This document shows, piece by piece, positions 1-39,819 of a DNA stretch of 39,819 bases. A model generated the notes under the pieces. The model was not told the origin of the DNA, ran no database searches, and saw nothing but the letters and a program-made list of their open reading frames with translations. The translations under genes and the position numbers were made by a program. Origin of the DNA: an uncultured Methanobrevibacter sp. (GTDB lineage: Archaea; Methanobacteriota; Methanobacteria; Methanobacteriales; Methanobacteriaceae); the NCBI RefSeq assembly GCF_905235195.1, contig NZ_CAJOKH010000002.1:1-39819 (forward strand). Direction: 5' to 3'. Numbering within the stretch: the stretch's first letter is position 1; every line of letters starts with the position of its first letter.

Positions 1-339
1 ACCATTTACTTTAATTGTTACTGTTCCATTACTATTAATGGTATAATTAATAAGAACTTCATCTCCTACATGAACATCTGCTATAGGGTTTATTACAACT
101 GTTGTATTGGTTTTTTCTGCTGTAAAAGTAGTTTCATTATATCCTGCTGTGTAGTAATCGTTTTCTGCTATTTCTATTGTTAAATTATATGTGCCTAATG
201 CAGGTGGTGTAAATTTAGCATCAGTTATTGGTGTACCGTTTATTTTGATTGTTACTGTTCCATTACTGTTAGTAGTATAATTAATTATTAATTCTTGTCC
301 TATTTTTGCATCAATAGGATTAATAACAATATATGTATT
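1..339 (-). repeat. Ig-like (Big_3-type) protein repeats
   Basis: Two copies of a domain beginning Asn-Thr-x-x-Val-Ile-Asn-Pro-Ile, with the shared core NSNGTVTIK, start at 339 and 108 on the minus strand, 77-78 residues apart. The second copy runs off the window. Such Ig-like repeats commonly form the stalk of archaeal adhesin-like proteins, here after the beta-helix part. Confidence 0.7.
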
Positions 340-611
340 GCCTCTTCCAACAGTGATAGTTGCATTTGTTGAGTTTTCATTCGGATAATCTGTAAGGCTT
401 AAAACAGCTGTATATGTACCAAGCTCTAAATCTACAATCCATCCTTCACCTGTTAAAGCATAAACAGTTTTGACTAATGAACCATCTTTATATATTTTAA
501 TAGTAGTATTAAATCCATCATATAATGTACCATTTGCTGTTAAGTTGAATTTCAATCTTTCACCGGAAGGTGAAGTGTAATTTATTACATTTATTGTCGC
601 AGGAATAATTA

Positions 612-1155
612 TTGTATTTTCAGTTGTATCTCCATTAAATATGCATAAAATAGCAGATCCTTGATACATTGCTTGACCGTGGGTAGCATTGTTATTGTTG
701 AAGGTACAGTTGTATGCATTTCCAACATATATTGCTCCACCATATTGTGCGCTTGTACCAGTTACACTGTTGTTAATGAAGATACAGTTGTATGCATCTC
801 CAAATTGTTTTGCTCCACCATTACAGCCTGCGGTGTTGCCTATGAATGTACAGTTGTATGCATTTCCACGGTATATTGCTCCACCACTAGAAATGGTATT
901 AGTTGCACTGTTTTTAATGAATGTGCAGTTGTATGCATTTCCCTTAGATATTGCTCCGCCACCACTTGGTGCTGTGTTTTCGGTGAATGTACAATTAGTT
1001 GCATTTCCACTATATATTGCTCCACCATCATATCCTTTGTTTTTGGTGAATGTGCAGTTGTATGCATTTCCACTATATATTGCTCCACCATAGTCTTCTG
1101 CGATGTTGCCTATGAATGTACAGTTGTATGCATTTCCCCTATATATTGCTCCACC
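612..1155 (-). repeat. tandem beta-helix repeats inside the adhesin gene
   Basis: Eight consecutive coding units of about 63-78 bp, each beginning Gly-Gly-Ala-Ile-Tyr and containing Gly-Asn-Ala-Tyr-Asn-Cys-Thr-Phe. The last two copies are degenerate (GQAMYQGSAILCIF in the final one). The period of 21-26 residues and the spaced Asn/Gly/Cys positions fit parallel beta-helix coils. Unit-length differences suggest growth and loss of units by recombination. Confidence 0.8.
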
Positions 1156-1853
1156 ATTCTGACTTGAGTTACCATTTATGAAGGTTATATTATGAAATTC
1201 AACATTAACATCAGAACCAGCAACATTGAATATTCTTGCCATTTTGTTTCCATCAATTGTTACTCCATTCCCAAAAATTGTTAAATCTCTTTCAATTACA
1301 ATTCCGTCTGTAAAATCAGTGTCTGAAGCACTATTATATTTATAATTGTTAGATAAGTAAATTGTAGAATTAGTATTGCCATTAATTGTTGTATTTAAGT
1401 CTTTGAAACTTAACTCTACATTATCCGCTGTTGTTTTATCTGTTTTAGATCCACTCAATTTATCATTATTATTTTCTTCTTCTTTAAGTTCAACATTCTC
1501 TTTACTATTTGAAACATCATCATATTGATTAAATGTTTCTACATTACTCTATTTATTATTATCAGCACTAATTACATCTTGTTTGGTAGTATTATCTGCT
1601 GCACTAATTGCAGAAATACTTAATATACAAACAAGAAACAATAATACTAATAAAATATATTTTTTATTCTTCATATGTAAAATTCCCCCAAATTAATATT
1701 CTTATATAATACTAATTTGTTAAAATACATTATATCGTTAATATATTAAATAATTTATGTAAAATATGATATTCTTCATTTTTCATTATAAATGATACCA
1801 TTTTGATATAATATTTTATTATCTGTGAATATGGATTAAATAAAAGAGTATTT

Positions 1854-1994
1854 TTGTAGAAATATTCATTTTATTGAATTTGATTTAAACAATATGAAAT
1901 AAAAATAATTAAATTTAATATTTTTTTCAAAAATTAATGTAAAAATAAAAAAAATTGATCATTATATAAAAATTTTAGACCAAAATCAAATATG
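1854..1994 (+). repeat. intergenic direct repeat, copy 1
   Basis: Imperfect direct repeat of 2028-2172. Both copies open with TTGTAGAAAT, share TATTGAATTT near the start, a TTTTTTCAAAA block and ATGTAAA-ATA in the middle, and end with ACCAAAATCAAATA. The offset is 174 at the left end and 178 at the right, so small indels have built up. Confidence 0.65.
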
Positions 1995-2027
1995 ATTTCA
2001 ACAAAGTCAATAAAATTGATTAGACCT

Positions 2028-2172
2028 TGTAGAAATCCTTATTTTTATTGAATTTAAGTTAAATAATGAAAAATAAAAAGAATAAAACTTAAGATTTCTT
2101 TTTTTTTCAAAATTGATGTAAATATAGAAAAAAATTAATCTTTATATAAAATTTTTACCAAAATCAAATAGG
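2028..2172 (+). repeat. intergenic direct repeat, copy 2
   Basis: Second copy of the unit at 1854-1994, with the same order of shared blocks. Its position next to trm1 suggests a tandem duplication of the 5' flank of the adhesin gene. Function unknown. Confidence 0.65.
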
Positions 2173-2223
2173 TTTACTATAAATTCATTTATTAATAAAA
2201 AAACCAAATATAGTTTTAAGTAT

Positions 2224-3411
2224 TTATTTTCCAACACTTAATTTATCTACGCTGTCACGAATCTTTTCAAGTGGTGCATCTGTTTTAATACTAGTTGGAC
2301 TAAAATGAGTTCTTAAAGCATAATAACCAAGAGATTCAAGATCTTCCATAACTTTATCTATTTTAGGTGCACTAATTTTTAAGGTTCTTGAAATTTCATG
2401 AATATCATATGAACTTGCCATTGCCTCGGCTTCATTTTTGCATTTTTCAAGTAATTTTTCGATTTCAGTAAATTTATTTAGTTGTTTTTCTGGAATTAAT
2501 TTAAGCATTTGATCTATAAACTCTCTATTTTGAATTTTACCCAGCCATAATGGTCCTGCATGTATAAGCTTTTGGCCACATATTGGGCAGGTATTGTTTA
2601 AACTGCCTGCAAGTCCATAAGTACTTTCTCTATATAAGCAATTTTTACAATGGGAAATGTATCCTATATTTTTAAGACTTTCATCTGTTGCTTTTGAACC
2701 TTTTTTAACAATCATATAGATTCTCATATAATGTTCAGTACTGTGGGATAATTTAATTTCCACATATTTTTGATATTTTGCAAATGTTAAAGCCACAAAT
2801 CCTGCAAGTATTCTAATTCCATTTTCATGGCAGTATTCACTTTTATAGGGTTTAGCATTATATTTTCTAATACATGGTGCTTTATATGTACCACATAATG
2901 CTGATGTATCAGTTGCTGTAACACATAAAAGACTATTTCTTTTAATAGATGCTGCAACAGAATCAATAAAAAAACTAGGTGTTCCAAAAGGATCAATATC
3001 AACTACATCAAAGCGTCCACGATTTTTTCTAAGGAAATTATTTGCTTCATGTTGATGTATTTCAAAATTTTCCTCTTCTATACTTATATTGTTATTGATT
3101 GCATTTTCATGAGTAAATTTCCCTGCAAGTGGACTAATATCATTTACAGCAACTAATCCAACATTGTCAATTTCTTTTTTATATCGGATTCCACGTATGC
3201 CACTTCCTCCAAATACATCTCCAATATTTACTTCACTATTTAATTTTTTCTCAAAGGCCTGTATTGCAAGAATAGATATGTCTCTATTTAATTCCATCTT
3301 TGGATTATAGAATACGGGGGCTTCGGATGATACTTTTTCATATTCTGGAAATTGAATCTTACATAAACCTTCATTTATTGATTTGATTTTAGTATTCTTC
3401 TCTTCATCCAT
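2224..3411 (-). CDS. trm1: tRNA (guanine(26)-N(2))-dimethyltransferase
   Basis: Trm1 uses S-adenosylmethionine to dimethylate G26 of tRNA. The 395-residue protein has the family's N-terminal FYNP (34-37) and NRD (42-44) motifs, the AdoMet loop DVFGGSGIRG (65-74) and the catalytic-site motif DIDPFGTP (138-145). A zinc-binding part follows, with Cys255/Cys258 and Cys275/Cys278. Length and order match archaeal Trm1. The ATG at 3411 is preceded by GTGATA, a good match to the SD used elsewhere in this window. It is divergent from the aminotransferase gene at 3660. Confidence 0.95.
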   Translation of the reverse strand: MDEEKNTKIKSINEGLCKIQFPEYEKVSSEAPVFYNPKMELNRDISILAIQAFEKKLNSEVNIGDVFGGSGIRGIRYKKEIDNVGLVAVNDISPLAGKFTHENAINNNISIEEENFEIHQHEANNFLRKNRGRFDVVDIDPFGTPSFFIDSVAASIKRNSLLCVTATDTSALCGTYKAPCIRKYNAKPYKSEYCHENGIRILAGFVALTFAKYQKYVEIKLSHSTEHYMRIYMIVKKGSKATDESLKNIGYISHCKNCLYRESTYGLAGSLNNTCPICGQKLIHAGPLWLGKIQNREFIDQMLKLIPEKQLNKFTEIEKLLEKCKNEAEAMASSYDIHEISRTLKISAPKIDKVMEDLESLGYYALRTHFSPTSIKTDAPLEKIRDSVDKLSVGK

Positions 3412-3659
3412 TGTATCACAGTTGATTTATAATATAATTTTTTTTATATTTTATTAATTTTAATATTATTTTTTTCGAATTTTAATCTTTTAATTTTTTT
3501 TTTAATATTTTTTTATTTTCATTTAATTAAAAATTTTTAAATACTTAACAATTTATTTTATATATTTTTAATATAAATTATAATATAATAATTTATTAAT
3601 GAAATTATTAATGAAAACTTTATTTAAACTAATTATTTATTATTTTATTAGGTGAGTTT

Positions 3660-4760
3660 ATGGCAGATAGAATTAATATAGCTAAACCTATAATTGGACA
3701 AGAAGAAATTGATAATGTAGTTGAAGTATTAAAATCTGGCATGATTGCGCAAGGACCTAAAGTAAGTGAATTTGAAGATGAATTTGCTAAATGGATAGGT
3801 TCAGATTATGCAATTGCAACTAGTTCTGGAACAACTGCATTACACACTGCATTGTTAGCTTGTGGAATTGGAAAAGGAGATGAAGTAATTACTGTTGGTT
3901 TTACTTTTGTAGCAAGTTCTAATTCTATATTATACACTGGTGCTAAACCGGTATTTGTTGATATTTATGAAGATACATTTTTAATTGATCCTTCAAAAAT
4001 TGAAGATGCTATAACTGATAAAACTAAAGCTATTCTTGTAGTTCAATTATATGGTCAATCTGCAGAAATGGATTCTATTGTGAAAATTGCAAAAAAACAT
4101 AATTTATTTGTAATAGAAGATGCTGCTCAAGCTCACGGTGCAGAGTATAAGGGTAAAAAAGTAGGTACTCTTGGAGATGTTGCTTGTTTCAGTTTTTACC
4201 CTACTAAAAACATGACTACCAGTGAAGGAGGAATGATTACAACTAATAATAAAGATATTGCTGAAAAATCAAAAATATTTAGGGCACATGGTTCTTCTGT
4301 TAAATATCATCATAATTACTTAGGGTATAACTTCCGATTAACTGATATTGCAGCAGCAATTGGTCTTGCACAACTTAAAAAAATTGACTCATTTAATGAT
4401 AAAAGAATTAAAAATGCAGAATATTTGACTAATGGTTTAAAAGATATTGAAGGAGTAATTCCTCCTGTTGTAAAAGACGAAAATAAACATGTATATCATC
4501 AATACACAATTAAGGTTAAAGGTGATAGGGATAAGTGGATTGAATATTTAGATGAAAAGGGTATTGGTTGCGGAGTATATTATCCTATTCCGTTGTATAA
4601 TCAAGAATATTATAAGGAAATAGGATATAATCAATCATGTCCTGTTACAGATAAGGTGGTAAGTCAGGTAATTTCACTTCCAATTCATCCAAGTTTAACA
4701 AAAGAGGAGTTAGACACTATTATCTCTGTAGTTAAGGATGTATCTTTAAAATTAGTTTAA
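3660..4760 (+). CDS. DegT/DnrJ/EryC1/StrS family PLP-dependent aminotransferase
   Basis: A 366-residue fold-type I aminotransferase of the family that makes amino sugars on nucleotide-sugar carriers (perosamine- and 4-amino-sugar-synthase-like). Visible marks are the start [54 protein letters not shown], and the PLP lysine Lys183 in [13 protein letters not shown]. The C-terminal half has the usual [18 protein letters not shown] segment. SD is GGTGAG, 5 bases before the ATG. No sugar-biosynthesis genes adjoin it, so the exact substrate cannot be told. A role in surface glycan or pseudaminic-acid-like sugars is inference only. Confidence 0.88.
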
Positions 4761-4937
4761 TAACTTTCTATTCAATCAATTTTATTATAATTTTCTCTTT
4801 TTTTATTTTTCACTTATTTATTCTTTTTTTTATTTTAAATTTAAAATCATAAAATGAAAAAAAAACATTTTATTTTATTATATTTTTATCATTTCATAAA
4901 CTAATTTTAAATTTTAATTTTAAATTTCAATGATTAA

Positions 4938-4945
4938 TTTTATAA
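4938..4945 (+). promoter_or_regulatory. TATA box of a probably leaderless gene
   Basis: TTTATAAA is centred about 27 bases before the ATG at 4969, so the predicted start of transcription is the start codon itself. No SD-like purine run precedes this ATG (the upstream bases read AAGTTCATATT). Both facts point to a leaderless mRNA. Confidence 0.45.
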
Positions 4946-4968
4946 ATTTAAAAAATTAAGTTCATATT

Positions 4969-5829
4969 ATGGTAAAGATTGATAAAGAGGAGTTTAATCA
5001 AAAAATATTTACAAGAATCAATAATCTGATTAATGAATATAAATTGATTAAAGATAATGATAAGATTGCAGTAGCACTTTCCGGTGGTAAGGATAGTGTT
5101 TTAACATTACATGCATTAAGTAAATATCAAGATCAATCAGATATTGATTTTGAATTAATTGCTATTTCTGTAGATGAAGGAATTAAAGGATATAGGTCTT
5201 CAGGTTTAGATGCAGCAGTTAATAATTGTAAATTATTAGATGTAGAATTAGTTGAAACTTCTTTTTTCAATACATTTAATTATAATTTGGATGATATTTA
5301 TCAGGAATTTAAAAGTGCTTGTATTGTCTGTGGTGTTTTTAGAAGATATATTTTAAATAAAACATCTCATGAGCTTAATTGCGATAAAATTGCAACAGGC
5401 CATAATCTTGATGATGAAATCCAATCTTTCCTTATGAGTTTTGCAAGGGCAGATACTCTTAAATTTTCTAAATTTGGACCTGAACTTAGCCGTATTCATC
5501 CAAAATTAGTTCCACGTATTAAACCCTTATGGAATACTCCTGAAAAAGAAGTGGGTATGTGGGTATTAATGAATGATATTGATGTTCATCTTGAGGAATG
5601 TCCATATTCTTATTTATCCCTTAGAAGTAAAATTAAAGGATTTTTAAATGAAGCTGAAGATAAACATCCTCAAACAAAGGTTAATATTTTAAATTCATTT
5701 GTTAAATCTTTAAATGTTGAAACAAAACCTCCGGTTCTATATGAATGTAGATATTGTAAAGAACCAAGCTCAACAGATGTATGTAAGGCATGTGAAATAC
5801 TTAAATTATTGGAAGATATTGATAAATGA
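4969..5829 (+). CDS. NcsA/Ctu1-like tRNA 2-thiolation protein (PP-loop ATPase), short form
   Basis: A 286-residue PP-loop enzyme of the TtcA/NcsA/TtuA group, which activates a tRNA uridine by adenylation before sulfur transfer. The P-loop SGGKDS is at 38-43 and the second motif ATGHNLDDE at 142-150. Cys118, Cys121 and Cys211 sit where the family binds a catalytic [4Fe-4S] cluster. A C-terminal zinc ribbon is formed by Cys260, Cys263, Cys272 and Cys275. Most archaeal relatives also start with an N-terminal zinc finger of about 25 residues. It is absent here, and a stop codon lies four codons upstream of the ATG, so no longer start exists. Family assignment is firm; whether it acts on U34 like NcsA is inferred. 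Confidence 0.82.
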   Translation: MVKIDKEEFNQKIFTRINNLINEYKLIKDNDKIAVALSGGKDSVLTLHALSKYQDQSDIDFELIAISVDEGIKGYRSSGLDAAVNNCKLLDVELVETSFFNTFNYNLDDIYQEFKSACIVCGVFRRYILNKTSHELNCDKIATGHNLDDEIQSFLMSFARADTLKFSKFGPELSRIHPKLVPRIKPLWNTPEKEVGMWVLMNDIDVHLEECPYSYLSLRSKIKGFLNEAEDKHPQTKVNILNSFVKSLNVETKPPVLYECRYCKEPSSTDVCKACEILKLLEDIDK

Positions 5830-5897
5830 TTTATATATTAAATGTGAGAATTTTTAAAAGTAATTTATAGTATAATTTAATTTTATTTGGTGATTAT

Positions 5898-6140
5898 ATG
5901 GTGATAGATAAAAGTAAAAGAAAATATGTAGTTTTACTTGTAATATTAGCTATTTTGTTTGCAGTTGTAGTTATAAAAGATGTTTATAATATCCATAGTT
6001 ATGATATAATAATTGATCCTATTTTAGTTATAATCCTTATTTATGCAGGATATGAATTTTATAAAAATAAGGATGAAATCTTATCTAAAAATAAAAAAAA
6101 TAAAAATAAAGGTTCTAAAAATATCAAAGATAAGAAATAG
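5898..6140 (+). CDS. small membrane protein of unknown function
   Basis: 80 residues. Two hydrophobic stretches (about 10-28 and 36-53) suggest two membrane spans, followed by a very Lys/Asn-rich tail that would be cytoplasmic by the positive-inside rule. The start is supported by GGTGATTAT directly before the ATG. It follows the NcsA-like gene by 68 bp and is convergent with the transporter at 6179. I recognise no family. Confidence 0.65.
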   Translation: MVIDKSKRKYVVLLVILAILFAVVVIKDVYNIHSYDIIIDPILVIILIYAGYEFYKNKDEILSKNKKNKNKGSKNIKDKK

Positions 6141-6152
6141 TTAATATCTTAA

Positions 6153-6174
6153 TTTATTAATTAAATTTAATAAA
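6153..6174. terminator. possible bidirectional terminator between convergent genes
   Basis: TTTATTAA (6153-6160) and TTAATAAA (6167-6174) form an 8-bp all-AT inverted repeat in the 38-bp gap between two convergent stop codons. The position is right for a shared terminator, but an all-AT stem is weak and such repeats are common by chance here. Confidence 0.3.
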
Positions 6175-6178
6175 TAAA

Positions 6179-7669
6179 TCATTTAATTCTCTCTTCAGTT
6201 TTAAACCAATTTTGAGATTTAGGTTTAAGTACTGTAAGTATAAATGAACAAATTAATAATATTGAGAGTAATATTATAAATACAACTAAATATTCATTAG
6301 TTGCAGTGTTTAAAAGTTTATTTATTCCTCCAATCCAAATAACACATAATAAAATTGGAATAACATATTTGATAACTATTAACCACCATTTACCAAGTTT
6401 TAATGATTGACTTTTACTATTTAAAAAATTTATTAATCTTTCTGCTTTAAATACCCATGCAAAAAGAATACATTCTATGGTTACAGATAATATAACTACA
6501 AAATTATTGACAAATGTATCAGTAATAGTAAGTATATATTCTCCACAAGAAGTAGCATAAATCATTGAAGATAAGCCGCCAACAATAACTAAAATACTTG
6601 TTGCTTTTTTCCTTGTCATATTAAATTTATTTTGAATAGAAATTGAAAGTACTTCAAAAGATGATAACATACTAGTAATACCTGCAACATAAACTGTAAA
6701 GAAGAATAGAGGGGCTAATATTAAAGAAATTACTCCTAAAGTGTTAAATACTTGGGGATATATGACAAAAATTAGAGTTACGCCTTCAGATACAATATTT
6801 GAAACAGGGGTACCTGATTGAAGTGACATATGTCCTAAAATTGAAAAAACGCCTAAGGCTACAAAATTTTCAAATAGACTATTTGCTATAATAACATATA
6901 AACCGCTTGTAATTAAATCTGTATCTTTTTTAGTATAACTTGCATAGGTAAATCCTGCACCCATACCTAAACTTAGGGAGAAAAATATTTGTCCAAATGC
7001 TGCACTCCATATATTAAAATCCCATAAAAGTGATAAATCAGGTTTAAACAGTTCGTTTAAACCAATATTTGCACCAGGTAAGGTTAAAGAATATACAACA
7101 ATAATAATCATTGTAATAAATAAGATTGGAACAAATATTTTACTAATTTTCCCTAAACCCTCATCTAAGTTTTTATGGGAAACTAACCATATAATAAACC
7201 ATACTACGAGCATTGAAATGGCAACAAAGGGGATAAAATGAAAAATGCCTCCTAGTGAATCGGTATAGTGTAATACATTATGAGTTAAAAATGCATTAGG
7301 GTTTGATCCCCATCCTTTTAAAAAACTTAAAAAGAAGTAGATTCCATCCCAACCGATTATTGCAGAATAGTAAATTGTCATAATAAATACAACAACGGGT
7401 AAAATCCAACCATAATACTCTAATTTAGGATTGATTTTGATAATTGCTTTAGTAAAAGAAGATTTATAATTATAACCAACACCATATTCTAAAATTGTAA
7501 AAGGAATTGCTAAAACTAAAATCGCTATTATATAAGGAATATAAAATGCTCCACCACCATTGGAATAAAGTACATAAGGATATCTCCAAATATTACCTAA
7601 CCCCACAGCAGATCCTATCATTGCTAAAACAAATGCTAAGTTACTTCCCCATTCATTTTCATTTCTCAT
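6179..7669 (-). CDS. sodium-dependent transporter, neurotransmitter:sodium symporter (SNF) family
   Basis: 496 residues with about 11-12 hydrophobic segments. The N-terminal family signature is plain: GSAVGLGNIWRYPYVLYSNGGGAFYIPY, which forms TM1 with the unwound substrate and sodium site. Prokaryotic members import amino acids with Na+. The substrate cannot be read from the sequence. The start ATG at 7669 has GAGGAA upstream. It lies between the small membrane protein and the CBS-domain gene, probably as its own transcription unit. Confidence 0.9.
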   Translation of the reverse strand: MRNENEWGSNLAFVLAMIGSAVGLGNIWRYPYVLYSNGGGAFYIPYIIAILVLAIPFTILEYGVGYNYKSSFTKAIIKINPKLEYYGWILPVVVFIMTIYYSAIIGWDGIYFFLSFLKGWGSNPNAFLTHNVLHYTDSLGGIFHFIPFVAISMLVVWFIIWLVSHKNLDEGLGKISKIFVPILFITMIIIVVYSLTLPGANIGLNELFKPDLSLLWDFNIWSAAFGQIFFSLSLGMGAGFTYASYTKKDTDLITSGLYVIIANSLFENFVALGVFSILGHMSLQSGTPVSNIVSEGVTLIFVIYPQVFNTLGVISLILAPLFFFTVYVAGITSMLSSFEVLSISIQNKFNMTRKKATSILVIVGGLSSMIYATSCGEYILTITDTFVNNFVVILSVTIECILFAWVFKAERLINFLNSKSQSLKLGKWWLIVIKYVIPILLCVIWIGGINKLLNTATNEYLVVFIILLSILLICSFILTVLKPKSQNWFKTEERIK

Positions 7670-7751
7670 TATTATTCCTCAATTAAACATAAGAATATTT
7701 AGTTTCATTACTCAAAAAATACCAATTAACATTATAAATAAAATTTAATCT

Positions 7752-9065
7752 TTATTTCTTCTCTTTAGGATCTACTATTTTTATAAGTATTTTATCAATT
7801 TGATTTCCATCCATACCTAGGATTTCAAAATGATATTTGTCCCATTGGAATGATTCTCCCTGAGTAGGTATTTTTTCAAGATATCCTAATATGAAACCTG
7901 CAATTGTTGAGAAATTATCTTCATCTTCGTTAGGTAATTGTTCATCAATACCAAATGTATCTTTAAAGACATCAATTGTAATTCTACCATCCATTAACCA
8001 GGAACCATCTTTTAACTGAGTTGTTTTTGGATCATCCATTTCATCAATTCCAGGAATATCTCCAACAATTCCTTCAAGTAAATCGTTTAATGTAATTAAT
8101 CCTAAAACGGTACCAAATTCGTCTACAACGAGTACCATATGAACATAGTGTTCATTTTCTTTAAATGTGTTTAAAAGTTCCATGGATAAAAGATTATCTG
8201 GTACAACGAGAGGTGTTTTAATTTCTTTTTCTAAATCTAATGCTTTATTATTAAATAGAGAACTTAATATGTCTTTTGCTTGCACAACACCAATAAAATC
8301 ATCTAATTCTCCAGATGCTACAGGGAATATTGAACGTTTACTTTCAATGATTTTTACTTTATTTTCCTCATCACTATCTTCTAAGTTTAACCATACAATC
8401 TCGTTTCTTGGGGTCATAATCATATCTACTTTCTGTGCATCAAGTCTGAAAACTCTTTCAATAATTGCTTTTTCATCTTCTTCAATATTTCCTTCTTCAA
8501 TACCCTCTTCAATTAAAAGATTAATCTCTTCTTCTGTAATTTCGTGTTTTTTAATTTTATCTTGCCCTATTAGTTTAAGAAGGATTTTAGTTGAATCACT
8601 TAATATTTTTACAATTGGTGCAGATACTTTAGATAATATTTGCATTTCCTTTGCAAATTTTACAGCAATCTTTTCAGGGTTATTAATTGCAATTTGTTTT
8701 GGTGCAATTTCACCTACAATAAGTGTAAAGTAGGTTGATAGTATGATTATTAAAATATGGCTAATTGTATAAGAGTATGGAATATAAGGCGCTAAATAAG
8801 CAGATAATGGTCCTGCTAATGTAGCACCTCCAAATACTCCGATAATAATGTTACTTACTGTAATACCAATTTGAACAGCTGATAAAAAGTCAGTAGAATC
8901 CTCAAGTAATTCAATTGAGATTCTTGCTCCTTTGTATCCTTCTTGTTCTAATTTAAGAAGTTTATGTTTTCTAGACGATATAATTGCCAGTTCGGCCATT
9001 GTTAAAAAGCCGGTAATACCTATCAATATTATTATAATAATAACTTCAATAATTTGTAAAATCAT
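7752..9065 (-). CDS. CNNM/DUF21-CBS-CorC_HlyC domain membrane protein (TlyC-like)
   Basis: 437 residues. A DUF21 membrane domain with about four spans covers roughly 1-190, a CBS pair roughly 200-335 (DMIMTPRNEIVWL, then VVDEFGTVLGLITLNDLLEGIVGDI), and a CorC_HlyC domain roughly 345-435 (DGSWLMDGRITIDVF ... IAGFILGYLEKIPTQGE). Proteins of this build are often called hemolysins, but known members act in Mg2+/Co2+ transport or its regulation. The ATG at 9065 has AAGGTATT as SD. Confidence 0.88.
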   Translation of the reverse strand: MILQIIEVIIIIILIGITGFLTMAELAIISSRKHKLLKLEQEGYKGARISIELLEDSTDFLSAVQIGITVSNIIIGVFGGATLAGPLSAYLAPYIPYSYTISHILIIILSTYFTLIVGEIAPKQIAINNPEKIAVKFAKEMQILSKVSAPIVKILSDSTKILLKLIGQDKIKKHEITEEEINLLIEEGIEEGNIEEDEKAIIERVFRLDAQKVDMIMTPRNEIVWLNLEDSDEENKVKIIESKRSIFPVASGELDDFIGVVQAKDILSSLFNNKALDLEKEIKTPLVVPDNLLSMELLNTFKENEHYVHMVLVVDEFGTVLGLITLNDLLEGIVGDIPGIDEMDDPKTTQLKDGSWLMDGRITIDVFKDTFGIDEQLPNEDEDNFSTIAGFILGYLEKIPTQGESFQWDKYHFEILGMDGNQIDKILIKIVDPKEKK

Positions 9066-9126
9066 TTAAATACCTTAGTCAAATAGTAATTTTTTGCAAG
9101 ATCTTTTTTTATTAGGTAGTTTTTTA

Positions 9127-9342
9127 TTATTTTAAGTCACTTGCTTTTTTAAAACCTTCAAAACCGTGAATTTCTTCTTGCATACTCTGTACAGCTGTAG
9201 ATGCATCTTCTCTTGTTTGAACTTTTTGAAAGATTCTTCTTTTTTTCACTTCTAGAACCCTTCCACATACACATTTTCTTGTTTTCCGCCCTTCTTTTGC
9301 ATATAATACTCTTCCACAATCGCAACGAAAAATTAGATACAT
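9127..9342 (-). CDS. DUF1922 zinc-binding protein (MTH1184-like)
   Basis: 71 residues. The N-terminus carries a compact zinc site, Cys7-x-Cys9 and Cys24-x-Cys26, in the pattern YLIFRCDCGR ... RKCVCGR. This matches the small archaeal DUF1922 family, whose Methanothermobacter member MTH1184 has a solved structure. Function is unknown. The start at 9342 is fixed by the conserved first residues and by AGGTGAAT upstream. An overlapping longer frame from 9355 is a shadow. Confidence 0.85.
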   Translation of the reverse strand: MYLIFRCDCGRVLYAKEGRKTRKCVCGRVLEVKKRRIFQKVQTREDASTAVQSMQEEIHGFEGFKKASDLK

Positions 9343-9622
9343 TTTTTATATTCACCTTTTAAAGGCTTTATTTATTAGATTTTTAATTTATAAAATTAAT
9401 CAATAAAATATTAATTTATACCTTTGTAATTCTTATTATAAAATATTTCTTACTTTTTAACAATTTTTTTTATAATAATTTCATAATTTAATTTATAATT
9501 AAAATAAAATTTTTATTTTCAATGATTTTGAAAATATATTAAGTATAAGTTAATATTTTATAAATAGATGTTAAATTAAATGATACTTTTTAAAAAAATA
9601 ATAAAATTTTTAAGGTTTATAA

Positions 9623-10789
9623 TCAAAAACCAAATACTTTTCCAAATAATGGAATAAATACATTTGCAGGTAAAATGAAAAATGTTGCGATACTTACACC
9701 TATATCTGTTCCAATAAATACAAGAAGTACTCTAAATATGTTATTATGCCATAAATCTTTAAAACTTTCTATTTCTCCAAGTTTATGTATGTCTCTTTTT
9801 CTAACAGGCTTATAATGTAATTCTACAAGTGCTGAGAACATACCTGCAGCAAGTATAGGGTGCATTACAGTAAATGGGGCAGCAATACCTCCAACAATCC
9901 CGGATACAATTTTAGATCCAGAACAAATAGAACCTAAAAAGCCCATAATAAAATAAACTATAAAATAAAGTAAAAGTTCGTTAGTAATGTTTATCCCATT
10001 AATAAATGCCAGAAAAAATATCAAGATAAAGATTACAGGTATTGAACCAAGTATTATTTTAAGCCATGGAATTTTACCTTTTGAGGAGAGATCTGTTAGT
10101 TCTTTACGGCTTGGGATTGTTTGAGGATTATCTAAATATTTCTCAATACCTTCTTTGTGACCTGCTCCAACAACAGCAACAACAGTATCTTCTCTAATAT
10201 TCAATATGCTTTGTGCAAGATAGGCATCTCTTTCATGAACTAAAACTTCATAAGCTCCAGGAGACTCCTCTTTAAAGTATTTCATTACTTCCTCAATAGT
10301 ATCTTCTTGTTTTAAATCTTCAATATCAATTTCTTCATCATCACCCATGATTAATGCTTTAAGGGTACCGAATACAAATTTAAGTTTTTCCCATATGCTC
10401 ATCTGATTTAAAGTTCGCTGTAGGGTAATATTAATGTCTCTATCAAGTAGTGCAATTTTAATGTCTAAATCCTCAGCAGCTTTAATTGCTCCTATCATTT
10501 CTGAACCTGGTTTTACATCAACATCCTTTCCAATTTTGTTTTGAATGTAACCAAGAATAGTACTTGCAAAAAATACTCCTACCTTATTTTCTTTTATAAT
10601 CTTGCTCATAGGGATAGTGTCATCTGTTTCAATACCATTCATTTCATTTTTAAGCTTATGATATCTTCCCAAATCTAATTCAATGCCTACTACATCGGGT
10701 TGAATTTCGTATATGGTGTCCTTAACCTCTTCAACACTTTCACTTGATACGTGTGCTGTTCCTATAATAGTTAGATTTTCTTTAATCAA
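9623..10789 (-). CDS. TraB-domain membrane protein (TraB/PrgY family)
   Basis: 388 residues. The N-terminal TraB domain (about 1-230) opens with TIIGTAHVSSESVEEVKD and contains DVVGIELDLGRY and VVAVVGAGHKEGI. The rest has about four to five membrane spans. Bacterial PrgY/TraB members limit peptide-pheromone signalling and the fold resembles Tiki-type metalloproteases, but the archaeal role is unknown. The start is TTG (10789-10787): the frame holds no ATG before residue 50, while the family begins right at the TraB motif. The SD is weak. Confidence 0.87.
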   Translation of the reverse strand: MIKENLTIIGTAHVSSESVEEVKDTIYEIQPDVVGIELDLGRYHKLKNEMNGIETDDTIPMSKIIKENKVGVFFASTILGYIQNKIGKDVDVKPGSEMIGAIKAAEDLDIKIALLDRDINITLQRTLNQMSIWEKLKFVFGTLKALIMGDDEEIDIEDLKQEDTIEEVMKYFKEESPGAYEVLVHERDAYLAQSILNIREDTVVAVVGAGHKEGIEKYLDNPQTIPSRKELTDLSSKGKIPWLKIILGSIPVIFILIFFLAFINGINITNELLLYFIVYFIMGFLGSICSGSKIVSGIVGGIAAPFTVMHPILAAGMFSALVELHYKPVRKRDIHKLGEIESFKDLWHNNIFRVLLVFIGTDIGVSIATFFILPANVFIPLFGKVFGF

Positions 10790-11003
10790 AATAACACATC
10801 TTTGAATTATTAAGTTATAAAATAATATATAAAATATTAAAAATATTATTTTTTAAAATTATATAAATTCAATATTAAAATATAATTTAAATATTTATAA
10901 ATATTTAACTCTTTGTTTTAATTTAATTTTACTCAATATACAAGGATAATTTAATTGAGATATATTATTTAAAACATCAATTCGAAAGTTTTTTTTATTT
11001 ATT

Positions 11004-11714
11004 TCATTGTTTTGGAATGTAAGGTTTTATTACATCTTGATTATATATTCCTACATTATTTGAAATGTTCTTTTTAAGACAAAAATCAGTATCTCTACTT
11101 AGACCTAGTTTTTCTAAACGGTTTGCAGATCCGCTATTTAATATATGTTCTATAAGGGCAAATTCATCTCGACTTGCAAGTATTGCACTTTGGGAATATT
11201 CGCTAAATTCAATATTTAAATTTTTCCTCTGTTTTATTCTGTTTATTTGGTATAATATTTCTCCACATGCAAGATAATCTTCTATTGTAAAATTACCCTT
11301 CCAGCCGGCCATTACTAAATCAATATGGCTAGTTGCTTTTTCAACTGCAGCTTCAGCAACTGCTTTAGCATTAATTAATCCTCCAATTAATATGGTTTTA
11401 GCAGTCATGTCTTTTAATATTCTTGTACCATTACTTGTTGTTAAAATTAATACTTTCTTTTTAGTTGTGTAATTATTAATATCTACCGGAGAGTTTCCTA
11501 TTTCAAAATCTTCAATTTTCATTCCATTACGTTCACCTGCTAGAACACCATTATGTTTTTTACTCATTTCAATTGCTTGTTCCGGAGTAAATGTAGGAAT
11601 TACTTTTTTAAATTTTTCTAATGCTACTGTAATTGTTGTACTTGCTCTTAACTGGTCAACCATAATTGATAAATCTTTAGATGAGCTTACTTCAAAACTT
11701 AAACTTACTTCCAT
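11004..11714 (-). CDS. comB: 2-phosphosulfolactate phosphatase (coenzyme M biosynthesis)
   Basis: ComB removes phosphate from (R)-2-phosphosulfolactate, the second step from phosphoenolpyruvate to coenzyme M. The 236-residue protein has the family motifs VDQLRASTTI (19-28), GERNGMKIEDFEIGNSP and LTTSNGTRIL. The C-terminal CLKKN segment is close to the usual end. The ATG at 11714 follows GTGG at SD distance. Coenzyme M is a substrate of both Mtr and Mcr, encoded a few kilobases away. Confidence 0.93.
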   Translation of the reverse strand: MEVSLSFEVSSSKDLSIMVDQLRASTTITVALEKFKKVIPTFTPEQAIEMSKKHNGVLAGERNGMKIEDFEIGNSPVDINNYTTKKKVLILTTSNGTRILKDMTAKTILIGGLINAKAVAEAAVEKATSHIDLVMAGWKGNFTIEDYLACGEILYQINRIKQRKNLNIEFSEYSQSAILASRDEFALIEHILNSGSANRLEKLGLSRDTDFCLKKNISNNVGIYNQDVIKPYIPKQ

Positions 11715-12093
11715 TATACCACATTAGTTTTTTCATTTAATAATTTTTTTAATTCATATTATTATTTGTTATGATTTTTTAATTGTAATACTTTATTGAT
11801 TTTTTATTTTACATATCTTTTTAATAATTTATTTAATATAAAATAATTTTTCTTAAGTTTTATTAATTATTAAACTTTTATTCCTCTTAAATATAAGTTA
11901 TATACTGGAATAATTTTTGTTTTTAAAAAATGCTTATTATTTTCTAAAATTTTTTTTTTAAAAAAGCTGAAATTAATATAATTATATATAGATGTGTTAT
12001 TCTATTTATAATGTTTTTTTCATTTTTTTTATTACATAAAATTTTTTATCTTAATAATTCAATAAATTATTAGAAATATTATTCGGCGAAATT
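11715..12093. other. AT-rich divergent spacer, no gene seen
   Basis: 379 bp between the divergent comB and the 182-residue gene. It is extremely AT-rich, with several poly-T tracts. I find no open frame, tRNA or convincing hairpin. It must contain the two divergent promoters. Confidence 0.6.
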
Positions 12094-12642
12094 ATGAAAA
12101 TTGTTACAACTCCAATGTGTAAAGATATTCTTGATATTGCAGGAATTAGAGATTATAATTTAATTAAACATCCTTCTAGAGAGTATGGGGATTTTGCAAT
12201 ATTATTATCTGAAAGTAAAGTTCAGGATATGGATACATTAAGAATAAAAATAAATACATTTAATCAGATATTTGAAAGTATTAAGAAAGTTTCTAAATAT
12301 TCTCCAAAGCAATTAACTGATAATGAAATTAACGAATATTTTAAACACTATACATTTGCTTATGAGTGGATTAATAATTCCTTAAAAGTTCAAAAGATTA
12401 AGCAACGAAATAAAAATATTAAAGTATCTGTTTTAAGTAAATTTATAAAAGATATTGTAGAAGATATGAATTTTACAATTACAGATAAAGATTTTGATTA
12501 TTTAATATGCCCTGATTATATGGATGTAGAAGGCAGCAATAATTACAGTCTTATAAAGCTTCCAACTCATGATAACATATCTAAAAATCCAATAGAAAAA
12601 GCAGAATTAAGATATTCAATTCTATTAAATATTAATATCTAA
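12094..12642 (+). CDS. unrecognised 182-residue protein next to mmp7
   Basis: The protein begins MKIVTTPMCKDILDIAGI. The N-terminal part contains HPSREYGDFAILLSESK and a segment (NTFNQIFESIKKVSKY) that looks helical. A charged middle (SLKVQKIKQRNKNIK) and a C-terminal KDFDYLICPDYMD follow. There are only two cysteines, no signal peptide and no membrane span, so it is probably cytoplasmic. It lies 118 bp upstream of mmp7 in the same direction, so a role with Mcr maturation is possible by context only. It does not match my memory of Mmp17. Codon use is like its neighbours. Confidence 0.7.
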   Translation: MKIVTTPMCKDILDIAGIRDYNLIKHPSREYGDFAILLSESKVQDMDTLRIKINTFNQIFESIKKVSKYSPKQLTDNEINEYFKHYTFAYEWINNSLKVQKIKQRNKNIKVSVLSKFIKDIVEDMNFTITDKDFDYLICPDYMDVEGSNNYSLIKLPTHDNISKNPIEKAELRYSILLNINI

Positions 12643-12760
12643 AATTTATTTTTTAATAATACTTAAATTGTTTATAAATTAAAATAATTTATTAATCATA
12701 AGAATAATATCTAAATATATAGTCTTGTAGTATTTTTTATATTAATAGGAGATGTTTAAT

Positions 12761-13684
12761 ATGTATGAAACTTTGACTTATACTGGTGGAATTCATAAGA
12801 GTAATGAAATGAGGGAATTAATTGAAGATTTAGGTGGATTTATTATACAAGAAAATATTATACAAATGGACCTTGTAGTAAATATGGCAGTTCCTATTGA
12901 TGATGTTGTAAAAATTAAAGAAAAGTCAAAAGAATTATTAGGTGAAATTACATTTGCTCCTATGGCTGGAACTGAGATAGCTATTGTTTCTCCAACTCTT
13001 GCAAGACATCATCTTCCACATGCAGCATGTGATATTTCCGAATATCTTAGAAGATATGGTGCAAAAGATAATATGGTTGGTTTGGCTAGAGGTCATGGTA
13101 AAGGAACCAGCGGTATTTCTCAGGAAGAAAAATATTTAATTGAAGAACATGATGTTGCAATTTTCGCTCTTGGAAGTTTTAAAGATTGTATTATTGAAAA
13201 ATCATTTTTATATGAAGATATTGATATTCCTGTCATAGTAACCGGGGCTCCTGAATTAGATGTTGAAGATTTGCCTGGTGTAGATGCTTATGTGGGGGGT
13301 TTAGGTAGAATTCCTCGAAGACTTAAACGTGGAGAAAATATTAGAGCTCTTAAAAGATTAGTTCAAACAACTGAAGATATTTTAAATAAAAAGAAAAAAT
13401 ATATGGCTCAAGATTCTCCTTTAGTACCTCCAATTATGGTTAAAAATGCTATTGAGACACAAATTCCTGCTATTGAAACAACTTATACTCCAACTCCTGT
13501 TACAAGTCAGTTAGATGGTGTTAGAATTAAACTTGATTATGATACATATCATGAAGACATTGAAAATGTTGAGATTGCAGGACATAAACTTAAAGAAATT
13601 GCTGATGTTTCAAAATCTCATATGTATGATTATACTCTTGTGAAATTATTCTCTCAAAGTTCATTAACTTTTGATGAGAGTTAA
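12761..13684 (+). CDS. mmp7: methanogenesis marker protein 7
   Basis: 307 residues from [10 protein letters not shown], the conserved family start. An upstream in-frame ATG at 12752 is unlikely because AGGAG (12747-12751) touches it, whereas 12761 lies 9 bases after that SD. The protein contains [35 protein letters not shown]-type marker-7 sequence around residues 85-120. Mmp7 is found only in methanogens and relatives and has been reported with McrC, Mmp3, Mmp17 and the AtwA ATPase in the complex that reductively activates methyl-coenzyme M reductase. Its place beside mmp10 and mcr fits this. Confidence 0.9.
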
Positions 13685-13801
13685 TACCCTTCTTTTTTTA
13701 TTTTTCTTAAGTTTTTCTAACAGTACATAAATTTGTATTTGGAAAATCTATAATTAAATATTTTAAATTTTAATTTCAATTTATCTTTTTTTATTTTTTT
13801 C

Positions 13802-15058
13802 TTATTGTGGAGCTTCCATTCCATAAAAGTTAATTGCATCTACAAGATCATTAAATTCCTCTAATTCTCTTTCAATAACATTTTCTTCAGTTAAATTTCC
13901 ACTTAATTCTCCATCAACACTAAGTGTATCAGGTCCACGAGCAACTAATCGTTCATTTCCATCATTTGAAAAAATTCTCTCAGCATCTAATTGGTGAATA
14001 TAAGATCTGCCAGGTATTAAAACAGTATCTTTAACTTCTCTTAAATCAATATTTTCAAGGTCATCTTTTGTAATTAAACATGCTATGTCTTTTTCTGTTG
14101 AAATCACATTAACATGGTCTTCAGCACCTATTTTTTCAAATATTTTAGCTATTTTTGGACCTGCAATTTTTGAAGATATGATTGTAGCATAACCTGTAAC
14201 TTTCGCAATAAATTGGAGGTATATTTCATTTCTATCTTTAGATATTGCAAATGGTGCTCCAGTTTCAGGGTCACATACGGGAGTTCCAGTAATTCTTAGT
14301 TTTGGAAATTCAGAGTTAATGTCTTTTACAAGTTGTTCAAAACTTTCAACTGATTGGGAATCAATACCTTTTACTATAGGTCCATTACCTAGGACTAGAC
14401 CTCCTTCAGTGCTATTTGCAAATCTCATTAAAATTCCTGCATGTGCACCCCACTCTTCTAGTTTCTCGCAAGTATTTCTAAGTTCATATCCGTCATTTAC
14501 ACCAGGAATAATTACCATTGCTGCATGTAGCTCAGTATTTTCGCAGAATAATTTTGCAGTTTCAAGTGATACTTCAGGATTTGAATCTCCCATCCATTCT
14601 CTTCTAAGTTTGCTGTTAGCTGCAAATAGTGTAAATGTTACTTCATTAACCCCATATTTAATTAAATCACTTGCCCATTCAACACTATCAATACCTTTTC
14701 CGCTAGTATAACCTAAATGCATAGGTATTTGAAATTGATTAATAGTAGCTGCAAGTTCCTGTATTTGAGGATAACAACTTACATCTCCACCTCCACTAAT
14801 GTTTACTTTGAGATTATTATCACGTACTGGATTAAACATTAATGTAGATTGAACCTCATTAATAACTAAAAAAGCAGGTTTAAACTCTGATAGGGCATCT
14901 TGAATACCTATGGAACATTTTTCACAACCAATTGTTTTAGGAGAACAATATTTGCATCCTAATGCTTTTATTTCACTTACTTTTTTAAAGTAGCAGTATT
15001 TACAAAAACCTCTACAGTCTTTTCCAGGTATTCCACCTACATCAGCTAAAATTTGCAT
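13802..15058 (-). CDS. mmp10: radical SAM McrA-arginine methyltransferase (methanogenesis marker 10)
   Basis: Mmp10 is a cobalamin-dependent radical SAM enzyme that makes 5-(S)-methylarginine on McrA. This 418-residue protein begins MQILADVGGIPGKDCRGFCKYCYFKK. Cys15, Cys19 and Cys22 are the CxxxCxxC ligands of the SAM [4Fe-4S] cluster. A second set, Cys35, Cys38, Cys45 and Cys48, can bind another metal, as the family does. NISGGGDVSCYPQ around residues 83-95 is the GGE-like AdoMet segment. It reads away from mcr. Its target, Arg271 of McrA, is encoded 4.6 kb to the right. Confidence 0.93.
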   Translation of the reverse strand: MQILADVGGIPGKDCRGFCKYCYFKKVSEIKALGCKYCSPKTIGCEKCSIGIQDALSEFKPAFLVINEVQSTLMFNPVRDNNLKVNISGGGDVSCYPQIQELAATINQFQIPMHLGYTSGKGIDSVEWASDLIKYGVNEVTFTLFAANSKLRREWMGDSNPEVSLETAKLFCENTELHAAMVIIPGVNDGYELRNTCEKLEEWGAHAGILMRFANSTEGGLVLGNGPIVKGIDSQSVESFEQLVKDINSEFPKLRITGTPVCDPETGAPFAISKDRNEIYLQFIAKVTGYATIISSKIAGPKIAKIFEKIGAEDHVNVISTEKDIACLITKDDLENIDLREVKDTVLIPGRSYIHQLDAERIFSNDGNERLVARGPDTLSVDGELSGNLTEENVIERELEEFNDLVDAINFYGMEAPQ

Positions 15059-15490
15059 AATATCTTCTTTTTTATGAGTTAACTTGAAATTTAGTTTATT
15101 TTTTTTATAAAATTTTAAAACATTTAATATTTTATATTGTTTTTTATTTAATTATTTTTTACTTTTTTTTAAATTTTGTTTTTCAAATTTAGATTTTATT
15201 TTTATTATTTTTAACTAGAAAAAGTAATAAGTTTCCAATTTTCAATTAAATTCTAATTTTAGAATTTTTTAATTTTCTTTTTAATTTTAGTTTAATTTTT
15301 ATTTATTTATATTTTTAACTATTCAATTAATATTTGTTCTAAATTAGTATTTTTATCTGAAATAATTATTTTATATAAATATTTAAGTTTTTTAACTTAT
15401 TTAAAAAAGTATTACTTTAAGAGCCATTTTTCCTAAAAAAATCTATTTGATTATTACATATAAATTTTACTACTTATAAAAAAAGGTAAT
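15059..15490. other. AT-rich spacer upstream of the mcr promoter
   Basis: About 430 bp of T-rich sequence between the divergent mmp10 and the mcr promoter. I see no gene or RNA. It probably contains the mmp10 promoter and perhaps upstream control sites for mcr, but nothing stands out. Confidence 0.55.
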
Positions 15491-15500
15491 ATTTATATTA
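15484..15500 (+). promoter_or_regulatory. mcr operon promoter (BRE/TATA)
   Basis: A TATA box, TTTATATTA at 15492-15500, is preceded by a purine-rich BRE-like AAGGTAAT. Its centre predicts a transcription start near 15522-15523, giving a 5' leader of about 120 nt before mcrB. Confidence 0.6.
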
Positions 15501-15523
15501 TATCTTAAAGATATTAAAATTTG

Positions 15524-15613
15524 TATACCATATGGCTTGCTATGCAAAAACTTGCTTTGTAGCTTACTTAACATAAACTATAAAAAACGCTATGTTTATG
15601 ATTAAGTGGTATA
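15524..15613 (+). ncRNA. candidate structured leader RNA of the mcr operon
   Basis: The leader folds on paper into a three-stem junction. P1: TATACC (15524-15529) with GGTATA (15608-15613). P2: GCTA/TAGC (15539-15542 with 15560-15563) extended by GCAA/TTGC (15544-15547 with 15552-15555) around an AAAC loop. P3: ACTTAACATAAAC (15566-15578) with GTTTATG-A-TTAAGT (15594-15607), 13 bp with one bulged A. P1 begins 1-2 nt after the predicted start of transcription, and P3 ends where P1 resumes. The SD (AGGAGGG) lies 20 nt downstream. It may be a riboswitch-like element or a stabilising 5' fold. I know of no named RNA family for it. Confidence 0.5.
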
Positions 15614-15644
15614 TTAGTAACTCTATTTATTTAGGAGGGAAAAA

Positions 15645-16976
15645 ATGGCGAAGTTTGATGATAAAGTCGATTTATACGACGATAGGGGTACATTAGTCGA
15701 TTCCAATGTACCTATTGAAGCTCTAAGTCCAGTACGTAACCCAGCTATTCAAAAAATTGTAACTGGTATTAAAAGAACTGTTGCTGTAAACTTAGAAGGT
15801 ATAGAAAACTCATTAAGAAATGCTGCTGTCGGTGGTAAATCTAGTAAAATCTTAGGAAGAGAAATGGACCTTGATATTACTGGTAATGCTGATGCTATTG
15901 CAGCATCCTTAAAAGATATGATTAAAGTTACCGATGATGATGATACTAAAGTAGAACTCATTTCTGATGGTAAAAGGATTTTAGTACAAGTCCCAAGTAA
16001 AAGAATAGATGCTTCTGCAGAATATTCTGTTGCAACTTTAGCTACTTCTAATGCTTTAATCCAAGCTATTATTAATAATTTGGATGTTAACATGTACGAT
16101 GCTAACATGGTCAAAGCTGCTGTTTTAGGTACATACCCACAATCTGTAGATTATGGTGGATCTAACATTGCAACTATGTTAAACGTACCTCAAAAATTAG
16201 AAGGTCCTGGTTACTCATTCAGGAATATTACTGCAAACCACATTGTTGCAGCTACCCTTAAAAACTCTTTCCAAGCTACTGCTTTAGCTAGTATCTTAGA
16301 ACAAACTGCAATGTTTGAAATGGGAGATGCAATTGGAGCATTTGAAAGAATGCACTTATTAGGTTTAGCTTACCAAGGAATGAATGCAGATAACTTAGTA
16401 TTAAGCTTAGTACAAGATAATGCAACTGACTCTTCTGTTGGTGATATTATTATGGATACTATTGGAAGAGCTAATGCTGATGGAATTATTGGTGTTGAAA
16501 AAGATTTAAATGGATTCAATGTATACCAAACTGACGATTTAGCTAAATGGAACGCTTACGTAGCTGCTGGTTCTGTTGCTGCAACTATGGTAAACGTTGG
16601 TGCTGCTCGTGCTGCTCAAGGTATTCCATCCACTATTTTATACTTCAACGATTCAATTGAATTTGCTACTGGTTTACCTGGTCTTGACTTCGGTAGAGGT
16701 GAAGGTGTAGCTGTAGGATTCAGTTTCTTCTCTCACTCTATCTATGGTGGAGGAGGTCCTGGTTTATTCAATGGAAACCATATTGTTACAAGACATAGTA
16801 AAGGTTTCACAATTCCTTGTGTAGCTGCAGGTATGTCTTTAGATGCTGGTACTCAACTCTTCTCTCCAGAAGCAACATCTGGATTAATTAAAGAAGTATA
16901 CAGTAGAATTGACGAATTCAGAGAACCTCTTAAATATGTCGCAGAAGCTGCTTCAGACATAAAAGGAGATATCTAA
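15645..16976 (+). CDS. mcrB: methyl-coenzyme M reductase I subunit beta
   Basis: McrB is one of three subunits of the (alpha-beta-gamma)2 Ni-F430 enzyme that makes methane and the CoM-CoB heterodisulfide from methyl-CoM and coenzyme B. The 443-residue length is normal. The conserved [13 protein letters not shown] is present, and its tyrosine is residue 367, the substrate-pocket Tyr367 known from Methanothermobacter. Other family segments include [23 protein letters not shown]. It is first in the operon, has a strong SD (AGGAGGG, 15633-15639), and uses C-ending codons heavily, as expected for a very abundant protein. Confidence 0.98.
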
Positions 16977-17021
16977 TTATTTTTAATAAAAAATACATCT
17001 AATTGTATGGGGTAGAAAAAA

Positions 17022-17483
17022 ATGGACATTGAAATATTTCCTTATAGAATCATTAGTGCAGATACTACTGAAAAATTACTAAACGGTATTGAAAGTTTAG
17101 ATGATGTTAGAAGGACTGTTATTCATGGACCAAGACTTCCCCCTGATGATCCTGATTTAGATCCAAAATATAAAGATAAAAGGGAAATTACTGTTAAAGG
17201 TAAACCAATAGAACTTAAGATTCGTGTTGGTCGTATCTTTGTAGATTTAACTTCTGAATCTGCTATTAAAGAAGTTGAAAAAATCTGTGATGAAGTACTT
17301 CCATTTGGATATGATATTAACACAAGTAGAAGTGAATACATTAGAAAACACAAAACTGTTAGTGATGCTATTAAATATGGTGTTGAAGATAATAATCTTC
17401 CTGATGAATTGATTGGTATGACTGATCAAACTAGACAACTAGCAGAAAATCTTGATTACATTGATTATGATGAAGTGGAATAG
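17022..17483 (+). CDS. mcrD: methyl-coenzyme M reductase operon protein D
   Basis: 153 residues, starting [23 protein letters not shown] and containing [12 protein letters not shown], the McrD pattern. McrD is not in the mature reductase. It is thought to bind apo-Mcr and help assembly or F430 delivery. It lies 45 bp after mcrB and its stop is 5 bp before mcrC. Unlike mcrB, G and A it uses mostly A/T-ending codons (phenylalanine nearly always TTT), consistent with lower protein amount. Confidence 0.95.
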
Positions 17484-17488
17484 GTAAT

Positions 17489-18085
17489 ATGATTGGAAGA
17501 ACAACACATGTAGTTGACTGCCGTGAAACCATGGGTCTTGGTGAAGGTGGAGGAATTGCTCAAAGAGGAACTTTTGCTAAATGTGGAAGTGATGTTATTG
17601 CTGTTGCAATGTCTCCTGGACGAAGACATATTACTAAACCTGTATGTGAAATTACATTTGCATTACGTGAAGCAAATTTATTAACTAGTACTATGATTTT
17701 AAATGCTGGTGCTGGTGTTCCTGGTGATGCTCCAGGAGTTGGTGCTTCTAGTTTATTTGGTTTAACTCCTGAAGAGATTGAACAATTAAATCAGTATAAA
17801 CTTTTAGTTATTCATTTAGGGGGAGTAAGAAATCATATTATTTATAAAGCAAGGTTAATATTGAGAAATGTAAATAGGCCTTGTGTTATTATATGTGAAT
17901 ATCCTGTTGATTTTGAGGATTTCGCAAAAATAGGGATTAAAACTTCTAAGGTTATGCCTGATGAAGTTCAAACAAAAGGAACCATTATTAATATTATTAG
18001 TGGTGTTATAAGAGGACAAACTGTTTCTCAAGAACAATTAGATGAAATTATTAGAAAAGTTAAATTAGCATTAGGAGATGCATAA
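17489..18085 (+). CDS. mcrC: methyl-coenzyme M reductase operon protein C (activation factor)
   Basis: 198 residues, starting [32 protein letters not shown]. McrC is part of the ATP-dependent complex that reduces inactive Ni(II)-Mcr to Ni(I), together with marker proteins such as Mmp7 and the AtwA ATPase. Presence of mcrC in the cluster, with the type I sequence of McrA, shows this is the mcr and not the mrt operon. It is packed between mcrD (5 bp) and mcrG (2 bp). Codon use is A/T-ending like mcrD. Confidence 0.95.
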
Positions 18086-18087
18086 TT

Positions 18088-18837
18088 ATGGCACAATATT
18101 ACCCAGGTACATCTAAAGTTTCTAAAAATAGAATACATTTTGCTGACCCAGATCAAGAGTTAGAAAAATTAAGAGAAATTTCAGATGAAGATATAGTAAA
18201 AATATTAGGTCACAGGGCTCCAGGTGAAGAATATAAATCAGTTCACCCTCCTTTAGATGAAATGGATGAGCCTGAAGACATTGTAAGAGAAATTGTTACA
18301 CCAATTGATGGTGCAAAAGCAGGAGACAGAGTAAGATATATTCAATTCGCTGATTCCATGTACTTCGCTCCAGCTCAACCTTATGTAAGAGCTAGATCAT
18401 ACATGAACAGATACAGAGGAATTGATACCGGTACCTTATCCGGAAGACAAGTTATCGAAGTAAGGGAAAGAGATCTCGAAAAACTTTCAAAAGAGTTATT
18501 AGAAACAGAATTCTTTGACCCAGCAAGAACTGGAATCAGAGGTAAATCTGTACACGGTCACTCCTTAAGGTTAGATGAAGACGGTATTATGTTCGATATG
18601 TTAAGAAGACAACTTATGAACAAAGAAACCGGTCATGTAGAAATGGTAAAAGATCAAATTGGAATTCCTTTAGATGAACCTATTGACTTAGGTGAACCTT
18701 TAGATGAAGAAAAATTAAAAGATATTACCACAATTTACAGAGTAGATGGTGACGCATACAAAGATGACAAAGATGCTGTTGAAGTATTACATAAAATCCA
18801 TGTCACCAGATCCCAAGGAGGATATTGCCCTGAATAG
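18088..18837 (+). CDS. mcrG: methyl-coenzyme M reductase I subunit gamma
   Basis: 249 residues, starting [21 protein letters not shown]. The segment LSGRQ places Ser118 and Arg120 at the numbers known for coenzyme-binding residues of the gamma subunit. The C-terminus ends [12 protein letters not shown] as in the family. It begins 2 bp after mcrC and is followed by mcrA after 14 bp, with GGGGAGG as SD. Codon use returns to the highly expressed type. Confidence 0.98.
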
Positions 18838-18851
18838 GGGAGGTTATTATT

Positions 18852-20504
18852 ATGGCTGATAAAAAATTCATTGATGCATTAAATAAAAAATTCAAAGAAT
18901 CCCCAGAGGAAAAAACTACCACTTTCTATGATTTAGGTGGTTGGAAACAATCTGAAAGGAAAACCGAATTCTACAATGCAGGTAAAGATATTGCAGATAA
19001 AAGAGGTATTCCTATGTACAACCCAGATGTTGGTAGTCCATTAGGACAAAGGACTTTAATGCCTTACCAATTATCTACTACTGATACTTATGTAGAAGGG
19101 GATGATTTACACTTCATCAACAACGCTGCTTTGCAACAAATGTGGGATGATATTAGAAGAACTGTTATTGTAGGATTAAACACTGCACATAACGTTCTTG
19201 AAAGAAGATTAGGTATGGAAGTAACTCCTGAAACTATTACTAATTACTTAGAAACTGTAAACCACTCTATGCCTGGTGCAGCAGTTGTACAAGAACATAT
19301 GGTAGAAACCAATCCATACTTAGTAGCAGACAGTTATGTTAAAATCTTTACTGGTGACGATGAATTAGCTGATGAAATCGACAAATGTTATGTTTTAGAC
19401 ATTAACAAAGAATTCCCAGAAGCACAAGCAGAAGCTCTTAAAGCTGAAGTTGGCGATAAAATTTGGCAAGCTGTAAGGATTCCATCTTTAGTAGGAAGAG
19501 TTTGTGATGGGGGTACTACCTCTAGATGGTCTGCTATGCAAATTGGTATGTCTATGATTTCCGCATACAACCAATGTGCTGGTGAAGGTGCAACTGGAGA
19601 TTTCGCATATGCATCCAAACACGCAGAAGTTATCCATATGGGTACTGCTTTACCTCAAAGAAGAGCAAGAGCAGAAAACGAACCTGGTGGAGTTCCATTT
19701 GGTTTCTTAGCTGATATTTGTCAATCATCAAGAGTAAATCCAGACGACCCTGTAAAAATAACCTTAGATGTAGTAGCTACTGGTGCTGGTTTATACGATC
19801 AAATTTGGTTAGGTTCTTACATGTCTGGTGGTGTAGGATTCACTCAATATGCTACTGCAGCATATACTGATAATGTTCTTGATGACTTCACTTACTATGG
19901 TAAAGATTATGTAGAAGACAAATTCGGTTTAACTGAAGCTCCTAACAACATGGAAACTGTTCTTGATGTTGGTTCTGAAGTTACTTTCTATGCATTAGAA
20001 CAATTCGAAGAATTCCCTGCATTACTTGAAACTCAATTTGGTGGATCTCAAAGAGCTGCTGTTGTTGCAGCTGCTGCAGGTTGTTCCACTGCATTTGCTA
20101 CTGGAAATGCTCAAACTGGTTTAAGTGCTTGGTACTTATCCCAATACTTACACAAAGAACAACATTCCAGATTAGGATTCTACGGTTACGATTTACAAGA
20201 TCAATGTGGTGCTTCTAACGTATTCTCATTCAGAAACGATGAAGGTTTACCACTTGAAATGAGAGGTCCTAACTATCCTAACTACGCAATGAATGTAGGT
20301 CACCAAGGTGAATATACTGGTATTGCACAAGCTCCTCACGCTGCACGTGGAGATGCATTTGTATTTAACCCATTAATTAAAATTGCATTTGCAGATAAAA
20401 ACTTAAGTTTCGACTTCACTCAACCTCGTGCTGAATATGCTAAAGGTGCTTTAAGAGAATTCCAACCTGATGGTGAAAGATCTTTAATTATTCCAGCTAA
20501 ATAG
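18852..20504 (+). CDS. mcrA: methyl-coenzyme M reductase I subunit alpha
   Basis: McrA holds the F430 nickel site. The 550-residue length equals that of Methanothermobacter McrA and the numbering aligns without gaps. Gln147 (axial Ni ligand) and Tyr333 are present. So are all residues known to be modified: His257 (N-methyl), Arg271 (5-methyl), Gln400 (2-methyl), Gly445 (thioglycine, in FYGYD), Asp450 (didehydro-Asp) and Cys452 (S-methyl). I checked each at codon level. Presence of the residue does not prove modification, but the Arg271 enzyme gene mmp10 is nearby. It is last in the operon and followed by a strong hairpin terminator. Phenylalanine codons are mostly TTC. Confidence 0.99.
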
Positions 20505-20535
20505 GTGTATTAACACCTATTTTTTCTTTTTTTTT
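20501..20535 (+). terminator. mcr operon terminator
   Basis: ATAGGTGT (20501-20508) pairs with ACACCTAT (20513-20520) around a four-base loop, directly followed by a long T-run. The stem overlaps the TAG stop of mcrA. Confidence 0.8.
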
Positions 20536-20564
20536 ATATTTTTAATTAAACCAAAAAAATTTTG

Positions 20565-20580
20565 GAAAAGTTTTTATATA
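20565..20580 (+). promoter_or_regulatory. mtr operon promoter (BRE/TATA)
   Basis: GGAAAAG followed by TTTTTATATA (TATA core 20573-20580) forms a strong archaeal promoter. It predicts transcription from about 20603, so mtr is expected to have its own transcript in addition to any readthrough from mcr. Confidence 0.6.
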
Positions 20581-20602
20581 AAAGTTTAAATATTGATATA
20601 TA

Positions 20603-20717
20603 CATTAGTCTTTGACTGATGATTTTAGAGAAAAAATATTATGGAAATATTTCTTGTTTGATTTAACAAGTAAAATATAAATCTTTTATTTCACGTTTAT
20701 TAAATTACTAATTTAAT
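20603..20717 (+). promoter_or_regulatory. mtr operon leader with a row of hairpins
   Basis: Four stems in a row: CATTAGTC/GACTGATG (20603-20610 with 20614-20621, 8 bp with one G-U, 3-base loop), AAATATT/AATATTT (20634-20640 with 20646-20652), CTTGTT/AACAAG (20653-20658 with 20665-20670), and ATTAAATT/AATTTAAT (20699-20706 with 20710-20717). The first starts at the predicted transcription start and the last lies just before the SD (AAGGAGG, 20725-20731). The all-AT stems may be chance; the first and third are the stronger ones. Confidence 0.45.
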
Positions 20718-20739
20718 AAAAACTAAGGAGGAAAAAAAT

Positions 20740-21627
20740 ATGGACCCTATCACATTAGGTGTTGTCGCATTGATGGGTGTAGCTGCAACTATCGGTGGTG
20801 CTGCAGAAGATTTAGAATCTGATGTAGGATCACAAAGTAACCCTAACTCACAAGTTCAGTTAGCTCCTCAAATGGGACATTTACATAGACTTATTAATAA
20901 GGCAGCTTCCGGTGAGCCATGTTCATACGGTGTATGGTGTGGTATTTCCGCTACAGTTGCTTTTGTATGTATACAATTAGGAATCATACCTATTGTTTCA
21001 ATCGCTATTGGATCTGTAATTTCTACTATTGTTCTTACTGCATATGCTGTTAGTGCATTTATGGGACGTATCGTTGGTCAATCAAAACAATTTAATCAAC
21101 CTTTATTTATGGATGCATTGACAGAATGTCTTGGACCTTTAGCTGCTCATGGATTTATAGCTACTTTTTGTATTACAGGTATGGCTTATTTAATGACTAT
21201 TCCACTCGGAACCGCTAATGTTCCATTACATACTTTCACATTACCACTTTTAGGTGTACTTTGGGGTATTACTATTGGAGCAATTGGTTCTGGAACTGGG
21301 GATGTTTACTATGGTACTGAAAGTTTGTATCAAAAATTCCCATTCGGTGAAGGTACTCCTGTAGCTATTCAAGGAGATATTGTTAATAAAAATGCTTTAG
21401 GAGCTAGAAACTCTATAGATGTTGTAGGTTTCTGTGCTAGATTCGGTGGACCTTTCACTGGATTCTGTTTTGGATTAGTTGTATTCTTAAGTTTCTGGAT
21501 TGTTGTAGTATTTGGTGTAACCGGTGGTCAAATTGCTGGTATCATTATTATTCTTATTTTAACTGTATTAAACTACAAACTCGAAACTTTTGCTAGGAAT
21601 ACTTTTGGACCATATGAGGATGAATAA
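20740..21627 (+). CDS. mtrE: tetrahydromethanopterin S-methyltransferase subunit E
   Basis: MtrE is one of the large membrane subunits of the Na+-translocating complex that moves the methyl group from methyl-H4MPT to coenzyme M. The 295 residues begin MDPITLGVVALMGVAATIGGAAEDLESDVGSQSNPNSQVQL, the family start, and contain about six hydrophobic spans. Together with MtrC and MtrD it is thought to form the sodium path. First gene of the operon, with strong SD. Confidence 0.97.
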   Translation: MDPITLGVVALMGVAATIGGAAEDLESDVGSQSNPNSQVQLAPQMGHLHRLINKAASGEPCSYGVWCGISATVAFVCIQLGIIPIVSIAIGSVISTIVLTAYAVSAFMGRIVGQSKQFNQPLFMDALTECLGPLAAHGFIATFCITGMAYLMTIPLGTANVPLHTFTLPLLGVLWGITIGAIGSGTGDVYYGTESLYQKFPFGEGTPVAIQGDIVNKNALGARNSIDVVGFCARFGGPFTGFCFGLVVFLSFWIVVVFGVTGGQIAGIIIILILTVLNYKLETFARNTFGPYEDE

Positions 21628-21639
21628 GGAGGTTATATC

Positions 21640-22353
21640 ATGAGTATTATATTAATGATTATATTAATAATAATAGCTGGGGTAGCAATGGGTGCTGGAG
21701 TACACTTTATTCCTGTAGGAGGTGCTCCTGCTGCTATGGCTACTGCAACTGGAGTAGGTACTGGTACTGCTATGTTAGCTGCTGGTGCAGGTATGACCGG
21801 TCTTATTACTGCTGCTTCAATGGCAAATGAAAATCCTATATTGATTATTGTTGCAGGTGCTATTGGTGCAGCTATGATGATGGGTATTACAATGTTCGTT
21901 GCAAACCTTATTTATGTATATGGTACAGGTGTTATTCCTGTTTCTGCTAAAATTGAAAAAGACCCTATTACTGGATTACCTCAAGAAGCTTATAAAACTC
22001 CGGGTACTGAAGGTCACGGTGTACCTACTGTATCATTTGTCAGTGGACTTGTAGGTGGAGCTCTTGGTGGTTTAGGAGGAGGTTTATCATTTTACGCTAT
22101 TTCTGATGTAGCTAATGTTACCTTCAAAAATGTTATGGCAAACCCAAGTCCAGAAACAATAATTATTATTGCTGCTGTTTGTTCAATTGGTTTGTTCTTT
22201 GTTAATTCAGTAGTTGCTTCTTATAATATTGGTGGTACCATTGAAGGTTTCCACGATCCTAAATTTAAAAGGATTCCAAAAGGTGCTCTTGCAAGTATTA
22301 TTGCATCTTTAGTTATTGCAATTTTCATTGCATTTATTGTAGGAGGTATTTAA
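21640..22353 (+). CDS. mtrD: tetrahydromethanopterin S-methyltransferase subunit D
   Basis: 237 residues, about six membrane spans, very rich in Gly and Ala (for example [19 protein letters not shown] near the N-terminus, then [14 protein letters not shown]). Integral membrane subunit of the Mtr complex, likely in the sodium-conducting part with MtrE and MtrC. It follows mtrE by 12 bp with GGAGG as SD and ends one base before mtrC. Confidence 0.96.
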
Positions 22354-22354
22354 A

Positions 22355-23167
22355 ATGGCTGACAGTTTTGTAACTAATGAAAATTCTATGTTAATTTTAG
22401 GTATTGTTGGCAGTTTAATATTAATTTGCTTATCTGGTGTTAGCTCTACATTTGGTCCTTTGTTTGCTGCTCTTGGTGCAGTATGTGCAATTTTATGGGG
22501 AGCAAATGCTATTAGTAGAGTAGCAAGTTATGGTTTAGGTACTGGTGTACCATCTATCGGATATATGTCTTTAGGTGGAGGTATCGTTTCTTCTTTATCT
22601 GGTTTAATTATTGCTGAAAGGTTTTTATCTAAATCATTAGGTGCTGTTACTGCAGAATATGTTGGACCTATTATCGCTCTTATTATTGGTTTATTAATTG
22701 GTTTAATTATTGCAGTTGTTGCTAAAAAGCTTATTGGAATGAAAATCCCTGTTATGATAAGATGTACTGCAGAACTCGGTGGAGCTGCTGCTTTATCTAT
22801 TATTGGATTTTCTGTAGCTATTGCAGGTAGCCTTAATCTTACTGATATTTTAAACACTGTTGTTTTAACAGGTATGATAGGATTATTATTTATCTTAAAT
22901 ACTATGGCAATTCAACATCCTTATAATGCATGTTTAGGTCCTAATGAAGACCCTGTAAGGACATTTAAGTGTGCTTGTCACACCGCGTTTTTATCAATGA
23001 CTGTTGTTGGTATTTGTGCAGTACTTAATTTAGGCTATGTTTCTTTACCTATCATTGTACTCGGATTAATTTGTTGGATTATATCTTTCAGAAGTTTCGT
23101 AAATGCTTCATACGAAGATGCTTCTGAAGTTAAATGGTCTGGATTATGGCCAGAAGTTGAGCAATAG
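22355..23167 (+). CDS. mtrC: tetrahydromethanopterin S-methyltransferase subunit C
   Basis: 270 residues with about seven hydrophobic spans. The segment NAISRVASYGLGTGVPSIGYMSLGGG and the C-terminal SFVNASYEDASEVKWSGLWPEVEQ fit MtrC. Integral membrane subunit of the Na+-translocating methyltransferase. Its start lies one base after the mtrD stop, so translation is probably coupled. Confidence 0.96.
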   Translation: MADSFVTNENSMLILGIVGSLILICLSGVSSTFGPLFAALGAVCAILWGANAISRVASYGLGTGVPSIGYMSLGGGIVSSLSGLIIAERFLSKSLGAVTAEYVGPIIALIIGLLIGLIIAVVAKKLIGMKIPVMIRCTAELGGAAALSIIGFSVAIAGSLNLTDILNTVVLTGMIGLLFILNTMAIQHPYNACLGPNEDPVRTFKCACHTAFLSMTVVGICAVLNLGYVSLPIIVLGLICWIISFRSFVNASYEDASEVKWSGLWPEVEQ

Positions 23168-23178
23168 GAGGAATAATT

Positions 23179-23505
23179 ATGGCAGATATGTTACCATTTA
23201 TTAATATTATACCTGAAATGAATCTCAACTTGGATCCTGTTTCCGGTATTTTAGGTGCTGGTGGATCTGATTTAGTTATTTTATCTATGGATGAAATTAA
23301 CGCGGAAATTGATAAAATAGATGCTGCTGCAGAAGAATTAGTAAATTCATTAGACCCTAGTAGTTCACCAATTGGTGCTGCTCCTAATAGGGAAGGAACA
23401 TATATTTCAGCAGGTCTCTTAACAAATTTTGTATATGGATTTTTAATTGCAGCTTTGATTATATTTGCAATTATCCCATTATTAATGAAAGTGGGGGTTT
23501 TATAG
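23179..23505 (+). CDS. mtrB: tetrahydromethanopterin S-methyltransferase subunit B
   Basis: 108 residues: a cytoplasmic part with VSGILGAGGSDLVILSMDEINAEIDKID, then one C-terminal membrane span (about 80-105). SD AGGAGG precedes it. Its TAG stop abuts the mtrA ATG directly. Confidence 0.95.
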   Translation: MADMLPFINIIPEMNLNLDPVSGILGAGGSDLVILSMDEINAEIDKIDAAAEELVNSLDPSSSPIGAAPNREGTYISAGLLTNFVYGFLIAALIIFAIIPLLMKVGVL

Positions 23506-24252
23506 ATGGCTGATAAAAAATCACCTGCTAGTGGATGGCCTATTGTCACTGGGGAATATGCAGTTGGTGACCCAGAAAGTCCTGTTGCTGTTGTCACTTT
23601 AGCATCTGAAATGTTTGATGAATGTGTAGATGCAGGAGCTGCTCTTGCAGGTCCATGTCACACTGAAAACCTTGGTGTTGAAAAAGTAGTAGGTAATATT
23701 ATTTCAAACCCAAATATCAGATTCTTAATAATTTGTGGATCTGAAGTACAAGGACATATTACTGGTCAATGTTTCGAAGCATTACATGCTAATGGTTGTG
23801 ATCCAGAGAAGAAAAAAGTTATAGGTGCTACTGGAGCTATTCCTTTCGTTGAAAATGTTCCAATGGAAGGGGTTGAAAGATTCCAACAACAATTAGAAAT
23901 TGTTCCTATGATTGATAACGAAGACACTGGTTCAATAACTTCCAAAGTTAAAGAATGTGTTGAAAAAGATCCTGGTGCTTTTGAAGAAGAAGCTATGATT
24001 ATTGAAGTTTCTGATGATGGTGATGATGAAGACAGTGGAGAAGAAGTTAGAGTAGTGTCACCTGAGACTGCTTTAATTGAAGCTAGAATGAGGAATATTC
24101 AAACAGAAATCAAAATGATTGGTGCAATTCAAAGGAATTCATCTGGAAATTACGCTGGTAAAGTACAAGGTATCATGGTAGGTATGGTATTTGGTATGAT
24201 TATCTCTGGTTTAATCTTGATTATGTTCTTCAATATTGGAGGGTTAATATGA
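23506..24252 (+). CDS. mtrA: tetrahydromethanopterin S-methyltransferase subunit A (corrinoid protein)
   Basis: MtrA carries the cobamide that accepts the methyl group. The 248-residue protein has the corrinoid-binding domain at about 1-170. His84 in SEVQGHITGQ is at the same number as the His84 axial cobalt ligand known from Methanothermobacter. An acidic linker (SDDGDDEDSGEE) leads to a helical part and one C-terminal membrane anchor (about 222-244). The last four bases overlap the start of mtrF (ATGA). Confidence 0.97.
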   Translation: MADKKSPASGWPIVTGEYAVGDPESPVAVVTLASEMFDECVDAGAALAGPCHTENLGVEKVVGNIISNPNIRFLIICGSEVQGHITGQCFEALHANGCDPEKKKVIGATGAIPFVENVPMEGVERFQQQLEIVPMIDNEDTGSITSKVKECVEKDPGAFEEEAMIIEVSDDGDDEDSGEEVRVVSPETALIEARMRNIQTEIKMIGAIQRNSSGNYAGKVQGIMVGMVFGMIISGLILIMFFNIGGLI

Positions 24253-24452
24253 AAATTTCAAGTACTCCTAACATTAAAACTATAAAAAAGGCTTCTGAAG
24301 AAATTGATTATTCTTCAAGACTTATTGGAAGAGAAGGAAGAGCAATGGTTGCTTTATCTTTTACTAGAGTAAAAGGTATGGCTTGGGGAATTGTTGCAGC
24401 TTTTGTTTTATTAGTTCTTCTTCCATTTATCGTAAAACTTTGCGGAATATAG
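24249..24452 (+). CDS. mtrF: tetrahydromethanopterin S-methyltransferase subunit F
   Basis: 67 residues with a soluble N-terminal half, [20 protein letters not shown], and a single C-terminal span. It starts inside the mtrA stop (ATGA overlap), a sign of coupled translation. Small membrane subunit of Mtr. Confidence 0.94.
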
Positions 24453-24462
24453 AGGTGTTAAA

Positions 24463-24684
24463 ATGGCTGACGATAATACAGTACCTTCTGTAATGGTCAA
24501 TACTGATGAGTATAATGCAGCAATGGAAAAATTAGACAAAATTGAAGAAAAAGTCGATTTTGCTTTTGGTGAATATACTCAACGTTTAGGCCAACAAACA
24601 GGTAGGGATATAGGTATATTATACGGTTTAATAATAGGTCTTGCAATGGTAATTGTCTTTATTTTTTTGTCAGGATCAATTTAA
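24463..24684 (+). CDS. mtrG: tetrahydromethanopterin S-methyltransferase subunit G
   Basis: 73 residues. A helical, charged N-terminal part ([31 protein letters not shown]) is followed by one C-terminal span. Family pattern of MtrG. SD is GAGGTG. Confidence 0.94.
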
Positions 24685-24699
24685 AGTGGAGGTTATATA

Positions 24700-25632
24700 A
24701 TGTTTAGATTTGAAAAAGAACAAGTCGTTGTAGATGTTGCAGGAGTAAAAGTCGGTGGACAACCTGGTGAATATCCAACCGTACTCTGTGGAACAATCTT
24801 TTATGGTGGACACAAAATTATTAGTGATCCTAAAGCAGGTGTATTTGATAAAGACGCTGCTGAAGGATTAATCAAAGAAATGGAAGAAATGGCTGATGTT
24901 ACCGGAAACCCATGTATTATTCAAACTTTCGGTCCTACCCCAGAATCCATGGTTAATTATTTAGAATTTGTAGGAGATATTTCAGACAAACCTTTCTTGA
25001 TCGATTCAACTGGTGCTGATGCTAAAATTGCTGGTGTTAAATATTGTCAAGAAGCGGGTCTTTGTGATAGAGGTATTTACAACTCATTAAATATGTCTTG
25101 TGAACAAGAAGAATTAGATGCTTTAACTGAAACCGATATTGAAGCATCAATTATTTTAGGATTCAACCCTATGCAAGCTGGTGTTGAAGGTAAAATTGAT
25201 ATTTGGGAAACTGGTGGAAGTGTCATCGATAAAGGTGTACTTCAAATGGCTGAAGAATGTGGAGTATCCAAATACTTCATGGATGTAGCTGTTACTCCTA
25301 TTGGACAAGGTGCAGGTCCTGCTGTAAGGACTACTTTTGCAGAAAAATCCAAATGGGGTTACCCTGTAGGTTCCGGTATCCATAACGTACCTTCCGCATG
25401 GGATTGGTTAAAAGGATGGAAAAAAGAAAAACCTGAATCTTGGCCTGTTTGTGATATAGGTTCAGATCTTATACAAGTTACAGTCGGTGGGGACTTCTGT
25501 TTATACGGTCCTATTGAAAACACTTCAAAAGTTTTCCCTGCTGTTGCAATGAACGATATGTTTATGGCTGAAGCAGCTGCTGATATTGGAACTGAATGTG
25601 TTGAAGATCACCCATATAACAAATTGTTATAG
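24700..25632 (+). CDS. mtrH: tetrahydromethanopterin S-methyltransferase subunit H
   Basis: MtrH is the soluble subunit that transfers the methyl group from methyl-tetrahydromethanopterin to the cob(I)amide of MtrA. The 310 residues begin MFRFEKEQVVVDVAGVKVGGQPGEYPTVLCGTIFY and run as a TIM-barrel methyltransferase of the pterin-binding type. It is last in the operon and followed by a perfect hairpin terminator. SD GGAGG. Confidence 0.97.
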   Translation: MFRFEKEQVVVDVAGVKVGGQPGEYPTVLCGTIFYGGHKIISDPKAGVFDKDAAEGLIKEMEEMADVTGNPCIIQTFGPTPESMVNYLEFVGDISDKPFLIDSTGADAKIAGVKYCQEAGLCDRGIYNSLNMSCEQEELDALTETDIEASIILGFNPMQAGVEGKIDIWETGGSVIDKGVLQMAEECGVSKYFMDVAVTPIGQGAGPAVRTTFAEKSKWGYPVGSGIHNVPSAWDWLKGWKKEKPESWPVCDIGSDLIQVTVGGDFCLYGPIENTSKVFPAVAMNDMFMAEAAADIGTECVEDHPYNKLL

Positions 25633-25641
25633 GCAAGTTTA

Positions 25642-25680
25642 GATTAGATGTTTATCATCTAATCATTTCTTATTTTTTTA
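25642..25680 (+). terminator. mtr operon terminator
   Basis: GATTAGATG (25642-25650) pairs with CATCTAATC (25656-25664), a perfect 9-bp stem with a five-base loop, followed by a T-rich run. Confidence 0.8.
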
Positions 25681-26003
25681 GTTTCATTTCACTTATTTTA
25701 AAATGTTTTAAACCATATATCTTATATTATAAACTATTTTATTATTATCTAATATGAAAATATCATAAGTGGCTTTTTTTTAATGGACTTTTTTTTATAA
25801 ACTACTATTTTACTTGATGTTCATTTTAGTATTATTAATCCTTATTTTTCTATAAAAAACAGTTTTTTTTAAAATTAATTTTTCAATTTTTAATTTTACT
25901 AAAATTATTTAAAAAAATTTATATTATTTCGATATTAAAAATAAAATTAATTAAATATTAAAATTTAGTAATAAATTTTTATTATAAATGTGGGGATATT
26001 TAA
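25681..26003. other. AT-rich spacer before mmp14, no gene seen
   Basis: About 320 bp with several T7-T8 tracts. I see no open frame or stable structure. The mmp14 promoter should lie in its last 60 bp; GGGGAT before the ATG is the SD. Confidence 0.55.
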
Positions 26004-27470
26004 ATGTCAATTTTTAGTAATTTATTTAAAAGAGGACCTAAACCTGTATTTGCTCATAGTCAGCCTAAAGATTTGGCTGCACTTAAAGCTAGTACTAATA
26101 GGCCACAAAGTGCGGCTTATCAAGTTAAGCAAGATGTATATTATGTCACTGCTTCTGTAGAATTGGGTAACACTACTACAAAATGTGTTTTAACTGCTAC
26201 AAATCTAAATAACAGTGAATGTTACTTATTGGATAAAACTGTTAGGATGACAAGAGATATTAGGGCTCCTAAATCTGGAGAAGATGTTTTCGGTAAAACT
26301 GTTTGGGGTATAGAGTTGACTAAAGAGGCAGTTGCTGAAATGATTGGTGAAACTGTTTTAGAATCTCTTAAAAAAGCAGGTGTAGATAAAGATGAAGATC
26401 TTGATTTTGTTGTAAGAAGTACTGGTGTAACAGCTGGATTTGCAACTGCTGAAGAGGCAGGTCAATTAGTTATTGCTCTTGCAGATGGTTGTCTTGATAT
26501 AGGCATTCCTCCTAAGAAAATGTCTCCTGCAATGAGTTCTAAACAACTTCCAGAAAGAATACAAAAATATACTTTACTTGATAATGTAATTTTTGACGGT
26601 GCAGTAGTAAGTGTAAAACCTCCTAAAGGTAAACAGCAAACTGCTAATGAGATGGAAGGGGAACTTGTAACTGCAGGTATTAAATTAGGTGCTAAATGGA
26701 CTGATGTTGATTATAGAAATCCTTGTGTTTCTCTTGATTTTGGTTCAACTTTAGCGGGCCGTATTGTAAATGACGCTACTCCGTATGCTAATACTGTTGG
26801 TAACTTTTTAGGTCTTGCAGGGGTTGTATCTGATTCTCTTGCAAGGGGTACAGATAAAGTAGATCCTAATAATGGTGCAGCATTAGACTTATATAATCCT
26901 AAATTGGATAATAAAGGAGATAAAAAGAAAGCTCAAGCTAATGCAGACAAGGTACATAAAATTATTGATATTCGTAAAGTTCCAAATGATGTTGACAGGT
27001 TTGGAACTGTGCCAATTAATCCTCAAGCTGCAGAAGAAGCAGGCACACTTTTAATTGGTTGTGATGTTGGAGTAAATGGTGATAAATTGCCTGATTTAAT
27101 GACTTTAGGTCATGAAATATATGAAAAGGATGGTCTTGAAACACTAGTTGCTACTATGGATTATGTTTCAGCTAATATTGTTTATAGGACATTGGATGTT
27201 GCTTTTGCTGAAAATGCAATTTCTGAAGGATCCGTATTAGGTATTACAGGAAGGGCAGGAATTACTGGCCGTAAGCCTGAATTAATTTTAGAATACTCTA
27301 AGGATAAATTTGAAAATACGGTATTTGTTGAAGATGGTTTGGCTCTAGGTTCAGCAATTATGGCTCGTTGTATGAATTCTATGGGAACTCCTAAAAATCC
27401 TATTGGAGGTCATCAAGGAGGTAAATGTATTTTAGGTAAAAGAATGAAGCTTCAAGGTAAAAATGCTTAA
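26004..27470 (+). CDS. mmp14: methanogenesis marker protein 14
   Basis: 488 residues that match the methanogen-only marker 14 (DUF2114) family. After a variable N-terminus (MSIFSNLFKRGPKPVFAHSQ) comes VTASVELGNTTTKCVLTATN, a phosphate-1-type loop of the ASKHA (actin/hexokinase-like) ATPase fold. FVVRSTGVTAGF and LDFGSTLAGRIV fit the same fold. The GITGRAGITGRKPELIL segment near the C-terminus is also characteristic. The function is unknown; the fold resembles reactivation factors for corrinoid enzymes, and it sits just after mtr, so a role with Mtr or Mcr is plausible but unproven. Confidence 0.88.
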   Translation: MSIFSNLFKRGPKPVFAHSQPKDLAALKASTNRPQSAAYQVKQDVYYVTASVELGNTTTKCVLTATNLNNSECYLLDKTVRMTRDIRAPKSGEDVFGKTVWGIELTKEAVAEMIGETVLESLKKAGVDKDEDLDFVVRSTGVTAGFATAEEAGQLVIALADGCLDIGIPPKKMSPAMSSKQLPERIQKYTLLDNVIFDGAVVSVKPPKGKQQTANEMEGELVTAGIKLGAKWTDVDYRNPCVSLDFGSTLAGRIVNDATPYANTVGNFLGLAGVVSDSLARGTDKVDPNNGAALDLYNPKLDNKGDKKKAQANADKVHKIIDIRKVPNDVDRFGTVPINPQAAEEAGTLLIGCDVGVNGDKLPDLMTLGHEIYEKDGLETLVATMDYVSANIVYRTLDVAFAENAISEGSVLGITGRAGITGRKPELILEYSKDKFENTVFVEDGLALGSAIMARCMNSMGTPKNPIGGHQGGKCILGKRMKLQGKNA

Positions 27471-27582
27471 TATTTTTATTTATTTTTAAATTTTCTTTTT
27501 TTAATTTATGTTTAAGATTATTAATTTTTTAAAGTTTTTAAATATTTTAATTTTATTTTTCCTAATTGTTTTTAGTGATTTT

Positions 27583-28221
27583 ATGATTATTGCACTTATA
27601 ATGGCTGGAGGATTATCTACTAGATTGAAATCAAATGTTGAGAAACCTCTTTTTGAATTTAATAAAAAACATTTAATAGATTATGTTTTAGATAATCTCA
27701 AACAATCTAAATTAATAGATGTTACTGTAGTTGCAGTAAGTCATAATACTCCAAATACTCAAGAGTATTTAAAAAGTAAAAAATTTCTTAAATTAGAATA
27801 TAATATGGATTATGATTATAATTATTATATTGAAAGTCCTGGTGAAGGATATCTGGATGATTTGTCATTTTTATTGGATTTTTTTGAAAAAATTTCTTCA
27901 AATAATACAATCGTTGTTCTTAATGCAGATTTACCCTTTATTAACTCATTTATTATTGATGCTATTATAGAAGAATATTTTAAAATAAATAAGCCAGCAT
28001 TATCCGTTCAAATACCTGTTGATGTTTATAAAAAGTATAATATTTCATTTTCTTATGAGTTTAATGGTTTTGTTCCAGCGGGATTTAATATTTTAAAATC
28101 AGTCAATAGAATTCAGGATCAATATGAGTTAAAAAGATTTGATATAGAATTTGCATTTAATTTAAATTCATTAGAGGATGTTGATTTGGCATATAAACTA
28201 TTAGATATAAATAAATATTGA
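27583..28221 (+). CDS. cobY: adenosylcobinamide-phosphate guanylyltransferase (archaeal CobY)
   Basis: CobY activates adenosylcobinamide phosphate with GTP in the late part of cobamide synthesis, replacing bacterial CobU in archaea. The 212-residue protein starts MIIALIMAGGLSTRL, the nucleotidyltransferase loop, followed by VEKPLFEF, typical of CobY, and SPGEGYLDDLSFLL and VLNADLPFI. A longer frame from 27508 adds 25 hydrophobic residues and is not credible: GTGATT lies just before 27583 and the fold begins there. Cobamide is needed by MtrA and by Mmp10, both encoded close by. Confidence 0.85.
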   Translation: MIIALIMAGGLSTRLKSNVEKPLFEFNKKHLIDYVLDNLKQSKLIDVTVVAVSHNTPNTQEYLKSKKFLKLEYNMDYDYNYYIESPGEGYLDDLSFLLDFFEKISSNNTIVVLNADLPFINSFIIDAIIEEYFKINKPALSVQIPVDVYKKYNISFSYEFNGFVPAGFNILKSVNRIQDQYELKRFDIEFAFNLNSLEDVDLAYKLLDINKY

Positions 28222-28468
28222 TGATATTGTCTTTAATTTTATTATAATATTAATTTAATTTTTTTTATCTACATTTTAAATTTTGGAAATTTTTAGATTT
28301 TTTAATAATTTTAATTAAATATTATTTTATAAATCTTTAAAGAATATTCTATTAGTTTTTTTTAAAAAATTATTTTTAATTCTTATTTTTCCTATATTTT
28401 TAGGTTTAATTTAAATATTATAAGGTAAATATATTTTAGTGATATAGAAATTTTATCATGGTGGAATC

Positions 28469-28738
28469 ATGGAAGGCAAAAAAAATGTTCAAAAAAGAGA
28501 AGAAAAATTATGGAGTGAAGTTAAGAATTATCAGGTAGCAACTAATAATGCTCGTATTCTTGGGGTTCTTGATGAACTTATTATTAATGATAAAACCGGT
28601 AAAATTGTAGATATTGCAATTAAAGTTGAAGATGGTCGTAATGTCCATATAAAAGGTGCAAAAAGGAAAGATGATTTATTACTTGTACCATTTTCTAAAG
28701 TTGAAAAAGTTGGAGAATTTATTATAGTTACAGAGTAA
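28469..28738 (+). CDS. PRC-barrel domain protein
   Basis: 89 residues. After a charged N-terminus, ARILGVLDELIINDKTGKIVDIAIKVEDG and LLLVPFSKVEKVGEFIIV form a PRC-barrel, the small beta-barrel found in photosynthetic reaction-centre H subunits and RimM, common as single-domain proteins in methanogens. Function unknown. The start at 28469 has GGTGGA upstream. An ATG at 28458 is in another frame. Confidence 0.8.
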   Translation: MEGKKNVQKREEKLWSEVKNYQVATNNARILGVLDELIINDKTGKIVDIAIKVEDGRNVHIKGAKRKDDLLLVPFSKVEKVGEFIIVTE

Positions 28739-29263
28739 ATTCTTTTATCTACTTTTTTTATCTATTTATATAACTTTATTTTTAACTTTATTTATAATCT
28801 TATTTTCTTTAGTACTAATTATAGATTTTTATCTTTTTTTTTAATTTTATCTTATTATTATGCTATTAGTATCAGTTTTTATCTAATTTTTTCTTATTAT
28901 ACCGTTTATATATTATTTTCATATTTATATCTTATTTTATTTAAGTTGAAAATTTATCTTAATTTTTATTAATATATTTTATGCTTATTTATTTTAGATT
29001 ATTTCATTTATTTTTCTATTTACTTAGTTTTTAATTTTTAACTATGCTTTATTTATTTAACATATTTTTTGCTTTTTAGTAGTAATATTCATCATACTAT
29101 TTTTTATAAAGTTTTTATATAACAATGTTTATAAGAATTAAATTCATAAAATATAATAAAAATATAATTTTTTTTTATGTGTAAATTTATAAAATTATGC
29201 TGTATTTTAACATTTATTAAATTTATTAAGTGGTTATTTTATTAAATTTTATGGTGATAGATT
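28739..29263. other. T-rich spacer before suf, no gene seen
   Basis: 525 bp of T-rich sequence. No gene or RNA recognised. It contains the probable suf promoter at 29114-29122. Confidence 0.55.
29114..29122 (+). promoter_or_regulatory. probable suf promoter (TATA)
   Basis: TTTATATAA preceded by AAAG. It predicts a start near 29144 and a leader of about 120 nt before sufC. Unlike mcr, mtr and mvh, I see no hairpin at the predicted start. Confidence 0.45.
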
Positions 29264-30019
29264 ATGTTACTTGAAATAGAGAACTTGGCTGTTGAAGTTG
29301 AGGGTAAACAAGTTTTAAAAGACGTTAATCTTTCTATTGCAGAAGGAGAGACTCATGTACTTTTAGGCCCTAATGGTGCAGGTAAAAGTACATTATTTTT
29401 AACAATACTTGGTTTTCCAAAATACAATATTACTCAAGGCAGTATAAAATTTAAAGGAAAAGACATAACAAATTTACCTACCTCTGAAAGAGTTTCAATG
29501 GGTATGGGTGTAAGTTTCCAGAACCCTCCTGCAATAAGAGGTATAACTGTTAAAGATCTTTTAAAATATGAATCTGGTCAAAGTGAAGATGAAGATTTAA
29601 ATCCTAGAATGAGGGAATTAGCTAATAAGCTTAAATTCAGCGAAGAATTTTTAAATAGGGATGTTAATTTTGGTTTTTCTGGTGGTGAAGTTAAAAGGTC
29701 AGAGATTCTTCAACTTTTAGCGCAACAACCAGATTTTACTATGTTCGATGAACCGGATTCTGGTGTAGATATTGAAAATGTTGAACTTCTTGCTGAGGAG
29801 TTAAATGTTATTTTAGATAAACAAAAAAGAATCAAACAACGTAAACGTTCAGGTTTGTTAATTACTCATTTGGGATATATTTTAAATTTTGTTAAAGCTG
29901 ATAAGGCTCATGTTTTAATGAATGGGGAAATTGTTTGTTCAGGTAATCCTGATGAGATTTTACTTGAAATTCGTAAAAATGGTTTTACAGGATGTGTTAA
30001 TTGTGCGCAATGTTTATGA
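29264..30019 (+). CDS. sufC: Fe-S cluster assembly ATPase SufC
   Basis: SufC is the ABC-type ATPase that drives the SufBC(D) iron-sulfur scaffold. 251 residues: Walker A GPNGAGKST (35-43), Q-loop VSFQNPP, signature SGGE (139-142), Walker B FTMFDEPDSGVD and the H-loop LLITHLGY. The C-terminus ends GCVNCAQCL, giving Cys244, Cys247 and Cys250 in a CxxCxxC pattern that bacterial SufC lacks. SD GGTGAT. It overlaps sufB at its 3' end. Confidence 0.95.
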   Translation: MLLEIENLAVEVEGKQVLKDVNLSIAEGETHVLLGPNGAGKSTLFLTILGFPKYNITQGSIKFKGKDITNLPTSERVSMGMGVSFQNPPAIRGITVKDLLKYESGQSEDEDLNPRMRELANKLKFSEEFLNRDVNFGFSGGEVKRSEILQLLAQQPDFTMFDEPDSGVDIENVELLAEELNVILDKQKRIKQRKRSGLLITHLGYILNFVKADKAHVLMNGEIVCSGNPDEILLEIRKNGFTGCVNCAQCL

Positions 30020-31235
30020 AGATGCTGAAAGAGCTAAGGATAAAAAAGCAGCATTAGGTACTGATATTACTATTGAAAATTTTTCATCTGAAGATATTAA
30101 TGCTATTGATTTAATTGATGATTTAAGTGATTTGTCTAAAAAGGATCAAAACACTTTACTTTCTGTTGGGGTAGATTCAAATGAAAGTGATAGGGCAGGT
30201 TCTTTTCTTCAAATGGATCAAAGTAATATTTTCACATCAGAATTATCTGATAATATTGAACTTATGAATACAGGTGTAGCATTAGAGAAATATTCTTGGT
30301 TAGAGAATTATATATGGAATGCTGTAAAACCAGATGCTGACAAATATACTGCTGAGGCAGCAATTAAAGAAAAAGAAGATGGAACTTTTAGTGGCTATTT
30401 TGTTAGAAGTAAACCTGGAACAAAAGAATTTTTCCCAGTTCAGGCTTGTATGTTTATTGCAGATACTGATATTATGCAAACAGCACATAACATTATTATT
30501 GCTGAGGAAAATTCCGAATTACATCTAATTACTGGTTGTGCAACAGGTGATGATATATCTTCTGCACTTCATGTAGGAGTTAGTGAAATTTATCTTAAGC
30601 CAGGTTCTAAAATTACTTTTACTATGGTTCATAATTGGGCTGAACAAGTAGAGGTACGTCCAAGGACTGCTATTAAACAAGCAGAAAATTCTACTTATAT
30701 TAACAATTATATTTTAACCAGTCCGGTTAATTCTATTCAGTCTTATCCTACAACATATTGTGAAGGAGCTAATTCAAAAGCACTTTTCCAGAGTATTATA
30801 TCTGGTCAAAAAACTTCTAATATTGATATGGGTTCTCGTGCTGTTCTTTCAGGATACAATTGTTCTGCTGAGGCTATTTCTAGAGCTGTTGCAAATGATG
30901 CTGCTAAAATATATGCAAGAGGTCATATTATAGGAGATGAACCTGAAGTTAAAGGACATGTTGAATGTAATGGTTTAGTATTATCTGAAGAATCATCTAT
31001 TTATGCAGTTCCTATTTTAGAAGCTAATTCTACTGGTTTAGAACTTTCACATGAAGCAGCTGTAGGTAAAATTGATGAAGATGAAATTCATTACCTTACT
31101 TCCCGTGGATTTACAGAAGATGAAGCGGCTTCTATGATTGTTAGAGGATTTTTAAATATGGATATTACAGGCCTTCCTCCTATACTTGCAGATTATACAA
31201 AAAATGTAATTGATATGAGTGTTAAAGGTATTTAA
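30003..31235 (+). CDS. sufB: Fe-S cluster assembly scaffold SufB/SufD
   Basis: Beta-helix scaffold subunit on which iron-sulfur clusters are built. The frame is open from 29922, but the first 27 residues lie inside sufC and look like shadow translation. The GTG at 30003 begins VRNVYEDAERAKDKKAALG, close to where archaeal SufB proteins start, with AGGATGTG as SD, and overlaps sufC by 17 bp. About 410 residues, the usual archaeal length. SufBD-type segments include FQSIISGQKTSNIDMGSRA and the C-terminal YLTSRGFTEDEAASMIVRGFL. Archaea commonly have a single SufB with SufC. Confidence 0.92.
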   Translation: MRNVYEDAERAKDKKAALGTDITIENFSSEDINAIDLIDDLSDLSKKDQNTLLSVGVDSNESDRAGSFLQMDQSNIFTSELSDNIELMNTGVALEKYSWLENYIWNAVKPDADKYTAEAAIKEKEDGTFSGYFVRSKPGTKEFFPVQACMFIADTDIMQTAHNIIIAEENSELHLITGCATGDDISSALHVGVSEIYLKPGSKITFTMVHNWAEQVEVRPRTAIKQAENSTYINNYILTSPVNSIQSYPTTYCEGANSKALFQSIISGQKTSNIDMGSRAVLSGYNCSAEAISRAVANDAAKIYARGHIIGDEPEVKGHVECNGLVLSEESSIYAVPILEANSTGLELSHEAAVGKIDEDEIHYLTSRGFTEDEAASMIVRGFLNMDITGLPPILADYTKNVIDMSVKGI

Positions 31236-31262
31236 TTACCTTTATATTCACTTTTTTTTATT
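31224..31262 (+). terminator. suf terminator
   Basis: TAAAGGTA (31224-31231) pairs with TACCTTTA (31238-31245) across the stop codon of sufB, followed by T8 at 31252-31259. Confidence 0.7.
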
Positions 31263-31671
31263 TTAAATATATTTTTTATATTTATTCATTAACATTCTTA
31301 TTTTTTTTTTAAAATTTATTGATATATTTGTTTTTAGCTTTTAGTTTTTTTTAGATTTTTTAGACATTTTATTGTTTTATTTTTTTATTATGCTTAACAA
31401 AATATTCTCCTTATTTTTTTTTAAAATATTCTTTATTTTTTTACTAGTGTTTAATATTTTTTAATTTATTGTAAGTTTAATTTGTATATTTAAACAATAA
31501 TCAATATTCATAATTTTTTATTAAACTTAATTTACAATCTTTTTATTTATTTTTAATATTATTTTTTTCTTTATTTTTAATATAAGCTTTTCAGTATCTT
31601 TTAAAAATATTTTGGTTTACCTAAAAATCTTTTTATTATATTTAAAGATTTCGATTTTAATTTCCAAGTAA
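31263..31671. other. T-rich spacer before the mvh promoter, no gene seen
   Basis: About 410 bp made mostly of T tracts. No open frame, tRNA or clear hairpin on either strand. Confidence 0.55.
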
Positions 31672-31683
31672 CCTTTATATTTA
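31666..31683 (+). promoter_or_regulatory. mvh operon promoter (BRE/TATA)
   Basis: AAGTAACC followed by TTTATATTTA (31674-31683). The TATA centre predicts transcription from about 31704-31705, giving a leader of about 200 nt. A weaker AT-rich alternative lies near 31786-31798. Confidence 0.55.
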
Positions 31684-31705
31684 ATCTTGATGTAATATTT
31701 TATTA

Positions 31706-31743
31706 GTACATTAATGTAAAGCTGAGCTAGCTCATTGAGGTAC
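31706..31743 (+). promoter_or_regulatory. 5'-terminal stem-loop of the mvh leader
   Basis: GTAC (31706-31709) can pair with GTAC (31740-31743), AATG (31713-31716) with CATT (31733-31736), and GCT (31721-31723) with AGC (31729-31731). The centre also holds the perfect palindrome TGAGCTAGCTCA (31723-31734). The outer stem begins one or two bases after the predicted transcription start. Confidence 0.4.
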
Positions 31744-31811
31744 AAAGAAAGTATTAATGAAATATATTTTTAAGTTTTTTTAAAAAATTTTTATTAATAT
31801 GTTTCCATTAA

Positions 31812-31907
31812 TTAAAACGTTTTAAAAAAAGAGAGACCAAATATCTCGTTAAAAACGTTTTAAGAGATAATTTGGCAAAAATTTAATAGTAGAGGAGGTT
31901 AAACTCT
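31812..31907 (+). promoter_or_regulatory. mvh leader: twin palindromes, long hairpin and SD hairpin
   Basis: AAAACGTTTT occurs at 31814-31823 and 31852-31861. The second copy sits in the tip of a long hairpin, 31837-31875: CCAAATATCTC pairs with GAGATAATTTGG (one bulged A), continuing as TTAAAA/TTTTAA around an ACG loop, about 17 bp in all. The first copy could instead pair with the second, so two exclusive folds exist. Then AGAG (31891-31894) pairs with CTCT (31904-31907), enclosing the SD GGAGG in the loop with the start codon right after. This could be an RNA switch, or the palindromes could be repressor sites on DNA. Confidence 0.5.
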
Positions 31908-32327
31908 ATGGCAGAAGAAGTAAAAATTGTAATGTTTTGTTGCAACTGGTGTTCCTATGGAGGAGCAGATACTGCTGGTACAGCTAGGATGCAATACCCA
32001 CCTAACATAAGAGTTATTCGTGTAATGTGTTCTGGTAGGATTGACCCACAATTTGTATTAAAAGCATTCAGAGAAGGTGCTGACGGTGTAATTGTAGCAG
32101 GTTGCCACATGGGTGATTGTCACTATGATGCAGGAAACTATAAATTAGATAGAAGAATGAGAATAATCTACAACTTAATTGAAGAATTAGGTATTGGAAG
32201 AGAAAGATTATATCACGATTGGATTTCCGCATCTGAAGGTGAAAAATTCGCGAACACTGTAAGAATGATGGTTGCTAGAATTAAAGATTTAGGACCTTCA
32301 CCTTTAAAAGAACAAATTGAGGCTTAA
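31908..32327 (+). CDS. mvhD: F420-nonreducing hydrogenase, iron-sulfur subunit delta
   Basis: MvhD is the small [2Fe-2S] protein that links the Mvh hydrogenase to heterodisulfide reductase. 139 residues with the conserved cysteine pattern [12 protein letters not shown] near the N-terminus, [10 protein letters not shown], and GCHMGDCHY in the middle. First gene of the operon; SD is AGGAGG inside a small hairpin. Codon use is of the highly expressed type. Confidence 0.96.
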
Positions 32328-32341
32328 GCGGAGGAAATAAA

Positions 32342-33271
32342 ATGGCAGATGAAAAAATTAAAATTGGAACCATGTGGTTAGGTGGATGTTCAGGTTGTCA
32401 CTTAGCTATTGCAGATTTCCACGAATCATTAATTGATATTTTAGAATTAGCTGATTTCGAATTCAGTCCAGTTTTATGTGATACAAAATATGATGAAATT
32501 CCTGAATTAGATGTTTGTATCATTGAAGGTGGAATCAGAAATGATGAAAACAGAGAATTAGCTGAATTATTAAGAGAAAAATCTAAATTAGTAATTGCAT
32601 TTGGTACTTGTGCTGTATATGGTGGTATTCCAGGTCTTGGAAACTTACACACTGTAGAAGAATTAACTACTGAAGCTTACAAAAACTCAGTTTCTACTCC
32701 AAATGAAGAAGGAATTATTCCTAATGAAGAAGTACCTCATTTAGAAAATAGGGTAAGATCATTACCACAAGCTATTGATGTAGATTTAATTATTCCAGGA
32801 TGTCCTCCTAGATCTGATGTTGTAGCAGAAGCTATATTAACTTTATTAAATGGAGGAACAATTGAATTACCTACTACAAACTTATGTGAAGTTTGTCCTA
32901 GAGAAAAACCACCTGAAGGTTTAGCTATGGACTTTGTTAAAAGACAAATGGAACTTGGTAGGCCTGAAGATGATTTATGTTTAATTGCACAAGGTTTAGT
33001 ATGTTTAGGACCTGCAACAGTATCCTTATGTGGTGCTGAATGTCCAGCTATTGCTGTCCCATGTAGGGGATGTTACGGACCTACTGCAAAAATCGTTGAT
33101 GCTGGAGCAAAAATGATAAGTGCTATCGCTTCAGATTACCGTGTTGGTGATGATAAAACTGTAGACCCTGAAGAAGTTGCGGGCCAATTAGATGATTTAG
33201 TTGGTACTTTCTATAGTTACACTTTACCAGCTGCTTTAGTCCCAATGAAAATGCAAAAAGGAGGAAAATAA
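32342..33271 (+). CDS. mvhG: F420-nonreducing hydrogenase small subunit gamma
   Basis: [NiFe]-hydrogenase small subunit, which passes electrons from the active site through iron-sulfur clusters. 309 residues: the proximal-cluster motif GCSGC (Cys16, Cys19) near the N-terminus, [22 protein letters not shown]-type IPGCPPRSD, and a C-terminal set of cysteines ([29 protein letters not shown]). No Tat signal, so cytoplasmic, as known for Mvh. Spaced 14 bp from mvhD and one base from mvhA. Confidence 0.96.
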
Positions 33272-33272
33272 A

Positions 33273-34697
33273 ATGGCAAAACTAACTATGGAACCTGTAA
33301 CTCGTATTGAAGGACACGCAAAAATTACAGTTCTTTTAGATGATGCAGGAAATGTAGATGAAACTAGACTACATGTTATGGAATTTAGAGGATTTGAGAA
33401 ATTTTTACAAGGTAGGCCAGCAGAAGAATTACCACGTTTAGTTCCTAGGATTTGTGGTATCTGTGATGTACAACACCATTTAGCAGCAGCTAAAGCTGTT
33501 GATCAAATTTATGGATTTGATGATGATGAAATCTTGCCTACTGCTTACAGGATGAGAGAAATTATGAATTGGGGTTCATACATGCACTCCCACGCACTTT
33601 CTTTCTATTTCCTTTCAGCTCCTGATTTAATCATTCCTAATGCAAATAGAAAAACTAGAAATGTTTTCCAAATTATTAAAGATCAACCAGAACTTGCTTT
33701 ACAAGCAATAAATATGAGAAGAAACGGTTTAGAAATTGTAAGAGAAATAGGTGGTCGTCCTATTCACCCTACTTCCTCTACTCCTGGTGGAATCTCTACT
33801 GAGTTATCTGATGATAAACAAAAAGAATTATTAAAAAGAGCAAAAGAGAATGTTGAATTAGCACAAGCTACCTTAGATTTAGCTATTCCTATTTTCGAAG
33901 AAAATATTGAGTTAGTTAAAGATTTAGGTAATTTCGCTCCTACTCGTCACTGTGGTTTAGTTAAAGATGGTGTCTGGGATGTTTACAATGGTAATGTAAG
34001 AATTTGTGGTAAAGAAGGAGACATTGAATATGAATACAACAATTTAGAATATCAAGATATTGTTGCAGAACATGTAAAACCTTACTCCTGGTTAAAATTC
34101 CCTTACATTAAAGAATTAGGTTATCCTGAAGGTATTTACAGAGTTGCTCCTTTATCAAGGATAAATGTTTGTGACAGCATGCCTAAAGAAGCTCCTCTTG
34201 CTCAAGAAAGATTAAAAGAATTCCGTGACACTTTTGGATATGCTCAAGAAACTTTATTATTCCACTGGGCTAGACTTATCGAAATCTTAGCTTCCGCAGA
34301 ATGTGCAGCTAATGGATTAGAAGAAGATTTATCTGGTAAAAAATTCCCTGATGAATTAGAATTAACTGCTGGAGAAGGTGCAGGTATTGTAGAAGCTCCT
34401 CGTGGTACTTTAATCCACCATTATGAAACTGATGATAAAGGTTTAGTTACTAAAGCAAATATTGTTGTTGCAACTATTCAAAACAACCCTGCTATGGAAA
34501 TGGGTATTGATCAAGTAGCTAGAAACCACATTAAACCTGGTGTAGAAGTAGATGATTCTATTTTCAACTTAATGGAAATGGTTATCAGAGCATACGACCC
34601 ATGTTTATCCTGTGCTACTCACAGTATGGATAGTCAAATGAGACTTTCAACTTTAGAAGTTATTGATAGTGACGGTAATTTAGTTAAAAAAATCTAG
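33273..34697 (+). CDS. mvhA: F420-nonreducing hydrogenase large subunit alpha
   Basis: Catalytic [NiFe] subunit that splits H2. 474 residues. N-terminal nickel motif [11 protein letters not shown] (Cys61, Cys64); C-terminal motif DPCLSCATH (Cys444, Cys447, His450), followed by a 24-residue tail that a maturation protease would be expected to remove after His450. All four nickel ligands are cysteine, so this is not a selenocysteine form. With MvhG, MvhD and the Hdr complex it couples H2 oxidation to ferredoxin and heterodisulfide reduction. Confidence 0.97.
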
Positions 34698-34709
34698 AGG
34701 TGTGAATAT

Positions 34710-35957
34710 ATGATAGTAGTCAATCAAGACGACTGCATCAAGTGTGGAGCTTGTGAAGGTACATGTCCTTCATCTGCCATTCAAGTAGGAGAAAAACAAA
34801 TTATTTTCTGTGATACTTGTGGTGGAGAACCTAAATGTGCTGAAATTTGCCCTAATGGTGCACTAACAGTCGATGAAGTAGCTGTTGATGATGAAGGTAA
34901 TACACAAGTCAGAATATCATATAATCCTGCTTTCTGTGATAAATGTGGTGGAGAACCTAAATGTATAGATGTATGTCCACCTCAAACTCTTGAATTAAAA
35001 GATGCTAAAAACATGCCTATTGATGGATTCTGTGTAATGTGTAAACAATGTGTAGAAATCTGTCCTATGGATGTTATTGGTATTCCAGATATAATTGAAC
35101 CAACTGTTAGAGATATTGAGATTACTGGACCTATATTTATCCAAGATTGTGTTGGTTGTGGAACTTGTGTTAGTGAGTGTCCTGCTGAAGCAATCACCTT
35201 AGATAAAATTGGTGAATCAATTGCAATTGATGAAACCAAATGTATTAAATGTGGTGTTTGTTCTCAAACTTGTCCTTGGAATGCAGTCTTTATTTCAGAA
35301 AACAGATACCCTTCTAAACGTCCTAAAGAAATTAAATCCTTTACTCTTGATGAAGCTGCATGTATTGGATGTAATACTTGTGTTGAAGCATGTCCTGGAG
35401 ATTTCATTGAAACAAAAGGAGCTACTTTGTCTGTAAAACTCCCTACAGTTTGTGCAGCATGTAGTTTATGTGAACAATTATGTCCTGTTGAAGCAATTGC
35501 TTTAGATGTAGAGTATGGTGAAGCTTCACCTGCTGATGCTTTAGGTATATCTAGAGATGTTGAAAAATGTGACTTTGTCGGTGCATGTGCAATCGCTTGT
35601 CCTACTGAGGCTATTCGTGTAGTAAGTAAAACTGGTATGAAATTACCAGAACAAGTTGAAAGTAGTGAAAAACCATCCTTTGCTATGTGTGCTAGATGTG
35701 GTGCATGTGCAGCAGCTTGTCCTAATGATGCTTTAATTTTAGATGAATTTGAAGTAACCATTGGTGATGAGACTGTAATGAGAAATAGGATTTCTGCTAA
35801 TCCATCTAAATGTGATCAATGTGGAGATTGTATCTCAGCTTGTCCATATGGTATGTTGAAACTTAAAGAAGATGGTAACTTACCTGTTGTTGGTTTCTGT
35901 ACCCTTTGTGGTCAATGTGTTGATTCATGTCCTAAAGATGGTTTATGTATGAAATAA
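34710..35957 (+). CDS. mvhB: polyferredoxin, 12 cluster motifs
   Basis: 415 residues made of twelve [4Fe-4S] ferredoxin motifs in tandem, the number known for MvhB, ending with CTLCGQCVDSCPKDG. It likely carries electrons for the Mvh/Hdr system; its exact partner is uncertain. Motifs two and three have a longer spacing (CDTCGGEPKCAEICP type). The ninth motif reads CDFVGACAIACP: the second cysteine is Val290, leaving Cys287, Cys293 and Cys297, so this site may hold a [3Fe-4S] cluster. GAGGTG precedes the ATG. Confidence 0.96.
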   Translation: MIVVNQDDCIKCGACEGTCPSSAIQVGEKQIIFCDTCGGEPKCAEICPNGALTVDEVAVDDEGNTQVRISYNPAFCDKCGGEPKCIDVCPPQTLELKDAKNMPIDGFCVMCKQCVEICPMDVIGIPDIIEPTVRDIEITGPIFIQDCVGCGTCVSECPAEAITLDKIGESIAIDETKCIKCGVCSQTCPWNAVFISENRYPSKRPKEIKSFTLDEAACIGCNTCVEACPGDFIETKGATLSVKLPTVCAACSLCEQLCPVEAIALDVEYGEASPADALGISRDVEKCDFVGACAIACPTEAIRVVSKTGMKLPEQVESSEKPSFAMCARCGACAAACPNDALILDEFEVTIGDETVMRNRISANPSKCDQCGDCISACPYGMLKLKEDGNLPVVGFCTLCGQCVDSCPKDGLCMK

Positions 35958-35963
35958 ACCCTC

Positions 35964-36000
35964 AATTAGATGGAATTTCCATCTAATTATTTTTTTTTTA
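35964..36000 (+). terminator. mvh operon terminator
   Basis: AATTAGATGGA (35964-35974) pairs with TCCATCTAATT (35978-35988), a perfect 11-bp stem with a three-base loop, followed by about ten T. Convergent with pyrC. Confidence 0.85.
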
Positions 36001-36092
36001 ACATTTTTTATACTATTTTTATTAATATATTACTTTGATATTTCTAATATTATATTTTAAATCTTTTAATCAATTAAAAAATAATTTTATTT

Positions 36093-37361
36093 TTAATTAG
36101 TATCATAAACTATATTATCTTCCATAACTATTTTTCCATTTACAATAGTCATTGTTGATTTACCTTTATAACTAGTTTTATCAAAGGGAGAATATTTTCC
36201 TTTGGTGTAAAATTCATCTACATTAAATTGGCCTTCTTTTTTAAGATCTATAACTGTTAAATCTCCATCATAACCTTTTTGAATTTTACCTTTTCCTTTT
36301 AAGTTAAATCTATTTGCTGCATTTTCAGATAATATTTTAGGAATAATTTTTAAATCTAATCTTTTATTATTTACTTCAGTTAACAGTAGACTCAATACAT
36401 TTTCAATATTAGGCATACCTGAAGGGCACTGCCAAACAATATTATTTTTCTCCTCAAGACTATGTGGGGCATGATCAGTTCCAAGAATTGAACTTTCATT
36501 TACATTAGAAATACTTAAATTTTCACCCTCTAATCTGAGTGGAGGATTTGTTTTTACTATGTTTCCATATTCTTTAAATGCATTTGCATTAAGTAGTAAG
36601 TGATGTGGTGTAAATTCATAACTAATATCTACATTATCAATTTCATTTTTTATAATTTCTAAAGATTTTTTACTACTCAAATGACAGATATGGATTTTAA
36701 GATTATATTTTTTTGCTAAATCAATTACTTTGCTGACTGCTGTATCTTCTGCATTTGATGGTCTTGCATAAGCATAATCTATTGGTTCATCTGTTCCTTT
36801 TTCCTTCATCATTTCTGTTGAATCTTCTACAATCCTTTTATCTTCTCCATGAATTGTTACTATTGGATTATCAAGGTCTAATTTTGAAATATTTGAAAAA
36901 ATCTCATTAAGTGAACTATCACTTTCTAAATCTGTAAATATTTTATAGGATATTGGATTTAATTTAGCAATTTCATTCATATTTTCAAATGTATTTGCTC
37001 CTGCATGAATTAATGTATTTATTACACTTTTCTTTCTAGTAATTTCTAATTTTTCTTTGTATGCTTTTAAAGTATTAGTTTTAGGAATTGTATTTGGCAT
37101 ATCAATAACTGTTGTAAAACCGCCATTTGCAGCAGCCATTGAACCTGTTTTCATATTCTCTTTATAGGTTAAACCAGGATCTCTAAAATGTACATGAGGA
37201 TCTATTAAACCAGGAAGTACAATCTGCCCTTTAACATCAATTATATTGGATGATTTTTCTGTTAATTTAGAAATATCTGATATTTTACCATCTTCAATTG
37301 TAATGGTGTATTCTCCAGTTTTACCTATTAATTTACAGTTTTTAATTACCAAATTATTCAT
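36093..37361 (-). CDS. pyrC: dihydroorotase
   Basis: PyrC closes carbamoyl-aspartate to dihydroorotate in pyrimidine synthesis. 422 residues of the amidohydrolase fold. The metal motif DPHVHFRDPG is at 54-63, followed by GSMAAANGGFTTVIDMPNT. Further metal-ligand segments are VTIHGED and IHICHLSS, and GTDHAPHSLEEK carries the catalytic Asp. Allantoinase and hydantoinase are relatives, but the whole pattern and the lone copy favour dihydroorotase. SD AAGGTAATT before the ATG at 37361. Confidence 0.92.
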   Translation of the reverse strand: MNNLVIKNCKLIGKTGEYTITIEDGKISDISKLTEKSSNIIDVKGQIVLPGLIDPHVHFRDPGLTYKENMKTGSMAAANGGFTTVIDMPNTIPKTNTLKAYKEKLEITRKKSVINTLIHAGANTFENMNEIAKLNPISYKIFTDLESDSSLNEIFSNISKLDLDNPIVTIHGEDKRIVEDSTEMMKEKGTDEPIDYAYARPSNAEDTAVSKVIDLAKKYNLKIHICHLSSKKSLEIIKNEIDNVDISYEFTPHHLLLNANAFKEYGNIVKTNPPLRLEGENLSISNVNESSILGTDHAPHSLEEKNNIVWQCPSGMPNIENVLSLLLTEVNNKRLDLKIIPKILSENAANRFNLKGKGKIQKGYDGDLTVIDLKKEGQFNVDEFYTKGKYSPFDKTSYKGKSTMTIVNGKIVMEDNIVYDTN

Positions 37362-37605
37362 AAAAATTACCTTAAATTTTATTAAAATTAATATGATTTG
37401 ATTGTTTTATTAGATTTAATCAATATTTTTAGTTTATTATCTTAATTTAATTATTAAGCTATTTAATAACTTTATCATTAAACCAATAATATTTATTTTG
37501 TATTTTTTTTTAATTAATTTTTTCTTAATTTTTATTTAAAATATCTTTAAAAATAAAGATCTTAGATTTATGTATTGAAAAATATCATAATATTTTAATA
37601 GAATA

Positions 37606-37613
37606 TTATATAA
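37606..37613 (+). promoter_or_regulatory. TATA box of a probably leaderless gene
   Basis: TTATATAA is centred 27 bases before the ATG at 37637, so transcription should begin at or next to the start codon. The bases before the ATG (AATATATTATT) contain no SD. Confidence 0.45.
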
Positions 37614-37636
37614 ACATTATTCCATAATATATTATT

Positions 37637-38761
37637 ATGCTTTCAAATGATTATGTGAAAGATATAATTCGAAAGGATAGAAAAACATTTTTGAATGATT
37701 ATGAAGCTTCACAATCAAATAATATGTCTGATAAAGTTGAGAATAATAATTCTAATTCAAATGTTCCTTTAATTGCAGATTTTACTGAATATAATCCTTT
37801 ACATAATGGTCATTTTCATTGTATGAAAGTAGCTAAAGATAATGTCCCTAATGGTCTTTTTGTAGCTATTGTTCCAGGATTGTTTGAAAGAAGTGGTAGA
37901 GGACTGCCCTATATATTACATAGATATTCAAGAGCAGAAATTGCAGTAAATGTTGGTGCAGATATTGTTATTGAAGGTCCTCCTATGGGTATAATGGGTT
38001 CAGGCCAATATTCTTTAGCTTTGTGTAAGATTTTTCAAGCTTTAAATACAGATTTTATTCCAAGAGGATATAATCCCTTTGAAAGTTTTGATGATATATT
38101 AAATCGTATAAGATTAGGTCATGGAATTGCACCTAAACCTTATAAAATTGTTGATATGGATACTAATGAAATTATAATGAAAGATAAATTAGAAGAAGAT
38201 AATTATGTAATAGTGTCTTTTTCAAAATCTTTAAAAAATTTAGGCTTTGATTTTAAAGACAAATTTATATTTGTTCGCAGAATCGAAGGTGTTAGTGGCA
38301 GTTTAATACGTAAAGCTGTAGAAGAAAATAACTTTTCCAATGTTCAAAATATGATGCCTGATGAAACTATTTCAATTTTTAAAAGAGAAGTGAAATTAAA
38401 TCATGCTCCGTTACATATGATTCGGGATGAGGAAACTATTTTGGACAATGCAAATAATTTATCTTTTAATCATTTATCCTCTTTAAACTTATTTGATGAT
38501 AAGTTAGCTTCAAAATTAATCGAAACTCGTGAGGTAAAACCTTTTGAGAATTTAGAAGAATTATCAAATTCTATTTCATATGGGTTCTCTTCAAATTATA
38601 AAAATCGGGTTTTAAGTATATTGGAGGCTAATATTAGTAAAGATATAATATTCAATTACATTGAAAAATATCCTTATACTATACGTGTCTTAGATTATAA
38701 AAATGAAGATGCATTAAATGAATTTAAAAATAGAATAACTAATAGGAGATTAGTATTATGA
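37637..38761 (+). CDS. HIGH-type nucleotidyltransferase, TmcAL-like (tRNA-Met cytidine acetate ligase family)
   Basis: 374 residues. After about 43 polar residues comes [20 protein letters not shown] with the HxGH motif at 56-59, then an [21 protein letters not shown] segment and [12 protein letters not shown] (217-228), the ISxSxxR-like motif. This is the layout of TmcAL (DUF795), which in bacteria makes N4-acetylcytidine on elongator tRNA-Met. The archaeal substrate is unknown. The N-terminal extension has no domain I recognise. The gene seems leaderless and overlaps the FKBP gene by ATGA, so the two are cotranscribed. Confidence 0.75.
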
Positions 38762-39507
38762 CAATAAAAAATGGAGATTTTGTTAAAATTAATTTTACCG
38801 GTAAAATAGATGAAACTGGAGATGTTTTCGATACCACATATGAAGATGTGGCAAAAGAAGCAGGAATAATTGTTGAAAATAAAGATTATTCTCCAATACC
38901 AATAGTTGTTGGTGGAAATCATTTAGTACCTGCTATTGAAGAAGCAATTGTAGGATTAAAAGAAGGGGATCAAAAAGAAGTTAAAGTATCTCCTGAAAAT
39001 GGTTTTGGAGAAAGAAATCCTAACTTAATCCAATTAGTTCCTATGAAAGAATTTAAAAAACAAGGCATTAAACCTGTTCCAGGTATGAGAATTACTTCAG
39101 AGGGTCAAAATGCTAAAGTTTTAACTGTAAGTGGTGGAAGAGTAAAACTTGATTTCAATCATGAATTAGCGGGTAAACACCTTACATATGATGTTAAAGT
39201 TGATGAGATTATTGATGATGATAATGAAAAAGTTAAAAGTATGATTCAATTACATTATGCATATCCAAATATGGATATTGACAAGACGGAAGTAAACTTT
39301 GATGGTAATACTGTAAATATTAAATTAGATGAAATTACACGTTTTGATCAAAAACCATATATGGATGTTACTCTTTCAAGATTCAGAATAGCAAAAGACA
39401 TCTGGGAAAACATGGATGTTGAAAAAGTCCAATTTGTTGACACTTTTGAAAAGAAAAGTGTTGAACCGGAAGCAGATGAATTAGTAGAAGAGGATAAAGA
39501 AGAATAG
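38758..39507 (+). CDS. FKBP-type peptidyl-prolyl cis-trans isomerase, long SlyD-like type
   Basis: 249 residues. The FKBP domain with an inserted chaperone flap covers about 1-155: [30 protein letters not shown], then [39 protein letters not shown] and [16 protein letters not shown]-terminal domain of about 90 residues, typical of the long archaeal form, ends in an acidic tail ([14 protein letters not shown]). It catalyses proline isomerisation and acts as a folding helper in the cytoplasm. AGGAG lies upstream within the preceding gene. Confidence 0.92.
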
Positions 39508-39530
39508 ATTTTTCTACTATCTTTTTTCTT
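39482..39530 (+). terminator. possible terminator after the FKBP gene
   Basis: TAGTAGAA (39482-39489) can pair with TTCTACTA (39512-39519) across a 22-base loop that includes the stop codon; a T-rich run follows. The long loop makes it weaker than the mcr, mtr and mvh terminators. Confidence 0.4.
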
Positions 39531-39720
39531 TTATTTTTCTTATTTTTCTTATTTTTTTCAATTAGTTTTTTAGTCTTTATATTTTCATAAATTATTTTAA
39601 GCAGATTCAAAATTTCCTTAACATTATAATAACTTTTTTTTAAATTCAATTTTTTTCTAATTTTTTGTATTTTGTTTAAGAATTTTTTATTTTTTAAATT
39701 CTTTTTCCTGATAATAATTT
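39508..39720. other. T-rich spacer, no gene seen
   Basis: T-rich sequence after the FKBP gene. An open frame on the minus strand (39649-39383) is Lys-rich low-complexity shadow of this tract and of the FKBP 3' end, so I do not accept it. Confidence 0.5.
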
Positions 39721-39819
39721 GGGGCTGTAAAAAATTTAACTGATAAGCCTCCCAATCAACTTACAAATTTATACAATTATTTTAAATTACACTTGAAATA
39801 GTTCTGTAAGTCAACATAG
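39721..39819. mobile_element. possible edge of an insertion sequence running off the window
   Basis: At 39721 the T-rich spacer changes abruptly to GGGGCTGTAAAAAATTTAAC, which resembles the GGGGCTGT-type ends of some insertion sequences. On the minus strand a frame enters from the window edge, reads YVDLQNYFKCNLK and stops at 39779-39777. That could be the last codons of a transposase. The second end is not in the window, so this is only a suggestion. Confidence 0.22.

Follow-up and report, generated by a model that had tools for sequence, protein, structure and literature searches.

The methane-forming reaction is catalysed by MCR, and species of Methanobrevibacter are major methane producers in rumen and gut. 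To our knowledge, archaeal mRNAs offer few examples of structured leaders that are conserved. The initial annotation of a 39,819-nucleotide stretch of DNA from an uncultured Methanobrevibacter sp. (contig NZ_CAJOKH010000002.1; hereafter the window, to which coordinates refer) placed a three-way-junction RNA in the leader before mcrB. This raises the question of whether the predicted fold is a conserved RNA and, if so, what it might do for the operon that it precedes.

Results

The mcr leader folds into a compact three-way junction

Folding of positions 15523-15614 of the window reproduced the proposed architecture in all its parts: a P1 helix, a small P2 hairpin, a 13-bp P3 stem with one bulged A, and a P3 that directly adjoins P1 on the 3' side. 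The whole element, delimited by folding, by conservation and by a match of 87.8 bits to a covariance model (R1, see below), occupies 15523..15614 of the forward strand, on which all features lie unless otherwise stated. Within it, P1 (UAUACC/GGUAUA) pairs 15524-15529 with 15608-15613. Its two strands, GUAUACCA (15523..15530) and UGGUAUAU (15607..15614), are predicted to be extendable to 8 bp by G15523-U15614 on the outside and A15530-U15607 on the inside, the latter in competition with the first pair of P3. The P2 hairpin covers 15534..15564, and the P3 hairpin (15566..15607) pairs 15566-15578 with 15594-15607 around the bulged A15601 and carries a short apical extension on top. The minimum free energy of the element is -21.7 kcal/mol, compared with a mean of -12.9 for dinucleotide shuffles (z -3.3), and none of 200 shuffles equalled it. 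When the full leader was folded together with 45 nt of coding sequence, P1 was paired with a probability of only ~0.5 at equilibrium, so the copy in the window is not the strongest.

Transcription of the mcr operon probably starts at the first base of the element

A TATA box (TTTATATT, 15492..15499) begins 31 nt before G15523, the predicted transcription start given the usual archaeal TATA-to-start spacing, so that the element probably begins where transcription does. In 52 of 73 leaders, the best TATA-like octamer begins at this same distance of 31 nt upstream of the G of GUAUAC, although it is ambiguous in Methanothermobacter-like ones. This suggests that in most species the first base of P1, or one beside it, is also the first base of the mcr mRNA. 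A literature search returned no mapped mcr transcription start.

The leader spans 15523-15644, and the Shine-Dalgarno sequence of mcrB (AGGAGGG, 15633..15639) lies beyond the fold, 19 nt past the end of P1, in close agreement with the gap of 20 nt given initially. It is followed by mcrB (15645..16976; Pfam PF02241/PF02783) and, at 17022..20504, by mcrD, a third ORF that is weakly MCR_C-like and sits in the mcrC position, mcrG and mcrA (all Pfam). A hairpin with a U tract 3' of mcrA (20499..20530; sequence and fold) is the probable end of the mcr transcript, after which the genes continue from mtrE onward. The leader itself contains no U-tract terminator after P3. In predictions made on leaders with coding sequence, the Shine-Dalgarno sequence was unpaired with a mean probability of 0.74 and the mcrB AUG was often paired (mean unpaired probability 0.29). 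The distance from the end of P1 to the Shine-Dalgarno sequence is ~15-28 nt in most leaders and is similar throughout the order. Two further genes lie upstream of mcrB in the window, both identified by Pfam: a full-length member of the MCR_C family (12752-13684) and, divergent on the minus strand, a radical SAM gene (13802-15058); these are possibly MCR activation and modification genes.

Pairing of P3 is conserved within the family, and the sequence of P2 within the Methanobrevibacter group

We drew mcrB homologues from named genomes, 139 genomes of the family and 151 of the order, and compared their leaders. All 73 distinct mcrB leaders analysed from the family outperformed shuffled versions of themselves in folding energy (mean z -3.7, with 97% of the values below -2), and single-sequence folds of nearly all of them gave a P1 enclosing two hairpins. 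MAFFT, working from sequence only, did not line up P3 correctly, and RNAalifold recovered P1 alone from the result; single-sequence folds, an arm-swap test and a covariance model were therefore used. In the arm-swap test, which is free of alignment, the 5' arm of P3 from each of 65 leaders was paired with the 3' arm of the same leader and, in turn, with 3' arms taken from leaders that lie 5 or more edits away in that arm. Own partners reached -11.5 kcal/mol and swapped partners -5.5, with 5% of swaps equally good. On a covariance-model alignment of 64 leaders, which is biased toward structure, P3 was 89% paired in its true register, compared with 17-54% when slid, and double-sided changes numbered 57, compared with 28 in shuffles. 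Since a 2-nt spacer causes P3 of the smithii-like group to be wrongly placed in this alignment, its count of 69% paired for P3 understates the helix.

Thus, it is the pairing of P3, rather than its sequence, that is conserved. P2 is kept mainly as sequence, unpaired positions included, across most Methanobrevibacter-type genera (~60 leaders); 32% of its arm swaps were as good as the own arm, giving no clear covariation signal. The compensatory pairs that had been looked to as support for the fold were found in P3 by arm swap and in the flanks of P1 by comparison between clades. Relatives that break P1 and P3 without compensation, which would have spoken against it, were not seen, both helices being kept, with compensation.

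A GUAUAC clamp is the only constant across the order

Among Methanobrevibacter-type genomes (64 leaders), P1 is invariant except for its innermost pair, and since it hardly varies there it carries little information within this group. Leaders from more distant clades, whose labels ('-like', f2, and f3 for the Methanothermobacter-like genomes) rest partly on gene content, were examined by visual comparison and through their folds, R1 not having been seen to reach the Methanobacterium-like and Methanothermobacter leaders. GUAUAC is kept at the same place in Methanobacterium-like, f3 and f2 leaders. The pair that follows it is C-G in the Methanobrevibacter group and U-A in most Methanobacterium-like, f3 and f2 leaders, with A-U in L034 and C-G in L025 as exceptions and a U-U mismatch in three Methanobacterium-like leaders (L021, L120, L122). 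The outer G of P1 is partnered by U in the Methanobrevibacter group and by C in the other three, and changes of P1 pairs are seen across three of the order's families. P1 extends to 10-14 bp with matched partners in f3 and f2 leaders, and the P2 and P3 hairpins there are wholly different. Several Methanobacterium-like leaders (L021, L025, L028, L122) fold only weakly better or no better than their shuffles. In M. curvatus (L004:2714-2967), P3 has been enlarged by AT-rich sequence, and both P1 arms are kept, ~240 nt apart. The sole order-wide constant is hence the GUAUAC clamp, the sequences of P2 and P3 being replaced between genera.

The clamp, as GTATAC, was absent from mcrB leaders of other methanogen orders. 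Two Methanofastidiosum mcrB leaders (L036, L042) share hairpins of their own (AAGTCC/GGACTT and GATATCC/GGATATC, ~100 nt upstream), which are common to the two genomes and unrelated to the Methanobacteriales mcr element.

The element precedes mcrB alone and matches no described family

A covariance search, as had been proposed, recovered the element before mcrB: R1 gave 84 matches with E < 1e-4 in the 139 family genomes. For 76 of these, an mcrB match follows on the same strand, at a median distance of 31.5 nt. Contig edges account for the remaining eight, of which seven read into the start of mcrB and one is cut before it. In all, 83 of 84 matches run into mcrB and the remaining one ends at the contig end. 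The genome of the window has one match, and none was found before mrt or any other gene in the 139 family genomes. The leaders of mrt, which encodes the isoenzyme, lacked the element wherever they were examined, as did Methanosphaera-like genomes, in which only an mrt-type gene was found. Five Methanosphaera-like mrt leaders (L159, L161, L162, L164, L166) carry a different conserved leader, CCCGGAATGAAT..ATTCATTTCTTAATGAAT, before the mrtB start; this leader of the MCR isoenzyme may be structured as well.

The initial annotation knew of no described RNA family here, and neither an Rfam scan nor a literature search turned one up. In a scan of the window against Rfam 15, no family exceeded its gathering threshold; over the element, the best permissive match was rli51, with 15.6 bits (threshold 48) and an E value of 4.4. 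We found no description of an mcr leader RNA in the literature, where an unlisted earlier prediction, including one in older mcr-promoter work, is possible; a survey of the human microbiome lists five unnamed archaeal candidate structures (PMC8040213), with which the mcr leader could overlap. We regard the element as a structured leader that is new but belongs to a known general kind; its form, a three-way junction anchored at the 5' end, is unusual.

A hairpin also begins at the predicted start of mtrE

As an independent check, we turned to mtrE, which opens the next methanogenesis operon downstream of mcr. It has a TATA box (TTTATATA) at 20573 and a predicted start at A20604, where a hairpin of 7-8 bp (AUUAGUC UUU GACUGAU, 20604-20620) begins. 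Among 167 promoters sampled from ~456 kb of the genome (416 kb of contigs plus the window), the mtrE leader ranked second for 5'-terminal pairing; the median was 0.46, and 6% reached 0.9. The rank of mcrB was left out, the scan having picked the wrong TATA for it. In relatives, 12 of 27 mtrE leaders with a TATA-like box beat 90% of their shuffles, with ~3 expected, and many have different hairpins at the same site. Hairpins at the 5' end thus recur on the mcr and mtrE operons and are not general in this genome.

A few other genes of this genome have a hairpin at their predicted start (L266:9168, L279:2382 and L267:16652 among them); one encodes a protein with DUF1890 and another a fusion of Fae and HPS. 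A further hairpin, TTTATTAAAT-GATC-ATTTAATAAA, lies just before the mtrE Shine-Dalgarno sequence in most Methanobrevibacter-type genomes (~20698-20722 in the window; L221-L249).

Discussion

Taken together, these data identify the element as a leader RNA that acts in cis on the mcrBDCGA operon and is conserved among Methanobacteriales. The explanation that we favour, tentatively and with somewhat less than even confidence, is that the leader seals the 5' end of the mcr message and insulates its ribosome site, stabilising the mRNA. Transcription would start at or beside the first base of P1, as the promoter predicts, and the 5' end of the finished leader would be tied into P1, with P2 and P3 sitting inside the junction that P1 closes. 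An end clamped in this way would leave 5'-to-3' exonucleases, archaeal RNase J among them, with almost no single strand to attack, and the structure of the leader would be held away from the ribosome-binding site, ~20 nt past the fold. The outcome would be a long-lived, constitutively translatable mRNA for one of the cell's most abundant proteins; we infer from the arrangement of the clamp both its protection from nucleases and its effects on half-life and translation. Archaeal RNase J relatives are 5'-to-3' exonucleases, and the genome of the window codes for a member of the RNase J family (TIGR00649, 523 bits, G000:C49); judged by its family, this protein would provide the host with a 5'-end-dependent RNase.

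A clamp that stays constant while P2 and P3 are replaced between genera is what would be expected if the clamp were the functional part, and its position at the predicted 5' end, the interchangeable hairpins and a Shine-Dalgarno sequence outside the fold all fit sealing combined with insulation of the ribosome site. The 5'-terminal hairpin of mtrE, on the next methanogenesis operon, also speaks for sealing. Counting against sealing, the mrt operon and most other promoters have no such clamp, P1 in the window's copy is only half formed at equilibrium with coding sequence, the AUG is often paired, and several Methanobacterium-like leaders fold poorly relative to shuffles. Of the two roles put forward for the leader at the outset, stabilisation of the mRNA fits these data better, and sensing of F430, nickel, CoM or CoB is unsupported.

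A simple hairpin could also seal a 5' end, and the constant junction and conserved P2 suggest something more specific. Because the junction and the P2 of the Methanobrevibacter group exceed what sealing needs, binding of a protein has to be kept in view, and the main rival explanation, on balance unlikely, is that translation or stability of mcr is set by a protein bound to the junction or to P2, much as ribosomal proteins regulate their own operons; candidates would be an MCR assembly or operon protein, such as McrD or McrC, and a general RNA-binding protein. The sequence of P2 is indeed kept in most Methanobrevibacter-type genera while P3 is free, and an element confined to a single operon is what autogenous control would predict; however, P2 is entirely different in Methanothermobacter, f2 and Methanobacterium-like genomes, and its arm swaps show no clear covariation. 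Inside the Methanobrevibacter group, P2 may bind a ligand or a protein. For the order as a whole, we think it rather unlikely that the 5'-anchored junction responds to an MCR assembly factor or to a signal from a cofactor and so adjusts mcr output to the supply of F430 or substrate, with the 5'-anchored mtr hairpins in the same system. If the junction instead served translation, as a ribosome standby site or by preventing the AU-rich leader from masking the start, with decay unaffected, the short P1 to Shine-Dalgarno spacing, alike across the order, and the mostly unpaired Shine-Dalgarno sequence would be accounted for; we consider this doubtful, since on its own it leaves the position of P1 at the predicted transcription start unexplained.

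A riboswitch for F430, Ni2+, CoM, CoB or a related compound finds little support and is, in our view, decidedly unlikely. The compact three-way junction is a common aptamer shape, the enzyme of the operon uses F430, CoM and CoB, and the P2 sequence is conserved in one group, but no unpaired core is conserved order-wide, GUAUAC being the only constant, and P3 is greatly enlarged in M. curvatus. Moreover, there is one locus per genome, always mcrB, and neither a terminator nor an alternative fold masking the ribosome-binding site is evident, the Shine-Dalgarno sequence being predicted to lie mostly outside the structure. Highly improbable, finally, is a DNA dyad, in which the two copies of GTATAC, one near the start and one ~85 bp further on, would serve as half-sites of an operator and the RNA fold would be a by-product. 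The 5' GTATAC is a palindrome and is invariant order-wide; yet the downstream copy in the Methanobrevibacter group is GTATAT, which breaks the palindrome and keeps the RNA pairing through G-U, the bases flanking GUAUAC change in pairs, as do those of P3, and the distance between the copies varies from ~56 to ~240 bp.

In E. coli, leaders of the ompA type have 5'-terminal stem-loops that stabilise bacterial mRNA. The mcr leader would, given its predicted start, likewise have a structure at the very 5' end, and it shares with these a highly expressed message, a ribosome-binding site downstream in single strand, and pairing that is kept with sequence left free. It differs in being a three-way junction rather than a hairpin, and archaeal rather than bacterial, with RNase J as the presumed nuclease and a stabilising role that is likewise presumed. 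Like ribosomal-protein-type autogenous leaders, it is one structured leader on one operon that an operon product may control, but it lacks an order-wide conserved binding core and a known binding protein. With three-way-junction riboswitches such as the TPP and purine classes it shares a P1 that closes two leader hairpins, but it has no conserved ligand core, second locus, evident expression platform or Rfam match; riboswitches often precede several genes of one pathway, which is typical rather than defining. In Methanolobus psychrophilus, alternative 5' UTRs with stem-loops that mask the ribosome-binding site have been described (PMC5378194). A post-transcriptional role has been proposed for those methanogen leaders too, but the longer of them is predicted to mask the ribosome-binding site (PMC5378194). 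In mcr, this site lies outside the fold.

An RNA element kept on mcr from Methanobrevibacter to Methanothermobacter opens the post-transcriptional control of methanogenesis to direct tests, and the mcr leader would suggest how archaea preserve very abundant messages.
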